64,000 bases of DNA from a bacterium (GTDB lineage Bacteria > Cyanobacteriota > Vampirovibrionia > Gastranaerophilales > Gastranaerophilaceae). Within the stretch, counting starts at the first letter, position 1; each line of letters begins with the position of its first letter. Shown here one piece after another: positions 1 through 64,000 of this stretch. The stretch is from positions 64,001 to 128,000 of the forward strand of contig JAFYQF010000023.1 of NCBI GenBank assembly GCA_017559905.1, written 5' to 3'. The notes below the pieces were generated by a model that was not told the DNA's origin, did no database searches, and was given only the letters and a program-made list of their open reading frames with translations. The position numbers and the translations under genes were made by a program.

Positions 1-252
1 AATTATATCTGCAGGATAATCTTTTTCACGATATTCTCTATTAATCTCGTGGGTTTTAACACTATCGCAATACAAAAAATCAAAAGAAATTGTATTATAT
101 TCATGCCCGATTAATGCACAAGCACTGTACACTTCAGGTTTTGAAAGATAATATTTCAAAAGTTTTTTAGCTCTATCAATATATTTTCTTTCACTAATTT
201 CCCAGTCCGGAAAAATATTTTCACTAAAGATATTATATTTGATTATTGCCAT
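1..252 (-). CDS. ybeY: YbeY, rRNA maturation endonuclease (N-terminal part, cut by window edge)
   Basis: The first 84 codons are visible and the rest lies beyond position 1. The ATG at 252 opens a frame beginning MAIIKYNIF that includes THEINREYREKDYPADI, which matches the YbeY signature (L-N-x-x-Y-R-x-x-D-x-P-T-D-V-L-S-F) with Ala in place of Thr. The zinc-binding HGxLHLxGYDH motif would lie in the unseen part. YbeY is a metal-dependent RNase for 16S rRNA 3'-end maturation and ribosome quality control. Its start overlaps the end of pgpH by 20 bases, so the two are probably translationally coupled; pgpH (yqfF)-ybeY is a common bacterial gene pair. The call rests on the motif and the neighbour only. 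Confidence 0.8.
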   Translation of the reverse strand, partial: MAIIKYNIFSENIFPDWEISERKYIDRAKKLLKYYLSKPEVYSACALIGHEYNTISFDFLYCDSVKTHEINREYREKDYPADII

Positions 253-2449
253 CGTTATCTTTCTTTTCCTCATCAATATGATTATCTTCAAGTTGAGCAA
301 TTTTATTTTCTAAATCTTCATCCAACAATTTTGCAGGCATTTTGATTTTGTTTTTACTAAATTCCTCAACAATATTTTCTTGGTATTTAATACGATTATG
401 TTGCATACCTCGAAGAATTCTACTAAAAGTTGCTGCTAAAACTTTTATATCATGCAACGTCAAAGGACTATCTGCCAATTGCGTATCGTTTAATCTTTCA
501 ACAATAATTTTATCAATAATATTGTCGATTTCTTCTGGAGTAGGATTTTTCAAAGAACGTACCGCAGACTCAACAGCATCCGCAATCATCAAGATTGCAG
601 TTTCTTTCATATTAGGCTTTGGTCCTGTATAGCGGAATTGTTCTTCTTTTACATTTTCAAGACCTTCTTCTTGTACCGCTTGGTTATAGAAATATTTTGC
701 TAAACCTTCGCCATGGTGTTGTAAAATAAAATTATTAATTACTGCAGGCAAACGGTATTCTTTAGCAAGCTCAACCCCATCTTTTGGGTGAGCAGTAATA
801 ACCATTTTACTTAATCTTGGATTCAACTTTGTATGAGGGTTTTCAATTCCAAAATAAGATTGGTTTTCAACAAAGAATAACGGTCTTTTTAATTTCCCAA
901 TATCGTGATAAAACGCACCAACCCTAGCTAATATAGGGTTTGCACCAATCGCTTCAGCCGCAGCCTCACACAAATTCGATACCATCAAACTGTGGTGATA
1001 AGTACCTGGAGCTTCAATTTGCAATCGTTTCAACAATGGTTGGTTATGGTCAGCATACTCTGCCAAACCGTATTGCGTAATAATTTGGAATAGACTTTCA
1101 AACAATGGTAATGTACCCAACGCAATCATTGAACTGATAATGCCATTCAATAAAATAAATGCACTATTCTTCACTATAAGCATATTACTTACATCAATTA
1201 AACATTTTTCAAGCATGTAAATACTGAAAACAATAATTAACCCAGCCAATGAAATCACAAATCCAACTTTCATCAAATCAAAACGTCTTGAATAACGAAT
1301 TCTAGAAATAGTAATCATTGAAACTAAACTAACTAATATAAATGTAATTAAAAACTGTGTATCATATTGTGCACCAACCGTCAAAACAGTCAACAATACT
1401 GTCACTGCCACAAAGGCTACACGAGGATTTATGAAAATTGACAAGATTAATATGTACGCAGGTATTGGCAACACATAAGGCGAAAATCCTGTAGGAAGCA
1501 TCACGGCAATCATTGTCAACATAAATGACATTACAGAAATTATTGATAAATATCTTGGTTCTAAAAATTGTTTTTCAAAGAATTTCATGTAACTTAAGAA
1601 TATAATTGTACCAATCAAAACCAATGCATAAATCGCTAACAAGCCTTGCCAATTAAGCTCATACACATTGTAACCAGCTTGACGCAAAGCATCTCTCTTT
1701 AACCTTGTTACAGGCTCTCCCTCAAATACAATTTTTTCACCTTTATTAATTGTTATTTCATAAGGTTTGACAGAAGCTTCAGCATTCTTACGAGCAATTT
1801 CCGTTGCAAATTCATCTACAACCAAATTCGGAACAATTACTTGGTCTAACAAACCCTTAATCACAGTCACTTGGCGTTTTGAAACATTACTTACCAAATT
1901 CTCTGTTATTATAGAATCTATATTATTTTTTTCATAATCTTTTTCTGTAATCCCTGCTCTTAAGATATTCGCAAGTGTTAGGTTTGCTTTATCAAAAGCC
2001 TCCCTCAACGCCATATCATCAGACTTTAACAAGAAATCAAATATAAATATTTTTTTCTCACTATCTGAAATATCCAAAAGAATTGAAATTTCATCTTTTT
2101 TTATATCTTCAGAAACATCTTTTTTACGGATTTGCCATATTGAACTTTGAAGCATTTCCAAGTTTGTTCTGATAAAATCATCTTCCGCAGGCGTTAAAAT
2201 ATAATCAACTTTTTGCGCAACTTCTTTTTTGTGTTGTTCAGTTCTTTTAACATCAATTACAGTAAATGTTTTTTGTGCAATTATATCCTTTTTACTTATT
2301 CCATTTTCAATAATACTTTGGAAAAAGAAATTCTGTGATGAAATAATTGTGGTCAAAAAAACCGTAAACCCAACAAACGCAAGAAATTTTAACGTCTTTG
2401 AAGCCATGAAAAATTCTTTAATATTTAACAAAAAATTCTTATTATTCAT
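233..2449 (-). CDS. pgpH: PgpH/YqfF-type 7TM-HD phosphohydrolase (cyclic-di-AMP phosphodiesterase)
   Basis: This 738-aa membrane protein should hydrolyse c-di-AMP to pApA. The order is: an N-terminal membrane helix (about residues 20-42); a large extracytoplasmic region (about 45-265); a bundle of about seven hydrophobic helices (about 265-455); and a cytoplasmic HD domain with H-H-S-L-M followed by FYHDIGK, plus later H-P-K-D-G and QHHGEG metal-site segments. This is the 7TMR-HDED plus 7TM plus HD layout of PgpH, and the length is normal. A GAGGG ribosome-binding site lies about 10 bases before the ATG. It shares a unit with ybeY. The matching synthase, cdaA, is at 7319-8215. Confidence 0.93.
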   Translation of the reverse strand: MNNKNFLLNIKEFFMASKTLKFLAFVGFTVFLTTIISSQNFFFQSIIENGISKKDIIAQKTFTVIDVKRTEQHKKEVAQKVDYILTPAEDDFIRTNLEMLQSSIWQIRKKDVSEDIKKDEISILLDISDSEKKIFIFDFLLKSDDMALREAFDKANLTLANILRAGITEKDYEKNNIDSIITENLVSNVSKRQVTVIKGLLDQVIVPNLVVDEFATEIARKNAEASVKPYEITINKGEKIVFEGEPVTRLKRDALRQAGYNVYELNWQGLLAIYALVLIGTIIFLSYMKFFEKQFLEPRYLSIISVMSFMLTMIAVMLPTGFSPYVLPIPAYILILSIFINPRVAFVAVTVLLTVLTVGAQYDTQFLITFILVSLVSMITISRIRYSRRFDLMKVGFVISLAGLIIVFSIYMLEKCLIDVSNMLIVKNSAFILLNGIISSMIALGTLPLFESLFQIITQYGLAEYADHNQPLLKRLQIEAPGTYHHSLMVSNLCEAAAEAIGANPILARVGAFYHDIGKLKRPLFFVENQSYFGIENPHTKLNPRLSKMVITAHPKDGVELAKEYRLPAVINNFILQHHGEGLAKYFYNQAVQEEGLENVKEEQFRYTGPKPNMKETAILMIADAVESAVRSLKNPTPEEIDNIIDKIIVERLNDTQLADSPLTLHDIKVLAATFSRILRGMQHNRIKYQENIVEEFSKNKIKMPAKLLDEDLENKIAQLEDNHIDEEKKDNDGNNQI

Positions 2450-2822
2450 TAATCAAATATCCCTCTTTTAATAATCATAACCATTTTACAACTTCCCATG
2501 CAATTTTCAAGTTTTTAACACAGAAAGGCTTTAATTTTATTTTTTTTATTATATAATTAAATAGTAAAAAAGACAATTCTTACAGGATTGGGGATTTAAA
2601 CTCATTTTTGGGGTATGAACAACTTAATTTTGCATCCTTAACGATTATGACTTTTGTTATTTATTTTCGGCGGGAGAAAAATTGTCTAAAATACGCTTAA
2701 TCAGTGGATTTGAACTTTCTTAATATATGCTTAATATTTCTTAACAAAGGCATAAAAACTAGCAATTTTTATTTTGTTTGAACGTATATATATATGGAAG
2801 GTTTCATTGTTTGGTGAAGGGC
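2450..2822. other. Divergent intergenic region, pgpH/2823 gene
   Basis: This 373-base gap contains no convincing ORF. It is very AT-rich and must hold promoters for both directions. An 8-base inverted repeat (AGACAATT near 2570 and AATTGTCT near 2670) encloses about 100 bases that include two TTGGGG copies. It could be a long-range RNA stem or chance in AT-rich DNA. Confidence 0.4.
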
Positions 2823-4238
2823 ATGAACATAGAAAAAGTAAGATACAGATTAAACAACCCTGCGAATGCGCAGTTGCGACAGCAACGTACGCCTAAATTT
2901 ACTGGTAAAATTCCTGTAACAGAAGTTAACACAGGAATTAATCTGGCAGAAGAAGTAAAGAACCTTATGCCACCTGCAGTTAAGGCGATGAAAAAAGTAT
3001 GCGACAACATGGGTGAAGTACAAAACATTATTATTAACGCACTGGGTACAGGTTTGGTAGCTCCTATATTTATTAAATGGAACCCGCTATCAAAAACTGA
3101 CGAAGACACAAGAACTTATTCAGCTTGGCGTCAACCAGTATCAGCAGTGTTAGCGGTAGTCACACAGGTCGGTGTAACAATACCGTTCAACAGAATGATT
3201 GATAGAAGAGCTAACACAGGATTTTACGATGAACAATATAACAAAACATTGTTCCAAGACAGCAAATTTATTGAAAAACAAATAAAACATCAGCATCCTT
3301 TTGCAACTAAAGATCAAATCAAACTTATGACAGATGCAAAAGTTAGCGAACAAAAAGCTAATTTGAGAAGAATGATTAAAGAAAACAAAATCGTAATGAG
3401 TACTCACACAGGAAAACCTCATACGTACTCTGATACTGAATTTGTTAAATTATTAAACTTTGTTCTTGATAAAAAATTAGCTTATGAAAACGGCGAATTG
3501 ACTAAATGTAAAGAGATTACAATTCCAAAGAAAAAAGCTAGATGCGAATACTACAGAGCAAATAACGCAGAAGCTTTGAAAATATTCTCTGAAATTGATA
3601 GAAAATTAGATAGTGAAAACCCAAAAGATGTCAAAAAATATGTAAAAGGCTTAAGAAAGAACGTTGATCCAAAAAGCGAACTAGCAAGCATTTACGATGA
3701 CATTTTGGCACGTCGTGGAAACGATGAATCACTTTTAAAAATTGCAATGAAAGATAAGCTAAACGGTATTTTAAGAGATATCGACGCTTATACAGAAGCG
3801 AAATTCCCGACAGCAGAATCGCTCTCAACTCATATTGAAAAAATGGAACACGATGTTCGTATAAAACCAATTAACGAATCAATCGAACTTCTGAACAATA
3901 TGAAAGCTCAAGTTGCAAATAAAGAAACAGTTGCGTCAATAGAAACTTCACTTGATTCTATTGTAAGAAACAATGCAAAACACAGATTATTCAAGTTTAA
4001 GTTCTCTGATGAAGTTGCGAAAGCTCTAGAAAACCAAGTTAAGAATAGCCTAAAAGGTCACAAACAAATAATGGGCTTGATAGTATCATTCTTGATGTTA
4101 CCAGTATCTTGTTCATTGTTGAACTGGTGTTACCCTCGATTTATGGACGCAGTATTCCCAAATCTTTCAAACAAAAAACACCCACAAGAAGTGAAAGATT
4201 TAGTTGAAAAAGCTAATAAACAAATGGAGGTGAAATAA
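2823..4238 (+). CDS. Unknown membrane-associated protein with N-terminal F-x-G tract
   Basis: I do not recognise a family. From the ATG at 2823 (GAAGG just upstream; an upstream in-frame ATG at 2778 has no such site) the product is 471 aa. Residues 1-25 are polar and basic and end in PKFTGK (F26-T-G28), a feature shared with three other proteins in the window. Two hydrophobic stretches (about 65-85 and 105-130) precede a long charged, probably helical middle (about 140-420). A third hydrophobic stretch, containing the segment SFLMLPVSCSLLNWCYPRF, lies near the C-terminus. The stop overlaps the next start by one base (TAATG), so this is a two-gene operon, closed by the terminator at 4941. The pair probably encodes two partners of one membrane assembly; the function is unknown. 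Confidence 0.7.
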   Translation: MNIEKVRYRLNNPANAQLRQQRTPKFTGKIPVTEVNTGINLAEEVKNLMPPAVKAMKKVCDNMGEVQNIIINALGTGLVAPIFIKWNPLSKTDEDTRTYSAWRQPVSAVLAVVTQVGVTIPFNRMIDRRANTGFYDEQYNKTLFQDSKFIEKQIKHQHPFATKDQIKLMTDAKVSEQKANLRRMIKENKIVMSTHTGKPHTYSDTEFVKLLNFVLDKKLAYENGELTKCKEITIPKKKARCEYYRANNAEALKIFSEIDRKLDSENPKDVKKYVKGLRKNVDPKSELASIYDDILARRGNDESLLKIAMKDKLNGILRDIDAYTEAKFPTAESLSTHIEKMEHDVRIKPINESIELLNNMKAQVANKETVASIETSLDSIVRNNAKHRLFKFKFSDEVAKALENQVKNSLKGHKQIMGLIVSFLMLPVSCSLLNWCYPRFMDAVFPNLSNKKHPQEVKDLVEKANKQMEVK

Positions 4239-4936
4239 TGAGTATTATATCACCTATTAGAAACGGAGTAACAAAGCTTACACAAATGGCAGACTTGAGC
4301 TTATCTAGATCAAAAGCTTCAAAAATCACTGCCGAAAAGTTCCAAGATCCAAAGAAAAACGCAGCTTGGATTGCGGGATTAGGCGTAGCTTCTATCGTAT
4401 TGAAAGACGGTTACGGTTGCTATTTGTACGTAACACAAAGTTTAAATAACAAAAAGATTCCTGAAGACAAACGAAAATTCGTTGCAGCATTAGACTTGAC
4501 CAACGGCGGTATAATGATGCTTCTTCAAATCCTTATGACATACACAATTTCAAAGAAAACTGTACAAGCAAAAATCTTTGACAAAATCTTTGGTAAAATG
4601 TTCAACAGACAAGCGTCAAAGAGTATGCAAGCGATTTTGGAATCTAAAGACCACTTAAAAGGTAAAATCAAAGGCAACCAACAATTCCACAGAGAATTTG
4701 AAGGCTACCGTGATGCTGCAGTCAGCGCTTTAGGTACATTAACAGCCCTTATCGCAGCAACAACAATTGGTAAACGTATCTTAACTCCATTAATCGCAAC
4801 ACCACTTGCAGACAAAGCAAAAGCTTGGATGTGTAGAAACGATAAACCAGCACAAATCCACGAAGAAACAAAAAATACATACAACACAGAAACTACAGCT
4901 CACGAAAATGCGAAACTAAAAAAATTAAATGCATAA
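4238..4936 (+). CDS. Unknown membrane protein, partner of the 2823 gene
   Basis: The product is 232 aa with no recognised family. A strong GGAGG site sits 8 bases before the ATG, inside the end of the upstream gene. Three hydrophobic segments are visible: about residues 44-66 (AAWIAGLGVASIVL), 85-106 (TNGGIMMLLQILM) and 157-182. The tail is polar and carries two Cys-containing or charged patches. The N-terminus has no cleavable signal. The one-base overlap with 2823-4238 argues for coupled translation and joint function. Confidence 0.7.
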   Translation: MSIISPIRNGVTKLTQMADLSLSRSKASKITAEKFQDPKKNAAWIAGLGVASIVLKDGYGCYLYVTQSLNNKKIPEDKRKFVAALDLTNGGIMMLLQILMTYTISKKTVQAKIFDKIFGKMFNRQASKSMQAILESKDHLKGKIKGNQQFHREFEGYRDAAVSALGTLTALIAATTIGKRILTPLIATPLADKAKAWMCRNDKPAQIHEETKNTYNTETTAHENAKLKKLNA

Positions 4937-4940
4937 CTTA

Positions 4941-4975
4941 AAAAAACACCCTTTTATAAAGGGTGTTTTTTTATT
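4941..4975. terminator. Bidirectional rho-independent terminator
   Basis: The stem is ACACCCTTT / AAAGGGTGT with a short TATA-type loop, flanked by A-run and T-run on both sides. It serves the 2823-4936 operon on + and the serA-type gene on -. Confidence 0.85.
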
Positions 4976-5926
4976 CTAAATTTTGTTCACTGGAGTTTTT
5001 GGTTTTCCACCTTGCAGAACCTCAACCGCTTGTTCTGCAACATCTTTTGCGACTTTAACTTGCGCTTCGATAGTGCTTGCTCCTAAATGAGGAACCATTA
5101 TTAAATTTTCACTAGCCTTATACAATGGACACTCCGTAATGTTTGGTTCATCAACAAAAACATCAATAGCTGCACCAGCGATATAACCATCAGCTAGAGC
5201 TTTTGCTAAAGCACACTCATTAATAATACCACCACGAGCACAGTTAACAATTAAAGCACCTTTTTTCATATTGTAAATATTGTCTTCCTTAATCAAATCA
5301 ACTGTATCCTTGTTTTTAGGAACATGAACCGTCAAACAATCACAAAGTGGTAAAAGTTCTTCCACTGTATCATATTTTTTATAACCTAAAGCCTCAACTT
5401 TAGCTTTATCTGCAAAAGGGTCATAAACGAGAATTTCCATACCCAAAACTTTTGCGATTTCAGCAACTCTTGAACCGATTTTACCAAAACCAATTACAGC
5501 AAGTGTTTTGCCACAAAGTTCACATCCCAAAAATTTTGAACGTTCAAACTTTCCTGCATTTACGCTTTCATAAGCTTGTGGAATTTTTCTAGCTAAAGCC
5601 AACAACATACCTATAGTATGTTCTGCAGTAGCTTCAGTATTACCATTCGGAGAATTCACAACCCAAACACCCTTTTCTGTCGCTGAAACAACATCAATGT
5701 TGTCTACTCCGACTCCAGCTCTGGCAATGATTTTCAAGTTTTTTGCGCAATCTAAAACTTCTTTTGTCATTTTTGTAGAATTTCTGACAATAATTCCATC
5801 AAAGTCTTTTATCAACTCACACAACTCATCGGATGAAGGTGTTTTCATAACAACAGCTTCAATTCCTGCAGCATTAACTATTTGAGCAGCTACATCACTC
5901 ACATTGTCCACAATTAAAACTTTCAT
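4976..5926 (-). CDS. serA: D-3-phosphoglycerate dehydrogenase-type 2-hydroxyacid dehydrogenase
   Basis: This NAD-dependent enzyme is likely to oxidise 3-phosphoglycerate in the first step of serine synthesis. From the ATG at 5926 (GAGGTG 6 bases upstream; an earlier in-frame start lacks a site) it has 316 aa. The Rossmann motif AVIGFGKIGSRVAEIAK is about residue 143. It is followed by YDPF, HVPKNKDT, the NCARGGIINE substrate loop and the catalytic His in PHLGAST. It ends after the catalytic domain, with no ACT or ASB regulatory domain, so serine feedback through ACT is not expected. Other 2-hydroxyacid dehydrogenases share these motifs, so the substrate is inferred. Serine breakdown genes sdaAA/sdaAB lie at 31-32.5 kb. 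Confidence 0.85.
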   Translation of the reverse strand: MKVLIVDNVSDVAAQIVNAAGIEAVVMKTPSSDELCELIKDFDGIIVRNSTKMTKEVLDCAKNLKIIARAGVGVDNIDVVSATEKGVWVVNSPNGNTEATAEHTIGMLLALARKIPQAYESVNAGKFERSKFLGCELCGKTLAVIGFGKIGSRVAEIAKVLGMEILVYDPFADKAKVEALGYKKYDTVEELLPLCDCLTVHVPKNKDTVDLIKEDNIYNMKKGALIVNCARGGIINECALAKALADGYIAGAAIDVFVDEPNITECPLYKASENLIMVPHLGASTIEAQVKVAKDVAEQAVEVLQGGKPKTPVNKI

Positions 5927-5947
5927 AAAACACCTCACAATCATTAA

Positions 5948-5977
5948 CTAAAAAAGGTGCGACTCTGCGCACCTTTC
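5948..5977 (-). terminator. Terminator after the 115-aa gene
   Basis: The stem is AAAGGTGCG / CGCACCTTT with a 6-base loop. On the minus strand it is followed by a T-run, so transcription of 5984-6331 should end before serA. Confidence 0.8.
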
Positions 5978-5983
5978 AAAAAT

Positions 5984-6331
5984 CTAAAACGGTTTAGTCT
6001 GATTTAACTTCATTCGTAAATCTCTGAAACGTGCAATATCTTCCTGTGTTTTTCCCGAGTCTTTAAACACAGCTTGCGTAGATGGATGTACCATAAGAAC
6101 ATAGTCCATATGAATTTCCAAAAAATTATATTTGCGTGGAGATTGGTTTGCATTACGTGGGAAAATTTCAGCATTTGTTACCGCTAAAAATCTTCTTTCT
6201 CTATCGTTTAGCAGATCTGTCAATTCACGATTCGTATTTGTGTACTTTGAAACATACACAACACCTTTAATGTCATGATCTACTGTTAGAATACTAACTT
6301 CTATAGGTACCATGTCTGTATTTTTTGCCAT
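5984..6331 (-). CDS. Conserved-looking small protein of unknown function (115 aa)
   Basis: I cannot name a family. The protein is soluble, with no signal or membrane segment. It opens with a probable beta-rich part (PIEVSILTVDHDIKGVVYV) and ends in a charged helix. The composition (alternating hydrophobics, then R-E-R-R-F-L-A-V-T-N) resembles a small beta-barrel or regulatory domain, but that is a guess. It has its own terminator at 5948 and is separated from yitT by 85 bases, so it looks monocistronic. Confidence 0.65.
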   Translation of the reverse strand: MAKNTDMVPIEVSILTVDHDIKGVVYVSKYTNTNRELTDLLNDRERRFLAVTNAEIFPRNANQSPRKYNFLEIHMDYVLMVHPSTQAVFKDSGKTQEDIARFRDLRMKLNQTKPF

Positions 6332-6416
6332 TTTTTCTATCCTTCTGACGTTGTCTTAACGTCTACATCCTCTATGTTCAATAATTATAATATATTTTTC
6401 AAAAGTTGTCTATATG

Positions 6417-7289
6417 TTAAATTTTATCAATATGCTTACCAAATCTTGAACCATAAGCTTCGTGAACATCAACTATTGAAATAAAAGCTTTTGGATCATA
6501 TTCTCTTACAACTTCTTTCAATTTAGCAAGTTCTAATCTAGATACAACACAATATATAATAGTTTTTTCAGTTTTAGAATAACCACCAATACCTTTTAAA
6601 TAAGTTACACTTATTTCAAAGTTATCAATTAAATCTTGTCCTATTTCGGTAGCTTTATCGCTAATTATACGAACAGATTTTGAAGTATTTAACCCTTCCA
6701 AAACGATATCAATAACCTTGTATGCAATCAAATAAGTAAGAACAGAATACATTGCTTTATTCCATCCAAAAACTAGCCCCGCCCCAAAGTATATAAATAC
6801 ATTAAATACCATTATGATTTCGCCAACAGAAAGTCCAAACTTTTTAGACAAAACTAACGACAAAATTTCAGTTCCATCTAAAGATCCCTCATTCTTTAAA
6901 ACAATACCGACGCCTGTTCCCAATATAATACCACCAAAAACTGTCGCCAATAGCAAATCTTCTGTTATATGATAAGCATGAAAAACGTTGATCCCAATAG
7001 CAAGCATAGAAACCGCAAACAATGTTTGAAACACAAACTGTTTACCCATCTTATTAAATGCCAACCCAATAAATGGAATATTTAAAATCAAAATCAACAA
7101 GCCCAAATTCCATTTTGTTATGTAGCTTATTATCATTGAAATACCAACAATACCGCCGTCGATAATGTTATTTGGCACTAAAAAACATTCAAGCGCAAAC
7201 GCAGCTACAAACGCTCCAAAAGTTAAAAAACATAATTTATTTAATATAAACATCAACTTTTCTTTTAGAGAAATTTTCTTTTCCGGCAT
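6417..7289 (-). CDS. YitT family membrane protein (DUF161 + DUF2179)
   Basis: The product is 290 aa. Five or six hydrophobic helices (about residues 13-200) carry the YitT pattern with NNIIDGGIVGIS and GSLDGTEILSL. A C-terminal cytoplasmic ferredoxin-like DUF2179 domain follows (about 210-285; KTIIYCVVSRLELAKLKEVV). The family's transport substrate is not established. It sits 29 bases downstream of cdaA on the same strand, so it is probably co-transcribed. In cyanobacteria the gene after cdaA is, as I recall, uppS; here YitT takes that place. A link to c-di-AMP is suggested only by position. Confidence 0.88.
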   Translation of the reverse strand: MPEKKISLKEKLMFILNKLCFLTFGAFVAAFALECFLVPNNIIDGGIVGISMIISYITKWNLGLLILILNIPFIGLAFNKMGKQFVFQTLFAVSMLAIGINVFHAYHITEDLLLATVFGGIILGTGVGIVLKNEGSLDGTEILSLVLSKKFGLSVGEIIMVFNVFIYFGAGLVFGWNKAMYSVLTYLIAYKVIDIVLEGLNTSKSVRIISDKATEIGQDLIDNFEISVTYLKGIGGYSKTEKTIIYCVVSRLELAKLKEVVREYDPKAFISIVDVHEAYGSRFGKHIDKI

Positions 7290-7318
7290 TTGATATACTT
7301 CTTTCTTATTCCTAAATA

Positions 7319-8215
7319 TTATTTTCTTTCAGTTTTTCTGATAGCTAGAAGATTGTTAATCTTAAATATAGTTTTCTTTTCAATTATTTCTTCGCTATTT
7401 TCTAGCCCTAGAATTTTGCTTAAATCTTGTTTTAAGGAAACCAAATCTTCATATTTTTTCAAGCTTCCGTCAAGCGCAATTGAAACATCACCAGTTTCTT
7501 CCGAAACAACCAAACAAGCAGCTTCACTTGTTTCTGTCATACCAATCGCTGCCCTGTGACGAGTACCATATTTCCAGCTTAATTTTGGGTCTTCAGTCAA
7601 TGGTAAAAGTACACCTGCTGAAATTATTTTATTTCCGCTCACAACAACCGCACCATCATGTAGTGGTGTATTTGGGTGGAAAATAGTTAATAACAATTCT
7701 GTCGATAAATCGGCATTCAATTTTGTTCCAACATCATAATATGTATTACTCAAATCGTTTTGAAACACAATTAATGCGCCAGTGTGAGATTTAGACAAAA
7801 ATTTAACAGCTTCAATAAGTTCCTTTACAACATCAATTCTCTTGTCAACTTCAGAATGATTATTACCAAAAACTTTCGAAATAAAATCTACTTGCCCCAA
7901 ATAGCCTAAAAATCTACGTAATTCAGGTTGAAAAATAACAATTAAACTTAAAGAAACAAGAGTAACGACTGATTTTAAGAACACTCCTAAAATTTTCAAA
8001 TCAAATCTAACTAGAATTTCAGAGAAAATCCATAAGAAAACTAGAACAAATGCTCCTTTTACGAATTTTTCTGATTGAGTATTTTTGATAAACTTTTTAT
8101 AAAACACCAACAATATGATAGCAATAATTGCAATCTCAAATAAATTTGTTCCATTAAAAGACAAATCCATCATACCAATTTGCAATTGTAAGTATTTTAA
8201 AAGCTCGTCAAACAT
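7319..8215 (-). CDS. cdaA: Diadenylate cyclase CdaA (c-di-AMP synthase)
   Basis: CdaA condenses two ATP into c-di-AMP. The 298-aa protein has three N-terminal membrane helices (about residues 25-105) followed by a DAC domain. Both catalytic signatures are present: DGAVVVSGNKI (DGA) and GTRHRAAIGM (RHR), with SEETGDVSIALDG after. It starts two bases after the lysA stop, so the two are co-translated. lysA-cdaA is, from recall, the order in cyanobacteria such as Synechocystis. No cdaR-type regulator is adjacent. The likely hydrolase is pgpH at 233-2449. Confidence 0.95.
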   Translation of the reverse strand: MFDELLKYLQLQIGMMDLSFNGTNLFEIAIIAIILLVFYKKFIKNTQSEKFVKGAFVLVFLWIFSEILVRFDLKILGVFLKSVVTLVSLSLIVIFQPELRRFLGYLGQVDFISKVFGNNHSEVDKRIDVVKELIEAVKFLSKSHTGALIVFQNDLSNTYYDVGTKLNADLSTELLLTIFHPNTPLHDGAVVVSGNKIISAGVLLPLTEDPKLSWKYGTRHRAAIGMTETSEAACLVVSEETGDVSIALDGSLKKYEDLVSLKQDLSKILGLENSEEIIEKKTIFKINNLLAIRKTERK

Positions 8216-8217
8216 TA

Positions 8218-9543
8218 CTATTTTAACCTATCCGGAATTCTATCGTGAGAAATTAAATCATCTAATGTCTCTCTATTAACTATAATATCAGATTTTGAAT
8301 TATTTACAATAACCATTTGAGGTTTTTGTACACGATTATAATTTGAAGCCATTGAATAATTGTACGCACCTGTATTATACACGCACAAAACATCACCTTC
8401 AGCAAGTTCAGGAAGTTGAATATCTTTTATCAAAATGTCACCACTTTCACAAAATCTGCCAGCTATTGTTACAGTTTGTAAAGAAACATCTTCTTTTTTA
8501 TTACCTACTTCAGCATGGTAACGTGCTTGATACATTGATGGTCGAGGGTTGTCAGACATACCTCCATCTATAGCTACATATCTTTTACCATTTGGAACTT
8601 GTTTTGAGCTTCCTATTGTATACAAAGTCACACCAGAAGTTGATACAATGCTTCTTCCTGGCTCGATAAATATAGTTGGGAAATCTGTACCATATTTTTT
8701 AACACTTTCAGTTAAACTATTGATAATAACATCAGCGATTTCAAAAGTAGAAGGTGGACAATCTTCCTCTGTATACTTAACACCCAATCCGCCTCCAATA
8801 TTAATTTCATCGAAAACAAGATTGTATTTTTCTTTAATTCTTGCAATTTCTCTCACGAAAATCTCAATTTCATCGTGATATACTTTGGTTTCAAAAATTT
8901 GCGAACCAATATGCGCATGAAGTCCGTGTGGTCTTAAATTTGTATAATTATTAATTATCAACTCAATTGCCTCATCAATTTGAGTTAAATCAAAACCAAA
9001 TTTTGAATCCAAATGTCCTGTTTGAATATATTCGTGAGTATGACATTCAATACCTGGAGCTATACGAAGAAGAATATCGACGGTTTTATTTTGAGCTTTA
9101 GCAATCTCATCTAATAGCGCAAGTTCAAAAAAATTATCTACAGAAATACGCCCAACACCAAGTTCTAATGCTAACGACAATTCATCATAAGATTTGTTAT
9201 TACCGTTGAAAACAACTCTTTTCATATCAACGCCAGCTTTGTAAACCGTATACATTTCGCCACCTGAAACTACATCAAAGCCAAATCCCTCTTGATGCAA
9301 TATTGCAGAAGTAGCCATTGTACAAAGGGCTTTTGATGCAAACATCATATTCATTTTGTCATATTTTTCAAAAGCTTTTTTATAATCTCTACAAACACTT
9401 CTTAATGTTGTTTCATCTATAACATAAAGTGGAGTACCGTATTGTTCTACTAAATCAATAACATCACATCCACCAATTTCAATATTACCCAAATCGTTCA
9501 ATTTTGTCGTGATTGGTCTTAATGATTGGTTAGTACTCTCCAT
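8218..9543 (-). CDS. lysA: Diaminopimelate decarboxylase
   Basis: This PLP enzyme converts meso-diaminopimelate to L-lysine. It has 441 aa, the normal length. The PLP lysine is in MMFASKALC (about residue 67). The alanine-racemase-like barrel shows HAHIGSQI and GGGLGVKY. The second domain carries EPGRSIV, DGGMSDNPRPS, the cross-dimer active-site Cys in CESGDIL, and YNTGAYNYSMASNYN. It is the first gene of lysA-cdaA-yitT. dapA, an earlier step of the pathway, is at 58865-59764. Confidence 0.95.
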   Translation of the reverse strand: MESTNQSLRPITTKLNDLGNIEIGGCDVIDLVEQYGTPLYVIDETTLRSVCRDYKKAFEKYDKMNMMFASKALCTMATSAILHQEGFGFDVVSGGEMYTVYKAGVDMKRVVFNGNNKSYDELSLALELGVGRISVDNFFELALLDEIAKAQNKTVDILLRIAPGIECHTHEYIQTGHLDSKFGFDLTQIDEAIELIINNYTNLRPHGLHAHIGSQIFETKVYHDEIEIFVREIARIKEKYNLVFDEINIGGGLGVKYTEEDCPPSTFEIADVIINSLTESVKKYGTDFPTIFIEPGRSIVSTSGVTLYTIGSSKQVPNGKRYVAIDGGMSDNPRPSMYQARYHAEVGNKKEDVSLQTVTIAGRFCESGDILIKDIQLPELAEGDVLCVYNTGAYNYSMASNYNRVQKPQMVIVNNSKSDIIVNRETLDDLISHDRIPDRLK

Positions 9544-9618
9544 ATAATATCCTCTTCTATTTAACTTTTCTACTTATCTATGAGAATACCACAGAGTTTT
9601 TAATTTGAAAATAATTAA

Positions 9619-10545
9619 TTAAAAGGATTTAAGCAATGTTTGAACAAATATAGCTGATGCTAAAAAGAAAGAAAATAATGATGAAACCTTAACTGCTCCA
9701 ACCAAAACTTTCAAATATTCTTCATTTCTTGAATAATACGCAACGGAGTTATAGGCGCTCAAGGAATTATAAAGCGCAGTCACGAAAAATATTGTAGCAA
9801 CAGAGAACAAACATAAATAGTTTTTAGTAAGTACTGAAAATATCGCCATAAATAAAAAGCCTAATGAATAGATTACATTGAAACCGTTCATTGCAGTTCC
9901 TTTTGAACCTAACTTTTGCACCAAAGTTTTTTTGCCTGCTAATTTATCACTCTCATAATCCAAAATTGTATGCACATACATAACGCCAATAATCGGCATA
10001 ACAATAGCCAATCCAAGTACTAAAACAGCCAAAGAAAAGGATTTTGTCATAACAAAATACATTCCCTCAAACAACAACGGACCGAAAGCTATCCCAACAG
10101 CAACCTCACTCAAGCCACGTTTAGAAAATTGCGGATAACTTAAAACGATTATTCCTCCAATTAAAGCTAAAATTATTACAGGGAAACCTACTTTCAAAAA
10201 CAAAAACAATCCTACAACCAACGCTACAAAACAATACGCTGAAATCACAAATAATAAATCATTCATGGTAGAAGTCCCATCACATAAATATGAACACTTA
10301 ACTGACGGTGCAAATTCTTCAAATCTAGGGTCTTTAATTAACTCTTTATAATCTACATAATCATCAAACAAATTCGTAGCCATATGCGCCAAAAGGATAC
10401 CTACAAATGCCACCAAACCATTTACAACGTTCCCTGAATTACCCAATGCGTACAAAAAACAAACAAGACACGAAAATACTGTCATATCTGAAGAATACCA
10501 TCTTGAATGCTTAACAACAGCCCAAAGCCCTTTTGCACTAATCAA
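9619..10545 (-). CDS. UbiA-superfamily prenyltransferase (MenA-like)
   Basis: This is an integral membrane prenyl transferase, possibly forming demethylmenaquinone from 1,4-dihydroxy-2-naphthoate. The 308 aa contain about eight or nine hydrophobic helices. The first Asp-rich motif is NLFDDYVDYK (N-x3-D-x3-D) at about residue 62, and the second is DYESDKLAGKK at about 195. Both bind Mg-diphosphate in this superfamily. A 30-residue loop after the first motif (ending SVKCSYLCDG) is unusual. It closes the nanE-ROK-orf73 unit and overlaps orf73 by 8 bases. Without other quinone genes nearby the acceptor is not settled. Confidence 0.8.
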   Translation of the reverse strand: MISAKGLWAVVKHSRWYSSDMTVFSCLVCFLYALGNSGNVVNGLVAFVGILLAHMATNLFDDYVDYKELIKDPRFEEFAPSVKCSYLCDGTSTMNDLLFVISAYCFVALVVGLFLFLKVGFPVIILALIGGIIVLSYPQFSKRGLSEVAVGIAFGPLLFEGMYFVMTKSFSLAVLVLGLAIVMPIIGVMYVHTILDYESDKLAGKKTLVQKLGSKGTAMNGFNVIYSLGFLFMAIFSVLTKNYLCLFSVATIFFVTALYNSLSAYNSVAYYSRNEEYLKVLVGAVKVSSLFSFFLASAIFVQTLLKSF

Positions 10546-10759
10546 GTAACAACCCTCCTAGTCCCTTTACAACCTCATAACTAGCTCCACCCTCGAGGAT
10601 TTCTTCAGCAGATAAACCAAATAAAGTAATCAATGAATAAGCATCCGAATCACCAGTTTTTAGCATAGTAACAACTTGTTCAACAGCTTCATTCCTAGTT
10701 AACTTGTTGAATCTGTCGTTTATACCTTTTTGAAAGCTTCGTTTTTTAGCTTTACCCAT
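10538..10759 (-). CDS. Small unknown protein between ROK kinase and UbiA-type gene (73 aa)
   Basis: Both ends overlap neighbouring genes (1 base with the ROK kinase, 8 with the prenyltransferase), which supports its being real. The N-terminus is basic (GKAKKRSFQKG). The remainder looks helical with hydrophobic periodicity (AVEQVVTMLKTGDSDAYSLI; LSAEEILEGG). No signal peptide, membrane segment or known motif is visible. It could be a small regulatory or adaptor protein; no function can be assigned. Confidence 0.7.
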   Translation of the reverse strand: MGKAKKRSFQKGINDRFNKLTRNEAVEQVVTMLKTGDSDAYSLITLFGLSAEEILEGGASYEVVKGLGGLLLD

Positions 10760-11715
10760 TAACAGTTAACCTCTTGATTTAAACCAACCCCCATCGCTAA
10801 TAAAGCGACACCTATCATGCCTGAGTAATTACCAGCACTAGCTAACCTAATTTTGGTTGGTGTAGTTACAATATCATTATTAACCTGCATTTCTACATAT
10901 TCAATATCTACAAACTCCGCCATAGAACCTGACAAAACAATTACGCAAGGATCAAAAATATTAGCCAACCCTACGCAACCATCAACAATACATTCTTGCC
11001 ATTCTAAAAATGCATCTACATAACAATCTTCAATTGCCATTTGCAAACGTTCAGTTACAGTTTTTTGTTCTTTATATGGCTCGGTCAGTTTCAAAACCGC
11101 ATGCAACTCCTCAATAACGTCATAAGTTGTTACGTTTGGAAGTCTAGTCTTTTCTCTTGCCGTAATCGCAAGTCCTGTTCCAGAAGCATAAGCTTCAAAA
11201 CAATCATAAGCGCCACAAGTACAACGTCTTTGACGTTCCATTGACATTTTAAAATGCATTTCACCCGCAGCACCATTTTTACCTTTTAACAACCTATTAT
11301 TGACGATGATTCCACCGCCAACACCAGTTCCTAAAGTCAATAACACACTATCTGATTTTCCTTTTGAAGCACCAATAACGTGTTCTGCCCAAGCTGCAGA
11401 ATTTGCATCATTTTCTACAAATACTTTTTTATTACTTAATGCTTGAAAATCTAAATTACTATACCCTTCTGCAATATTACCTGTAGAACCTATCACAGAA
11501 GTATTTTCTTTATTTACCGCACCTGCAGTAGCTATAGCAATAACATCTACAGACTCCTCATATCGAGAAATAATATTTTTTAGCAAAGACTTAATTTCAT
11601 CCAAAGTTTTCGGAGTTGAATTTTTTTCGACTTCAGAAAGGATTTGCCCATTCTCATCGACAATTGTATTATAAATTTTTGTACCGCCAATATCTATAGC
11701 CAAAGCTTTTTTCAT
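10759..11715 (-). CDS. nanK: ROK-family sugar kinase, probably N-acetylmannosamine kinase
   Basis: The 318-aa kinase has the ROK ATP motif near the start (AIDIGGTKI), the catalytic region VENDANSAAWAE, TLGTGVGGGII, and the zinc-binding set CTCGAYDCFEAYASG. Its gene lies 18 bases after nanE, which makes ManNAc the likeliest substrate: kinase then epimerase give GlcNAc-6-phosphate. Glucokinase activity is the alternative within this family. There is no N-terminal HTH, so it is an enzyme and not a ROK repressor. No sialic acid lyase or transporter is seen in the window. Confidence 0.85.
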   Translation of the reverse strand: MKKALAIDIGGTKIYNTIVDENGQILSEVEKNSTPKTLDEIKSLLKNIISRYEESVDVIAIATAGAVNKENTSVIGSTGNIAEGYSNLDFQALSNKKVFVENDANSAAWAEHVIGASKGKSDSVLLTLGTGVGGGIIVNNRLLKGKNGAAGEMHFKMSMERQRRCTCGAYDCFEAYASGTGLAITAREKTRLPNVTTYDVIEELHAVLKLTEPYKEQKTVTERLQMAIEDCYVDAFLEWQECIVDGCVGLANIFDPCVIVLSGSMAEFVDIEYVEMQVNNDIVTTPTKIRLASAGNYSGMIGVALLAMGVGLNQEVNC

Positions 11716-11733
11716 AAATAACCCCTTTATATA

Positions 11734-12423
11734 TTAGTAAATTCTATTTTTAGCTTGCACAAAACGTCGTGTAATTAACTGCGGTCTTGTAATAGCAGAT
11801 CCAATTACAACACAATGAGCACCTAACGAAAATGCTTTTGCAACATCTTCTGGTTCCCAAATTCTACCCTCTAACACCACAGGCAAATTAGTTTTTTCAA
11901 CCAACTCTTTTAATAAATCAAAATCAGGACCTTCATTATCCGATTTAGACTCCATAGTATACCCTGACAAAGTAGTAGAAAGAATATTTGCACCCATTTC
12001 AGCTGCAGCAATACCTTCTTCTACAGTTGAAATATCTGCCATTGAAATTCTTTTATTTATTTTAATATACTTGATCAATTCTTCTAACTTTGCTCCATTA
12101 GGACGGGGTCTTTGCGTGCCATCAAACGCAATAATATCAGCACCCGCCTCAACCAAAGATATAACATCTTTTAATTCAGGAGTAATATAAACTATTTCTT
12201 GCCAATTCGCAGGAATTACATCTGGCTTTGTAAGTCCTATTACAGGAACATTAAAAAGCCTTTTTGCATTTCTTACATCCCTAACGCCTGCAACACGTAA
12301 ACCTCCTGCACCGCCTTTTACGACAGATTTCATCATTGCAACCATGCATTTTTCTAAATAAAGAGGCTCACTGGGCATAGCCTGAACAGACACAATCACT
12401 TTGTTTTTTAATCTATTAATCAT
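11734..12423 (-). CDS. nanE: N-acetylmannosamine-6-phosphate 2-epimerase
   Basis: NanE interconverts ManNAc-6-P and GlcNAc-6-P. From the ATG at 12423 the protein has 229 aa, the family length; longer in-frame starts would run into the divergent promoter of the M16 gene. TIM-barrel motifs visible are VIVSVQAMPSEPL, GGAGGLRVAGVRDV, VIGLTKPD, FDGTQRPRP, LSTTLSGYT, LEGRIWEPEDVAKA and CVVIGSAITRPQ. The Lys in GLTKPD is a known active-site residue. It heads the nanE-ROK-orf73-ubiA unit. Confidence 0.92.
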   Translation of the reverse strand: MINRLKNKVIVSVQAMPSEPLYLEKCMVAMMKSVVKGGAGGLRVAGVRDVRNAKRLFNVPVIGLTKPDVIPANWQEIVYITPELKDVISLVEAGADIIAFDGTQRPRPNGAKLEELIKYIKINKRISMADISTVEEGIAAAEMGANILSTTLSGYTMESKSDNEGPDFDLLKELVEKTNLPVVLEGRIWEPEDVAKAFSLGAHCVVIGSAITRPQLITRRFVQAKNRIY

Positions 12424-12457
12424 GGTTACATGATACACCAAAAATAATTTTTTGCGG

Positions 12458-12485
12458 TATACTGAAAGAAAATAATATTGAGGAG
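12458..12485 (+). promoter_or_regulatory. -10 element and ribosome-binding site for the M16 peptidase gene
   Basis: TATACT at 12458-12463 lies 39 bases before the ATG, and AGGAG at 12481-12485 lies 11 bases before it. No good -35 is evident. The 73-base gap also has to drive nanE in the other direction. Confidence 0.5.
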
Positions 12486-12496
12486 AAAGTTTTATT

Positions 12497-13825
12497 ATGA
12501 AAAAAACAACCGTTAAATATCCATATCTTACACAAGAAGTTGAAATTTTCGAAAGAGAAAATGGGCACAAAATAGTTTTAGCTCACAAGGAAGGTGAACT
12601 AGTAAATGTTAGTACTTGGGTTAAAACAGGGTCAATCAACGAAGATGATAGGATTAACGGGATTTCTCATTTTCTTGAACACTTGATGTTCAAAGGAACT
12701 CACGCACACAAGGCGGGAGAATTTGACAAGATTTTAGAAGCTAAAGGCGCTATAGTAAACGCTGCGACTTGGAAAGATTATACATTTTATTATGTAACTC
12801 TACCCAAAGGAGAAAACAACAAAGATCTTAATCTAGCAATAGAATTACACGCAGATATGATGCTTGACCCAGTGCTTCCTGAAGAAGAAATCGGTCCAGC
12901 CTTTGACCTAAACGACAATGAAGTCAAAGAAAAAAGAGAACGCCACGTTGTTATTGAAGAAATACGAATGAGAAAAGACCAACCGTGGACAAAAGTTTAT
13001 AACACTTGTAACCATAACATGTACACAAATCACCCTTACAAAAGAGATGTTATCGGAACTCCAGAAATAATTTCTCAAGTTACTCGTGAAGACATTATGA
13101 ACTATTACCAAACATTCTATTCTCCAGAAAATATGACAACAATTATCGTTGGAGACTTCAATCACGATGAAATTTTAAATAAAGTAGAACAAGAATTTGA
13201 TTTTAAAGGTCGTGCTAATGCTCCAAAAAGTATAAATGAAATAGACGTTCCTACAACTGAAACTAAATATTTGGAAAGCACTGCTCATGTAAATACTGGT
13301 TACGCTATTTTAGGATGGCTTGGACCAAAAGCTTGCGAAATAAAAACATCTATTGAATTAGATATCATAAGCATAATTTTAGGCGATAGTACAAGTTCAA
13401 GAATGTACCAAAACTTAATCGAAAAACGCACAGACGCTTTATTCAATATGATTAGCTCTGAACACTATCAATTTAAAGATGGTGACAATTTCTTCATTCA
13501 AGCTAACTTCAAACCTGATTCAAAAGAACTTGCGCTTGATTTAATAAAAGAAGAATTAGCAAAACTTACTGAAATAAGAATTACAGATGAAGAATTAGCA
13601 AAAGCTAAAAAGAAAATCAAAACACGCTTTGCTTATTCTGCTGAAACAGTGTCTGAAATCGGCGAAACTATTGGATACTACATGACTGTTTGCGAAGACT
13701 TAAGACTAGTTGAACAATACTTAAGCGATTTAGAAGGCATAACTATTGACGATTTGAATTCAACTATCGGAAAATACTTAAACATCAATAATTGTGTAAT
13801 ATCAATTCTTACACCGGAGGCATAA
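12497..13825 (+). CDS. M16 family (insulinase/pitrilysin-like) zinc peptidase
   Basis: The 442-aa protein has two LuxS/MPP-like halves. The inverted zinc motif HFLEH (H-x-x-E-H) is at about residues 59-63, and the distal Glu ligand is expected near residues 133-140 (RELHADMM-type helix; here IELHADMMLDPVLPEEE). The second half carries YSAETVSEIGETIGYYM with the R/Y-type substrate-binding region. No signal peptide is visible, so it is cytoplasmic or periplasmic by another route. An acidic insertion (EEEIGPAFDLNDNEVKEKRE) follows the active site and is longer than in PqqL/YmxG-type relatives. It is probably coupled to the downstream uracil-DNA glycosylase gene (3-base gap). Confidence 0.9.
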   Translation: MKKTTVKYPYLTQEVEIFERENGHKIVLAHKEGELVNVSTWVKTGSINEDDRINGISHFLEHLMFKGTHAHKAGEFDKILEAKGAIVNAATWKDYTFYYVTLPKGENNKDLNLAIELHADMMLDPVLPEEEIGPAFDLNDNEVKEKRERHVVIEEIRMRKDQPWTKVYNTCNHNMYTNHPYKRDVIGTPEIISQVTREDIMNYYQTFYSPENMTTIIVGDFNHDEILNKVEQEFDFKGRANAPKSINEIDVPTTETKYLESTAHVNTGYAILGWLGPKACEIKTSIELDIISIILGDSTSSRMYQNLIEKRTDALFNMISSEHYQFKDGDNFFIQANFKPDSKELALDLIKEELAKLTEIRITDEELAKAKKKIKTRFAYSAETVSEIGETIGYYMTVCEDLRLVEQYLSDLEGITIDDLNSTIGKYLNINNCVISILTPEA

Positions 13826-13828
13826 TCG

Positions 13829-14428
13829 TTGACAAAAGCATCAGATAAGGAACTTGCACAACTTGAAGCCGTAAAGCAAAAATGCCTGACTTGCACAAAA
13901 TGCGAACTTGGCAAAACAAAAACAAACACTGTTTTTTCAGCAGGAATTCCTAATCATAAAATGATGCTTATAGGAGAAGCTCCCGGATTTTATGAAGATC
14001 AAAAAGGTGAACCCTTTGTAGGAAAAGCTGGTCAACTTTTAGACAAGATTTTGGCTTCAGTTGGCTTTTCACGCCAAGAACATCTATACATTTGCAACAC
14101 TCTAAAATGCAGACCGCCTGAAAACAGAGATCCTCTCCCTGAAGAAAAAGAAGCTTGCAGAGAGTATCTTGATGCACAGATAGAAATACTAAAGCCAAAA
14201 ATCATTTTACTTTGTGGTAGAGTGGCAGTCCAATCAATGCTGAATACTAACCAAGGAATTTCAAAAATAAGAGGCAAATGGTTTGAAGGTCCAAATTTTT
14301 CAAAAATGATGCCAATATACCACCCTTCATATTTACTCCGCAATGATTCCCGTGAAAAAGGTAGTCCCAAATGGCAAATGTGGCAAGATATTCAAGAAAT
14401 TAAAAAAGTTTACGACCAAATGGATTAA
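13829..14428 (+). CDS. Family 4 uracil-DNA glycosylase (Fe-S)
   Basis: This enzyme removes uracil from DNA. The start is TTG at 13829 with GGAGG 8 bases upstream, just after the M16 stop; the product has 199 aa. The four Fe-S cysteines are recognisable: C22 and C25 (CTKCELGKT), one in LKCRPPENRDP and one in EACREYL. The active-site motifs are GEAPGFYEDQKGEPFVG and, at the end, YHPSYLLRN. Its stop overlaps the convergent ilvB-type stop by four bases. Confidence 0.93.
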   Translation: MTKASDKELAQLEAVKQKCLTCTKCELGKTKTNTVFSAGIPNHKMMLIGEAPGFYEDQKGEPFVGKAGQLLDKILASVGFSRQEHLYICNTLKCRPPENRDPLPEEKEACREYLDAQIEILKPKIILLCGRVAVQSMLNTNQGISKIRGKWFEGPNFSKMMPIYHPSYLLRNDSREKGSPKWQMWQDIQEIKKVYDQMD

Positions 14429-16035
14429 ACATTTTCATTTTCATCAACCACAAATTCAACCACAAACGGCTCTTTATTATCAAAAGCCGAATTGATAGCA
14501 TCATTTATTTCTGTTACATTTTGAACTCTTACAGCACCAATACCATAACTATTTGCCAGCTTTACAAAGTCAGGATTTACTAAAGAGCTTTCAAAAGCTC
14601 TACCCTCAAAAAGTTCCTCTTGAGTTTGTCTAACAAGACCTAAAGAACTATTATTCATAATAAAAACTTTTACAGGCAAATCGTACTGCTTGCAAACCGC
14701 CAATTCTTGAGAATTCATTTGAAAAGAACCATCTCCAACAAAGGCAACAACTTCTTTTCCGCCCAAAGCAATTGAAGCACCAATCGCAGCACAAAATCCA
14801 AACCCCATAGCGCCTAAACCGCCAGAAGTAATTAACGGAGAAGTAAATTCGTAATTTCTAATTAAAGCGATTTGGTGCTGTCCAACTTCTGATGTAACAA
14901 TAATATTTTTATGAGCAAAAGCATTTGAAAACTCTTTTACAACATCAGAAACACAAAGCCTACTTGATTTAATAGAATTTGTATAACGATTTACATTACT
15001 ATTTTCAAATGCAACAAGAGTTGTTTTTTCTAATTCAGAATTCAAAACAGCCAAAAAGTCTTTTACATCCGCATTAATAGCCAAATCAACAGGTAAATTT
15101 TTAATTAATTCATTTGAATTTATATCTACTTGAATTATGTTTTTAGAATTAATGACATTTTCATCAAACGCCGACAAAACTCTATCATTAAATCTTGCGC
15201 CCAGTACCAACAAAGTATCCGCATTATTCAATACATCATTAGCTGAAGTTTCACCAAAAGACCCTATCATGCCAGCATAATTCGGATGTTTTTGAGAAAA
15301 AGCACCCACTCCCATCATTGTAGATACAACAGGAACATTCATCAAATCTACAAACTCTTTCAGCTCATTGAATGCTTTTGAATGAACGACCCCTCCGCCA
15401 CAAACAACAACTGGAGATTTTGAAGATCTTAAAATATCCAAAGCTCTTTCGATATCACGTTTAGACACAGGCATAAACTTATCAACAGGTAGTGAAAGGT
15501 TTTTATATTCTATATTTTCAGCAAAAACATCTTTTGACACTTCAATTACAACAGGACCTTTTTTACCTGATGTAGCTATTAGATAAGCCTGAATTAAGGT
15601 TGTTTCAATTTCGTTTGCAGAAAGAATTTTAAATACAGCTTTAGTACAAGGCTTAACTATTTCTGAAAACTTAAGCTCCTGAAAGGAATTCTTACCAATC
15701 AGATCTGTACTAACTTGCCCTGCAATAACAATCAACGGATACCCATCCATATAAGAATTTGCAATTCCGGTCAAAGTGTTAGAAGCCCCTGGCCCAGAAG
15801 TAACCAATACAACGCCACATTGTCCGCTCACTCGTGCAAACCCTTCAGCTGCATGCACAGCTCCTTGTTCGTGCCTAAACAAATAATGTTTTATATCATC
15901 TTGTTTTGACAACTCATCATAAACAGATAAAACCGCACTACCGGGGTATCCAAAAATATTATTTACGCCAATTTTACTCAATGTCTTAAGCAAAACTGCA
16001 GACGCATTTATTGTTTTTTTATCAACACTTTGCAT
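14425..16035 (-). CDS. ilvB: Acetolactate synthase, large (catalytic) subunit
   Basis: This ThDP enzyme forms acetolactate or acetohydroxybutyrate for branched-chain amino acids. From the ATG at 16035 (GGAA 9 bases upstream, while the ATG at 16044 abuts it) it has 536 aa. Visible are FGYPGSAVLSVYDEL, the catalytic Glu in RHEQGAVHAAEGFAR, GPGASNTLTGIANSYMD, and the ThDP/Mg motif VGDGSFQMN...NN. The order of domains (PYR, central, PP) and length are typical of ilvB/ilvI. No small regulatory subunit (ilvN/ilvH) is adjacent, so biosynthetic against catabolic use is not settled; a catabolic AlsS would usually sit by a decarboxylase, which is also absent. Confidence 0.9.
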   Translation of the reverse strand: MQSVDKKTINASAVLLKTLSKIGVNNIFGYPGSAVLSVYDELSKQDDIKHYLFRHEQGAVHAAEGFARVSGQCGVVLVTSGPGASNTLTGIANSYMDGYPLIVIAGQVSTDLIGKNSFQELKFSEIVKPCTKAVFKILSANEIETTLIQAYLIATSGKKGPVVIEVSKDVFAENIEYKNLSLPVDKFMPVSKRDIERALDILRSSKSPVVVCGGGVVHSKAFNELKEFVDLMNVPVVSTMMGVGAFSQKHPNYAGMIGSFGETSANDVLNNADTLLVLGARFNDRVLSAFDENVINSKNIIQVDINSNELIKNLPVDLAINADVKDFLAVLNSELEKTTLVAFENSNVNRYTNSIKSSRLCVSDVVKEFSNAFAHKNIIVTSEVGQHQIALIRNYEFTSPLITSGGLGAMGFGFCAAIGASIALGGKEVVAFVGDGSFQMNSQELAVCKQYDLPVKVFIMNNSSLGLVRQTQEELFEGRAFESSLVNPDFVKLANSYGIGAVRVQNVTEINDAINSAFDNKEPFVVEFVVDENENV

Positions 16036-16087
16036 ATTAAACATTTCCGTTAAGACAATTGTAACATAATTTTTGAAAAAATTCCAC

Positions 16088-16124
16088 AAATAAAAGGGAC
16101 GTTTCGAGAAACGCCCCTTTTATT
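16088..16124 (-). terminator. Terminator of the coiled-coil gene pair
   Basis: A 14-base stem (AAAAGGGACGTTTC / GAAACGCCCCTTTT, one wobble pair) has a 2-base centre and T-rich flanks. It lies between 16138-16497 and ilvB. Confidence 0.8.
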
Positions 16125-16137
16125 AATATTTTAAAGC

Positions 16138-16497
16138 TTATTCAATAGTGAATAATTCTTTTAATTGTTGTTTTTTTGTTTGAATTTTTGATTCAGTTTG
16201 TTTTTGTTTAGCTTTAGCTTCTGCTTGTTTTTTAGCTGCTTTTTCTTTTTCTTTTTTTATTTTTGCTTCACGTTTTGCTTTTGCTTTTGCCGCTTTTTCT
16301 TGTTCTTTTTTAATTTTGTCTTGTTGTTTTTTTCTAGCTTCTGCAGCTTTTGTAGAAGCATTTTTTTCGGTTTTTGTTATTTTTGAAGTTTGTTTATTAA
16401 GCCAATCTGTAACAGGTGTTTCAGATGTAGTTGCTGCGATACCTGCTGTTGATGATAACATAACCATTGCAATTAAAGAAACTAAAAATTTTTTCAT
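16138..16497 (-). CDS. Secreted Lys/Ala/Glu-rich helical protein (119 aa)
   Basis: Residues 1-22 form a typical signal peptide (MKKFLVSLIAMVMLSSTAGIA). After a short linker, about residues 35-108 consist almost only of K, A, E, Q and R (for example EKAAKAKAKREAKIKKEKEK). That is the pattern of a coiled coil or a lone charged alpha-helix. The end, KKQQLKELFTIE, matches the end of the neighbour (KKKQLWKELISE). Function is unknown; a periplasmic spacer or envelope-binding rod is conceivable. Confidence 0.75.
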   Translation of the reverse strand: MKKFLVSLIAMVMLSSTAGIAATTSETPVTDWLNKQTSKITKTEKNASTKAAEARKKQQDKIKKEQEKAAKAKAKREAKIKKEKEKAAKKQAEAKAKQKQTESKIQTKKQQLKELFTIE

Positions 16498-16521
16498 AAT
16501 AAAATTCCCTTTCCTACTCTA

Positions 16522-16962
16522 CTATTCTGAGATTAACTCTTTCCATAATTGTTTTTTCTTTTCAAATTTCTCTTGACGAATTTTCGCATTTTCATCAGCT
16601 TGTTTTCTAGCATCTTCTAAAGCTTTTGATTGAGCTTCCATTTTTTTATTTATTTCTGCTCTATTAGCTTCAACTTGTTTATTCAAATTTTCTAATTTTT
16701 TAGCAAATTCAGCTTCTGATTCAGCTCTTTGTTTTTCTATTTCTTGAAGTTTTTTTGAAACAACTTCGTTATTTTGTTGACGTTTTTTCTCAATTTCTGC
16801 ATTACGAGCTTCTTGGTCTTTTTGTAGTTGAGTTTCAACTTCAGTTAATTTTTTAGTATATTGTTGAAGAAATCTACCTGAATAAGTATCTGCTTCTTCA
16901 GCATAAGCTGCCAAACTAACTCCCATAGACAATACTAAAGATAAAACTAAAAATCTTTTCAT
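16522..16962 (-). CDS. Secreted coiled-coil protein (146 aa), paralogue of 16138-16497
   Basis: The signal peptide is MKRFLVLSLVLSMGVSLAAYA, with cleavage expected after AYA. The mature part (about residues 25-146) is a nearly continuous heptad-like helix with E, K, Q and A in charged positions. It ends with the KKKQLWKELISE tail shared with the downstream gene, which lies 24 bases away in the same direction. The two genes form an operon closed by the terminator at 16088 and follow rph by 36 bases. OmpH/Skp-like chaperones have a similar size and signal, but the trimer-forming beta part of Skp is not visible. Confidence 0.75.
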   Translation of the reverse strand: MKRFLVLSLVLSMGVSLAAYAEEADTYSGRFLQQYTKKLTEVETQLQKDQEARNAEIEKKRQQNNEVVSKKLQEIEKQRAESEAEFAKKLENLNKQVEANRAEINKKMEAQSKALEDARKQADENAKIRQEKFEKKKQLWKELISE

Positions 16963-16998
16963 TATCTTCTCCTTTCATAACCCTGTAAATCTATTCTA

Positions 16999-17706
16999 CT
17001 AAATTAAACGATATTTATCAATAATTTGTTCAATTCCGTGTTGCGCAATGTTAAAAATTTCTAACATTTGAGAATGCTCATAAGGCTCACCCTCTGCTGT
17101 AGTTTGAAACTCAATAATTTTACCACTTTTAGTTAATACAACGTTCGCATCAACTTGTGCGTTAGAATCTTCTGCATAATTCAAATCCAAACGAACATCT
17201 CCATCAATAATTCCTGCAGAGATTGCCGCAACAGGCTCAATAATTGGATTTTCTTTTAATGTTCCATTAGAAATTAATTTTTCAACGGCACAAGACAAAG
17301 CCAAAAATCCGCCACAAATACTTGCAGTTCTTGTTCCACCATCAGCTTGGATAACATCAGCATCTATTGTTATTGTCAAATCGGGCATTTTTTCTAAATC
17401 AACACAAGCTCTCAAACTTCTGCCAATTAGCCTTTGAATTTCTTGAGTTCTACCTGAAATTTTTGTTCTTTCTCTTTGGCATCTTGTATTCGTAGATGAT
17501 GGCAACAATGAATATTCTGCAGTTAACCAACCTCTTGTGTCTTCTTTATCCATCCATTTGGGTTTACCTGTTTCAACAGATGCGGTTGTAATAACTTTTG
17601 TATCTCCAAATTCCACTAATACACTACCTAAAGCGTGTTTTGTATAATCTTTTGTAAATTTGATTGGTCTTAATTCATTATTTTGTCTTCCGTCGTTTCT
17701 CATCAA
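16999..17706 (-). CDS. rph: Ribonuclease PH
   Basis: RNase PH is a phosphorolytic 3'-5' exonuclease that trims tRNA 3' ends. At 235 aa it is full length. Characteristic segments are RPIKFTKDYTKHALGSVLVEFGDTKV, GWLTAEYSLLPSSTNTR, SGRTQEIQRLIGRSLRA, IDADVIQADGGTRTASI and LDLNYAEDSNAQVDANVV. It sits in a minus-strand run between the zinc-ribbon gene (6-base gap) and the coiled-coil pair (36-base gap). Confidence 0.95.
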   Translation of the reverse strand: MMRNDGRQNNELRPIKFTKDYTKHALGSVLVEFGDTKVITTASVETGKPKWMDKEDTRGWLTAEYSLLPSSTNTRCQRERTKISGRTQEIQRLIGRSLRACVDLEKMPDLTITIDADVIQADGGTRTASICGGFLALSCAVEKLISNGTLKENPIIEPVAAISAGIIDGDVRLDLNYAEDSNAQVDANVVLTKSGKIIEFQTTAEGEPYEHSQMLEIFNIAQHGIEQIIDKYRLI

Positions 17707-17712
17707 ACACCT

Positions 17713-17928
17713 CTATTCGTATTCCCACATATAAATTTGTCCACAATACCTGCAAACAGCATGTTCATTCATAAACCTCAAATCAGGAATAAAAGTATAA
17801 CCATCAACAGATATTTCTATTTGATTTTCTTTATTATATTTTTGTGAAAAACGTCTTTCTCCAACATAATCAGGAGAAAACATCAATTCAAACTTATCAA
17901 TTGATTTGCAGTTTTTACACCTAAACAT
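17713..17928 (-). CDS. Small zinc-ribbon protein (71 aa)
   Basis: There are two Cys pairs, RCKNCKS at the N-terminus and VCRYCGQ near the C-terminus (C-x2-C ... C-x2-C). They are separated by about 50 residues that probably form the ribbon's strands. It has no signal or membrane segment. Its gene lies 6 bases before both rph and the upstream membrane gene, so all three are likely co-transcribed. The function is unknown; RNA or protein contact through zinc is typical for such ribbons. Confidence 0.7.
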   Translation of the reverse strand: MFRCKNCKSIDKFELMFSPDYVGERRFSQKYNKENQIEISVDGYTFIPDLRFMNEHAVCRYCGQIYMWEYE

Positions 17929-17934
17929 AAACCT

Positions 17935-18909
17935 CTAATCATCTTTTTTCTTTGCACGTTTCAAGATTTCAGGATCTAATTTTTTCTTTCCTGACTTTGT
18001 TATTTTTGCAGGAACGCCATCCCTTTCGCTCAAAACTTTATACCACAATGTCCAAACGATACTCCTTAACGGTAGCGTAAACATTATAACAATCGTTGAA
18101 ACACTCATCCCAACAATAGATTTTGAAATATCAAGCGGTGTAATCAATGGTTGTTTTGCTACGGCTAAAATATTATTCAGACTCTCTATTGGTATCAAAG
18201 AAGAAAAACCTTCCAATGCACTATACAAAACTGGAGATAATTTAACAAAGTCAAATATCATTAGAAATAACAATGGCATTAAATAATAAGTTGTCAAACC
18301 TAATATCGCCATTATTGCAAACGTTTTTACAAAATTACCTTTTACAAGCATTAAACTACGTTTAAAACAACCTTTAGCTGAAGCTTCTTCTTCAAACGTA
18401 AACACCTGAAATATAAGCACAAAATATACAAAAAAGATTGCACCTATTAACCAAAATATAAAAATTGATGATGACACCAACGCAAACAAGCTAAACAAAA
18501 GCCATAACAATATAAACATTCCTGCACGTCTTGTAATCACAGCTCTATGAGCTGGAAAATCATATATTTTACCTGTAGACATTGCTCCTTCTGTCATAGA
18601 ATTTAGCGCACCATAAGCTACAAGGAAATCCCAAAAAGCTTTCATAAACAATATCAACCCAGGAGCAGCAATCAGCAATGTACAAGTCAAAATAGCTGAA
18701 TAACTACTTAACATCGGAATATCTTTTATCAAATGGTCAAGGTTTTTACTAAAAATATAAGAACCAACCAATGCCCAAGTTATACCAAATAATTGCCCTA
18801 AAACAGGGAACAACATAAATTTTGAATATTGTTTAAAATGAAGAACATATAACTTCAAACCTTCCCACAATACTCCAAAAACATTTTCACTAACTTTATA
18901 TTTAGCCAT
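17935..18909 (-). CDS. Multi-pass membrane protein of unknown function (324 aa)
   Basis: About six hydrophobic helices lie at roughly residues 32-55, 68-90, 125-165, 195-225 and 255-285. A basic C-terminal tail (KSGKKKLDPEILKRAKKKDD) is probably cytoplasmic. The soluble N-terminus begins KYKVSENVFGVLWEGLKLY. A KGCFKRSLMLVKGNF segment precedes a helix and resembles the pattern of membrane-spanning DUF families of the glycerophosphodiesterase-membrane-domain type, but the match is weak. It heads the run down to rph. Confidence 0.65.
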   Translation of the reverse strand: MAKYKVSENVFGVLWEGLKLYVLHFKQYSKFMLFPVLGQLFGITWALVGSYIFSKNLDHLIKDIPMLSSYSAILTCTLLIAAPGLILFMKAFWDFLVAYGALNSMTEGAMSTGKIYDFPAHRAVITRRAGMFILLWLLFSLFALVSSSIFIFWLIGAIFFVYFVLIFQVFTFEEEASAKGCFKRSLMLVKGNFVKTFAIMAILGLTTYYLMPLLFLMIFDFVKLSPVLYSALEGFSSLIPIESLNNILAVAKQPLITPLDISKSIVGMSVSTIVIMFTLPLRSIVWTLWYKVLSERDGVPAKITKSGKKKLDPEILKRAKKKDD

Positions 18910-18961
18910 AAAATCTCCCTTATTGTATAATCAATTCTATACAAAGTAAGAGAGAATTACA

Positions 18962-19597
18962 ATGATAAATTACAAAGAGTTAATCAAGAATTTTTCAGAA
19001 GATGATTTCAAATTTCAAAGAGTCAATCTTCATATCCATACAAACCATTCTGACGGCGAAGCTGATTTTGACGAACTACTAGAACAAGCCAAAATTCGAG
19101 GCTATAAATACATTGCAATCACCGACCACAATACAATGAACGGATACTTCGAAAGCAAATTCGCAAATTCTTCAATACTTATTCCAGGAGTTGAATTTGA
19201 TGCATGGTGCGGTTATGTATTTATGCACCTATTAGCTTATGGAGTTGACAAAAATCACGAAAAGCTAAAATCATTCTTTGCAAATAACAAAAAAGACGCA
19301 ACAAATGTAATTCCACGACTATTTTCAAAGAGAAAAATTAAAGAACTAATTGATACAATACACGATGCTGGCGGAATAGCAGTACTTGCTCACCCTTGCT
19401 GTTGCTGGGCAATATCATTAGATAAATTTGTACAAAAACTTAAAGAACTAGGTCTAGATGGGATTGAAGCATACTATCCTTATCCAAGATTGAGAGGAGT
19501 TGTTAAATTTCACAAGCAAGCAACTCCGCTAAAATTAGCTAAAAAATACGATTTAATAATTACTGGCGGAACCGATTTACACGAAAAAAGTTTTTAA
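18962..19597 (+). CDS. PHP-domain phosphoesterase
   Basis: The metal-dependent PHP family hydrolyses phosphoesters such as nucleoside bisphosphates or RNA 5' ends. The 211-aa protein shows the four motifs: NLHIHTNHSDG (I), ITDHNTM (II), PGVEFDA plus VLAHPC (III) and GGTDLHEKSF (IV). Compared with YciV/TrpH (about 280 aa) it is short and ends right after motif IV. Three Cys occur in a row after motif III (HPCCCW), which is unusual. The start follows a putative TATAAT on this strand and lies 52 bases from the divergent membrane gene. Confidence 0.88.
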   Translation: MINYKELIKNFSEDDFKFQRVNLHIHTNHSDGEADFDELLEQAKIRGYKYIAITDHNTMNGYFESKFANSSILIPGVEFDAWCGYVFMHLLAYGVDKNHEKLKSFFANNKKDATNVIPRLFSKRKIKELIDTIHDAGGIAVLAHPCCCWAISLDKFVQKLKELGLDGIEAYYPYPRLRGVVKFHKQATPLKLAKKYDLIITGGTDLHEKSF

Positions 19598-19599
19598 CA

Positions 19600-20692
19600 T
19601 TAATTAACTGCCTGACTCTTTAGATAAGCATCAACAAAACCGTCTAAATCACCATCCATTACTGCGTCAACATTACCAACTTCAAAACCTGTACGATGGT
19701 CTTTGACCATTTTATATGGATGAAATACGTAAGAACGTATTTGAGAGCCAAAATTTATGTCGACATTTTCACCTTTCAACTCTGCGAGTTTTTTCTCGTG
19801 TTCAGCTTGACGAATAGCAAGAAGTTTAGATGCCAAAATCTGCATAGCATTTTCTTTATTCTGTAATTGAGAACGCTCCTGTTGACATTTAACAACAATA
19901 CCTGTTGGTTTATGCAAAATTCTAACAGCGGTTTCTACTTTATTAACATTTTGACCACCAGCACCACCTGAACGCATTGTATCGATTTCCAATTCTTCTG
20001 GGGGTATAATAATAGTTTTTTCAAAATCCGCAATAATTGGTGAAACTTCCACAGATGCAAAACTAGTTTGTCGTTTACCATTAGCATTAAACGGTGAAAT
20101 TCTAACCAAACGATGCACACCTTTTTCTGCCTTTGAATATCCAAATGCATATTTCCCTGATATTTTTATTGTTGCAGATTTTATACCAGCTTCTTCACCG
20201 TCAAGCTTATCCAACAAATCAACTTTCCAATCACGACTTTCTGCCCAACGCATATACATTCTCAAGAGCAAACTAGCCCAATCTTGAGCATCAGTACCAC
20301 CAGCACCTGCATTAATCGTCAAAATAGCATCTGCATCATCATATTCGCCACCTAACATTAAACGGATTTCAAATTTATCTATATTCTTTTCCAAATCTTT
20401 TAATGCGTTAAAACTTTCTGCAATCAATTCCGCATCCGCCATCTCTAGTGAGACCTCTGCATCTTCAATAATTGACGCCCATACATTAAGCATTTCGAGA
20501 TTTTCTTTTATCTCTTTAATCTCTGCACCAAGCTTTGAAACCTTGTTCTTATCTGACCAAACGTTTGGATCTTGCATTTCGAAATCCAACTTATCCAACT
20601 CTGACTTTAATTTTGCAGGGTCAAAGACACTCCTTAATTTTTTCAAAACGAGGTTTTATTTGATTTATTAATTGTTTTAATTCAGTATCCAT
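19600..20692 (-). CDS. prfB: Peptide chain release factor 2, with programmed +1 frameshift
   Basis: RF2 ends translation at UGA and UAA. The gene starts at ATG 20692 ([16 protein letters not shown]) and reads 23 codons to CTT TGA at 20626-20621. Translation must shift +1 there to continue DPAKLKSE to the stop at 19600, giving about 363 aa. The later part has the SPF codon-recognition motif (RISPFNANG) and the GGQ peptide-release motif ([10 protein letters not shown]). An alternative TTG start within the second frame would remove the N-terminal helix and ignore the shift signal. Its stop lies 3 bases from the convergent PHP gene. Confidence 0.95.
20620..20635 (-). promoter_or_regulatory. RF2 autoregulatory frameshift site
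   Basis: On the minus strand the order is AAGGAG, TGT, CTT, TGA, C: an internal Shine-Dalgarno-like sequence 3 bases before the slippery CUU-UGA-C. This is the canonical bacterial prfB arrangement. Low RF2 makes the ribosome pause at UGA and slip. Confidence 0.95.
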
Positions 20693-20796
20693 AAACTCAT
20701 TCTACCATAAATTAAAAATGTAATATAAAAAGAGTATGAAAACCTTTATAAACTTGTTTATAATAATAAAATTGGTTGGTAAAATATGGAGAAGTT

Positions 20797-21597
20797 ATGT
20801 TATTTAAACTTATTAAAGAAGGTTTTCAAAAGTGTTATTATGGGAAAAATATAGCACTTATACACTGTGTTTTATTATTGATTATTTTTTCACTTATTGC
20901 TCCAATAACCTTAACATTTAGTTTAAATCTTGATTTTGCCCCAATTATAATAATGTCAATGTTGACAATGATTATCATTTTAATATTTCTGTATTTATAT
21001 TTAACAACCTATATTGCAAACTGCATCAAGTTTTTTGCGTGGAAAACCTCTCAAACAGACGAAGATAAAATCAAACGTTTACAAATTATGCCAGGACTAA
21101 ACCGTTTGATTTTCAAAAATGGAATGCACGTAATCGGATTTATTTTAGCGTGGTCAGGAATAAACGTAGCTGCATCTATAGTTATTGGTTGGATTCCACT
21201 AGCATCTGTGTTAATTTGGGTTTTATTCACAATATGTTGGCCATATATTTATTGCGATTTTTGCAAAACTAGAAAACTTTCTGCAGAAGCTTTTGATGTG
21301 GAAAATTTATTTTCATATCTACCTAAAGTTTTCGTAGAAACATTCTTGTTGAATGTTCTAAACCTGTTAGCAAACACTACTCTATTAATATTGTTTATCT
21401 TCCCATTCCTCGATTTTAATAACCTTCTCCCATTAAGCAGTGAAACTTTCTCTTTTAGCAATATAGGTCCATTAATTATGGCATTAGGACTTTATCCAAG
21501 CCTAATTTTCACTTTCGTTATGTATTACGTAATCGTTGGTATATATTACGAAAAAATCGAGTTAGAAAGATTAAATAAGAAATCAGAATCATATTAA
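20797..21597 (+). CDS. Polytopic membrane protein, tandem paralogue A (266 aa)
   Basis: The ATG at 20797 has GGAG 5 bases upstream; an in-frame ATG at 20776 lacks a site. Hydrophobic helices lie at about residues 20-40, 45-75, 110-140, 145-170, 190-215 and 225-255. Markers shared with the next gene are CIKFFAWK/ALKFFIWR, YLPKVF/YFPKVF and, at the end, YYEKIELERL/YYDRIELTKE. No family could be named with confidence. It lies 16 bases upstream of its paralogue. Confidence 0.7.
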   Translation: MLFKLIKEGFQKCYYGKNIALIHCVLLLIIFSLIAPITLTFSLNLDFAPIIIMSMLTMIIILIFLYLYLTTYIANCIKFFAWKTSQTDEDKIKRLQIMPGLNRLIFKNGMHVIGFILAWSGINVAASIVIGWIPLASVLIWVLFTICWPYIYCDFCKTRKLSAEAFDVENLFSYLPKVFVETFLLNVLNLLANTTLLILFIFPFLDFNNLLPLSSETFSFSNIGPLIMALGLYPSLIFTFVMYYVIVGIYYEKIELERLNKKSESY

Positions 21598-21613
21598 GAG
21601 AAAAGGAGGCTTT

Positions 21614-22426
21614 ATGGCTGATGGATTAATAGACGGTTTAAAAAAACTTTTTGTAGGGAAAAACATTACTAAAAAACATTTCTTCTTATTTGGAATATGT
21701 TTGCTAACAATGTTCCCTGTGGCTTTTATCGAAGGTGACGTAAGTAGTAACAACCTCGAAATGATAAAACAACTTATTGATGTCGGTGGTTGGGCGGTAA
21801 TAATGCACGCCGTAGGTATAATCTTAATTTCTTTGTACTTAATCCATTTCATCCACAACGCATTGAAATTCTTTATATGGAGAGAACATCAAGAAGATAT
21901 TGAAAAAACAAAAGCCATACAAATTACACCAGAAATCAACAAAACTTTATTCAATCATTTTGGCTCAATAGTAATTTATTATATACTTTTAGTTGCAATT
22001 GTAATTGGATTACTTATTCCAGTAATAGCAACTATATGGATTCCGTTTGTAAATATATTAATGATATTGGCATTTGGTTTATTATTATCAATCAGTTTAC
22101 CATATATGTTTGTTGGTTTTTGCAAAAACTACAACAGAAAAGGAAATCTATCTCCAATGTTGTTGTTCAATTATTTCCCTAAAGTATTTTTACCAACTCT
22201 TATTTTAGGATTAAAAACAATCGTATTTGGAATAGGATTACTTATCATCGAACTTTTAGGCGCAGGAATTGTAGCAATACTTTTTCAACTATTTGCACCA
22301 GAAAAAATTGTATCAGCATTAACCATGAGTATTATAATGTATATATATATATTAGGAATACTTGCTTATTATTACGCATTAACTTACATATATTACGACC
22401 GAATTGAATTGACAAAAGAGATTTAA
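21614..22426 (+). CDS. Polytopic membrane protein, tandem paralogue B (270 aa)
   Basis: It has the same topology as the upstream gene: about six helices, the KFFIWRE segment after helix 2, the FVGFCKNY / YFPKVFLP block mid-protein and the YYDRIELTKE end. AAGGAGG precedes the ATG. The two copies have diverged strongly in sequence but not in layout, so the duplication is old. The operon ends in the strong terminator at 22442. Confidence 0.7.
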   Translation: MADGLIDGLKKLFVGKNITKKHFFLFGICLLTMFPVAFIEGDVSSNNLEMIKQLIDVGGWAVIMHAVGIILISLYLIHFIHNALKFFIWREHQEDIEKTKAIQITPEINKTLFNHFGSIVIYYILLVAIVIGLLIPVIATIWIPFVNILMILAFGLLLSISLPYMFVGFCKNYNRKGNLSPMLLFNYFPKVFLPTLILGLKTIVFGIGLLIIELLGAGIVAILFQLFAPEKIVSALTMSIIMYIYILGILAYYYALTYIYYDRIELTKEI

Positions 22427-22441
22427 CAAACTTATAAAAAA

Positions 22442-22471
22442 AGAAACCCTCTCAATATTGAGAGGGTTTCT
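22442..22471. terminator. Bidirectional terminator between convergent genes
   Basis: AGAAACCCTCTCA / TGAGAGGGTTTCT is a perfect 13-base stem with a 4-base loop, between the paralogue pair (+) and the phosphatase gene (-). Confidence 0.88.
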
Positions 22472-22476
22472 AGTAA

Positions 22477-24018
22477 TTAGTCGATAATTTTTATTCTTCC
22501 ATCATCCTTAATTTCAACAGGAGTTTTATCTTTTCTAAAATGTTCTTTTACACAATGAGTAAAGTCAAAATCGAAAATTCTTTCTGCCCAATCTATTTTG
22601 TTTAGCATAGAAAGATTATCTTTACCCATTGCATAGTAGTCATTAATTACTGTTCTATAAATTTTTTCTTCTCTTGGGTTATCAATATCAATTTTTTCTT
22701 CAAAACCGAATTTATCTATATAATATAAATCAGAAATTTCACCTTGTTTGTTAATGTTATAACGAAGTCCAGAAACGTTTAAAATACCAGGTTTATTATT
22801 CATATTAACCACAGATTTTGCTGTTGCTTTTAGTGCAGAAACGATTTCAGTTTCTGTATAAGGAATAATCGTTAAATTATTTTTAAAAGGAGACATATCC
22901 TCAAGAACTCTTGTATCAAGATTTCCACTTTCAAAATGTCCTCTTACATTTGCAGAGCTTAACAATGCGATATCGCCACCAAGTTCTTCTCTCATGCAAT
23001 CAACAATAAACTGTGCATGTGGATTTGGCTCTATCAAGTCGTGAGTAATTGGAGGCGGTGCATATTTTACAACACCAACAATTTTTGGCTTCCCAAGAAT
23101 TTTTTCAAAAACATTTCTCAACGGCGCATTACGCTTAAAACCTCTAGTCGAAGTTACATTGTTTTGAGCTTTTGTAATAACGCCATCCTTATCAAACTCT
23201 AAATTCAAAATACCAAAATACTTGCCATCACGTCCAGCTTGAGTTATTACAACAGGATTTCCAGCTTTGTCGTACAAAAGGTTCTCACCCTCAACGACAT
23301 CCATAATCAAATTATGAGAATGTCCACCTAGAATAACATCGACACCTTCAGTTTCTTTTGCAACTCGTCTATCATAACCATATCCCAAATGTGATAACAA
23401 AATAACTTTATTTACACCTTGAGCTTTTAGCTTATCAACCTCTGCTTGTATATCCTTAATTGTTCTATCAATATTATGAATCTCGTGCTTTGAAAACAAG
23501 TTACTATATTTTAATCTGGAAATCAAATCGGTAGGAGAAGTCCCTATAACACCATATCTATGACCATTAACATTTTGGATATAGGATTTTTCAACCTTTT
23601 TTGAAAGCGGATATTCAGGACGAATATCAATATTGCAAGCTAACATTTTGAACTTCATATCTGGTATAATATTTTGAACTTTTTTAGGCATATCATACTC
23701 GTGGTTTCCCATTGCAGATGCCATAATTTTCAAAGCATTTTCTCCAGCCACAGCAACTTTATTTACATTTTCAATTTCACCCAACAAAATATCTCCTGAC
23801 GAAAACTTTAGTTTATCAGTCGGATTGGACGGGGTAAAATTATCAAAAGCGTTTGACGCTGTCATCGTCCTTTCAATGTTTATAGATTTGCCATGTAAGT
23901 CGTTAATGTAAAAAATACTTGCTCTAACAGGTTGTAGATTATCCCTCTGTCGATTTTCCGATAAAAAGACAGCCTGCCTTAATAAATTCGTATTGTTTAC
24001 TCTTATGGGCGTTATCAT
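22477..24018 (-). CDS. 5'-nucleotidase/UshA-type metallophosphatase
   Basis: The 513-aa protein has a calcineurin-like N-terminal domain with metal motifs YINDLHGKS (D-x-H), SSGDILLGE, MGNHEYD, LLSHLGYGYD and LGGHSHN. A 5'-nucleotidase C-terminal domain follows (about 320-470; CMREELGGDIALLSSANVRG, TIIPYTETEIVSAL, NVSGLRYNI). Relatives are usually secreted, yet residues 1-38 form a polar tract (MITPIRVNNTNLLRQ) and no signal peptide is seen. That resembles the long polar N-termini of the F-x-G proteins, though the motif itself is absent. Nucleotide or sugar-phosphate hydrolysis is the likely reaction. Confidence 0.88.
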   Translation of the reverse strand: MITPIRVNNTNLLRQAVFLSENRQRDNLQPVRASIFYINDLHGKSINIERTMTASNAFDNFTPSNPTDKLKFSSGDILLGEIENVNKVAVAGENALKIMASAMGNHEYDMPKKVQNIIPDMKFKMLACNIDIRPEYPLSKKVEKSYIQNVNGHRYGVIGTSPTDLISRLKYSNLFSKHEIHNIDRTIKDIQAEVDKLKAQGVNKVILLSHLGYGYDRRVAKETEGVDVILGGHSHNLIMDVVEGENLLYDKAGNPVVITQAGRDGKYFGILNLEFDKDGVITKAQNNVTSTRGFKRNAPLRNVFEKILGKPKIVGVVKYAPPPITHDLIEPNPHAQFIVDCMREELGGDIALLSSANVRGHFESGNLDTRVLEDMSPFKNNLTIIPYTETEIVSALKATAKSVVNMNNKPGILNVSGLRYNINKQGEISDLYYIDKFGFEEKIDIDNPREEKIYRTVINDYYAMGKDNLSMLNKIDWAERIFDFDFTHCVKEHFRKDKTPVEIKDDGRIKIID

Positions 24019-24096
24019 GTTTCTACGTTTCCAAGAGTAGAATACTCGTAAAAAAATATTTTTGCTAGTTTGGATATACTTTATTTACAAAAATTA

Positions 24097-25188
24097 TTAT
24101 TTTGGAATTTCCATTGTTAAACAGTGGATTCCGCCATAATAATTAGTTAAAAAATCAGATACCGCATACTGCTCACCTTTTACAAAATAAATATTTTCTT
24201 TCTTTATAAATGATGAAAGAGAATTAGCAAATTCATCTTCAAAAGAGACACCTATTTCTTTTAAAATACCATTATTTAACCCAAAAGCATCATCAAAAGT
24301 CGATTTATTTGTTATATAAACTAATTCTCCCTTGCGATTTTTTGTAACAATAGCATTCATATAATTAACATCATGAACCAAATCAGTATTATCTTTTCTT
24401 AACCAATACAATCTTCCAGGAACTCTATGAACTGTATACCCTTTATTTTCTAATACAGAAACAACAGAATCGACATGAGGTCTTTGATTTTTTGACACTG
24501 TATTTTGAAACATCTTCAAATAACGGTTTAACGAAGCTTTTTTATAATTTAAATAAATTTTTTTTAAAATATTAAAACTTAAAGAACTAGATATCTCATC
24601 TATTTTTTCACAAGTTTTTTTTAAATAATCAATAGTTAAATTATCATCAGCGATTAATACATTTTTATTATCTAAAGGTCTGACAAACAAATCTATATGA
24701 AAATCCATTTGTGGAATATAATCAATTTTATCTACCCCAAATATATTTTCAAGAGATGTTGATAAAATAGAATTTTTTTTCAGACTGTTTCCAGCCAACA
24801 AAATATTTTTACCATTTTCATCTTTTATATAAAACAGATTACCGCCTTCGGGAGCACCATATTGCAAAGCGACATCTTTCTTAAATTTTTTACTCAAAAG
24901 TTTTTGATAAGGTACAGAAGGGGTTCGCCCTACAATATTACCATTAGGAGAAAAGAAGGCAGTGTCTTGCGCCCAAAAACTCAATGTCTGCAAAACTGAC
25001 TGTCCTTTTTTTACTGGCATTTTTGCCAACGTTTTATCACCGGCAACATAAACATCAAAACCAACTTTTTTACCAATCTGAAAAAGTTCACTAGCGACCC
25101 CACCACTGGTAGTAGTCATACACAGAGCTCTTAATCGTCTTGCATCATAGCCTCTAAAAGTTTGTGGGGTAGATTGTCTTACTTGCAT
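24097..25188 (-). CDS. Pentein-superfamily guanidine-modifying enzyme (agmatine/arginine deiminase-like)
   Basis: The signatures of the fold occur in order in this 363-aa protein: W72-x-x-D75 (FWAQDTAFF), E114-G-G-N117, H164-x-D166 in MDFHIDLFVRP, and the catalytic Cys C356 in YGGIHCLTMEIP near the end. Agmatine deiminases and Porphyromonas-type peptidyl-arginine deiminases share exactly this set and length. The sequence between the motifs is divergent, with a Lys-rich helical insertion at about 175-240, so the substrate (agmatine, arginine, peptidyl-arginine or other) is open. Residues 1-13 (MQVRQSTPQTFRG) are one of the F-x-G N-termini. No putrescine-pathway genes are adjacent. Confidence 0.72.
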   Translation of the reverse strand: MQVRQSTPQTFRGYDARRLRALCMTTTSGGVASELFQIGKKVGFDVYVAGDKTLAKMPVKKGQSVLQTLSFWAQDTAFFSPNGNIVGRTPSVPYQKLLSKKFKKDVALQYGAPEGGNLFYIKDENGKNILLAGNSLKKNSILSTSLENIFGVDKIDYIPQMDFHIDLFVRPLDNKNVLIADDNLTIDYLKKTCEKIDEISSSLSFNILKKIYLNYKKASLNRYLKMFQNTVSKNQRPHVDSVVSVLENKGYTVHRVPGRLYWLRKDNTDLVHDVNYMNAIVTKNRKGELVYITNKSTFDDAFGLNNGILKEIGVSFEDEFANSLSSFIKKENIYFVKGEQYAVSDFLTNYYGGIHCLTMEIPK

Positions 25189-25224
25189 AATATTAGAATA
25201 CCCCTAAAAATTTTTTTTGCTAGG

Positions 25225-25461
25225 TTATTCAAAAAACATTATCTGAATCTGCCAATTTTTCTTTAATTCATCTTCTAATTTTTGGCATCTACCACAAACC
25301 TCTAAAAGCACAATCCCTCGTTCTGAACAAACATGTTCAAAAGATTTGTGCAACCCAATACGAGTACGAATTTCGCATCCGTAATCAGTTATTATCTTTT
25401 GGAATTCAATTGCCTTTTCTAAACGATTTTCAAGATTTACACCAATAATTGTTGTTGCCAT
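25225..25461 (-). CDS. Small ACT/TM1266-like domain protein (78 aa)
   Basis: From the ATG at 25461 (AGGAAA upstream) the product is 78 aa; a longer frame to 25536 would run into the repeat element. The pattern ATTIIGVNLENRLEKA, then ITDYGCEIRTRIGLH, then GIVLLEVCG fits a beta-alpha-beta-beta ferredoxin-like fold. It resembles the TM1266 or iron-only hydrogenase regulator family and the NikR C-terminal domain. Cys residues at GC and CGRC could bind metal. No hydrogenase genes are in the window. The family call is tentative. Confidence 0.6.
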   Translation of the reverse strand: MATTIIGVNLENRLEKAIEFQKIITDYGCEIRTRIGLHKSFEHVCSERGIVLLEVCGRCQKLEDELKKNWQIQIMFFE

Positions 25462-25479
25462 AATATTTCCTTTCTTTTC

Positions 25480-25976
25480 ATAAGATATGTTATTTGAAAT
25501 AAAAAACAGAATAATAATATTTTTCAATATATACATTTCTTTCTCTTTTTTGCGATGAAAAGAGAAAGAAACGTATCAAAGAAAGAGAGACACGCTAACC
25601 ACATAATCACTACTAAACTCAACCCAAGCGAATTAACTCACTTCGTTCAAACAAAATTCGCTTTGCTGTTGTTTCGTTAAGTAGTAATTAAAATAAAAAA
25701 ATATATAAAAAGTGGCGATAGTGAAGTGAGCAATAATTGTTGGCGAAACAAATAACAAAGGCTGATTTTGTTTGAGCGTTCTCTTTTGCGATTCTTCACT
25801 TCGTTCAGAATGACACACAAGCGAGTTAATCAGCCTCTAGTTGAGCCGTACAAATTATTAGCGAACGTAATGTGCCACTGGTTTTGGATACTTTTGCCAC
25901 CAAAAGTATCCCTGTCTGGAAGACCCGCCGGAGGCAATGATTTAAAAATAATTTTTAGTTAAATAACATATCTTAT
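25480..25976. repeat. Roughly 0.5-kb element bounded by 16-bp perfect inverted repeats
   Basis: ATAAGATATGTTATTT at 25480-25495 recurs inverted at 25961-25976. Inside are a 14-bp stem at 25536-25571 (TTTCTTTCTCTTTT / AAAAGAGAAAGAAA), the extragenic repeat at 25790-25815, and a perfect 11-bp hairpin at 25886-25911 (GGATACTTTTG / CAAAAGTATCC). GC-richer text follows (GACCCGCCGGAGG). It contains no credible gene; apparent ORFs here translate the repeats. It resembles a MITE-like or composite repeat, but no target-site duplication was seen and no transposase is nearby. Confidence 0.6.
25790..25815. repeat. Extragenic repeat of the TGTCATTCTGA...GAAGAATC type
   Basis: On the minus strand this reads TGTCATTCTGAACGAAG then TGAAGAATC. 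A variant copy lies at 39540-39574. From general knowledge, this kind of sequence recurs between genes in many bacterial genomes and gives rise to spurious CHSERSEES peptides. Confidence 0.7.
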
Positions 25977-26015
25977 ATCAATGTGCAAACATCAACATTA
26001 TAAAAACCTACATAG

Positions 26016-26045
26016 AAAAATAACACCTCCAAGGAGGTATTATTT
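26016..26045 (-). terminator. Terminator after the 104-aa gene
   Basis: AATAACACCTCC / GGAGGTATTATT is a 12-base stem with one mismatch and a 2-base centre. The minus-strand side continues into T-rich sequence. Confidence 0.6.
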
Positions 26046-26098
26046 ACTCTAATGCGATCCTGTCGCAAATGATAACATTTAACCTATTAATTTTTCCC

Positions 26099-26413
26099 TT
26101 ACGAAAAATCTATGTTATCTGTGGCTTGAAGCTGTTTTTTCTTTAAATTATGCATAACTGCATCTACTAATAACTCATAAGATTTCATGTTCTCAATATT
26201 TGGGAACTCTGCCTTGAGTTGTTCTCTGACCATTGCTTCCAGCCTTTGTTCGTCAGAATTTGATTTTAAAGTATCTACTCCTGAAACCATTTTAATATAT
26301 TCAGAAGATGACTTTTTATTATTGTCACGAGCAAACATCAACCAACGTAATTTAGGCGCTAATTCTGTTTTCAAATTTTTAACAATTTTAAGATTTTTTA
26401 GTCGGTTTAACAT
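26099..26413 (-). CDS. Unknown helical protein (104 aa)
   Basis: The protein is rich in K, L, N and E, with no signal, membrane segment or recognised motif. It begins LNRLKNLKIVKNLKTELAP. It has a likely amphipathic helix at residues 53-75 (EQRLEAMVREQLKAEF) and a second at 80-100. It has its own terminator and stands alone, 114 bases beyond the start side of glyS. It may be species-specific. Confidence 0.55.
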   Translation of the reverse strand: MLNRLKNLKIVKNLKTELAPKLRWLMFARDNNKKSSSEYIKMVSGVDTLKSNSDEQRLEAMVREQLKAEFPNIENMKSYELLVDAVMHNLKKKQLQATDNIDFS

Positions 26414-26527
26414 TATGCTACCTCTAACCTTTTTCTACACTTACCATTTTGGATTTCTTTTATTGTACTATAATAAAAGATGGTGAAAAAATAAATTTAC
26501 TTTTTTCACCATTTTCGTTACATTTCT

Positions 26528-28588
26528 TTATAATTTACTAAAATCACAGATATAGTCATACTTTTCTTTAAGCAATGAAAGCAATGCTAAACGATTTTGT
26601 TTAACTTTTTCGTCTTTATCCATTACTAAAACATCGTTAAAGAATTTTTCAACTGATGGGTTGATTTCTTCTAATTGTTTTAAGAATTTTGCATAATCAT
26701 CTTTTGCATCAACTGTTGCAATCTGTTTGTACAACATATTTTCAGCAGGATTGTTAAACAATTCTTTATTAACAGAAACTAGAACTGTTTCTTTTAGCAA
26801 TCTAGCTACACGATTTGCACTTTCAAGCATTGCCGGAGAATTCAATGTAGATACAACTTTTACTCTTTCAACATAATCTGCCAGGTTCTCCAATGGATTT
26901 TTGTTTGAAGCACAAGCTTCTAGAACATTTTTAGCATATTTATCTGATAAGAATATAATCAATCTTTGAACAATAAATTCAGTGATTTCTTCTTTTACTT
27001 TTCCAGTAACTCTGCCAGTGAAAGAACCTGCAACATTTTTAATCTTGTCAACTACAGTCTGACCTTCCATAGCAATTGGCAAGTTAATCAATGTTTCATT
27101 AATCAAAGCATCAAGATTAATTTTTAAATCATTCGCCATAATTGTTCTAATAATACCTAAAGCTGCACGACGTACACCCAATGGATCAGAAGAACCAGTT
27201 GGTTTTTTGCCTTCTGCAAACACCGCAGCTATAGTATCAATCTTATCAGCAATACCTACAATTTGACCTTCCAAACCTTTAGCAGTTTCACTTTCAGCAT
27301 TTAGAGGGAAATAGTGTTCTTTAATACCTTCACAAACAGGAGCTAATTCACCTGAAACCCTAGCATAATCAGCACCAATATAACCTTGTAATTCAGTGAA
27401 TTCAAACACCAAATTAGTAGTCAAATCAGCTTTAGCTAAAAGTGCAGTTCTTTCAACCAATCTTGAATCAGCTATATTCAACTGTTTGCAAATATTTCTT
27501 GATAACTTAACAAGTCTTTGAGCCTTATCATACATAGAACCCATTCCTTTTTGGAATGTGATACCTTTCAAGTCCTCAACATAACCTTCAAGTGGTTTTT
27601 TAGTATCTTCGTTAAAGAAAAATACAGCGTCATCAAGACGTGCTTTGATAACTCTTACGTTACCAGCTTTGATATTTTCAAATTCATCTCCAAGATAATT
27701 TGTCATTGTGATAAATTTGTTAATAAGCTTGCCATCTTTGTACAACGCAAAATATCTCTGATGTACAGCCATTACGGTAACAACTAATTCTTCAGGAAGT
27801 TTTAAATACTCTTCTGAAAAATCGCAAGTTGCCGGCACTGGATACTCTGTGATAAAAGTAACTTCATCCAACAAATCATCTGTATAATATGGTTCAGCTC
27901 CGAATTTTTGAGCTTCAGCTTTTGCTCTGTCGATAATGCGTTGACGACGTTCGTTTTGATCAACAATTACGCAACAATTACGCATCAACTCAACGTAATC
28001 ATCAGGATGACCAATTACAACTGATTGTTGCGCAAATCGGTGACCTCTAGAAACATTAGAACTTTCTTTGTCAATAATTTTTATTTTCACTTCTTCTCTA
28101 TCAAGAATAGATACTATCCATCTAATAGGTCTTGAGAATTTTTCTTCATTATCAGCCCAACGCATGAAGTGAGAGCCTTGCAATTTCAAAACTAGAGAAG
28201 GTACGTTAGCTTGAAGTAATTCAACTATTGATTTACCTTTAATTAAAATCTTTGCATGGATATAATCATCTTCTACATACAAGTCATCCGGCGCAACGCC
28301 ATTTTTATTAGCGAAACCTAAACCAGCTTTAGATAAATTACCTTCTTCATCGTAAGCAACTTTTTTTATAGGCCCTCTTACGATTTTAACTTCGTCAGGG
28401 CTATTTGCCTCCAAGCCATCTATAATAACAGCAAGTCTTCTTGGTGTTGCATAAACTTTGACATCAGAAAATCCAACTTTATTATCATTTAAAAAATCCT
28501 GAAATAGTTTTTTCAATTGATTAATTGCTGAAGGTATAAATCTATAAGGTAATTCTTCTGTTCCGATTTCTAATAAATATTTACTCAT
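26528..28588 (-). CDS. glyS: Glycyl-tRNA synthetase, beta subunit
   Basis: This is the tRNA-binding half of the alpha2-beta2 glycyl-tRNA synthetase; 686 aa is the usual length. The start is YLLEIGTEELPYRF, the beta-subunit signature. Later come ATPRRLAVIIDGL, MRWADNEEKFSRPIRW, VHQRYFALYKDG, an HD-like region with KADLTTNLVFEFTELQGYIG, KIDTIAAVFAEGKKPTGSSD and a C-terminal anticodon-binding-like part. The alpha subunit glyQ is not next to it or elsewhere in the window, so the subunits are encoded apart. Confidence 0.95.
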   Translation of the reverse strand: MSKYLLEIGTEELPYRFIPSAINQLKKLFQDFLNDNKVGFSDVKVYATPRRLAVIIDGLEANSPDEVKIVRGPIKKVAYDEEGNLSKAGLGFANKNGVAPDDLYVEDDYIHAKILIKGKSIVELLQANVPSLVLKLQGSHFMRWADNEEKFSRPIRWIVSILDREEVKIKIIDKESSNVSRGHRFAQQSVVIGHPDDYVELMRNCCVIVDQNERRQRIIDRAKAEAQKFGAEPYYTDDLLDEVTFITEYPVPATCDFSEEYLKLPEELVVTVMAVHQRYFALYKDGKLINKFITMTNYLGDEFENIKAGNVRVIKARLDDAVFFFNEDTKKPLEGYVEDLKGITFQKGMGSMYDKAQRLVKLSRNICKQLNIADSRLVERTALLAKADLTTNLVFEFTELQGYIGADYARVSGELAPVCEGIKEHYFPLNAESETAKGLEGQIVGIADKIDTIAAVFAEGKKPTGSSDPLGVRRAALGIIRTIMANDLKINLDALINETLINLPIAMEGQTVVDKIKNVAGSFTGRVTGKVKEEITEFIVQRLIIFLSDKYAKNVLEACASNKNPLENLADYVERVKVVSTLNSPAMLESANRVARLLKETVLVSVNKELFNNPAENMLYKQIATVDAKDDYAKFLKQLEEINPSVEKFFNDVLVMDKDEKVKQNRLALLSLLKEKYDYICDFSKL

Positions 28589-28653
28589 ATCCTGCCTTTA
28601 AAATGTTTACTCCAGAAAATATTGTACACGCTCAAAGATAAAAGTAAATACAT

Positions 28654-28693
28654 GTTAAAAACAAATGGGTGATTATTAAACCACCCATTTGTT
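28654..28693 (-). terminator. Terminator after the 746-aa pseudopilin gene
   Basis: AACAAATGGGTG / CACCCATTTGTT is a perfect 12-base stem with a T-run on the minus strand. It starts directly after the stop codon. Confidence 0.88.
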
Positions 28694-28694
28694 G

Positions 28695-30935
28695 CTATTC
28701 TTGTTCACATCCCATAACATTTATCGTTACATATGAAGTTTTATCAGCAGAAACATTAACTTTTGTTGGGGCAACATCAATTACTCCACCAACGCAACCC
28801 GAAAGATGTGTTACCTGAATATCGTACTTATCTGGTTTTACAGTCCAAGTTAAACTAGTTCCTTGTCCACCAGTCAATGTTCCAGTTTTAAAATCATCCG
28901 TTCCATTTGCATTAACTTCGAATGACGCTACTCCATCGTAACCATCCATGTAATTTATTTTAGCAGAAATAGAACCTATTTCTTCTTCATAAGGTAATGT
29001 AATAATAATATGTTTCTTTTCACCAGCCTTTAATACAAAAGTTGGTTCACTAATTTCAACATTTTTCACACGTTCAACTCCACCTGATAAAAGTTTTATA
29101 CTACCGCCATTAGGAGATGTTATTGTGTAGGTTCCAGGCTTAACTGCTTTTATTACTTCAGTTTTTGGAGCATTAATATTTCCTTTTTCAGAAGATGGAC
29201 CAGATATCTGCCAATTACAAATCTGCACCGTATTAGGCGCTGGGGTTGCACAAGTAATTTTTATTTCAGATTTATCATCACTTTCTTTAGAGAAACAGAT
29301 GGTATTAGACTTTAATTCCTTATCATCAACACTTTGGGCATAGAAACACCCCCCACTCACGTGTCCATTAGAAATTGTCAATTTCAGTGGAGTATCACCT
29401 ACTGCAGAAGATGGTGTAATTCCCCAACCTCCATCAAAATCCGATACTAGCACCCATCGCATATCATCATCACTTGTATCAACATAAATACCAGTAACAT
29501 CAACATCTTGCCATGTTTTCACCAATAATGTTCCTGATACATTCTTAACTTCTGGCGTAGTGTTAGAAGTATTTGTACCTGGATATCTAGCAATTAAATC
29601 TTCAAGTTTAATTTTAATTGATTTATTATTAGTATCGGGGGCACACCCATAAGTTACTGTCACATCTGATATTTCATCAGGGTTTACTGTAACAACCGAA
29701 GGTGAAAATGTAACATTAGTAATAGGCTCATAACAATCCTTTGTGCCTATGCCACTTGGACATCCTGCAGATATAGTCGGATCAAAATTCATATAACCCA
29801 AAGAATAAGAACCTTGTAGCACTTCATTAATATCAACACTTCCGCCAATATTAGATGTAAATTCCTTCGAATAAGATCCACCTGGACCATTAGCAAATAT
29901 TGTCGTTTGAATAATATCAAAAGGTGTACCTGGCGGACAATAAGTATAATCAGCCTCTGAAGTCACACGTATAGTACCATAACCTTCTGGAGGTTCTGAA
30001 TGCTGAACGTCAGCAACTTTACCTCCTGGAATTTCCAAATTCGGTTCACAAATCAAATCGTCAACTATAACATCACTATTTTTTATTGTTACGTGTTTTG
30101 TAAACCAACTACATTTGTATCCTGGAGCAGGAATTGCATTCAAGACATACTGACCATTTACTTTATTAGGTCCTTCTCCAATAACAGCTTTCAAACCTAC
30201 GGCAGGTTTGTTCTTCACCTCAATTTTGTATGTTTTTAAAGTTTCTCTTGGATCAGGAGCTTTTAAATTACTAAAGTCAGCACCTCTTGCAAGCTCTGGC
30301 GGAAGTTCAGAAGCAGATGTTACAATAGTATTTTCATAACCTTCAGAAGTAAACCCAGGTTGAATATAATATTCAAACCTATCTTCACCAACAACGTTTG
30401 GTTCTTCTGGACCATTTGCGTCAATCATCAACACCTGCGCACCGTTTTGAAAATCAGAAATTGGCAAATACCATTCAATACCTTCTGCAGTAGTTGCAGT
30501 AAGAGCTCCAGCCGTACAATTAGCTTCTGTACCAGGTTTTAAAACCAAACGACTTACAAACAATGTACAGAATTTGGTATCACCTTGGTGAGTTACGCCA
30601 TCAACAGTAACAGCAGAAGTATTTGTAAAACCTTCCGATTTCGAAGATCGTGGATACAAATAGTTATCAGAAGATAATTCATTAGTAATTCTTTGGATTA
30701 TCGCTGTTGCTTTTTTGTGCATCGCATCTATATCATCAGGTTGAGCACCTCTCAACACCGTAACTAAAATTAAAGCCAAAATACCCAAAACTAACAAGGT
30801 TACCAGTACTTCAGCCATTGTAAATGCTAAACATTTCCTCAAACAAAAAGTATTACTCTTCTTTTTTTGCCTAAGAAAAAACAAACCAAAATTAATTACA
30901 ACATACTCATCGTCAAATCCAACATTCATACTCAT
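28695..30935 (-). CDS. Giant prepilin-type protein (746 aa) with cysteine-containing repeat domains
   Basis: A 37-residue basic leader ends CLRKCLA, then F38-T-M-A-E42 and a hydrophobic helix (VLVTLLVLGILALILVTVL). That is the type IV pilin/pseudopilin N-terminus with Ala rather than Gly before the cleavage site. Residues 60-220 match the 1,507-aa protein at 39671-44194 closely (DTKFCTLF, GPEEPN, GEDRFEY). The remainder is a string of beta-type modules with paired cysteines, for example GYKCSWFTK. The end has TYTITSPNGGS, also shared. It should be exported through a type II secretion/type IV pilus machine. It could be a minor tip pilin or a surface adhesin. sdaAA lies 71 bases upstream. Confidence 0.8.
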   Translation of the reverse strand: MSMNVGFDDEYVVINFGLFFLRQKKKSNTFCLRKCLAFTMAEVLVTLLVLGILALILVTVLRGAQPDDIDAMHKKATAIIQRITNELSSDNYLYPRSSKSEGFTNTSAVTVDGVTHQGDTKFCTLFVSRLVLKPGTEANCTAGALTATTAEGIEWYLPISDFQNGAQVLMIDANGPEEPNVVGEDRFEYYIQPGFTSEGYENTIVTSASELPPELARGADFSNLKAPDPRETLKTYKIEVKNKPAVGLKAVIGEGPNKVNGQYVLNAIPAPGYKCSWFTKHVTIKNSDVIVDDLICEPNLEIPGGKVADVQHSEPPEGYGTIRVTSEADYTYCPPGTPFDIIQTTIFANGPGGSYSKEFTSNIGGSVDINEVLQGSYSLGYMNFDPTISAGCPSGIGTKDCYEPITNVTFSPSVVTVNPDEISDVTVTYGCAPDTNNKSIKIKLEDLIARYPGTNTSNTTPEVKNVSGTLLVKTWQDVDVTGIYVDTSDDDMRWVLVSDFDGGWGITPSSAVGDTPLKLTISNGHVSGGCFYAQSVDDKELKSNTICFSKESDDKSEIKITCATPAPNTVQICNWQISGPSSEKGNINAPKTEVIKAVKPGTYTITSPNGGSIKLLSGGVERVKNVEISEPTFVLKAGEKKHIIITLPYEEEIGSISAKINYMDGYDGVASFEVNANGTDDFKTGTLTGGQGTSLTWTVKPDKYDIQVTHLSGCVGGVIDVAPTKVNVSADKTSYVTINVMGCEQE

Positions 30936-31006
30936 TAATCCCTATTGTTCAAAATCACCTATAATATACTTATTATAACGTATTTTAAACAATGGTGCAA
31001 GAGTAT

Positions 31007-31885
31007 CTATTTAAATAACTTATCTTTCAAAGCTAATGCAGTCTTTGTCGTTGCTAAACCTGCTTGAGAGCTTTCTTTAAGCATAGGAGACATTAATTGT
31101 CCAGTTTGAGCTAAAGCATCCACAACCTCATCTATCGGAATCTTTGTTTCAATTCCAGCCAAAGCTAATTCAGACGCCGTAACTGCGTGGATTGCCAGAA
31201 ACGGATTTCGTTTAACACAAGGAATTTCCACCAAACCACAAACGGGATCACAAGTTAATCCTAATAAGTTTTTCAATGCTAAAGCTACAGCGTTTAGAAT
31301 TTGATTAATATCTCCGCCTCTCATTTGAGTTAAAGCACCAGCACTCATCGCTGAAGCCACACCACATTCTGCCTGACAACCAGCAACTGCACCCGCCAAA
31401 GCAACCTTATTTGATATAATTCTTCCAATTGTACCAACTGTAATTAGCGCATTAAGCTGTTCTTCTTCTGATATATTCAAGTTTTCAGCAACACCAACAA
31501 GAACTGAAGGAACTATAGCGCACGAACCTGCAGTAGGACAAGCTACGATTTTTCCCATCCTTAAATTTTCTTCAACTGTCGCTAGAGCATAAGTTGTTAT
31601 TTTTTCAAAAGTTCTTCCAAATATAGAATCTTCCACCAAGAAACGTTTCTGTAATCTATCGCAGTCATCACCACACATCCCACTAATTGACATTTCTTTA
31701 GAAGTTAGCCCTGTTTTTATTGCTTCTTTCATTGCTACTAAAGATTTTTTGACAATAGTACGAATTTCATCAACAGAAGTTTCTGCAAGTTCTGCTTCAT
31801 AATCTTGTGTAACTTGCCAAATTTTAAGATTATTTTTTTCACAAACGTCTTTTAATTCTTTAAATGTATTCAAACTTTTTACCAT
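31007..31885 (-). CDS. sdaAA: L-serine ammonia-lyase, alpha (iron-sulfur) subunit
   Basis: SdaAA with SdaAB deaminates serine to pyruvate. At 292 aa it is the normal length. The Fe-S cysteines are visible in GSCAIVPS, GCQAECG and TCDPVCGLVEIPCVKRN. The gene follows sdaAB with a single base between them. Pyruvate can feed acetolactate synthase (ilvB, 14425). Confidence 0.95.
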   Translation of the reverse strand: MVKSLNTFKELKDVCEKNNLKIWQVTQDYEAELAETSVDEIRTIVKKSLVAMKEAIKTGLTSKEMSISGMCGDDCDRLQKRFLVEDSIFGRTFEKITTYALATVEENLRMGKIVACPTAGSCAIVPSVLVGVAENLNISEEEQLNALITVGTIGRIISNKVALAGAVAGCQAECGVASAMSAGALTQMRGGDINQILNAVALALKNLLGLTCDPVCGLVEIPCVKRNPFLAIHAVTASELALAGIETKIPIDEVVDALAQTGQLMSPMLKESSQAGLATTKTALALKDKLFK

Positions 31886-31886
31886 A

Positions 31887-32546
31887 TTAACTTTCCAATT
31901 TTTTAATATAACTAATCATATAAACATCATCAATTAAGCTCAAAAAATCAATAACTTTTTGATTAATTTCACCATCTACAGTAATACACATTGAAGCATC
32001 TTGACCTTTTGCAGAGCGGTCGCAGTGAAAAGATGCGATGTTAACATGAATAGAATTAGTAACTCTTGAAATCATATTAGGGACATCCTTATATACAAGC
32101 AACAAAGTGTTATACTTACCTGTTAAATTTACAGAAAAGTCGTTAATTTTAGTTATCTCAATCTCACCTGCACCAACAGAATTGCCAGAGATTTTTAAAT
32201 TCCTTTCACCCTCAAAAATAAAATCAACGGCATTAGGATGACGGTTAAAATCTTCAAAATATTGAAATTCATACTCAATACTTTTAGCAATGTCAGATTC
32301 AAAAATATTTCTTATTCTAACATCATCTACACCCAAGCCCAAAACACCTGCAAGCAAGCCTTTATCAGTACCGTGACCTTTACCTGTTTGCGCATAAGAA
32401 TTATATAGCTTGAATGTAACTTTTTTAGGGACAGCGTTATATATATTCTTTGCCAACAGTCCTAATCTTACAGCACCCGCAGTATGTGAACTTGATGGAC
32501 CTACCATTATCGGTGAAATTATATCTATAATTGACGATTGTTTCAT
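31887..32546 (-). CDS. sdaAB: L-serine ammonia-lyase, beta subunit
   Basis: The 219-aa protein begins with IISPIMVGPSSSHTAGAVRLG, the SdaAB N-terminal signature. Next come GHGTDKGLLAGVLGLGVDD and HPNAVDF. The C-terminal third is an ACT domain (NTLLLVYKDVPNMISRVTNS), which usually senses serine or another amino acid. It is translated first in the operon. Confidence 0.95.
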   Translation of the reverse strand: MKQSSIIDIISPIMVGPSSSHTAGAVRLGLLAKNIYNAVPKKVTFKLYNSYAQTGKGHGTDKGLLAGVLGLGVDDVRIRNIFESDIAKSIEYEFQYFEDFNRHPNAVDFIFEGERNLKISGNSVGAGEIEITKINDFSVNLTGKYNTLLLVYKDVPNMISRVTNSIHVNIASFHCDRSAKGQDASMCITVDGEINQKVIDFLSLIDDVYMISYIKKLES

Positions 32547-32717
32547 AAAATGTCCTCTTTTTTATAAATTATACACAAAATAAAATTTGACATTAATATA
32601 TGTAAATATTTATTTAAAAAAAAGCAAAAAAAATATCGTTTATGTTTTTATATATATGTAAGTGTTAGTATGTGTGTTTCTAATTAAATTAAAAAAGTGT
32701 GAAAAGGAGTAGTGAAT

Positions 32718-32858
32718 ATGTTTAGCCCAGAATTCATGAGATTTTTAATCAATTATCAAAAATCTGAATTTACCCCTGAAAAAACAAGAAAAGAAATTCC
32801 TTTAAAAACTCCTCGCAGAGGAAAATTAGCGTGGGTTAACGTTTTGGTTAGTAGATAA
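32718..32858 (+). CDS. Candidate small protein (46 aa)
   Basis: AAGGAG sits 8 bases before the ATG. The frame reads MFSPEFMRFLINYQKS and then a basic half (PLKTPRRGKLAWVNV), ending at TAA 32856-32858. The site and basic amphipathic character suggest a real peptide. It lies alone in a 711-base gap. The basic C-terminal part would suit nucleic acid or membrane contact. There is no homology evidence. Confidence 0.5.
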   Translation: MFSPEFMRFLINYQKSEFTPEKTRKEIPLKTPRRGKLAWVNVLVSR

Positions 32859-32972
32859 GTTTTGCACACACGTAAAATTTACGGTTGCACTTCTACAGTC
32901 TGTATCTTTTTAAAACTAAAAACTATTTAATATAGTTTTTAGGCACAGACACGCCTAAAACAGAATTTTCTC
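32859..32972. other. Structured stretch with two overlapping hairpins
   Basis: CTAAAAACTAT / ATAGTTTTTAG (32916-32942, perfect 11-base stem) overlaps TTTTAGGC / GCCTAAAA (32937-32960, 8-base stem, ACAGACAC loop). They share bases 32937-32942, so only one can form at a time. A palindrome CGTAAAATTTACG lies just before. The layout would suit an attenuator or the 3' region of the 46-aa transcript. Confidence 0.45.
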
Positions 32973-33110
32973 AAAAAAAAAGAGCCCTTTGACAGGCTCT
33001 TGGAATAAACTTTTGATTCATTCCTCAAATAGTGTGAAGTGTAGTGTGTGCTTAAAATAAAATCTGTCCGATTTCTCTATTTTAAGCTTTCCTCGTGTTC
33101 ATATATATAA
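32973..33110 (-). ncRNA. Candidate small RNA with three hairpins and an intrinsic terminator
   Basis: Read on the minus strand: hairpin 1 (33087-33050), GCTTAAAATA...TATTTTAAGC enclosing AAATC-GGACA-GATTT; hairpin 2 (33024-33002), GGAATGAA / TTTATTCC with one G-U pair; then the terminator stem AAGAGCC / GGCTCTT (33001-32980) followed by about eight T. A TATACT box at 33125-33120 places the 5' end near 33110. No ORF of note lies in it. It does not show the marks of 4.5S, tmRNA or RNase P RNA. Confidence 0.6.
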
Positions 33111-33257
33111 AAAATTTTTAGTATATAAAATTGCTATATTCTTTGCATTTTTAGTATATTTGTTACATTACTTAACAATAACGAATATTAAAAAGTTGTC
33201 TAACGGTAGAATTTAAAATATATTTGAATAAAGTAGAATATTTAAGAGGGAAATTTA

Positions 33258-34049
33258 ATGAAAATATTAATATCAAACGACGACGGAATCGCAGCAAGCG
33301 GGATTAGAGTATTAACAGAAGAACTTGCGAAGGAACATGAGGTTTATGTTATTGCACCAGACAGAGAAAGAAGTGCTGCAGGACATTCTTTAACACTACA
33401 CACCCCATTAAGAGTCGAAGAACTAGAGTCAATAAGCGGTGCTAAAAAGACTTGGGTAACAACAGGAACACCTGGGGATTGTGTAAAAATGGGAATAGCA
33501 GCGATTCTTTCACCAGAAGAACAGCCAGACATAGTTATATCAGGAATAAATCACGGACCAAATTTAGGTACTGACATTTTATATTCAGGAACCGTAAGTT
33601 GTGCAATGGAAGGGATAATGATGGGCAAACCTAGTATTGCAGTATCGTTAGCAAGTTTGCAATGTGACATCGAGGATTTCAAATTCCCTGCACAATTTAT
33701 CAGAGGAATGTTAAGACGCCTAAAAGATTTTAACTTCCCTAAAAACACACTATTAAACGTAAATATCCCAGCACTAGATGCAGAAGACATTGCAGGAGTA
33801 GCAATAACAGAGCTTGGCGGTAGAATGTTCACAGACAACTACGAAAAACGAGTTGACCCTAGAGGAAAAATTTATTACTGGATGGCTGGCGAATTAACAA
33901 ACGAGCCTGATGATTCCAATTCTGATATCGCAGCGGTCAGAAAAAACTTAATTTCTATCACACCAATAACTTACGAAATGACAAAAGAAGAAGTTATGAC
34001 TGATTTAGACAATGTTCTTTGCGTACACGACGTCTGCGATTGGATTTAA
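33258..34049 (+). CDS. surE: 5'/3'-nucleotidase SurE
   Basis: SurE is a metal-dependent nucleoside monophosphate phosphatase of stress survival. The 263-aa protein begins ILISNDDGIAASG (metal Asp pair, D8/D9). It then has PDRERSAAGHSLTLH, GTPGDCVKMG, SGINHGPNLGTDILYSGT and TELGGRMF. AGAGGG lies 8 bases before the ATG. Upstream, a 200-base AT-rich region is shared with the divergent small RNA. Confidence 0.95.
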   Translation: MKILISNDDGIAASGIRVLTEELAKEHEVYVIAPDRERSAAGHSLTLHTPLRVEELESISGAKKTWVTTGTPGDCVKMGIAAILSPEEQPDIVISGINHGPNLGTDILYSGTVSCAMEGIMMGKPSIAVSLASLQCDIEDFKFPAQFIRGMLRRLKDFNFPKNTLLNVNIPALDAEDIAGVAITELGGRMFTDNYEKRVDPRGKIYYWMAGELTNEPDDSNSDIAAVRKNLISITPITYEMTKEEVMTDLDNVLCVHDVCDWI

Positions 34050-34061
34050 AAACAACAACAT

Positions 34062-34147
34062 AAAGGTAGGTTTTGAAATTGAACCATAAAAACTAGACAA
34101 AGGAAAAGTCTGGTTTAAGGTTTCAATTAAATTTACAACCTACCTTT
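34062..34147. other. Three-tiered hairpin between convergent genes
   Basis: The outer stem is AAAGGTAGGTT / AACCTACCTTT (34062-34072 with 34137-34147). The middle stem is AATTGAACC / GGTTTCAATT with a one-base bulge. The inner stem is AACTAGAC / GTCTGGTT around AAAGGAAAA. T-rich ends on both strands suit a bidirectional terminator, but at 86 bases it is much larger than the others here. Confidence 0.65.
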
Positions 34148-34153
34148 TTATAA

Positions 34154-34414
34154 TTATTTTAAATCTTTTTCTTTAGTACTATTAAAAAAGTTTGAAATAT
34201 AATTTTTAACTTTTTGAAATGTACCTTGTTTTGGAGTAGCCAAAGTTTTAGCGTTATACGAATCTGCTAATTTTGCATTTGCTAATGCAACTTTCTTATC
34301 AACAGCAGGCCCTCCTGCAATAAACATACCAATTGAATTTGGTGCATTTTTACTAGCTTTTACAAATTTATTATCTACAATCTTAACGTAATGTATTCCA
34401 CCGACATTTGCCAT
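34154..34414 (-). CDS. Unknown small protein (86 aa)
   Basis: The protein begins ANVGGIHYVKIVDNKFVKA. The middle, IGMFIAGGPAVDKKVALANAKL, is small-residue rich, and the tail is basic (KVKNYISNFFNSTKEKDLK). It has no signal peptide or clear membrane segment. It ends against the structured element at 34062. A possible promoter lies in the 165-base gap to 34580. No family is recognised. Confidence 0.55.
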   Translation of the reverse strand: MANVGGIHYVKIVDNKFVKASKNAPNSIGMFIAGGPAVDKKVALANAKLADSYNAKTLATPKQGTFQKVKNYISNFFNSTKEKDLK

Positions 34415-34579
34415 AATATAAAATCCTTTCCGTGAGTAAATTATCTACTAATTAAATAGCAAAGCAAAGGATTCAACAAGGTGATTTTAAGAAATATTAC
34501 ATTTATAGATAGCCATAAAGCAACTTTTAACTATTATCAACGTTTAGGAGTGTAATAATATAAACGAATTAGGTAGAAA

Positions 34580-35224
34580 ATGAACTTATTATCCTTTAAT
34601 AGAAATTTTGCATTAACAAACAACTCTGCGCCTAAAAAAGAACTTTTATTTACAGGCTCGCCAGCAAAAATAGCAAGATATAAACTTGAAGAATTACTTA
34701 ATCAAGGGGTTAGTTGTGAAAAAATAGGCAAGATGTACAATATGAGTACAAGTATGGTCCATTATTTTGTAGATTTGTATGGACTAAAAACTAACACTAG
34801 AAAAACAACAGATTTTCTTGATAAAAAAATGCCTATTTATATAAGTCTGCAATATGGATTAAAACGTATTCTTAAAGAAACAGAATTAACTTCTGATAGA
34901 ATAAATCGTTGGATAGAAAAAAACATCAAAGAAAAAGCTCAAATATTTTTTGAAAGAGAACGTAAAAAACTACTATTGAGTAATCTTTCAAACACGGAAG
35001 TCGCAGAAAAGCTTGGAGTCGACGTTGCTCGTGTAAAAGTTCTTCGCAGAGCGGAGAAACACATAGTTGGAGATTATGCAAAAAACGAACGCTATGGTAG
35101 AGTTTTAAATCTTTGGAAAAGCGGTATGAGTAAAGAAGATATAGCTAAAAAATTTGATATTTCCATCGCTACAATCAACCGATATATACGAGAATACAAA
35201 AAGAACTCACTGGTCAAAAAATAA
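34580..35224 (+). CDS. Triple helix-turn-helix protein with F-x-G N-terminus
   Basis: Three HTH-like segments occur in 214 aa: about residues 32-66 (LEELLNQGVSCEKIGKMYNM), 134-160 (LSNTEVAEKLGVDVARVKVL) and 175-205 (WKSGMSKEDIAKKFDISIAT). Each has the A-x-x-[FYL]-x-[IVM]-[ST] pattern of homeodomain-like or resolvase-type HTHs. Residues 1-28 form a polar tract closing in ELLFTGS (F24-T-G26). No catalytic domain or ligand-binding part is visible, so it looks like a DNA-binding regulator or nucleoid protein. No obvious target; it lies between divergent and co-directional genes with its own 165-base upstream gap. Confidence 0.6.
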   Translation: MNLLSFNRNFALTNNSAPKKELLFTGSPAKIARYKLEELLNQGVSCEKIGKMYNMSTSMVHYFVDLYGLKTNTRKTTDFLDKKMPIYISLQYGLKRILKETELTSDRINRWIEKNIKEKAQIFFERERKKLLLSNLSNTEVAEKLGVDVARVKVLRRAEKHIVGDYAKNERYGRVLNLWKSGMSKEDIAKKFDISIATINRYIREYKKNSLVKK

Positions 35225-35252
35225 AATCTAATTTAGCATTTTATATTTATTG

Positions 35253-35258
35253 TATAAT
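35253..35258 (+). promoter_or_regulatory. -10 box of crcB
   Basis: TATAAT, preceded by TG one base upstream, lies 17 bases before the crcB ATG. A canonical -35 is not clear. The leader would be short, which leaves no room for a fluoride riboswitch. Confidence 0.6.
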
Positions 35259-35274
35259 ACAGTAAGAGGTAAAG

Positions 35275-35652
35275 ATGTTAAATAACTTAATTGCAATATT
35301 TGTAGGTGGAGGAACTGGCGCGATTTTGCGATATTTAACAACCTATTTATGTAAAAGCGTATTTGGATTAAGTTTTATTGGCACTATTTCTGTTAATATG
35401 ATAGGATGCCTACTCATTGGTTTTATATTCGGAATAGCTAGTCAAAAAACAGAGATGTTACCACAAACCGTTAAATTACTTATAGTCGTTGGTTTTTTGG
35501 GAGGTTTAACAACCTTTTCGACGTTCAGCTTGGAATCTTTTGAATTTATAAAAGACGGCAAAATTGTAATAGGATTAGCCTACATATTGTTCAGTTGTTT
35601 AATCGGCGTGACACTCACAGCTCTAGGTGTTTATTTATCAAAATTCATTTAA
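35275..35652 (+). CDS. crcB: Fluoride channel CrcB/Fluc
   Basis: The 125-aa protein has four membrane helices. Conserved features are GGGTGAILRY at the start, GTISVNMIGCLLIGF (the Asn of the pore) and GGLTTFSTFSLE (the Phe box). Such channels expel fluoride and work as antiparallel dimers; one copy of the gene is enough for a homodimer. No second copy is adjacent. Confidence 0.95.
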   Translation: MLNNLIAIFVGGGTGAILRYLTTYLCKSVFGLSFIGTISVNMIGCLLIGFIFGIASQKTEMLPQTVKLLIVVGFLGGLTTFSTFSLESFEFIKDGKIVIGLAYILFSCLIGVTLTALGVYLSKFI

Positions 35653-35719
35653 TTAAACAAAATACAGAAGCCCTAAACTAATTATTTTTAATTAAAACGT
35701 TTAAAGCCAATACCAGAAC

Positions 35720-35757
35720 ATTAAAAGAGGACAAGATTTTTCTTATCCTCTTTTAAT
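35720..35757. terminator. Terminator between crcB and tRNA-Leu
   Basis: ATTAAAAGAGGA / TCCTCTTTTAAT, continued inward by AAGA / TCTT, makes a 16-pair stem with unpaired C/A and a T4 loop. It abuts the tRNA 3' end. Confidence 0.8.
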
Positions 35758-35838
35758 TGTCGTAGGCGGGACTTGAACCCGCACGGATCTCTCCACACGC
35801 CCCTCAAACGTGCGCGTATACCATTCCGCCACTACGAC
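35758..35838 (-). tRNA. tRNA-Leu (anticodon GAG)
   Basis: The acceptor stem is GTCGTAG / CTACGAC with discriminator A. The anticodon stem is CACGT / GCGTG with loop TTGAGGG, giving GAG (reads CUC and CUU). A long variable arm (class II) is present, and the T-arm is GCGGGTTCAAGTCCCGC. The 3' CCA is not encoded. Confidence 0.93.
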
Positions 35839-35992
35839 ATACTTTTAAAATTTATTCAATTTTCAACGATTTTAGATTGTCTTCGTGACGGATGTATTCA
35901 CTTTCGTTCATACCCTCTCGAAAAACGATACTCAATCGTTTTTCTCGGCAGAGTGCCACTACGACATACTTTTAAAATTTATTCAATTTTCA
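35828..35992. repeat. Direct repeat: duplicated tRNA-Leu 5' end and upstream region
   Basis: A 38-base sequence covering the first 11 bases of the tRNA plus 27 bases of its upstream region (35828-35865) recurs exactly at 35955-35992. The 89 bases between hold a perfect 10-base hairpin, GAAAAACGAT / ATCGTTTTTC. The second copy has no tRNA body. Confidence 0.85.
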
Positions 35993-36036
35993 GTGTTTTT
36001 GTACAAACCTACAAACTGATATTACCACAAAATATC

Positions 36037-37026
36037 TTATTTTAAAAGTTTGAATTTTTGTTTTGCTATTATTTGTTTAACTTTCAATGACCAATAGCCA
36101 TCGTTCATTGTAGGGTTAAAATATTTCCACCAACCATTATATGAACCCTGTAAGTGAGTTAACAACTCCATATATTCAGCATAATATTCAGGTTTCAAAT
36201 CATCCTGGAATTTTCCTAACCAAGAAGTCGCTTTGCCAAAATATTTACTCAACGCCATTGTTCCATAATCGTCAAATTTGCGTAACTTTATCAACAATTC
36301 TTCAACCGCTTTTGTTACATAAATAGGTGAATGGTTTTTCTTCTTTTTAACAGTCATTGCACTACCAACACGGTTTTTACGGTAGCAATACGGGAATTCA
36401 TCTATCACCTCAATTCGTTCACCCAAAATCATTGAATGGAAAAACGGCAACTGATCTTGACCAACCTTTATCAATTGGAATTTGATATTATTATCAATTA
36501 AAAACTTACGTCTATAAAGTTTTGTCCAAGCTGTCGATGGGAATTCAAAAATATCTTTCTTAATATCATCTGCAGAAAAAACTTTATTAATATATTTTTT
36601 ATCAACAGTTTTTAAGCTATAACCGCCTTTACTTTTGTAAATTCGCCCTTCGTTTTCATAACAAGACAATCCACCAAATATAAGGATATCCAAATTATCT
36701 TCAACTGCCTTTGAATACAATTTTTCTAAAACAGAATTATTATCCAACCAATCATCACCGTCTACAAAGTAAATATATTCACCTTGTGCAATTGCTAATG
36801 CAGTATTTCTAGCGACTCCAGAACCTTCATTTTTTTTATCAATAATTATTATTCTAGAATCTTTTTCTTTATATTGTTGCAATACAGAAAGCGATTCATC
36901 AGAAGACCCATCGTTAACGCAAATAATTTCAATATCCTCAAGCGTTTGAGAAACAATACTATCCAAACACATCGGAAGATATTTTCCAACATTATAAACC
37001 GGCATAATAACAGATAATTTAGTCAT
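36037..37026 (-). CDS. Family 2 glycosyltransferase
   Basis: The 329-aa protein has an N-terminal GT-A domain: LSVIMPVYNVGKYL, the nucleotide-sugar Asp in VNDGSSDES, GSGVARNTAL and the metal DxD in FVDGDDWLD. The C-terminal part is like those of capsule or LPS transferases (KVGQDQLPFFHSM). It lies 35 bases after flgC on the same strand and could be co-transcribed. A role in modifying a flagellar or surface protein is possible but not shown. Confidence 0.9.
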   Translation of the reverse strand: MTKLSVIMPVYNVGKYLPMCLDSIVSQTLEDIEIICVNDGSSDESLSVLQQYKEKDSRIIIIDKKNEGSGVARNTALAIAQGEYIYFVDGDDWLDNNSVLEKLYSKAVEDNLDILIFGGLSCYENEGRIYKSKGGYSLKTVDKKYINKVFSADDIKKDIFEFPSTAWTKLYRRKFLIDNNIKFQLIKVGQDQLPFFHSMILGERIEVIDEFPYCYRKNRVGSAMTVKKKKNHSPIYVTKAVEELLIKLRKFDDYGTMALSKYFGKATSWLGKFQDDLKPEYYAEYMELLTHLQGSYNGWWKYFNPTMNDGYWSLKVKQIIAKQKFKLLK

Positions 37027-37061
37027 AATTCCCTCCGAGTGAATTATACCACAAAGAGAAA

Positions 37062-37505
37062 TTATCTACCTATTTCTGTAGCACGAGAAGCCATAGATTT
37101 TGTGATATTCACTAGTGCAAGGTTAGCCTCATAAGCTCTTTGCGCCAATATAGCATCCGCCATTTCAACCATAGGGTTAACGTTAGAAGCTCTTATATAG
37201 CCTTCAGCATCAGCATCAGGATGACCTGGTTTATAAATCCTTTCTCCAAGGTTTGTATCTTCAATTGTGCCGTTAAACACAACCCCACCTTGAAGCAATG
37301 GCAAAGTACCAATTCCAAAAACATCTTCTTTCATTTCGTTTAATAGTCCGTGAAAAGAGATTTCTTCAGTCGCATTCAAAACTGGAATACGTCTAACATA
37401 GTTTGGCGTATCAATGTTTGCCATATTTCGTGAATGTACGTCAAGTCTTAATCCGTGTGTGCGGAGTGCTCTTTGACCTATATCCATTGAACCCATTAGA
37501 CTCAT
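37062..37505 (-). CDS. flgC: Flagellar proximal rod protein FlgC
   Basis: The 147-aa protein has the N-terminal rod motif SRNMANIDTPNYVRR (A-N-x-x-T-P-x-Y) and the C-terminal helix NPMVEMADAILAQRAYEANLAL, both typical of FlgC. AGGAG lies 8 bases before the ATG. It follows flgB by 51 bases. The usual next gene, fliE, is missing here. Confidence 0.93.
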   Translation of the reverse strand: MSLMGSMDIGQRALRTHGLRLDVHSRNMANIDTPNYVRRIPVLNATEEISFHGLLNEMKEDVFGIGTLPLLQGGVVFNGTIEDTNLGERIYKPGHPDADAEGYIRASNVNPMVEMADAILAQRAYEANLALVNITKSMASRATEIGR

Positions 37506-37556
37506 AATTTATGCTCCTGTCTTTTTTCTTATGCCGAAGTTTAAAAATCCGACGAA

Positions 37557-37904
37557 CTACTTACCTACATTAATTACAGTTTTCATTTCTGTAATAATAT
37601 TAGACATACGTCTTGTTGCCATTGTATAAAGAAGTGCGTTGTGTTGAAGTTCCATCAACTCTTTATCAGGCTTAATTTCTTCATAAGTTCTTTGAGAAAT
37701 AACGCCTGACGCACCCAATTTTTCAGAAAGTTTAGTTTCCAAAGGACTATTCATACTTCCAAGATATTCAGCGAAATCTATATCACGTCTTACGTATCCT
37801 GGAGTATCCATGTTAGCAAGGTTAGAACCTAATGCGACTTGTCTTTGTGAAATCAAGTCCATCATTAATCCAACTTTTCCCATATGATCTAGTGCTGTAA
37901 ACAT
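37557..37904 (-). CDS. flgB: Flagellar proximal rod protein FlgB
   Basis: The 115-aa protein contains LGSNLANMDTPGYVRRDIDFAEYL, the FlgB rod signature. A C-terminal helix LQHNALLYTMATRRMSNIITE follows. AAGGA lies 5 bases before the ATG. It lies between flgC and the two FlgF/FlgG-like genes, all in one direction. Confidence 0.92.
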   Translation of the reverse strand: MFTALDHMGKVGLMMDLISQRQVALGSNLANMDTPGYVRRDIDFAEYLGSMNSPLETKLSEKLGASGVISQRTYEEIKPDKELMELQHNALLYTMATRRMSNIITEMKTVINVGK

Positions 37905-37944
37905 TTTTGTCCTTTCAAACTTTTTGTAACTTTTACCTTAAATA

Positions 37945-38661
37945 TTATTCTCTAATATTTATTGATTTGTTGTACATATCATCGACAACTTTCATCAACC
38001 TTGTACTAGCAAGCATTGAGGCATTAAGTCTTAAAACTGTACTCACGTTATCGTAGATATTTACGTTAGAATTTTCGATATTATTTTGCGCAAAATATTC
38101 GTGATCAACAACCAATTTAGCTTCACCAGAACCTTCAGTAGGAACCAATTTATTCAAACCGCCTTGTTCGAGTTCTTCTGGGTTGTCGAACTGTACCAAC
38201 GGAATATTACCAGCTTTTTTAGGTTTAGCGCCAACAGCATCGTAAACCATAACATCGCCATTAGCTTTGATTTCAAACTTGTAGCAATTAGTAGGTAGCT
38301 GAATACCTTCGCCAACAATCCAATCGTCACTAGTCATTAGGTAACCGTTTTTGCCTTGCTTAAACCCGCCATCACGAGTGTATTGAACTTCGCCAAACTT
38401 TGACACTACAGGGATATAACCAGGACCCATAATAGCAACATCATAAGGATTGCTTGTTACTTGCACAGAGCCTACTCTGTGGTCAGAACGAATTGCGCCA
38501 GTCAAATAGCCGTCTTCGTTAAGCATTTGTTCAAAGCGCACAGACTTATAACCCTTGGTATTGTAGTTTGCAAGGTCATTAGCTATATAACCAAGCCTAT
38601 CCCATTGGTTAGTTACGTTATTTACGCTTTTTCTGATAATTCCTTGAAGATTGTGCATCAT
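37945..38661 (-). CDS. Flagellar rod/hook-basal-body protein (FlgG/FlgF family), copy 1
   Basis: The 238-aa protein begins with a rod-type helix and LANYNTKGYKSVRFEQ. It then has the central FlgG/FlgE module SDHRVGSVQVTSNPYDVAIMGPGYIPV and YTRDGGFKQGKNGYLMT. The C-terminal NSNVNIYDNVSTVLRLNASM forms the other end of the paired rod helices. FlgF and FlgG are not easily separated by eye. Confidence 0.85.
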   Translation of the reverse strand: MMHNLQGIIRKSVNNVTNQWDRLGYIANDLANYNTKGYKSVRFEQMLNEDGYLTGAIRSDHRVGSVQVTSNPYDVAIMGPGYIPVVSKFGEVQYTRDGGFKQGKNGYLMTSDDWIVGEGIQLPTNCYKFEIKANGDVMVYDAVGAKPKKAGNIPLVQFDNPEELEQGGLNKLVPTEGSGEAKLVVDHEYFAQNNIENSNVNIYDNVSTVLRLNASMLASTRLMKVVDDMYNKSINIRE

Positions 38662-38686
38662 AATTTCAAATTCCTTATAACATTAC

Positions 38687-39385
38687 CTATGACGTACTGC
38701 CTAGTTGAGAGATAACTTTTTGCAAGTTTTGGTTTTGCATCATAAAGATGTGACGGTTAGCCTCGAAGTTTCTGATAATAGGCATCATCGAAATGAACTC
38801 ATTTTGCAAAGAAACGTTTGAATATTCATTGTAACCTTGCTTAACTTGTGGGTCCATAATTACAACACCATTAGTATCGACGACACCAATATGACCTGCC
38901 AAAAGCATTTTCCCATTAGTTTTGTCCAAAACTCTCACGCCACCCATCTCGTCGATTTTGATATCTTGAACCTTTTCAGGCACAAGAGGCAATTGAATAG
39001 GAGTACCTGCGTTTGACAAAACACTTCTATCATCAAGAGTTAAGAGATTACCAACTTTGTCGATTTTGAAACGACCGTCACGAGTAAGCTTAACTCCTCC
39101 AGGGCCTTCAGTTTGGAAGTAGCCTTCTTTAGCGATTGCGACATCCAAAGGATTAGCTGACATAGTAATACGCCCGACTTTTGTGTCAGTAGTTGTGGAA
39201 ATACCATTTACGCCCAAGAATTCTGTAAACGAAGACACAACAGCTTCTTGACGTTGATAACCAACTTTATCAAAACCATTAACGTTTTCGTTACCAATAG
39301 CCATAAGTTGAGTTTGAACCTGCATTGCACGAATAGCAACATCGATTCCTCTCTCCATATAACGTATTCCGCCATTGATTTTCAT
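38687..39385 (-). CDS. Flagellar rod/hook-basal-body protein (FlgF/FlgG family), copy 2
   Basis: The 232-aa protein has a GAGGT site 6 bases before ATG 39385 (MKINGGIRYMERGIDVA). The motifs are ENVNGFDKVGYQRQE, TKVGRITMSANPLDVAIAKEGYF, LTRDGRFKIDKVGNLLT and the C-terminal EYSNVSLQNEFISMM. The MERGIDVAIRAMQ segment is close to FlgF and FlgG starts. It is the first gene of the rod cluster. Confidence 0.85.
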   Translation of the reverse strand: MKINGGIRYMERGIDVAIRAMQVQTQLMAIGNENVNGFDKVGYQRQEAVVSSFTEFLGVNGISTTTDTKVGRITMSANPLDVAIAKEGYFQTEGPGGVKLTRDGRFKIDKVGNLLTLDDRSVLSNAGTPIQLPLVPEKVQDIKIDEMGGVRVLDKTNGKMLLAGHIGVVDTNGVVIMDPQVKQGYNEYSNVSLQNEFISMMPIIRNFEANRHIFMMQNQNLQKVISQLGSTS

Positions 39386-39539
39386 AACTTCTACCTCTAC
39401 TTTGTTTTTGTATAATACTACGGCTATATTTACAGTTTGACGTAGTTTTATAAAAAAAAATCCTCTATTTGTATGGGTTTTATATTTTTTATAAGGATTT
39501 TTGAAAAGAAGTCAACATTTTTGGTACTCTAAATTTTCC

Positions 39540-39574
39540 TGTCATTCTGATGAGCGTAAGCGAAGAAGAATCTC
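39540..39574. repeat. Second copy of the TGTCATTCTGA-type extragenic repeat
   Basis: It begins TGTCATTCTGATGAGCGTAA and ends GAAGAATCTC, a variant of 25790-25815 with a different middle. It lies in the 285-base gap between the flagellar cluster and the giant pseudopilin gene. Confidence 0.65.
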
Positions 39575-39601
39575 AATTTTTGTTTTACTAAATCGATACT
39601 A

Positions 39602-39635
39602 ATAAAAGTGACACCTCTTAAATTAGAGGTGCCAC
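39602..39635 (-). terminator. Terminator after the giant pseudopilin gene
   Basis: GTGACACCTCT / AGAGGTGCCAC is an 11-base stem with one mismatch and a 6-base loop, followed on the minus strand by TTTTATT. Confidence 0.8.
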
Positions 39636-39670
39636 ACTATTATATTTAATATACTTGAAATTTTATGTTA

Positions 39671-42600
39671 TTAATCATCTAGCTCCCAAGTATCGTAATT
39701 AAGAATGATAGTAACAGATTGGACTTTATTAGTGGTCAAAGTAAATTGAGCAGGTTTTGGTGTAGTTGCAGTTACTCTTATACCACAACTTCCACTCCTA
39801 TCACAAACGCGACCACCATGAGGTGAAGTTACTGTGTATGTACCAATAGGAGCATCATCGATGTATATATCACCATCATCAGCATACCAAGTACCCTTGA
39901 ACTGATCTCCAGTATCGTGATTATATAAATCATAATCACATTGCGCCGCAACGTAGTCACCTTCACCTTGACAAGAGAGGAGAATCGTACCGGTTCCGCC
40001 ACCACTGCCACTGTCAGATTTAGTAATACAAACTTTAGAAGAGGTAGCCGAGCCATCCGTATATCTAGCATAGAAGCATCCACCAGTAGTGTGATATTTA
40101 GATACTTCAACCGATACAGCTTTAGTACCCGTTCCTGATGATGGACTTGGGAACATAGTATCCCCTTCTGCGATGATTTGCCAAGCTTTTGTATAATTAG
40201 ACGGTACAACACTAAAGCCTGAAATAGTAACGTCTTGAGCTGCAGTTACAGTAACAGTATTGCCACTAGCAGATACTGTTGGAGTTGTACCAGTAACATC
40301 TCCGCCACCATATTTAGCACTTAAAGAACCGACTTTCAACTCAATAGTATCTTTAACAGACGAGCCATTACAGCCATAAGTGATTTTAACATCTTTAGTA
40401 CCGCCTTGTGGAACGGTAACAGAAGATGGCGAGAAGGTTACTTTAGTAATATCGTCATAACAAGTAGTACAACCATATCCACAACCACAACCCATTGATA
40501 TGGTAGGATTAAAGCCACTATAACTAAATGTGTAAGAGCCAGCTGCAACAGTCATTTCACCTGACACACCAGGATTACCAGTTAGATCCATGTTATAAGT
40601 ACCACCGCCAGTAGCAATAACGTTGATACCGATGATATCAAACACGGTAGAAGAACCGCAATTAGTATAATCAATATCCGTAGTAAATCTAATCTTACCA
40701 TCAGATCTAGCGCCTAATGCATAACAAACATTAACGGTTTTAGTAGATGAAGTAGTACCAAAACTTGCCGAAGTAGCCCCGAGAACCATCTGATAATCGT
40801 TATTAGAGTTATTATTAACAGAACCGCTTAAGCTATATGTTTTGCCACACGGTACGGTTACGGTTGCTCCTCCAAGACTTCTTGGGTTGAATGTTGTTGA
40901 TTTTGATGTGGTATCACTTGTGTATGTAATTGTACCGTCTATATCGACCACATCACATTCGTTGTTACCAACCATTCCGTTTTGGAATGTAATTTTACAT
41001 TCTTGCGCTTTCGGCTTCATACAAACATTTACGGTATTTCGTGCAGATGTAGACATAAATGATGTTGAAGTTGGTGAGAATGTTATATCATATCCATCTT
41101 TCGATGCACTGTAATTATATGACTGACTACAAGGCACCTGAAGCACAGGAGTTTGTCCAGGAGCAAAATATGTAGACGCACTCTTTCCACCTGTTACATT
41201 TATGGTTGTTGATACTGAACTAGATGTTGAACAACCTGATGCAGTAGAGTTCTTGAACATAATCTCACATATTGATGAAGTTCCGCGCTCTTCTAATGAA
41301 TAATTAATATTAACAGTAGTATTCTTACAAATCTGTCCACTCCAAGAACCTCCAACAGGAGAACCATCGACGGTTACTGATTTTACAATACCCTTCAATG
41401 AAACATTGCTTGGGATATAATCGCTACCATTTGAATAATAACCACTCTTTTCATAGGCTGGATCATTGAATGTAAATGAGGCTGTTGTACCACCATTTAC
41501 TGTTGTTTGGTAATAACCACCACCCATAGAGCTATATGGAGAAATATACCAAGGGCCAGAACCATTACCCCAACCAGCACTCATATAGATTGGGCTATTA
41601 GAATAAGAATCATAAGTTTCTGTTACTGTCAATGTATACCTATTTGAAGAAGCACAAGGGTCTGGAAGTGCTGATTCATCAATAGTAAACTGAGCCATGA
41701 AATCAGTACCTAGACCTTCAAATAAGCTTGTTGATTGAGATAAACTACCAACATTTGTGCCATTTATATTCAAACCTGTCACAGACAATTGCGCTATATC
41801 AGAGATTTTAGTTTCTCCTGGCACTTTTATAATTGTACTATAGTCAGACAATGTTGCGATACTGAATGAACCAGAACCAACACTGTTGCCTCCAACTTTT
41901 AATGTATAATTACCCGTTGCAGAATGCACACCATTTCCATGTTTTATCAACAATTCTAATGTCTTTTCAGGATCTTTTGTACAAGCAAAATCTAATGTTA
42001 CGTTAGAGGTTTTGCCTGCAACTACGTTTACTGATGATGGTGTTGGACCTGTCAATTTTAATCCGCATTTGTCATCTTGACCTGAAATTACTATATTACT
42101 TGCTGATATATTATATGAACCTGGCATCATTTTGTGTTCTGCTGATTGTGAACCACCCTGTGCGGCAGACAATGTACCAGACTCATCATCACTTGGGCTA
42201 CCACTTACTAGGTATTTTGCTGATACATTTGATACATATTCTGTACCTGCCAAGTTCAAAGTAACTTTTACTGTTCCCTTTGCACTGTTTTTACATGCAC
42301 AATCAAAATCCATTGCTGGTAACATTGTATTCATTACGTTGTACATCTTTTCGCCAATTTGAATACTTGTTTCTTCTCCAATTGGATAGTCTGTACCGTC
42401 TATTGTGATTACCCATGATTCTGTTCCATTGTCGACAACTTCGTCAAATCTGTCTGCCTCGGTTCCACAAGTCACGCCTGTAACTGCTTCTTTCTTCAAG
42501 GTTACATTAGCACTTGAACCCAAACCTACAGTTTTATTTAATCTGCCCAACGCTGATGCTTTTGTGCCTACATCACCGTTTTCTTTGAAACATGTTTTAT

Positions 42601-44194
42601 ATGTAGCGCCTACGCTTGCTGAGATACTTATACCATCTGGCAAGTCACTGCTTGATGATACTTTTACTGTACCTGTTGTCACGCCGCCGCTTGTTGCATT
42701 TTTAGTTGTTGTTACTTCTATTAAGAATGAGTTTGGTGAATCATCACATTTTCCTATCAAGTTTTCTGTCAATGATACACCTGCGGTGCTTCCTACTGAC
42801 ACCTCAACTTTTTGTTGACCTGACTCACCATTCAAATATGCACCCGCAACTGGAGTTACTGTTACTTCGTAAGATGAGCCTACCAAGTATTTATCTTCAC
42901 TACCTGCTACAGGACAGTTCCCTGGTGGCAATGTCACTGGACAGTTCAATTTTGCTGCTGCTGGTCGGTTATCTACGATTGCACCACATTCAGCTTTAGC
43001 TTCTTTTTTACAATCCCCAGTTACGGTTACGTCTGAATCTACGATTTGGATTGTTTTGCTTGTCCATGATGGTTGATACATTGTATCATCCACACTCTCC
43101 ATTGTTACTGTATAGTTACCTGGAGCTTTGTCACAGCCTGTACCTTCAACTATACATTTGTCCGCAACACCTGATATGTTTGCGGCAATACAATAGGTTT
43201 TATCATCATCATCATCACCGCCTCCGCCTGGATGCGTTACGTCTTGTGCAGCTTTTTCTACTGGTTTTTCTGTATTCTCTGTACATGTCAAGTCGTCTAC
43301 AGTTACGTTTGCATCTTTTACTGTAACTTGTTTTGTAAACCAGCTACATTTATATCCAGGTTTTGGTACTGCCATCAATACATATTGACCGTTTACTTTT
43401 CCGCCACCTGCACCTACCAATGTTTGCAATCCTTGTGATGGCATTGGACTTACAGAAATTGTATACTCTGTCATAGGTGCTCTGTCATCGTTTGCATCTG
43501 GAATTGCATTTTCATCTACTGTCTTTTCTTGTACTAATGTCGGTGGTGCTTCTGTTGTCGCTGCCACCACTGTATTTTCTTCCTCTTCAGCTACTGCTGA
43601 ACCTGGTTGGATTATGTATTCAAATCTATCTTCGCCTATTACGTTTGGTTCTTCAGGACCGTTCACGTCTACCATCAAGGTCTGTGCGCCGCCTTGGAAG
43701 TTATTGATTGGCAAATACCATTCAACACCCTCGTTTGTTACGGCGTTCACTTGACCCGCTGTACAGTTTGGTTCTGTACCTGGCTTAATATTTAATCTGC
43801 TTATGAATAATGTACAAAACTTCGTATCTCCTGAATGGGTTTCTCCATTCAATGTTACCGCGTCAGTGTTCGCCAAGCCATTGAATGTCTTTGTCCTTGG
43901 ATACAAAAATTCATCTGACGCTAACTCATGCACTACTCGTTCCACGACAAATGTCGCTTTCTTATGTAATGCATCTGTCTCATCGGGTTGGGCTTTCTTT
44001 AATATCGGCACTAACAATATTGCCAATGCTCCCAATATACCCAAGGTGATTAATACTTCACTCATCGTGAAGGCTGACAATTCCGTGTTGAACATTTTCT
44101 TCCACGTTTGTCCAAAGGCTGACCAAGCCTTTCTGACGTCCGTACCATCTGGCACTAACGCACCCAAACATTTTTTGCTCAAAAGATTTTTCAT
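39671..44194 (-). CDS. Giant prepilin-type protein (about 1,507 aa) with repeated Cys-rich beta modules
   Basis: The ATG at 44194 has AGGAG 8 bases upstream; an ATG at 44218 has none. A 41-residue leader ends in ELSA, then FTMSEVLITLGILGALAILL. After it comes the domain shared with the 746-aa protein (about residues 60-270). Then follow serial modules of roughly 80-110 aa with the pattern (E/G)-x-C-x-[IV]-x-[FL] ... V-P-C-x-x-x-Y ... V-N-V-C (for example TVNVCMKPKAQECKITFQNG), and the shared C-terminus (TYTVTSPHGGR). Ordinary pseudopilins are 120-250 aa. Surface adhesion or fibre-tip roles are likely. A structured leader precedes it. Confidence 0.8.
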   Translation of the reverse strand: MKNLLSKKCLGALVPDGTDVRKAWSAFGQTWKKMFNTELSAFTMSEVLITLGILGALAILLVPILKKAQPDETDALHKKATFVVERVVHELASDEFLYPRTKTFNGLANTDAVTLNGETHSGDTKFCTLFISRLNIKPGTEPNCTAGQVNAVTNEGVEWYLPINNFQGGAQTLMVDVNGPEEPNVIGEDRFEYIIQPGSAVAEEEENTVVAATTEAPPTLVQEKTVDENAIPDANDDRAPMTEYTISVSPMPSQGLQTLVGAGGGKVNGQYVLMAVPKPGYKCSWFTKQVTVKDANVTVDDLTCTENTEKPVEKAAQDVTHPGGGGDDDDDKTYCIAANISGVADKCIVEGTGCDKAPGNYTVTMESVDDTMYQPSWTSKTIQIVDSDVTVTGDCKKEAKAECGAIVDNRPAAAKLNCPVTLPPGNCPVAGSEDKYLVGSSYEVTVTPVAGAYLNGESGQQKVEVSVGSTAGVSLTENLIGKCDDSPNSFLIEVTTTKNATSGGVTTGTVKVSSSSDLPDGISISASVGATYKTCFKENGDVGTKASALGRLNKTVGLGSSANVTLKKEAVTGVTCGTEADRFDEVVDNGTESWVITIDGTDYPIGEETSIQIGEKMYNVMNTMLPAMDFDCACKNSAKGTVKVTLNLAGTEYVSNVSAKYLVSGSPSDDESGTLSAAQGGSQSAEHKMMPGSYNISASNIVISGQDDKCGLKLTGPTPSSVNVVAGKTSNVTLDFACTKDPEKTLELLIKHGNGVHSATGNYTLKVGGNSVGSGSFSIATLSDYSTIIKVPGETKISDIAQLSVTGLNINGTNVGSLSQSTSLFEGLGTDFMAQFTIDESALPDPCASSNRYTLTVTETYDSYSNSPIYMSAGWGNGSGPWYISPYSSMGGGYYQTTVNGGTTASFTFNDPAYEKSGYYSNGSDYIPSNVSLKGIVKSVTVDGSPVGGSWSGQICKNTTVNINYSLEERGTSSICEIMFKNSTASGCSTSSSVSTTINVTGGKSASTYFAPGQTPVLQVPCSQSYNYSASKDGYDITFSPTSTSFMSTSARNTVNVCMKPKAQECKITFQNGMVGNNECDVVDIDGTITYTSDTTSKSTTFNPRSLGGATVTVPCGKTYSLSGSVNNNSNNDYQMVLGATSASFGTTSSTKTVNVCYALGARSDGKIRFTTDIDYTNCGSSTVFDIIGINVIATGGGTYNMDLTGNPGVSGEMTVAAGSYTFSYSGFNPTISMGCGCGYGCTTCYDDITKVTFSPSSVTVPQGGTKDVKITYGCNGSSVKDTIELKVGSLSAKYGGGDVTGTTPTVSASGNTVTVTAAQDVTISGFSVVPSNYTKAWQIIAEGDTMFPSPSSGTGTKAVSVEVSKYHTTGGCFYARYTDGSATSSKVCITKSDSGSGGGTGTILLSCQGEGDYVAAQCDYDLYNHDTGDQFKGTWYADDGDIYIDDAPIGTYTVTSPHGGRVCDRSGSCGIRVTATTPKPAQFTLTTNKVQSVTIILNYDTWELDD

Positions 44195-44218
44195 ACTTTT
44201 TGCTCCTAATATATCCAT

Positions 44219-44365
44219 CGTTTTACGTTATATTCATCCAAACACGGAAAACCCGACAAAGAAAATCTTTGTCTAGGCTATTTCCGCACAACAATCTCGG
44301 GCAACAAGCATACCTGAAGCCCGTCCTTTCCAATAATTAACATTTTGGAAAGAGACATCATAATA
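44219..44365 (-). promoter_or_regulatory. Structured leader of the giant pseudopilin gene
   Basis: On the minus strand three stems follow each other: TTTCCAA / TTGGAAA (44351-44327), CGGGC / GCCCG (44323-44298), and a long one at 44286-44245 (CGGAAA...TTTTCCG outside, GACAAAGA / TCTTTGTC inside). It lacks the conserved core of known c-di-GMP riboswitches. There is no T-run, so it is not a terminator. The 746-aa paralogue has no such leader. The whole gap to 44499 has no ORF. Confidence 0.5.
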
Positions 44366-44437
44366 GATTATTGTTCCTTTTGCTCAATATAATACACTTT
44401 TATTATAACTCTCCTTTTTAGCGTTTTCAACCCTAAT

Positions 44438-44466
44438 TTGTCATTTCTTAATATTTTTGATATAAT
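44438..44466 (+). promoter_or_regulatory. Sigma-70-type promoter of the yebC operon
   Basis: TTGTCA at 44438-44443, a 17-base spacer and TATAAT at 44461-44466. The expected start of transcription is near 44473. GGAGG at 44489-44493 is the ribosome-binding site. Confidence 0.85.
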
Positions 44467-44499
44467 TCTTTTCATAAGTTACAGATTCGGAGGTATAAA

Positions 44500-45249
44500 A
44501 TGTCAGGACACTCAAAGTGGTCAACCATTAAACGCAAAAAAGCTAAAGTAGACAGTCAAAGAGCTGTCGTTTTTCAAAAATATTCAAGAGAATTAATTGT
44601 ATCAGCTAGAATGGGTGGACCTGACCCTGCTGGGAACTTTAGACTCCGTACAGCTATTGAAAAAGCTAAAGCGGCAGGGCTTCCTAACGACAACATTAAA
44701 CGCGCAATAGAAAAAGGCGCTGGCGCTAATGGAGCTGAAAGTTTTGAAGAACTAATCTACGAAGGCTATGCTCCAGGCGGAGTTGCTGTCGTTGTTGAAA
44801 CGATGACAGACAACAGAAACCGTACCGCTGGCGATATCAGAAGTTATTTCACTAAATATAACGGAAGTTTAGGCGCAACTGGCTGTGTAGGTTGGATGTT
44901 CGACCAACGTGGAGTTATCATATTTGACAACACTGTTGATTTTGACAAACTTTTTGAAACAGCTATTGGGCTTGATGCTCTTGATATTACAGAAGAAGAT
45001 GACCAATACAAAGTTTTGACAACTATCGAAAACTTCCAAACTGTTGTTGAAGGTCTAGAAGCCGAAGGTTTCAAAAGTGTTTCTGCAGATTTTTCTAGAA
45101 TTCCACAAAATACAGTTCCTGTAACTGATGAAAAAACCGCAGAACAAATCCTTAAACTTCTCGATAAACTAGAAGAACACGACGACGTACAAAACGTTTA
45201 TGCTAACTTTGATATCGCAGACGATATCTTGCAGAAACTTGAGGGCTAA
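44500..45249 (+). CDS. yebC: YebC/TACO1 family protein
   Basis: The 249-aa protein has the family start SGHSKWSTIKRKKAKVDSQR, followed by ARMGGPDPAGNFRLR, IEKAKAAGLPNDNIKRAIEKG and YEGYAPGGVAVVVE. YebC-type proteins help ribosomes pass stalling motifs (including polyproline) and were earlier annotated as transcription regulators. Its stop overlaps the next start by one base (TAATG), so the diguanylate cyclase is co-translated. Confidence 0.95.
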   Translation: MSGHSKWSTIKRKKAKVDSQRAVVFQKYSRELIVSARMGGPDPAGNFRLRTAIEKAKAAGLPNDNIKRAIEKGAGANGAESFEELIYEGYAPGGVAVVVETMTDNRNRTAGDIRSYFTKYNGSLGATGCVGWMFDQRGVIIFDNTVDFDKLFETAIGLDALDITEEDDQYKVLTTIENFQTVVEGLEAEGFKSVSADFSRIPQNTVPVTDEKTAEQILKLLDKLEEHDDVQNVYANFDIADDILQKLEG

Positions 45250-46604
45250 TGCTTGATTTGTTAGAAAATTTGTCTAAATCTCTTGATAACGCTTACAGTT
45301 CAAAATCTATAGTAAGCGCTGTTAGAGATTTTTTCATTTCTAACTTTAATGTAAATACCCTCGATATATTCATTTTTGATGAAAAATTTAACACAGTTAA
45401 AGACTTCTCTCAAGACTGGGTTGACCCAGACAAAGAAAACGATAATGTTAAATTCTATCTAAAAATATTCGAAGACTTAACTGACAAAAAATATGTAAAT
45501 CACGACAACTACTTATATTTTAAATTACCTAAAAGAAATATTTGTTTCGGAAGTTTGAAAATCAAAGGCGGAGATATCGAAAAAGTTAAGGAATTCTTAA
45601 AAAACGCTTGCTACTTGATTTCTCTAAAAATACAAAATGTAGCTCTCGCTGAAAATATGCAAAAAAATATTGATTTTCACGAACTTATTAGAAATATTGC
45701 AAAAATCATTGAAACCCAATATGAGCTAAATTACATAATCCCGCTTATTGGTGAAATGATTGATAAATTTATGGCAAACCTATTAACTTATATTTTTATA
45801 TTTGAGAATAATGAGTTCAAACTTTTATGGCCAACAAGTTGCAAGGATAACAATATTTTAGAAGCGCTTACTCAACTACAAAACAAGCCCTCTACTAAAA
45901 TAATTGCGGACAAAAAAATCGGAATTTTCCCGCTTATAAACGAAAACCACTTGCTAGGTTGTATTGCAACAAAAACAATGTATTCAACACTTAACGATTA
46001 CGATATAAATTATCTTGAACAACTTGCAAAACAATCTTCTGCAACAATAAATAGAGCGAATGTATATTCTGAAATCCTAAAACACGCTACTCTTGATGCC
46101 CTAACAGGTTTTTACAACAGGCGACATCTTGATGAAAGAATTAAACAAGAAACTGCAAAAGCTCAACGTCAAAAAACACCGCTTTGTGCAATCATGACGG
46201 ATATTGACTTTTTCAAAAGCGTTAATGATATATATGGACACGCAGTCGGTGATTTAGTTTTAAAAACGGTTTCAAAAACTATCCGTTCACAATTAAGAGA
46301 ATACGATATTGCTGGACGCTACGGCGGAGAAGAATTTGCAATTTTGTTACCATTCACAAGAACCGAAGAAGCCGTAATGGTTGCAGAACGTTTAAGACAT
46401 TCTGTGGAAAATACCATAATTGACTTATCAAAAGTTAATCCTGATGCGCCACAAAAAAGTATTAATGTTACAATAAGTATAGGTATATATGAATTCAAAA
46501 ATTCAGACATCTCTGATGACTTGTTAAAGAAAGCAGACAAAGCACTTTACCAAGCCAAAGATACTGGAAGAAATAGGGTTATTATAAATAAAGATGAAAA
46601 ATAA
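45249..46604 (+). CDS. Diguanylate cyclase with GAF-like sensor
   Basis: This protein makes c-di-GMP from two GTP. The 451-aa product has an N-terminal part (1-150) of unclear fold, a GAF-like domain (about 150-275) and a GGDEF domain (about 285-448). The GGDEF signature is RYGGEEFAILLP. The I-site RxxD (REYD) lies five residues before it, so product inhibition is expected. Other signatures: LDALTGFYNRRHLDERI and DIDFFKSVNDIYGH. No membrane segments are seen. It sits in yebC-DGC-tsaE-tsaB. Confidence 0.93.
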   Translation: MLDLLENLSKSLDNAYSSKSIVSAVRDFFISNFNVNTLDIFIFDEKFNTVKDFSQDWVDPDKENDNVKFYLKIFEDLTDKKYVNHDNYLYFKLPKRNICFGSLKIKGGDIEKVKEFLKNACYLISLKIQNVALAENMQKNIDFHELIRNIAKIIETQYELNYIIPLIGEMIDKFMANLLTYIFIFENNEFKLLWPTSCKDNNILEALTQLQNKPSTKIIADKKIGIFPLINENHLLGCIATKTMYSTLNDYDINYLEQLAKQSSATINRANVYSEILKHATLDALTGFYNRRHLDERIKQETAKAQRQKTPLCAIMTDIDFFKSVNDIYGHAVGDLVLKTVSKTIRSQLREYDIAGRYGGEEFAILLPFTRTEEAVMVAERLRHSVENTIIDLSKVNPDAPQKSINVTISIGIYEFKNSDISDDLLKKADKALYQAKDTGRNRVIINKDEK

Positions 46605-47067
46605 ATACGAAAAAATTTGTAAAACATTAGATGATACAAAAGAATTGGCTTATAACTTTGCAAAACTTGCAGAAAAAGGTTGCTTTGTTAGCCTTTACGG
46701 AGAAATTGGCGCAGGTAAAACAGCTTTCGTTAAACTGGTAGCCGAAGCTCTTGATGTAAAAGAAAGAGTTACAAGCCCAAGCTTTGTAATCCTTAACGAA
46801 TATCATACTGCAAGAATTCCCATATACCACTTCGACCTATACAGACTTGAAAATGAAGGCGTGAAAACTATTGTGGACGAATTAAGAGAATATTCTGAAG
46901 GTAAACAACTTACTTTTGTTGAATGGGCTGAATTTTCTCAAGATGAAATACCTTTTAATCACTTAAAAGTTAACGTAACATACGAAGATGACGATTCTAG
47001 AAAATATACATTCGAAGCTTTCGGAAAAAGCGCTGAAGAAATTACGGAGGGTTTAAACAATGACTAA
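46594..47067 (+). CDS. tsaE: TsaE, tRNA threonylcarbamoyladenosine synthesis ATPase
   Basis: The 157-aa ATPase has a Walker A motif, LYGEIGAGKTAFVKLV, then SPSFVILNEYHT, YHFDLYRLE and FVEWAE. It works with TsaB and TsaD in t6A37 modification of tRNAs. It overlaps the diguanylate cyclase by 11 bases and tsaB by 8, so all three must be co-translated. Confidence 0.95.
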   Translation: MKNKYEKICKTLDDTKELAYNFAKLAEKGCFVSLYGEIGAGKTAFVKLVAEALDVKERVTSPSFVILNEYHTARIPIYHFDLYRLENEGVKTIVDELREYSEGKQLTFVEWAEFSQDEIPFNHLKVNVTYEDDDSRKYTFEAFGKSAEEITEGLNND

Positions 47068-47698
47068 CAATTACTCTCTTTGTTTTGACACTTGTCTTGA
47101 AAAAATGTACATTACTTTAGCTAACAATAACAATATTTTAACATCAGAAATAATCGAAAACCACGATTCTAAATACCATAGCGCTTTTTTAATTTCGACT
47201 ATTGAAAGAATTCTAAATAAAAATAACATAAAACCACAAGATATTTCACTTATTGGTACAAACGTTGGACCTGGTAGCTTTACGGGGATTAGGGCTTGCA
47301 CAACCGTTGCAAGGGTTTTTGCACAACAATACAATATTAAAGCTTGCGGAATTTCAAGCCTAGAAATCATTACAGAAGCATTCAAAAATAATTTCAAACC
47401 ACAAAAACCAATACTAACAGCAACTGATGCACGCAAAAATATGGCATATCTTTTTGTTGACGGAGAAATTAAAGGTGCAATTTTGCTTGACGAAATTAAA
47501 ACCTTAATCGAAACTGGCAAATATGAAGTTCTTACAGACACAAAGCTTTTACCGATTTTAGGTGGAACTTCTTATCAAGAATTAAATTTACCTTTGGGCG
47601 AAACTCTTTCAAAATTGGTTTTTGAAAAATCTAAAACTTCAGACTGCGATTGGAAAAAGCTTAAGCCATTATATATTCAACCTCCACCAATGGGTTAG
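47060..47698 (+). CDS. tsaB: TsaB, tRNA threonylcarbamoyladenosine synthesis protein
   Basis: The 212-aa protein has the TsaB/YeaZ signature IGTNVGPGSFTGIRACTTVARVFA, DARKNMAYLFV and an ASKHA-type fold. It scaffolds TsaD and TsaE. It is shorter at the C-terminus than some homologues but complete. Its neighbour TsaE overlaps by 8 bases. Confidence 0.93.
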   Translation: MTNNYSLCFDTCLEKMYITLANNNNILTSEIIENHDSKYHSAFLISTIERILNKNNIKPQDISLIGTNVGPGSFTGIRACTTVARVFAQQYNIKACGISSLEIITEAFKNNFKPQKPILTATDARKNMAYLFVDGEIKGAILLDEIKTLIETGKYEVLTDTKLLPILGGTSYQELNLPLGETLSKLVFEKSKTSDCDWKKLKPLYIQPPPMG

Positions 47699-47770
47699 AC
47701 ATAATATATATTGAACTTTACATCTCTTAACGAATACGCAAAAATATTTTTTGACGTAATTTAAAAGGGT

Positions 47771-49297
47771 ATGCAAGTCCGAAATATAAATTTATTCTCT
47801 TTTAACCCCATCAGATATAATAACCAACAAAGTTGTTATACCTATAATTTTGCAACTCAAAAGGACACCTTCACAAAGACAACACCGTCAATTAGTTTTG
47901 AAGGTATAAAAACTCAAAAAGATTTTAGAGATATTACAAGAAACCGTATTATTCACTGTTTTTACTGCAATACGCCAATGATTAATCCTAAATACATAGA
48001 AGAATTAAAAGAAAGCGGGCTTTTTAGTCGACCAATTAAAGATATTGTTGCAGAAATTGCACCTTTGAAAGAATATTTAAAACCGGCAAGTTTAGAAGTT
48101 TTTGAAAAAATCGAAAAAATTGCAAAAGGAGCACCACAAACTCATCTTTCTAGAATTATAAAAACACTACATCAAGAATCAATTGCAAGAGTTAGAAAAA
48201 TTCAAGCACCGATTTTAGACAAAATAGAAAAAGAAGGTAGAACTCTTTCTCCAAAATGCAAAAAAGAATTTAAAAGAGTTATGCAACTCCACAAAAACCG
48301 CTTGAACGGAATTCCACAAATTGAAGAATTCAGTTCTAAAGACTTTGCCTACAAACTAGAAAGATGCACAGAAACAATCACTAATGAAAGAATCAAACAA
48401 GAACTTATTCAATATGCAGGGTTAATCGACCACCCAAGTTTCAAAAATGGATTAGCATTAATGCCTGGCAAAGTTATGAATGCTATATTTAAAGATAAGC
48501 CAAATCTTGATTATAGATATCCAGTATCTCCTAAAAGCATCCAATTAAGCATTGTAGAAGATGTAAAAAAACGAGCTATAAAACTAGGGAGAGAAGATAT
48601 TCTTGATTTATGCAAACGTGCAGAAAAGATGTTAATGAACATCCCAGTAAGTATTCCTTTTAGCAACAAGTCATTTGGGCACGACTTAAGTTGTGCTATC
48701 AAAGAACACGCAAATCAAAAAACCTATGACCGCATCAAAGTATTATTAAAAAAATTACCAACATCAGATTCAAACACAAACTCTTTCATTACTAAACATA
48801 GATTGTCTGACTCTGACTCTATTGGTTATTATCTGTTAAAGCCCTCAAGTTGTACCATTGAGCACTTAGTTGTAGCTTCTTCAAAAGCACCTATCACACA
48901 TAAAATATGGGATTGGACATTAGCCTGCGGACCATGCAACAACAAAAGAGCAGATGGAAGTCTTGCTAAATACCTCGAAAAATTTCCGCAAGAAAATCAA
49001 CAAATCTATTTTAACGATATAGCTGGTGTTGTTAACGACGGTATACTAGATTTACAAGACTTCATGGTTCAAAGAAACGTAATACTTAACGAAGGTCACA
49101 GAAAATTAAGTATTACAAAGATATCTCCTGATTTACTAAAGAAAGAATTTGGCGGAGAGAACCCACAGAGAAAATTCAATGAATACATAGCATTGTCAAA
49201 AGAGGGCTATTTAGACAAAGAAGACATTCAAGAATTGAGAAGAATGCTACACAAGCAATGCGGAATTATCGTAAGCCCTCATATTTGCTATAATTAA
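47771..49297 (+). CDS. HNH-type nuclease-like protein with split zinc motif and F-x-G N-terminus
   Basis: In 508 aa, C63-x2-C66 (IHCFYCNTPM) is separated by about 300 residues from the E364-H365 motif (CTIEHLVVAS) and C386-x2-C389-N390 (LACGPCNNKRAD). The order C-x2-C ... [ED]-H-[LI] ... C-x2-C-N-x2-[KR] is that of HNH endonucleases, where normally only about 15-30 residues separate the first pair from the E-H motif. The insert (about 75-350) is charged and helical. The first 45 residues form a polar tract ending SISFEGI (F43-E-G45). The gene could encode a defence or self-nonself nuclease, or a DNA-repair protein; no toxin or immunity partner is next to it. Confidence 0.62.
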   Translation: MQVRNINLFSFNPIRYNNQQSCYTYNFATQKDTFTKTTPSISFEGIKTQKDFRDITRNRIIHCFYCNTPMINPKYIEELKESGLFSRPIKDIVAEIAPLKEYLKPASLEVFEKIEKIAKGAPQTHLSRIIKTLHQESIARVRKIQAPILDKIEKEGRTLSPKCKKEFKRVMQLHKNRLNGIPQIEEFSSKDFAYKLERCTETITNERIKQELIQYAGLIDHPSFKNGLALMPGKVMNAIFKDKPNLDYRYPVSPKSIQLSIVEDVKKRAIKLGREDILDLCKRAEKMLMNIPVSIPFSNKSFGHDLSCAIKEHANQKTYDRIKVLLKKLPTSDSNTNSFITKHRLSDSDSIGYYLLKPSSCTIEHLVVASSKAPITHKIWDWTLACGPCNNKRADGSLAKYLEKFPQENQQIYFNDIAGVVNDGILDLQDFMVQRNVILNEGHRKLSITKISPDLLKKEFGGENPQRKFNEYIALSKEGYLDKEDIQELRRMLHKQCGIIVSPHICYN

Positions 49298-49399
49298 GAA
49301 TTAAATATTAAAAAACGTAAACATTTTTTTCAAAACCCTAAACTTTCAGAACAACATAGCCGATATACATGGTGTTCGTAGTAAATATAGGGTATAAAA

Positions 49400-49696
49400 A
49401 TGGCTGATACACAATTTTCATTTAATAGACCTTATAAACCGTTTGGTTTAAACGTTAAAGTGCCTGAAATAGGAGAAAAAACGCTCAAACAAGCGGGTGA
49501 AACGTTATCGAACATTGCAACAGCGCCAGTTGATCCTCTATTCAAGTTTTTAGAGGAAAACGAAACTGTTTTCAATGGAGATTTAACCTTTAAGATTAAC
49601 AAGCTGTTTGCAGAAAGCTTCACAATTGGTTCGGCAATGCGTGTTGAAGATGAAAAAACTAACGGAATGCCACCAAGTTTTGACATGCATTTCTAG
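49400..49696 (+). CDS. Unknown small protein (98 aa)
   Basis: The protein starts ADTQFSFNRPYKPFGLNVKVPEIG and is soluble, acidic at the end (VEDEKTNGMPPSFDMHF). A helix is likely at residues 29-45 (EKTLKQAGETLSNIA). It has no signal peptide. It lies 102 bases after the HNH gene and 34 before the metalloprotease triplet. Nothing known matches by eye. Confidence 0.55.
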   Translation: MADTQFSFNRPYKPFGLNVKVPEIGEKTLKQAGETLSNIATAPVDPLFKFLEENETVFNGDLTFKINKLFAESFTIGSAMRVEDEKTNGMPPSFDMHF

Positions 49697-49730
49697 CAGT
49701 TAAATATTATTTGTGTAGAGAGAGTTGGTA

Positions 49731-50261
49731 ATGAAAAATTTTATTTTGGTTATTTTATTGATGTTTGTAAGCTGTCCATGCGCTTTTTCAAAAGAAAAGC
49801 CTGAAGGTTGGGATAACGTAACTAGAGGTTGGAGTAGAATGCCAATCAGGGTTTATTTGGACGAAACAGGTGAGCACACTGAAGCAATCCAAGAAGGGTT
49901 TGAGGACTGGCAAGAACTCTCTGATGAGAAAGTTAAGTTCAAATATGTAACAAAAGCTCATTCTGGTTATGCAGAAATAAAAGTTAGAATAACTGAAAAG
50001 TTTTCTGACCACACAGCAGGCTTGACTACTGCACAGATGAACGTCAACAAAATAGGCAAATCCGTAGTTGAAATTAGCACTCATAAAGCTAATGGAGAGC
50101 CGAATACCGAAGAAGAAATGGATATAATCATTAGGCACGAGATAGGACACGCTTTAGGGCTAAAACACTCTGAAGACCCTAGAAGCATTATGTATCCTAT
50201 TCTTTTACCTGGTCAAAGTATTACAAACGATGATTTAGAAAATTTATGGGAATTATATTAG
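49731..50261 (+). CDS. Secreted mini-matrixin metalloprotease 1 (176 aa)
   Basis: From ATG 49731 the first 20 residues are a signal peptide (MKNFILVILLMFVSCPCAFS). The catalytic motif is H136-EIGHALGLKH146 (HExxHxxGxxH), followed by the Met-turn RSIMYP (M154), the mark of metzincins; the fold is that of matrixins (M10). Matrixin catalytic domains are about 160 aa, so this is a bare domain, with no pro-peptide Cys-switch, hemopexin or other part. The unusual FVSCPC sequence at the signal end could be lipidated. It is first of three tandem genes. Confidence 0.88.
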   Translation: MKNFILVILLMFVSCPCAFSKEKPEGWDNVTRGWSRMPIRVYLDETGEHTEAIQEGFEDWQELSDEKVKFKYVTKAHSGYAEIKVRITEKFSDHTAGLTTAQMNVNKIGKSVVEISTHKANGEPNTEEEMDIIIRHEIGHALGLKHSEDPRSIMYPILLPGQSITNDDLENLWELY

Positions 50262-50262
50262 A

Positions 50263-50778
50263 ATGAAGAAACTTTTAAACCCAAAATATATTTCAATTTT
50301 CTTATCATTAATTGCAATAATAGGATTTTGCTATCCAAAAGCAGAAGCAAAAACTTTACGCTGGAAATCTATGCCCATAAAAGTTTGCATTCCTAAAAAC
50401 CAATATGAGCCTTTAATGAAAAAAGCTTTTTATGAATGGATGAAAGTTACTAACGGCAAAGTACGATTTTTATATACCTGCGCAAACCCTGAAATAACTA
50501 TCAGTTATGATGCTAATAAGCAAAAATCAAACGCCAAATATTCATTTAACGGAGACGGATATATTTTCAAATCTCACATAGAAATGGGTTTAAAAACAAA
50601 AAATGGTATTGCTATGGAAGATGAACTTTTAGTACTTTTAATGCAACACGAAATAGGACATTCGCTAGGTATACAAGGTCACACCAAAACCCCAAAAAGT
50701 ATTATGCAACCAACAGTTATGAAAGGTTACACAATAACACCTGATATATTAGCAGAAATTAATAAAAGATATAAATAG
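50263..50778 (+). CDS. Secreted mini-matrixin metalloprotease 2 (171 aa), third zinc ligand displaced
   Basis: The signal peptide or anchor covers residues 1-29 (SIFLSLIAIIGFCYPKAEA). H129-EIGHS-LG-IQG-H140 contains one residue more than the family spacing between the Gly and the third His: the expected position is Gly139. The Met-turn is KSIMQP. Zinc binding may be shifted, weak or lost. It starts 1 base after gene 1 stops and is likewise a bare catalytic domain. It has two Cys (residues 42 and 73) not found in gene 1. Confidence 0.85.
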   Translation: MKKLLNPKYISIFLSLIAIIGFCYPKAEAKTLRWKSMPIKVCIPKNQYEPLMKKAFYEWMKVTNGKVRFLYTCANPEITISYDANKQKSNAKYSFNGDGYIFKSHIEMGLKTKNGIAMEDELLVLLMQHEIGHSLGIQGHTKTPKSIMQPTVMKGYTITPDILAEINKRYK

Positions 50779-50793
50779 AGATGAGGTAAGCTG

Positions 50794-51318
50794 ATGAAAA
50801 AACTTTTAGTATTATTATTCGCCTTAATGTTCACTGCCAGCAACGCTTTAGCTGTAGAAATGATAGGCAAATGGACAAAAGACGAAATCAATGTATATAT
50901 AGAAGAAAACCGAAATGCGTATTTGATGAAAAAATCATTTGGCGATTGGGAATCAGCAACAAATAAGCGATTGACCTTTGAATTTGTTGATGAGCAAGAA
51001 GATGCAGACATTGTGGTTTTGTTTGTAGAAAAATGTTCAGACAAAGCCGAACACGCTGTTGGTTTAACCTATCCTGTAGTTGACCACAACGGACACTTTG
51101 TTAGCGCAAAAATAGAAATTGCAAAATTTGCAGACAAAAGTACAATTAAATTAAGTAACCTAGACTTAACTAAAATAATGCGCCACGAAGTTGGGCACGC
51201 TCTAGGTTTGGAGCACACTAACATTCCGTATTCAATTATGAACCCAACAATTGATAAATGTTTGAATATTGGAAAAGATGACATTAAAATTTTCAAAGAA
51301 ATTTACGGAGAAAAATAA
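50794..51318 (+). CDS. Secreted mini-matrixin metalloprotease 3 (174 aa)
   Basis: The signal peptide is MKKLLVLLFALMFTASNALA. The motif is H131-EVGHALGLEH141 with Met-turn YSIMNP (M149), the canonical spacing. A Cys at about residue 81 (EKCSDKAEHAVGLTYP) replaces a region common to gene 1 (EKFSDHTAGLTT). It lies 15 bases after gene 2. No inhibitor gene or secretion factor is in the unit. It is likely that all three come from one ancestral domain. Confidence 0.88.
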   Translation: MKKLLVLLFALMFTASNALAVEMIGKWTKDEINVYIEENRNAYLMKKSFGDWESATNKRLTFEFVDEQEDADIVVLFVEKCSDKAEHAVGLTYPVVDHNGHFVSAKIEIAKFADKSTIKLSNLDLTKIMRHEVGHALGLEHTNIPYSIMNPTIDKCLNIGKDDIKIFKEIYGEK

Positions 51319-51336
51319 CAATAAATATATATAAAC

Positions 51337-51366
51337 TAAAAAAGGGCGAGTGGTAACACTCGCCCT
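51337..51366. terminator. Bidirectional terminator between metalloprotease 3 and thrS
   Basis: AGGGCGAGTG / CACTCGCCCT is a perfect 10-base stem with a GTAA-type loop. Its T-run is on the minus strand (thrS side). Confidence 0.85.
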
Positions 51367-51375
51367 GAATTATTG

Positions 51376-53181
51376 TTAAGCTTTAACAAGCGATTTTGCA
51401 AAAGATTCAGACTTACGTCCTTTAATTTCTTCTTCAACTTTTGCAATGAACTCATCAACAGCAAATGTACCAACTTGACCGATACCTCTTGCACGAACTG
51501 CAATAGAATTAGCTTCAATTTCCTTATCGCCAATAACAACAACGTAAGGAATTTTCTTATCTTGAAGACTTTCTCTAATTTTGTAATTCATACTTTCAGA
51601 ACGGTCATCAAGTTTAGCTCTGATACCTGCAGCACGCATTTTCTTATAAACTTCGGCAGCGAAATCAGCGTGTTTTTCGTTAGAAATTGGAACAATAGCA
51701 ACTTGAGTTGGAGCAATCCAAGTTGGAAACGCACCAGCATAATGTTCAATCAATATACCGTGGAAACGTTCCATTGAACCAAAGATTACACGGTGCAACA
51801 TAACAGGAGTCTTCATTTGACCATCTTTATCTTGGTATTTAATATCAAATCTTTCTGGCAAGTTGAAGTCTAATTGAATAGTTGCACACTGCCAAGTTCT
51901 ACCGATAGCATCTTTAACTTTGAAGTCAATTTTTGGACCGTAGAATGCGCCATCACCTTCATTGATTTCGTATTTCATTCCACGTCTATCCATTGCTTCT
52001 TTCAAGCCAGCTTCTGCTCTGTTCCAGTTTTCGATTTCACCAACGAAATCTTCTGGACGAGTTGAAAGTTCAACTTCAAAATTCATATTAAAGATTTCCA
52101 TTGTATCAGCAACAAAATCAATGATTTCATTAATTTCATCAACCAATTGTTCTGGAGTACAGAATACGTGCGCATCGTCTTGAGTAAAGCCTTGAACACG
52201 AGTTAAGCCTGCCAAAGCACCTGATTTTTCTTTTCTGTAAACAGTACCCAATTCAGCCATTCTCAAAGGCAATGAGCGATAAGAATATCTGTTTGCTTGA
52301 TAAATCAAAATGTGGAATGGGCAGTTCATTGGTTTTAAAATAAATTGATCATCAGAGTCTTCATCTTTTTGAATAAAGAACATATTGTCTTTATAGTGAT
52401 CAGCGTGACCAGAGATTTCCCACAATTTTGATTTTGCTATTTGTGGAGTATTAACAATTACGTAACCACGTTTTCTATGTTCACTTCTCCAATAGTTTTC
52501 AATTTCTTCACGAACTACAGCCAAGTTTGGATGCCACAAAACAAGACCGCCACCTAATTCTTCTCTAGTTGAGAACAAATCAAGTTGAGTACCCAATTTT
52601 CTGTGGTCACGTTTTTCAGCTTCTTCTATGAATGTCAAATAGTCTTGTAATTCTTCTTTATTCCAAAATGCAGTTGCGTAAATTCTTTGAAGCATTTTGT
52701 TTTTTTCGTTACCTCTCCAGTAAGCACCTGCAACTTTTAACAACTTAATTGCGTTAGCCTTAATGAAAGATGTACTTGGGATGTGAGGACCTGCACAAAG
52801 GTCATTGAATAAAACATTACCATCTTTGTCTTTAGTTAAATACAAAGTAGGATTGTCATTTTTGTGTTCTTCTAAAAGTTCAGCTTTGTAGATTTCGCCT
52901 TCAGCTTTGAACTCTGCAATTTTCGCATCAACATCTTCTACAACATACTTTTCAAATGTAAGATTTTGTTTAATGATGTTTTTCATTTCTTCTTCGATTT
53001 TAACAAGGTCATCTTCGGTAAAAGCATGCCCATCTGTCATATCAAAGTCATAATAAAAGCCGTTCTCGATAGCTGGACCGATTGCTAACTTTGCTTGCGG
53101 GAACAACTTTTGAACAGCTTGTGCCATAATGTGAGAACAAGAGTGTCTCAAAATGTGTAAATTTTCAGCGTTTTTTTCCAT
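51376..53181 (-). CDS. thrS: Threonyl-tRNA synthetase, lacking the N-terminal TGS domain
   Basis: The ATG at 53181 has AAGGA 8 bases upstream, giving 601 aa; upstream in-frame codons have no site. The editing domain begins LHILRHSCSHIMAQAVQ (HxxxH). The class II core shows the zinc Cys in KPMNCPFHILIY, the motif 2 region ELGTVYRKEKSGALAGLTRV, HVFC and HRVIFGSMERFHGIL. The C-terminal part is the anticodon-binding domain (IPYVVVIGDKE). Most bacterial ThrRS begin with a TGS domain of about 60 aa, which is absent. Confidence 0.95.
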   Translation of the reverse strand: MEKNAENLHILRHSCSHIMAQAVQKLFPQAKLAIGPAIENGFYYDFDMTDGHAFTEDDLVKIEEEMKNIIKQNLTFEKYVVEDVDAKIAEFKAEGEIYKAELLEEHKNDNPTLYLTKDKDGNVLFNDLCAGPHIPSTSFIKANAIKLLKVAGAYWRGNEKNKMLQRIYATAFWNKEELQDYLTFIEEAEKRDHRKLGTQLDLFSTREELGGGLVLWHPNLAVVREEIENYWRSEHRKRGYVIVNTPQIAKSKLWEISGHADHYKDNMFFIQKDEDSDDQFILKPMNCPFHILIYQANRYSYRSLPLRMAELGTVYRKEKSGALAGLTRVQGFTQDDAHVFCTPEQLVDEINEIIDFVADTMEIFNMNFEVELSTRPEDFVGEIENWNRAEAGLKEAMDRRGMKYEINEGDGAFYGPKIDFKVKDAIGRTWQCATIQLDFNLPERFDIKYQDKDGQMKTPVMLHRVIFGSMERFHGILIEHYAGAFPTWIAPTQVAIVPISNEKHADFAAEVYKKMRAAGIRAKLDDRSESMNYKIRESLQDKKIPYVVVIGDKEIEANSIAVRARGIGQVGTFAVDEFIAKVEEEIKGRKSESFAKSLVKA

Positions 53182-53300
53182 TGAAAAATTCCTTTTCTGT
53201 CCTTTTGAGTATTTGACGAATTTAGCGATGCACAAAAACCTCTCGTACATCAAACTCATCCTCGGGGTGGACCCCCCAAACTAACTACAAACAAAAGTTT
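53182..53300 (-). promoter_or_regulatory. Putative structured leader of thrS
   Basis: On the minus strand GATGTAC and GTGCATC pair (53251-53227, one G-U), flanked by GAGTTT and AAATACTC which can also pair. A GGGG/CCCC hairpin lies upstream (53264-53275). It lacks a T-box signature. The real extent and role are not known. Confidence 0.35.
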
Positions 53301-53426
53301 AGCACCGATATTGAAATATTACAAGGCAATTTTTTCTAAACACACTTAACAAAAAGTAACAGGACCCATATTCGAAGAATTTTTGTTATAAAATATTATT
53401 AATTAAGATTAGAGAAAGAGGTAAAA

Positions 53427-53762
53427 ATGAACACAGTTAACGTAGTAGGTAGAGTCGGTCGTGACGCAGAAATCAGATACTTTGAGTCAGGAAAAGTTAA
53501 AGCTCAATTTTCAATGGCAGTTAACAGATGGGATTCAAAAACAAAATCAGAAGTTACTGACTGGTTCAACATTGACGTTTGGGATAAATTAGCAGAATTT
53601 TCTGGCGAATACATCAAGAAAGGTATGCAAGTTGTTGTTGATGGAAGAATTGGTCAAAACAAATGGACTGACAAAGCTACTGGCAATGACAGAGAATCTT
53701 TCATGATAATTGCAAACAACATAAGATTATTAGGTTCAAAAAGAGACGCTGAAGTTATATGA
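53427..53762 (+). CDS. ssb: Short single-stranded DNA-binding protein
   Basis: The 111-aa OB-fold SSB begins MNTVNVVGRVGRDAEIRYFES, then FSMAVNR, WFNIDVWDKLAEF, GMQVVVDGRIGQNKWTDKATG. It ends at the OB fold (AEVI), with no disordered linker and no acidic D-D-I-P-F tip that recruits repair and replication partners. A short SSB like this is known from cyanobacteria. ATGA overlap with the next gene couples it to an unrelated metabolic enzyme. Confidence 0.92.
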   Translation: MNTVNVVGRVGRDAEIRYFESGKVKAQFSMAVNRWDSKTKSEVTDWFNIDVWDKLAEFSGEYIKKGMQVVVDGRIGQNKWTDKATGNDRESFMIIANNIRLLGSKRDAEVI

Positions 53763-55066
53763 TAATTAACTCTAATATTACAGGAATTATTGCAGATGAT
53801 TTAACTGGAGCTAACGATACAGCTCTACAATTTCATATGCACGGAGCTAACACTCAAATTCTATTGAACAACCAAGTTGAACTTTTAAACGAAAAAGGCA
53901 CAATGACTTGGGCTATTTCAACTGAATCACGAAACGTTGACGCTGAAACTGCATATCACAACGTAAAAGAAGCAACTCAAATGTTTGCAGAGAACCTCAA
54001 ACCTGACTATTTTTACAAAAAAATAGACTCGACAATCAGAGGTAATATTGCGATTGAAGTTTTAGCGATATTAGAAGTTCTTGAGTGGGACGCTTCAATA
54101 ATTATTCCTGCATTTCCTACAGAAGGAAGAGTTACAATAGGCGGATACCATTTATTAAAAGGGATTCCAATCGAACGAACAGAAATGGCAAGAGATCCAC
54201 ACTCTCCAATCAGAGAATCTCATTTGCCTACACTTTTGAAAAGCCAATTAGACGAAAGTTACGAACATCTTGTAGGATTAATAGAACTACGCACAGTAAT
54301 TAAAGGTGCTGGCCCTATATTGATGGCGCTTAATGAACTTATCAAAGAAGGTAAAAAATTAATCGTTGTGGATGCTGTTTCAACTACAGATATTGAGCAA
54401 GTTGTTTTAGCTATGAACAAGTCTGATTACAAAATTTTACCGACAGGAACAGCGGCAGCAGCACAAGTATTAAGCAACTTATGGTACAAAGATTTGAGCG
54501 CACACCATATTAACAAAACAATACCAGAACTTCCTAAACTGGTTGTATCAGGTAGCGCTACTGAAATAACTGCAAAACAAATAAAACGACTTGAAGAATG
54601 TGATGAGTTTGAGAATACATTATTCATTCAAATAGATTTAAGAGATATTGTAAACTGGAATTTTGACGAGTTAACAGAGAGAATTGTGAACAATTTGGTT
54701 CAGAACAATATTGTAATAGTTCACACATCAGATTTGATTACAAACTTTGACGGATTTTCAGAGGAACTATTGCAAGCAGAACTTACAAAAGCTAGTCTTG
54801 CGGGCAAAATCACTGATTATTTAGCAGAACTTACAAAAAGAGTTCTTGAAAGACGTCAAGCAATCTTGATTACTCTAGGTGGAGAAACTTCGTACAAATG
54901 TTGCCACGCAATTAATGCGACACAACTACAACTGATTGATGAAGTTATGCCAGCAATTGCATTATCATTAGACCACAATGCACAATGGATTGTTACAAAA
55001 TCTGGCAACTTGGGTGGCATTAATACGCTTATTGATATTCTTAAATATTTTGAGCACCACGAATAG
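53759..55066 (+). CDS. Four-carbon acid sugar kinase (DUF1537 family)
   Basis: This 435-aa kinase phosphorylates acid sugars such as D-threonate, D-erythronate or 3-oxo-tetronate. The N-terminal domain begins GIIADDLTGANDTALQF, with KKIDSTIRGNIAIE and IIPAFPTEGR. The C-terminal nucleotide domain has VVSGSATEIT and ITLGGETSYKCC...SGNLGG. The next gene is a PdxA-type dehydrogenase, the known catabolic partner (DtnK/PdxA2). Its reading frame overlaps the end of ssb by 4 bases. Confidence 0.9.
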   Translation: MIINSNITGIIADDLTGANDTALQFHMHGANTQILLNNQVELLNEKGTMTWAISTESRNVDAETAYHNVKEATQMFAENLKPDYFYKKIDSTIRGNIAIEVLAILEVLEWDASIIIPAFPTEGRVTIGGYHLLKGIPIERTEMARDPHSPIRESHLPTLLKSQLDESYEHLVGLIELRTVIKGAGPILMALNELIKEGKKLIVVDAVSTTDIEQVVLAMNKSDYKILPTGTAAAAQVLSNLWYKDLSAHHINKTIPELPKLVVSGSATEITAKQIKRLEECDEFENTLFIQIDLRDIVNWNFDELTERIVNNLVQNNIVIVHTSDLITNFDGFSEELLQAELTKASLAGKITDYLAELTKRVLERRQAILITLGGETSYKCCHAINATQLQLIDEVMPAIALSLDHNAQWIVTKSGNLGGINTLIDILKYFEHHE

Positions 55067-55075
55067 GATAGCGTT

Positions 55076-56005
55076 ATGACTTATTCAAATAAAATAGTAA
55101 TTACAACTGGTGACCCAAATGGTATTGGAGCTGAAATTACTATCGAAGCTCTAAACAAACTTAATTTACCAAAAGATAAAATTGTGTTAATTTCAAACAA
55201 AAAAATTCTTGACTTTTATGGGGACTTAAATTGCGACTACGAAATTATTGAAATTCCATTCAATGAAGATATTCAACCAGGAAAAGTCACAGCAGAGAGC
55301 GGAGAATTTTCTTTTATCTCTGTAAAAAAAGCTTGTAAAATTGGAGCAAAGGCAATAGTTACAGCTCCAGTTGCAAAAAATGCACTTTATTTAGCAGGAC
55401 ACAAATTCAACGGTCAAACAGAAATTCTACAAAAATATCTTGCTCACGACAAACAACTAGCAGAAATGCTTTTTGTTGCGGGGAACTTTAGAGTATTACT
55501 TTTGACTCGCCACGTGGCATTAAAAGATATCAATTTAACAAAAGAAATCGTTGTTGAAAAAATTATTAACTTGAAGGATTTTTTTGAAAACAAACTAAAT
55601 ATTAAGAACCCAAAATTTGCACTATGCGGATTCAATCCTCATTCAGGCGAAGATGGAATTTTAGGCAGAGAAGAAATCGAAATCCTAAACCCTGCAGTAG
55701 AAGAATTAACTCAAAAAGGGATCTCAATCACTAAGCCACTTCCTGCAGATACATTGTTTGTAAACGCAGCAAAAGAGTATTTGTCAGACTCTAACAACGC
55801 ACCTATTTACGACTGCTACATTGCAAACTATCACGATCAAGGACTTATTCCAATTAAAACTGTCGCTGGTGACAAAACAGTCAATATGACAATCGGGTTA
55901 GATATTATAAGAACTTCTCCAGGACACGGCACAGCTTTCGATATTGCAGGTAAAAACCTCGCTGATGAAACAGGCATGATAGAAGCTATTAAAGCCGTCA
56001 TATAA
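55076..56005 (+). CDS. pdxA: PdxA-type 4-phospho-acid-sugar dehydrogenase
   Basis: The 309-aa enzyme is NAD-dependent and resembles 4-hydroxythreonine-4-phosphate dehydrogenase. Visible are TTGDPNGIGAEI, HKFNGQTE (metal His), FNPHSGEDGILG, IANYHDQGLIPIK and TIGLDIIRTSPGHGTAFD. Next to the DUF1537 kinase it is more likely to be the PdxA2 branch, which oxidatively decarboxylates 4-phospho-threonate or erythronate to dihydroxyacetone phosphate. Vitamin B6 synthesis is the other option. The gap to the kinase is 9 bases. Confidence 0.88.
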   Translation: MTYSNKIVITTGDPNGIGAEITIEALNKLNLPKDKIVLISNKKILDFYGDLNCDYEIIEIPFNEDIQPGKVTAESGEFSFISVKKACKIGAKAIVTAPVAKNALYLAGHKFNGQTEILQKYLAHDKQLAEMLFVAGNFRVLLLTRHVALKDINLTKEIVVEKIINLKDFFENKLNIKNPKFALCGFNPHSGEDGILGREEIEILNPAVEELTQKGISITKPLPADTLFVNAAKEYLSDSNNAPIYDCYIANYHDQGLIPIKTVAGDKTVNMTIGLDIIRTSPGHGTAFDIAGKNLADETGMIEAIKAVI

Positions 56006-56065
56006 ATTTTTTATTAAGTAGCAAAAAAAATTTTTAGACGTTTTAGTAAAAAAAAGGAGAAATGT

Positions 56066-56404
56066 ATGAATAAAAAAGTAGAATTAGCACTAGCGATTGG
56101 CTTAACTATTTCAACAATTACAGCTCTTGGTTATGGTGCTAACAAAAAAACTAAAGAAGCAAAGCAAAAAGAAATTGCAAAAGAATATGTAAAAAAGAAT
56201 GCACCAGATAAATATATGAATTTATTAGAAAAAGAATCTAAAGGACAGACTATAAGATGGAACAAAGCTGTTGAAAATGTAAGAGATTCTTTACGAATTG
56301 ATAGTATGTGCAAAAAAGCATATTTTGACGGCGCACAAATGGTTAGAGATAGTATCAAAAACGCAAACCTCTCACCAAAACAATTAATAAAAAATATTAA
56401 ATAA
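56066..56404 (+). CDS. Unknown protein with N-terminal membrane anchor (112 aa)
   Basis: Residues 5-22 are hydrophobic (VELALAIGLTISTITALG), followed by a highly charged, probably helical part (KKTKEAKQKEIAKEYVKKNA). It carries AAGGAG upstream of the ATG. It lies 60 bases after pdxA and before the terminator, so it may be the last gene of the operon. Signal anchor or signal peptide is not clear. Confidence 0.6.
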   Translation: MNKKVELALAIGLTISTITALGYGANKKTKEAKQKEIAKEYVKKNAPDKYMNLLEKESKGQTIRWNKAVENVRDSLRIDSMCKKAYFDGAQMVRDSIKNANLSPKQLIKNIK

Positions 56405-56437
56405 AAAAAAGACCTCTTAATTAAAGAGGTCTTTTTT
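56405..56437. terminator. Bidirectional terminator
   Basis: AAAAAAGACCTCTT / AAGAGGTCTTTTTT is a 14-base stem with a 5-base loop. It serves the ssb operon and secDF. Confidence 0.9.
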
Positions 56438-56452
56438 AGCTATTTTGAGATT

Positions 56453-57445
56453 CTATACACTCAACACTTCTTTTCTTTTGTCATTTTGTTTATCATTCCA
56501 AAAATCAACAAGGATTGAGCAGAAGAAAATTGATGAATAAGTACCGATAATGATACCCAAAATCATAGCCAATACAAAATCTCTTGTTGTAACTCCACCA
56601 AAGAAATATAATGCGCAAAGCGTAATTAATGTTGTTAAAGATGTATTAATACTTCTTGTTAAAGTTTGGTTAACAGAAGCATCAACGATTTCACCAAACG
56701 TCATCTTTTTAGAATAATAACGCAAGTTTTCACGAATTCTGTCGAACACAACAATCGTATCGTGAACAGAGAAACCGATTACAGTAAGCATTGCAGTAAT
56801 AAACAATCCATCAATTTGAACGTTGTAAACCAAGCCTAAAATTGAAAATATACCTACTACAAACAACACGTCGTGGAATACGCCCAAAATCGCAGCTAGC
56901 GCATAATCAAATCTAAATCTAAATGATAAATAAGCTACAATTCCTAAAAACGCAAGAGTCATAGCTATTAAAGAGTTTTTAAACAACTCTTTACCCATTG
57001 TAGGACCAACAGAACTTACTGACATCAATTCTGGATTATTATATTTAGAGTTCATTACGCTAGAAATTTTGTCACCATCAGTAGAATCCTTATCAATGAA
57101 TTTTGTTCTAACAGAAATAATTGATTGAATTTCTGATTTTGTATTTGCTTGTTGATCATTGTTTACATTCAAGATTTGAATATAAGGATTTTCAATACCT
57201 TCTTTTTCTAACCCTTCTCTTATAGCAGTCAAATCGCTATTAACAACTTTTTCAACAACACCATATTGAAGAATTGTACCACCAGTATAATCAATACCAA
57301 CTTTAAGTGGCACGTGATTTTCATAAGTCACAGACGAATAAATTAAAGCAACAATACCTGGTATTAAAAGGATTGCACTCAATATCATCCACAACCATCT
57401 ATGTTTTACAACTTGTATTTTATGTTTAGTTCCGATATCAAACAT
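56453..57445 (-). CDS. secF: Protein translocase subunit SecF
   Basis: The 330-aa protein has six membrane helices. SecF marks are VGIDYTGGTILQYG after helix 1, VSSVGPTMGKELFKNSL, ILGVFHDVLFVVG, GFSVHDTIVVFDRIREN and SINTSLTTLITLCALYFFGG. It helps SecYEG protein export using the proton gradient. It follows secD by 33 bases. Confidence 0.95.
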   Translation of the reverse strand: MFDIGTKHKIQVVKHRWLWMILSAILLIPGIVALIYSSVTYENHVPLKVGIDYTGGTILQYGVVEKVVNSDLTAIREGLEKEGIENPYIQILNVNNDQQANTKSEIQSIISVRTKFIDKDSTDGDKISSVMNSKYNNPELMSVSSVGPTMGKELFKNSLIAMTLAFLGIVAYLSFRFRFDYALAAILGVFHDVLFVVGIFSILGLVYNVQIDGLFITAMLTVIGFSVHDTIVVFDRIRENLRYYSKKMTFGEIVDASVNQTLTRSINTSLTTLITLCALYFFGGVTTRDFVLAMILGIIIGTYSSIFFCSILVDFWNDKQNDKRKEVLSV

Positions 57446-57478
57446 TTCAATTTACCTTTCTAATATTGCCTTAACCTA

Positions 57479-58786
57479 TTAATCCAAAACCCCGAAACGA
57501 GCTTTTTCACGTTTTGTTTCAGTAGCTTGGAAACTTGTACCGATTTCTTCTTTCTTCAAACCGAATAAACCTGGGTGTTTAAGTTCACCAGTACCAAAGA
57601 TTAAGTGCATAAAGTTTTTAGTAACAGTGATTGCTGTAAACATTGAAACAATTACACCTAACGCAAGAGTCAATGCAAAACCTTTAACAACACTTGTACC
57701 TAATAAATAAAGAATTACACAAGTAATTATTGTAGTCATATTTGAGTCAAAAATACTTGTAAACGCTCTATCAAAACCTGAATTGATTGCAGTAAATAAG
57801 TTTCTACCAGCTCTCAATTCTTCTTTTGTTCCTTCAAAAATAAGAATGTTAGCATCTACTGCCATACCGATAGAAAGAATAAAACCTGCAATACCTGCTA
57901 ATGTCAATGTTACTGGAATAGCTTTGAATAAAGCAAACAATATTAAACTATAAATTAGAAGTGCAACGTTAGCTATTACCCCTGGCACATGATAGAATAG
58001 AACCATGAATATTACAACTGCACCTAAGCCAATAATACCAGCCTTTTTAGAAGCTGCAATACTGTCTGCACCTAATGTTGGACCAACTGTATTTTCTTCA
58101 ACAATTTCTGCTGGAACAGGCAATGCACCTGCATTTAACAAGTCAACCATACGTTGAGCTTCTTCATAAGCAAATCCACTGCTACCACCTGAAATTTGCG
58201 CACTGCCACCATATATAGCTTCGTTAACTCTTGGTGAAGATTGTTCAATACCATCGAAGAAAATTGCCATTTCTTTACCAACAAGTTCTTCAGTTAAAGT
58301 TGCAAACTTTTTAGCACCTTCAGCATTGAATTCTAACGAAACAACCCACTGTCCAGACGCATCTGTTGTCAATTGCGCTCTATTCAAATCTCTACCAGTC
58401 AAATCTGTTGTTTCCCAAGTTCTTTTACCCTCTACAACAGGTCCTGGTCTTTTAAATTCTAATTGTGCAGTTTCACCAAGAAAAGCTTTTGCTTCTTTTA
58501 AATCAGTAACTGCAGGGATTTCAACTAACAATCTTTTATCCCCTACTTGTTGAACCACAGTTTCTGCAACACCCAATTTGTTAACACGTTGTTCAATAGC
58601 AAATTGCAAGTGTCCCATAACTTCTGGTGTAATTTCTCGAATTTGCTCGGTAGTTTGAGCTTCAAGAACCAATCTTGAACCACCTACCAAATCAAGTCCG
58701 AGTTTTGTGGGTTTCAATAATATTACTGCAATCGACACAATAGCAATTGCCGCAATAACCCAGAACATGATAATTTTGTTTTTCAC
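57479..58786 (-). CDS. secD: Protein translocase subunit SecD
   Basis: The 435-aa protein has a first helix, the LGLDLVGGSRLVLEA motif, a periplasmic P1 domain (about 45-235), then TVGPTLGADSIAASKKAG. Later helices carry GIAGFILSIGMAVDANILIFE and the SNMTTIITCVILYLLGT segment. It is shorter than E. coli SecD (615 aa) because the P1 domain is smaller, as in other Gram-positive and cyanobacterial types. It heads secD-secF. Confidence 0.95.
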   Translation of the reverse strand: MKNKIIMFWVIAAIAIVSIAVILLKPTKLGLDLVGGSRLVLEAQTTEQIREITPEVMGHLQFAIEQRVNKLGVAETVVQQVGDKRLLVEIPAVTDLKEAKAFLGETAQLEFKRPGPVVEGKRTWETTDLTGRDLNRAQLTTDASGQWVVSLEFNAEGAKKFATLTEELVGKEMAIFFDGIEQSSPRVNEAIYGGSAQISGGSSGFAYEEAQRMVDLLNAGALPVPAEIVEENTVGPTLGADSIAASKKAGIIGLGAVVIFMVLFYHVPGVIANVALLIYSLILFALFKAIPVTLTLAGIAGFILSIGMAVDANILIFEGTKEELRAGRNLFTAINSGFDRAFTSIFDSNMTTIITCVILYLLGTSVVKGFALTLALGVIVSMFTAITVTKNFMHLIFGTGELKHPGLFGLKKEEIGTSFQATETKREKARFGVLD

Positions 58787-58864
58787 TTTTTTTATTCCTC
58801 TTTTACATTACTCGTCTTTTATTCCTTATTCTTATTAGAAATATAAGAATATTTATATAACCCG

Positions 58865-59764
58865 CTAGGCTAATTCTGATTTTACAGAATCAAGAACCTC
58901 AAACAATTCAGCTTTTTGCGCATCATCCAACTCTACTAAAGGACGTCTTACAAAATCTTGAATCAAATAATTATGCGCTAATGCAGCTTTCACCGGCACT
59001 GGGTTTGGCGCCATAAACAACTTCTTAAATACTGGGAATAAAGTTTTGTGCATATTTCTTGCCGCAATCAACTCTCCCGCTTTAAAGTTTTTAATCATAG
59101 ATTTAATTTCAGTACCAAACAAGTGAGAAGCAACAGAAATTACCCCGTGAGCACCAATTGGCAACATTGGCAATGTTAAACTGTCATCTCCTGAATAAAT
59201 AGCAAAATCTTCAGGACACTGAATTCTTAATTCTGAAACCAAATCCATATCTGCACAACTTTGTTTTACAGCTACAATATTTTTGTATTTTTCTGCTAAA
59301 TAAGCAACAGTTTCAGGCATCATATTCACACCTGTTCTTGAAGGTATGTTGTATAAGATAACAGGCAAATCACTTGCTTCAGCGACTGCAGAAAAGTGTT
59401 CTATCATACCTTTTTGAGAAGGCTTATTATAATAAGGAACAACAGAAAGAATAGCATCAACATCTTCTTTTTTAGCTAACTTTGTCATTCTTACAGCAGT
59501 ATCAGTTGAATTTGAGCCTGTACCCATAACAACTTTTGCCTTATTCGCAACAGCTCTTCTAACAGTTGAAAGCAACTCAATTTCTTCTTCGTGAGTAAGA
59601 GTAGGGCTTTCACCAGTAGTTCCTGCAACTAAAATTGCATCACTTCCATTATTTATCAAATGTTTAGCTAATACTTCTACTGCATTATAATCAATTTCAC
59701 GTTTAGCAGACATTGGCGTAACCATTGCTGTAATAACTTCCCCGGCATCGTATCTCAATACCAT
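58865..59764 (-). CDS. dapA: 4-Hydroxy-tetrahydrodipicolinate synthase
   Basis: DapA condenses pyruvate and aspartate semialdehyde in the diaminopimelate pathway. The 299-aa TIM barrel shows VAGTTGESPTLTHEEE, the Schiff-base Lys in NIVAVKQSCADM, the catalytic Tyr in VILYNIPSRTG and SGDDSLTLPML. The start MVLRYDAGEV has AGAGG 6 bases upstream. The feedback-binding residues could not be judged by eye. Confidence 0.95.
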   Translation of the reverse strand: MVLRYDAGEVITAMVTPMSAKREIDYNAVEVLAKHLINNGSDAILVAGTTGESPTLTHEEEIELLSTVRRAVANKAKVVMGTGSNSTDTAVRMTKLAKKEDVDAILSVVPYYNKPSQKGMIEHFSAVAEASDLPVILYNIPSRTGVNMMPETVAYLAEKYKNIVAVKQSCADMDLVSELRIQCPEDFAIYSGDDSLTLPMLPIGAHGVISVASHLFGTEIKSMIKNFKAGELIAARNMHKTLFPVFKKLFMAPNPVPVKAALAHNYLIQDFVRRPLVELDDAQKAELFEVLDSVKSELA

Positions 59765-59895
59765 ATAAACCTCTTTCTGTTAAAAATATCCCTAATATCA
59801 ATGATTATATTATAAAAGAAACAAGATTGTTTAAAATATTAAGATTTTTAATCTCTTTTTGTTCAAAAAAACTAATTTATGCTAACATTTTATAT

Positions 59896-60489
59896 ATGAA
59901 CTATTGGAAAAATTTAAGTAGAAAGAAGAAAGCTTATATATTAGCACTAATTGCAGTGATTGGGATTATGGCGTGGGCGTTCATTACCGCGGGGATAATT
60001 ACGCACAACTTCAACCGAAGCCAACTTCAAACCCAAGAAGATAAACAAAAAGCTCAAGTTAGCGGTCTTATTCTAACTGAAACTAAAGACACTGAAAAAT
60101 ACTGGGAGATTTACGGAGAAACAGGAACTTACGACAGTTCTAACGAAGTTGCAATGCTCAACAATTGCATAGGCAATTTTTTCGATGAAAACAACGAAGT
60201 TTCAATGAGTTTTGAATCTACACGAGGCTCATACAATTCAAAGAAAAACGAAATTATTTTATATGAAAATACAAAAATTGTTTTACGTGACGGAACATCA
60301 CTAACAACAGACAAACTCACTTGGTCAGGTTCAAAAAATCCTGTTACCGCAAAAGGTAACGTTAAAATAACGAAAAACCACGAGTTTTATGCAACAGCAG
60401 AAGAAGTAGAAATCAGCCCAGACTACGACAAATTCAAAATTATAGGGCATGCTGTTTCTAAAATTTACGACGTTAAGGAGAAAAAATGA
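59896..60489 (+). CDS. lptC: LptC-like LPS-transport protein
   Basis: LptC anchors the periplasmic bridge that carries LPS to the outer membrane. From ATG 59896 the product is 197 aa; an in-frame ATG at 59827 is less likely. It has one N-terminal membrane helix (about 16-38) and a beta-jellyroll-like part (WEIYGETGTYDSSNEVAML, TTDKLTWSGSKNPVTAKGNV). No clear ribosome-binding site precedes it. It overlaps lptA by 4 bases. It supports an LPS-bearing outer membrane. Confidence 0.8.
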   Translation: MNYWKNLSRKKKAYILALIAVIGIMAWAFITAGIITHNFNRSQLQTQEDKQKAQVSGLILTETKDTEKYWEIYGETGTYDSSNEVAMLNNCIGNFFDENNEVSMSFESTRGSYNSKKNEIILYENTKIVLRDGTSLTTDKLTWSGSKNPVTAKGNVKITKNHEFYATAEEVEISPDYDKFKIIGHAVSKIYDVKEKK

Positions 60490-61466
60490 AGAAATCATTA
60501 ATTACACTATTAGGGATATTAATATTAACTAGCTCTGGAGTTATTGCTTCAGATTTGGTTATAGAATCTAAAACGCAAACTTTCAATGAAGAAGACAGCA
60601 AAATAAAATTCAGTGGAGATGTAAAAGTTTCTGTTGACGATTTGCGAGTAGAAGGTAGTTCTGCTGATGTTAGTGTAGTTAACGGAACAAAACTTGACAC
60701 AGCGACATTTTACGATAAGCCTTACGCTTACGAAATAAAAAAGAATAAAAAAAGAGAAGTTAAGGCAAATATTTTGAAGCTTTCACTAATCTCAAAAACA
60801 ATCAGAGCAGAAGGCGACTCTCAATCAGTTGTGTTTGAAGGGAAAAAACCTATCGCCGTAATCAACGCAGATGTTCAAGAATACAATACTAAAACAGGAA
60901 CAATGACAGCAACTGGCGCTGTAACAATTCTCTATAAAGAAATTGAAACTTTTTCAGATAAAGCAATCTTAACAACTGCAAAAAATGGTGATTTAAAAAA
61001 CATTGAACTAATCGGACACGCAAAAGTTAAAGAACAAAACAACGAAACTTCTGCAGACGAATTTTTCTATGATTCAGCGACAAAATTTTTAGTAGCAAAA
61101 GGCAACACTACAACAAATGTGAGAATGGAAAATGGAGAAATTCTTACACTTAAATCAGCAAGACAAGAATTTCAACAAGAATCAAATGAATTTAATGCAA
61201 GCGGTAACGTAAAAGTTTGGTACCAAGATTATCACGCAGAAGGTCCAAAAATTTCTATCTACCCCGACAAAGAAACAAAAAAACCTAACGAAGTATATTT
61301 TGTTGGACGTTCAAGCATAACACAAGGTATGCGAACAATTTACGCTGACAAAATCAGAATGATATTAAAGCCAAAAGATTTCCACGCAGAAGGCAACACC
61401 AGAACAGTTATCAAAAACGTTGGCGATAGTGGAAGCGATGATGAAGAAATCACATTAGGCTTATAG
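60486..61466 (+). CDS. lptA: LptA/OstA-like periplasmic LPS-transport protein, doubled
   Basis: The signal peptide is MKKSLITLLGILILTSSGVIAS. Repeats of the OstA type follow: FSGDVKVSVDDLRVEGSSAD, DVQEYNTKTGTMTATGAVTI, ADEFFYDSATKFLVAKGNTT, FNASGNVKVWYQDYHAEG. At 326 aa it is about twice E. coli LptA, so two jellyroll domains are joined. It overlaps lptC by four bases (ATGA). Confidence 0.82.
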   Translation: MKKSLITLLGILILTSSGVIASDLVIESKTQTFNEEDSKIKFSGDVKVSVDDLRVEGSSADVSVVNGTKLDTATFYDKPYAYEIKKNKKREVKANILKLSLISKTIRAEGDSQSVVFEGKKPIAVINADVQEYNTKTGTMTATGAVTILYKEIETFSDKAILTTAKNGDLKNIELIGHAKVKEQNNETSADEFFYDSATKFLVAKGNTTTNVRMENGEILTLKSARQEFQQESNEFNASGNVKVWYQDYHAEGPKISIYPDKETKKPNEVYFVGRSSITQGMRTIYADKIRMILKPKDFHAEGNTRTVIKNVGDSGSDDEEITLGL

Positions 61467-61474
61467 GAGATTAT

Positions 61475-62254
61475 ATGAGCAACAGAATTGAACAAGCTTT
61501 AGAAGCTTTTAAAAAACAAGAATACGATACAGCGCTAGATATATTTTGTTCTCTAGTAGAAACTGGTGAAGAATCTGCTGAAATATACAATAACATCGGG
61601 CTGTGTTATGCAAACAAAGGCAATTTTGAAAAAGCAGAAGATAATTTCTTAAACGCAATTAAACTCAACTCAAAATTACCACAAATTTACGTAAACTTGG
61701 CGGATTTATACTACAAAGCTCACGATTACGACAGCGGAATTCAATTGTTATCTCAAGGTGTTTACGAAATGCCTGATGAGATGGTTTTAGCACATTATCT
61801 TGCAAGATTTTATATGGAAGATGCAAGGTTAGATTTAGCTATTGATGAACTTGAAAAAATACTTGAAAAGCAACCTGAAAACTATGACGCATACTACGAT
61901 TTGGGCAAAGTTCATTTTGAACTTGGAAACTATTCAATAGCAGCAGAAAACTTTGAAAACGTATTAGAATACAAAGAAAATAATGAATGGATTTATTATT
62001 ATTTAGGACAAGCCTACGAAGCAAACGATGAAGTCGACAAAGCTTTGTCAAACTTCTTGAAAGCTGTAACTATCAACGAAACATTCCACCCTGCATACAA
62101 AAAAGCGGCAATTTTATTTTTAGCACGTGGTGATTATGAAGATGCGATTGAATATTTTGAATCTTATTTGCAATTAAACATACCACAAGAAGAAAAGGAA
62201 AATATTACAAATCTAGTTGAAAGAATAAAAAAGAAACAAGAACATGAACAATAA
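61475..62254 (+). CDS. TPR-repeat protein
   Basis: About seven tetratricopeptide repeats fill 259 aa. Examples are AEIYNNIGLCYANKGNFEKA, YYDLGKVHFELGNYSIAAEN and WIYYYLGQAYEANDEVDKAL, with the usual W/L-G-Y-A-F-A-P spacing. No signal peptide or catalytic domain is visible. Such proteins are scaffolds; the target is unknown. It lies 8 bases after lptA and overlaps dprA by 11. Confidence 0.88.
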   Translation: MSNRIEQALEAFKKQEYDTALDIFCSLVETGEESAEIYNNIGLCYANKGNFEKAEDNFLNAIKLNSKLPQIYVNLADLYYKAHDYDSGIQLLSQGVYEMPDEMVLAHYLARFYMEDARLDLAIDELEKILEKQPENYDAYYDLGKVHFELGNYSIAAENFENVLEYKENNEWIYYYLGQAYEANDEVDKALSNFLKAVTINETFHPAYKKAAILFLARGDYEDAIEYFESYLQLNIPQEEKENITNLVERIKKKQEHEQ

Positions 62255-63329
62255 ATATTGGATAGCATTTTCGTCAATAGAGCAGATTGATAGTGCTTTC
62301 ACCCTTAAACTTTACGAACACTTTCAAGATATTGAAAAAGCTTTCAACATCAGCTCTGACGAAATAAAAAAAATAGAAGGATTAAGTATAAAAAAAGCTG
62401 AAAACTTTTTACGTCTTCGAGATAAAGTTGACGTTGAAAAAGCTTTTTTTGCGGTTCAAAACAGAGATCTAAAATATTTTTCAATAGAAGATGACGAATA
62501 TCCTGAACTTTTGAAAAATATTGATAATCCGCCATCCATTATTTATTACAAAGGCGACCTTTCCGATATAAATTTCAATAAAACTTTAGCAGTAGTAGGT
62601 TCAAGAAAAACAAGCAGATACGCAAAAGAAGCCGTTGAGATTTTACTATCACAACTTTCAGGAACTGACATAACAATAGTTTCAGGATTAGCATCTGGGA
62701 TAGATACAACTGCTCACATATCAGCCCTAAACAATAATTTAAAAACAATTGGAGTAATCGCAAGCGGATTTGATTACGTTTATCCAGCAACAAACAAAGA
62801 TTTATACACAAAAATTGAAAACGGAAACGGAGCAGTATTTAGTGAATACTATCCGACATTTGAACCACTAAAATTCAGGTTTCCACAAAGAAACAGAATT
62901 GTATCAGGTCTTTCTTACGGAACACTAGTAGCAGAAGCGTCATTAAAAAGTGGTGCATTAATTACTGCAAATTTAACTCTCGAACAAGGTAGAGAATTAA
63001 TGTGTATACCAGGACTTATCACAAATCCGAATACCGAAGGAATTTATAAACTTTTAAAAAATGGGGCAACTTTAGTTACAAAAGCTGATGATATATTAGA
63101 AGCATTAAACTGGGAAATAAAACCAGCAGAACAGTTAAAAATAGATTTAAGCGGACTTGATGATATTGAAACAAAAATCCTTGACGCAATAGAAATTGAA
63201 GAAAAAGGCGTTGATGAAATCATGTCAATAACTGGCATTGATATAGACACCCTTTTAATCAACTTGACAACGATGGAGCTTAAGGGCATAATAGAACAAG
63301 TCGGTGGCGACAGGTATAAGAGGATATAG
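62244..63329 (+). CDS. dprA: DNA-processing protein DprA
   Basis: DprA loads RecA on incoming single strands in transformation. The 361-aa protein has an N-terminal HhH-like part (about 25-65), the Rossmann domain (AVVGSRKTSRYAKEA, VSGLASGIDTTAH, VIASGFDYVYPATNK, FRFPQRNRIVSGLSYGTLVAEA) and a C-terminal winged helix (KGVDEIMSITGIDIDTL). dprA followed by topA is a frequent gene order. It suggests, with the pilin-like genes, that competence is possible. Confidence 0.95.
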   Translation: MNNKYWIAFSSIEQIDSAFTLKLYEHFQDIEKAFNISSDEIKKIEGLSIKKAENFLRLRDKVDVEKAFFAVQNRDLKYFSIEDDEYPELLKNIDNPPSIIYYKGDLSDINFNKTLAVVGSRKTSRYAKEAVEILLSQLSGTDITIVSGLASGIDTTAHISALNNNLKTIGVIASGFDYVYPATNKDLYTKIENGNGAVFSEYYPTFEPLKFRFPQRNRIVSGLSYGTLVAEASLKSGALITANLTLEQGRELMCIPGLITNPNTEGIYKLLKNGATLVTKADDILEALNWEIKPAEQLKIDLSGLDDIETKILDAIEIEEKGVDEIMSITGIDIDTLLINLTTMELKGIIEQVGGDRYKRI

Positions 63330-63335
63330 AAACTA

Positions 63336-64000
63336 ATGGCAAAAGCAGCAACAAAAGAATCAGAAAAACCTGCTAAAAGTTCAGGGAAAGAGAAATCTCT
63401 TGTAATAGTCGAGTCTCCTGCAAAATCTAAAACTATCAGAAAGATTTTAGGAGATAGTTTCCAAATCGAAGCAAGCTTTGGACACGTTAGGAACTTGCCG
63501 ACAAAAGACCCTTCTACAGAAAATTTAGGGTTTGATATTACTAATCATTTCACCCCAAAATTTGAAGTTATTCCAGGTAAACAAGCTGTCGTCAAAAAAT
63601 TAAACGACATGGCAAAGAAAGTTGACCGAATTTATCTAGCATCCGACCCTGACCGTGAGGGAGAAGCTATTGCATGGCACGTTAGGCAAATCCTAAAAGT
63701 GCCAGACGAAAAGATTTTAAGAATAGTTTTCAACGAAATCACACCAAAAGCAGTTAAATATTCCGTTGAAAACCCAAGAAGTATTGATATGGACATGGTT
63801 CAAGCCCAACAAACTCGTCAAATTCTAGACAAACTTGTAGGCTACAAATTAAGTCCTGTTTTATGGAAACAAATCGGCAACAGAAATCTTTCTGCAGGTC
63901 GTGTTCAATCAGTTGCGCTTCGTATGATTTGTGAAAGAGAAGAAGAAATCGAAAAATTTATTCCACAAGAATACTGGTCTATTCACGCAAATTTAGACAA
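63336..64000 (+). CDS. topA: DNA topoisomerase I (N-terminal part, cut by window edge)
   Basis: The first 221 codons are visible from ATG 63336. A Lys/Ala/Glu-rich start precedes the Toprim domain, with SLVIVESPAKSKTI and LASDPDREGEAIAWHV (the acidic metal triad). Further on are FNEITPKAVKYS and QARRIL-type core (VQAQQTRQILDKLVGYKLSP) and the RNLSAGRVQSVALRMI segment. The active-site Tyr lies outside. The gene follows dprA by 6 bases. Confidence 0.95.
   Translation, partial: MAKAATKESEKPAKSSGKEKSLVIVESPAKSKTIRKILGDSFQIEASFGHVRNLPTKDPSTENLGFDITNHFTPKFEVIPGKQAVVKKLNDMAKKVDRIYLASDPDREGEAIAWHVRQILKVPDEKILRIVFNEITPKAVKYSVENPRSIDMDMVQAQQTRQILDKLVGYKLSPVLWKQIGNRNLSAGRVQSVALRMICEREEEIEKFIPQEYWSIHANLD

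Follow-up and report, generated by a model that had tools for sequence, protein, structure and literature searches.

We conclude that two genes in the window (the whole 64,000-nucleotide stretch of DNA that was analysed), here called A and B, are likely to encode modular minor type IV pilins of a retractile pilus, bearing outward-facing modules and belonging to a set of copies that recombine. The argument is built on a prepilin signature, on homology to pilins, on pilus machine genes in the same genome, and, in sister genomes, on the homogenisation of copies and the replacement of a protein body at an orthologous locus. Proteins of this sort, a pilin with grafted modules, are ordinary in kind; A and B are unusual in their size, and what is new is their evolutionary pattern.

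Genes A and B are paralogues

Both open reading frames are real, and both lie on the minus strand, which the preliminary description of this DNA had left unstated. The genes and the neighbours that serve as locus markers are as follows.

39671..44194, minus strand: gene A, predicted 1507-aa modular type IV prepilin (open reading frame with ribosome-binding site; homologous to B and to pilins across the order)
28695..30935, minus strand: gene B, predicted 746-aa modular type IV prepilin (open reading frame; paralogue of A; N_methyl match over the cut-off in the genome search)
44500..45249, plus strand: yebC-like flank, marking the "yebC site" conserved in sister genomes (open reading frame and locus comparison)
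37062..39385, minus strand: flagellar rod genes (flgC, flgF and flgG types), marking the "flgG site" in sister genomes (open reading frames and locus comparison)
26528..28588, minus strand: glyS flank, downstream of B and of the yebC-site copy in sister genomes G084 and G065 (locus comparison)

Translated from its first ATG (44218), A would have 1515 aa, and from its second (44194), 1507 aa. Because the second ATG has the better ribosome-binding site (GGAGCAAAAAGT ATG, with a GGAG box before the ATG), we regard 44194 as the best start and 1507 aa as the length of the protein.

Residues 41-335 of A align with residues 37-333 of B at 56% identity (E about 1e-100), and residues 1152-1501 of A with 306-650 of B at 34% (E about 1e-45); about 800 extra residues of A lie between the two shared regions. 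By these alignments A and B are paralogues, and the relationship is stronger than the preliminary description had reported. The two motifs that it had given as common to the pair, AFTM(S/A)EVL in the helix and TYT(V/I)TSP(H/N)GG near the C terminus, are indeed found in both proteins. Its label "Cys-rich" is fair, although the degree is moderate: cysteine makes up 2.7% of A (41 Cys) and 2.1% of B (16 Cys), two to three times the median of 0.91% over 42 open reading frames of the window. The two genes are dispersed among housekeeping genes, with no pilus operon around them.

A prepilin signature and a conserved pilin domain

The N-terminal features are these.

44072..44194, minus strand: A leader peptide, 41 aa, with predicted cleavage at Ala41/Phe42 (motif S-A/FTMSE; profile register with mature pilins)
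43595..44071, minus strand: A pilin domain (residues 42-200), a hydrophobic helix and a DVNGxExPNxxGxDxF-type loop (common to pilins of about 200 aa; the same domain is modelled in B)
30351..30824, minus strand: B pilin domain (residues 38-195; AlphaFold2 pLDDT about 80-94; helices 40-63 and 68-89, then strands)

Both proteins carry a class III prepilin signal, A/FTMSEVLITLGILGALAILLVPIL and A/FTMAEVLVTLLVLGILALILV (the slash marking the predicted cut), with A/F, Glu5 and a hydrophobic helix, behind unusually long leaders of about 37-41 aa. From A, B and relatives we derived an N-terminal domain profile, and its matches to the mature chains of GspG, PilE and PilA begin at residue 1 of those chains. 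Because the profile aligns residue 1 of these mature solved pilins with the start of the motif, we place the putative cleavage site there. The prepilin-type N terminus proposed earlier is supported. Among family profiles, Pfam N_methyl matches B only and not A, and the N terminus of B matches GspG weakly.

In the AlphaFold2 model of B, the pilin domain is a 50-residue helical spine with a small head; the remainder is mostly beta and of low confidence. The VIA-align structure comparison listed no separate fold match for this domain (residues 38-195). By sequence, the pilin domain was matched in 277 of 286 genomes of the order, mostly in pilins of about 200 aa among the matches listed; the named relatives are Candidatus Gastranaerophilales/Melainabacteria metagenome-assembled genomes, some of them from the rumen.

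The genome encodes the machinery of a probable retractile pilus

The window's genome, which is 99.96% complete, encodes a prepilin peptidase (PF01478), T2SSE ATPases (PF00437), a secretin, PilN and a PilC/GspF-type protein; the PilM_2 profile has no match in it. The peptidase and the pilus ATPases, which the preliminary description had expected elsewhere in the genome, and whose absence in the case of the peptidase would have counted against it, are thus both present. By the signal, the pilin fold in the B model, and the peptidase and assembly ATPase, A and B are predicted type IV prepilins with a class III signal. Two ATPases of the PilT/PilU family score 502 and 408 bits against a curated cut-off of 319. 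A sister genome, G109, has a 794-aa relative of A and B one gene after a secretin-PilB-PilC run, in which the PilB-type ATPase scores above GspE and carries an MshE-type c-di-GMP motif.

If A and B were instead pseudopilins of a type II secretion system (T2SS), their large bodies might help to select or push exoproteins. The secretin does score slightly better as GspD than as PilQ (164 versus 155 bits), the platform protein better as GspF than as PilC (301 versus 258), and there is the weak GspG match of B; those secretin and platform scores, however, all fall below the equivalog cut-offs of either system. The two strong PilT-family ATPases and the PilB-type ATPase of G109 point the other way, and the bodies far exceed pseudopilin domains in size and vary between species. 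We therefore judge that the machine genes, including the two PilT-family ATPases, favour a retractile type IV pilus over a pure T2SS, that the secretion reading is unlikely, and that "pseudopilin", the term used at the outset, is less apt than type IV pilin. It is also unlikely that A and B are surface or periplasmic proteins for which the prepilin helix is a mere membrane anchor that never polymerises. The long leaders and the position of the genes outside any pilus operon would suit such proteins, but it is the entire pilin domain, beyond the helix, that is conserved with pilins of about 200 aa, and the G109 homologue adjoins pilus machine genes.

Large bodies made of serial beta modules

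Assembly into a retractile type IV pilus, the reading that we prefer, would leave the long C-terminal bodies exposed. Their modules are listed here.

43250..43483, minus strand: A first beta module (residues 238-315), KVNGQYVLMAVPKPGYKCSWFTKQVTVKDANVTVDDLTC (recurs in A, B, G084, G109, G061, G171 and G050)
43010..43192, minus strand: A second, divergent copy of the first beta-module type (residues 335-395; phmmer windows and alignment)
41015..41278, minus strand: A VPC/VNVC module 1 (residues about 973-1060; tandem self-match, E about 2e-6)
40715..41014, minus strand: A VPC/VNVC module 2 (residues about 1061-1160; tandem self-match, E about 2e-6)
39692..40741, minus strand: A distal modules (residues 1152-1501), common with B 306-650 (alignment)
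28986..30020, minus strand: B modules (residues 306-650), common with A 1152-1501 (alignment)
28701..28985, minus strand: B terminal beta-sandwich (residues 651-745), weakly CnaB-like (VIA-align Z 7-8; pLDDT of the region about 55)

The modules that follow the pilin domain span about 550-1300 residues and are absent from the pilins of about 200 aa. A beta module with the consensus GxYxLxAxPxxGYxxSWxxxxVTIxDADV lies near the pilin domain in A, B, G084, G109, G061, G171 and G050, and is repeated further out in some of these proteins. The extra serial modules that had been ascribed to A are borne out, and the V-P-C...V-N-V-C spacing occurs twice, in A only, in two tandem modules, each about 100 aa long; in a phmmer search of about a dozen proteins they found one another with an E of about 2e-6. 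Module order is permuted between proteins: residues 1281-1399 of A match residues 639-758 of the flgG-site copy in G084 (G084b) at 59%, and there this module precedes one matching A 845-1056.

We found no Pfam or NCBIfam family above cut-off for the distal modules of A and B, and searches of the bodies against Pfam, NCBIfam, PHROGs and PDB sequences gave weak or sub-threshold matches only. A match to a well-known adhesin family, which would have spoken against the original proposal, was thus not obtained above cut-off. Relatives show similarity to Flg_new_2 (InlB B-repeat), SpaA/prealbumin and SpaA_2, all below cut-off; neither A nor B has a match to the Flg_new_2, SpaA or SpaA_2 profiles. Searched with Foldseek, the whole B model has no match at E <= 0.001, and VIA-align reaches at most Z 8, for the last module. 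There, residues 651-745 resemble sortase-pilin and Cna B domains at Z 7-8 in a region of low confidence (pLDDT about 55), a score that, by the tool's own notes, may reflect just a common strand arrangement. A model of A 310-1180 from the single sequence has a pLDDT of 34.

Constant carriers and variable bodies in sister genomes

To describe the pattern we call the pilin domain together with the first beta modules the carrier. Seven sister genomes were compared at two loci each (G084, G049, G118, G065, G074, G109 and G287). The clearest case is G084, in which genes of 1283 and 1396 aa lie at the yebC-glyS and flgG-ftsZ loci of one 444-kb contig. They are 99.9% identical (two mismatches in 1780 bp) over a stretch that opens shortly before the mature start and closes near residue 640; beyond it they diverge. 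In each of the other six genomes, contigs break off within the gene at two loci, as they would at a repeat.

Copies from one genome are 92-100% identical in the first 84 nt of their mature part, versus 51-85% for copies from different genomes; six of the seven homogenised pairs are confined to contig ends, where about 100-340 nt are visible. Each of the 14 copies has its genome-mate as its best match, and 4 of 20,000 shuffles equalled the true within-genome pairing. This is the floor of the test, a single best pairing of seven pairs being expected once in 5,040. The 200 nt upstream, leader included, do not pair by genome (2 of 14); they mostly resemble the same class of site in other species; leaders at flgG/sepF sites, for instance, are of a GGGGHP type and those at yebC sites of an LGAKSM type. 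Because leaders and upstream DNA mostly follow the site across species, the loci are older than the identity of the mature N termini. Identity of this kind within genomes, at loci that are themselves older, is a textbook mark of concerted evolution, which gene conversion usually causes; we infer that gene conversion is the homogenising mechanism here.

The distal bodies behave differently. In G065, whose species is close to that of G084, a glyS-side fragment (L214) and an ftsZ-side fragment (L215) begin with the same 77 bp, the end of an unassembled repeat. The distal body of L214 is close to that of the flgG-ftsZ copy of G084 (89.6% over 1.2 kb) and to that of its own paralogue (92%). It does not match the distal body of the G084 gene at the same yebC-glyS locus, although the flanks there are 88-91% identical. 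Over 1.2 kb L215 and G084b are 96% identical, but L215 is short of about 400 residues of modules and has a different end. These comparisons show distal blocks of modules being exchanged among loci and among species, and some being lost.

Very recent independent duplications, or chimeras of assembly, could also yield identical N termini within a genome, and the confinement of six of the seven pairs to contig ends speaks for them. Yet the two sites are shared by several species, and each keeps its own type of leader and upstream DNA, which makes the loci older than the identity; both G084 copies sit on one 444-kb contig and differ by two mismatches in 1780 bp; and G065 has both repeat ends with distinct flanks. 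We consider this explanation improbable beside recurrent gene conversion.

The pair in the window

As an exception among these genomes, the window's own A and B are not homogenised: the first 84 nt of their mature parts are 61% identical. The claims of exchange therefore rest on the sister species and not on this pair, and that gene conversion of the carrier also operates in the window's own strain is our extrapolation from them. A decayed copy of the A carrier is found at G000:C21:103473-103700; 227 bp of it are 96-99% identical to A, and it has stops and a deletion inside it. Because it is so similar to A, we take A and this third copy to have shared sequence recently, and B to have drifted apart. 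At about 230 bp, and with its deletion and stops, the fragment was rejected as a functional silent cassette; it is a possible donor of sequence.

In this genome A occupies the yebC site with flgG downstream, and B lies on the glyS side, so that the order of yebC, flgG and glyS differs from that in G084. Our attempt to reconstruct a single coherent history for the rearranged gene order around A and B yielded none. No recombinase was noticed among their neighbours in the window.

A model and its relation to known systems

Our model is as follows. A and B would be made as prepilins and cut by the prepilin peptidase after Ala. Through the N-terminal pilin domain each would enter a retractile type IV pilus, the product of the PilB/PilC/secretin/PilT machine, at its tip or close to it. 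The long series of Cys-containing beta modules would face outwards, where it could bind a host, mucus, food-particle or bacterial surface; PilT-driven retraction would then pull on the bound surface. A and B would probably be tip adhesins. Two or three chromosomal copies would trade DNA by homologous recombination. Gene conversion would hold the carrier uniform within each genome, matched to its own pilus machine, while distal blocks would be gained, lost or swapped whole between copies and species. The sister-genome sequences fit such a constant carrier with a variable tip, evolving by recombination, and suggest a means of changing the target of pilus adhesion.

An alternative offered in the preliminary description, that these proteins form an undescribed class, is not supported, since pilins with grafted adhesive modules are already described as modular pilins (PMC8179133). 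Such proteins combine a pilin module with extra modules that are not specific to type IV pilus biology, as do A and B. In Streptococcus sanguinis, PilB, an adhesin with a vWA module (PMC8179133), and PilC likewise have a pilin module with non-pilin modules grafted C-terminally, and serve tip display and adhesion (PMC8179133, PMC9934059). A 2021 survey counted over 1,200 modular pilins in 264 architectures, with an extreme of 860 residues (PMC8179133). At 1507 aa, A exceeds that maximum; it also has, in place of a single vWA or lectin module, a long row of beta modules that lack annotation, and in sister genomes its relatives are multi-locus copies with a homogenised carrier. Non-photosynthetic gut relatives of cyanobacteria may thus add members of about 1500 aa to the modular pilins.

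PilV of the shufflon plasmids R64 and TP114 is likewise a minor type IV pilin with a constant N terminus and a variable, adhesive C terminus, and the G084 and G065 copies too have a constant N terminus and a variable C terminus; in TP114, 345 constant residues are followed by 69-113 variable ones, under a dedicated recombinase (PMC9045228). The shufflon works at one locus, with a tyrosine recombinase gene next to invertible cassettes that have sfx sites, and changes 69-113 residues, whereas here hundreds of residues differ between chromosomal loci and no recombinase was noticed beside the genes. CofB and GspK are also oversized tip pilins with extra domains (PMC8179133). Both are much smaller than A and B, and their extra domains are others. 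We know of no comparable homogenisation of copies for either. The CnaB/SpaA (prealbumin-like) and InlB B-repeat stalk domains bear a weak fold-level or sub-threshold profile likeness to the serial beta modules, but the modules of A and B have Cys pairs and, by eye, no evident isopeptide signature, and the anchoring system differs. A literature search, covering few subscription journals, found no described pilus adhesin of Gastranaerophilales.

These observations suggest a route to diversity at the pilus tip, in which recombination keeps the assembly part matched to its machine and lets the outward part vary. Somewhat more tentatively, at a little short of an even chance, we propose a chromosomal system in which a homogenised pilin base at distant loci carries recombining adhesive arrays that diversify pilus binding inside a lineage without a dedicated recombinase. 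The homogenised repeats of the carrier would also explain why several assemblies of the genus break at these genes.

The genome that contains the window, G000, also carries on its contig C21 an intergenic remnant of a carrier domain like that of A, the 1507-aa modular type IV prepilin (carrier: pilin domain plus first beta modules). This remnant (C21:103473-103700; L128:5474-5701) is 96-99% identical to A and has acquired stops and a 252-bp internal deletion. A short intergenic repeat, TTCTTC...CATCAGAATGAC, lies at the 3' end of A (window 39533-39574) and again adjoining the remnant (L128:5238-5277).

Two genes from A is a GGDEF diguanylate cyclase gene (window 45249-46604), which is conserved beside the pilin gene of the yebC site, the locus marked by a yebC-like flank. 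The PilB-type ATPase of the sister genome G109 contains a c-di-GMP-binding motif. A 508-aa protein (window 47771-49297), for which Pfam gave no match, shows an HNH-like pattern of Cys residues; it too is a conserved neighbour of the yebC site, its sequence being about 40% identical between members of the genus.

Elsewhere in G000, a minor-pilin cluster on C25 (about 169.5-175 kb; L129:9503-15081) adjoins a ~200-aa pilin and includes a 1032-aa FSLVELMM-type prepilin; this had no Pfam match, and proteins of 825-883 aa resembling it occur in G070, G060, UBA2855 and RUG10694. Two tandem prepilins on C26 (20.9-22.6 kb; L139:8881-10673), one of 412 aa and the other cut by the contig end, have almost identical N-termini. 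Finally, two contig ends (C25:258576-258968 and C10:1-393; L140, L145) carry near-identical copies of a PilB-type gene's 3' end.
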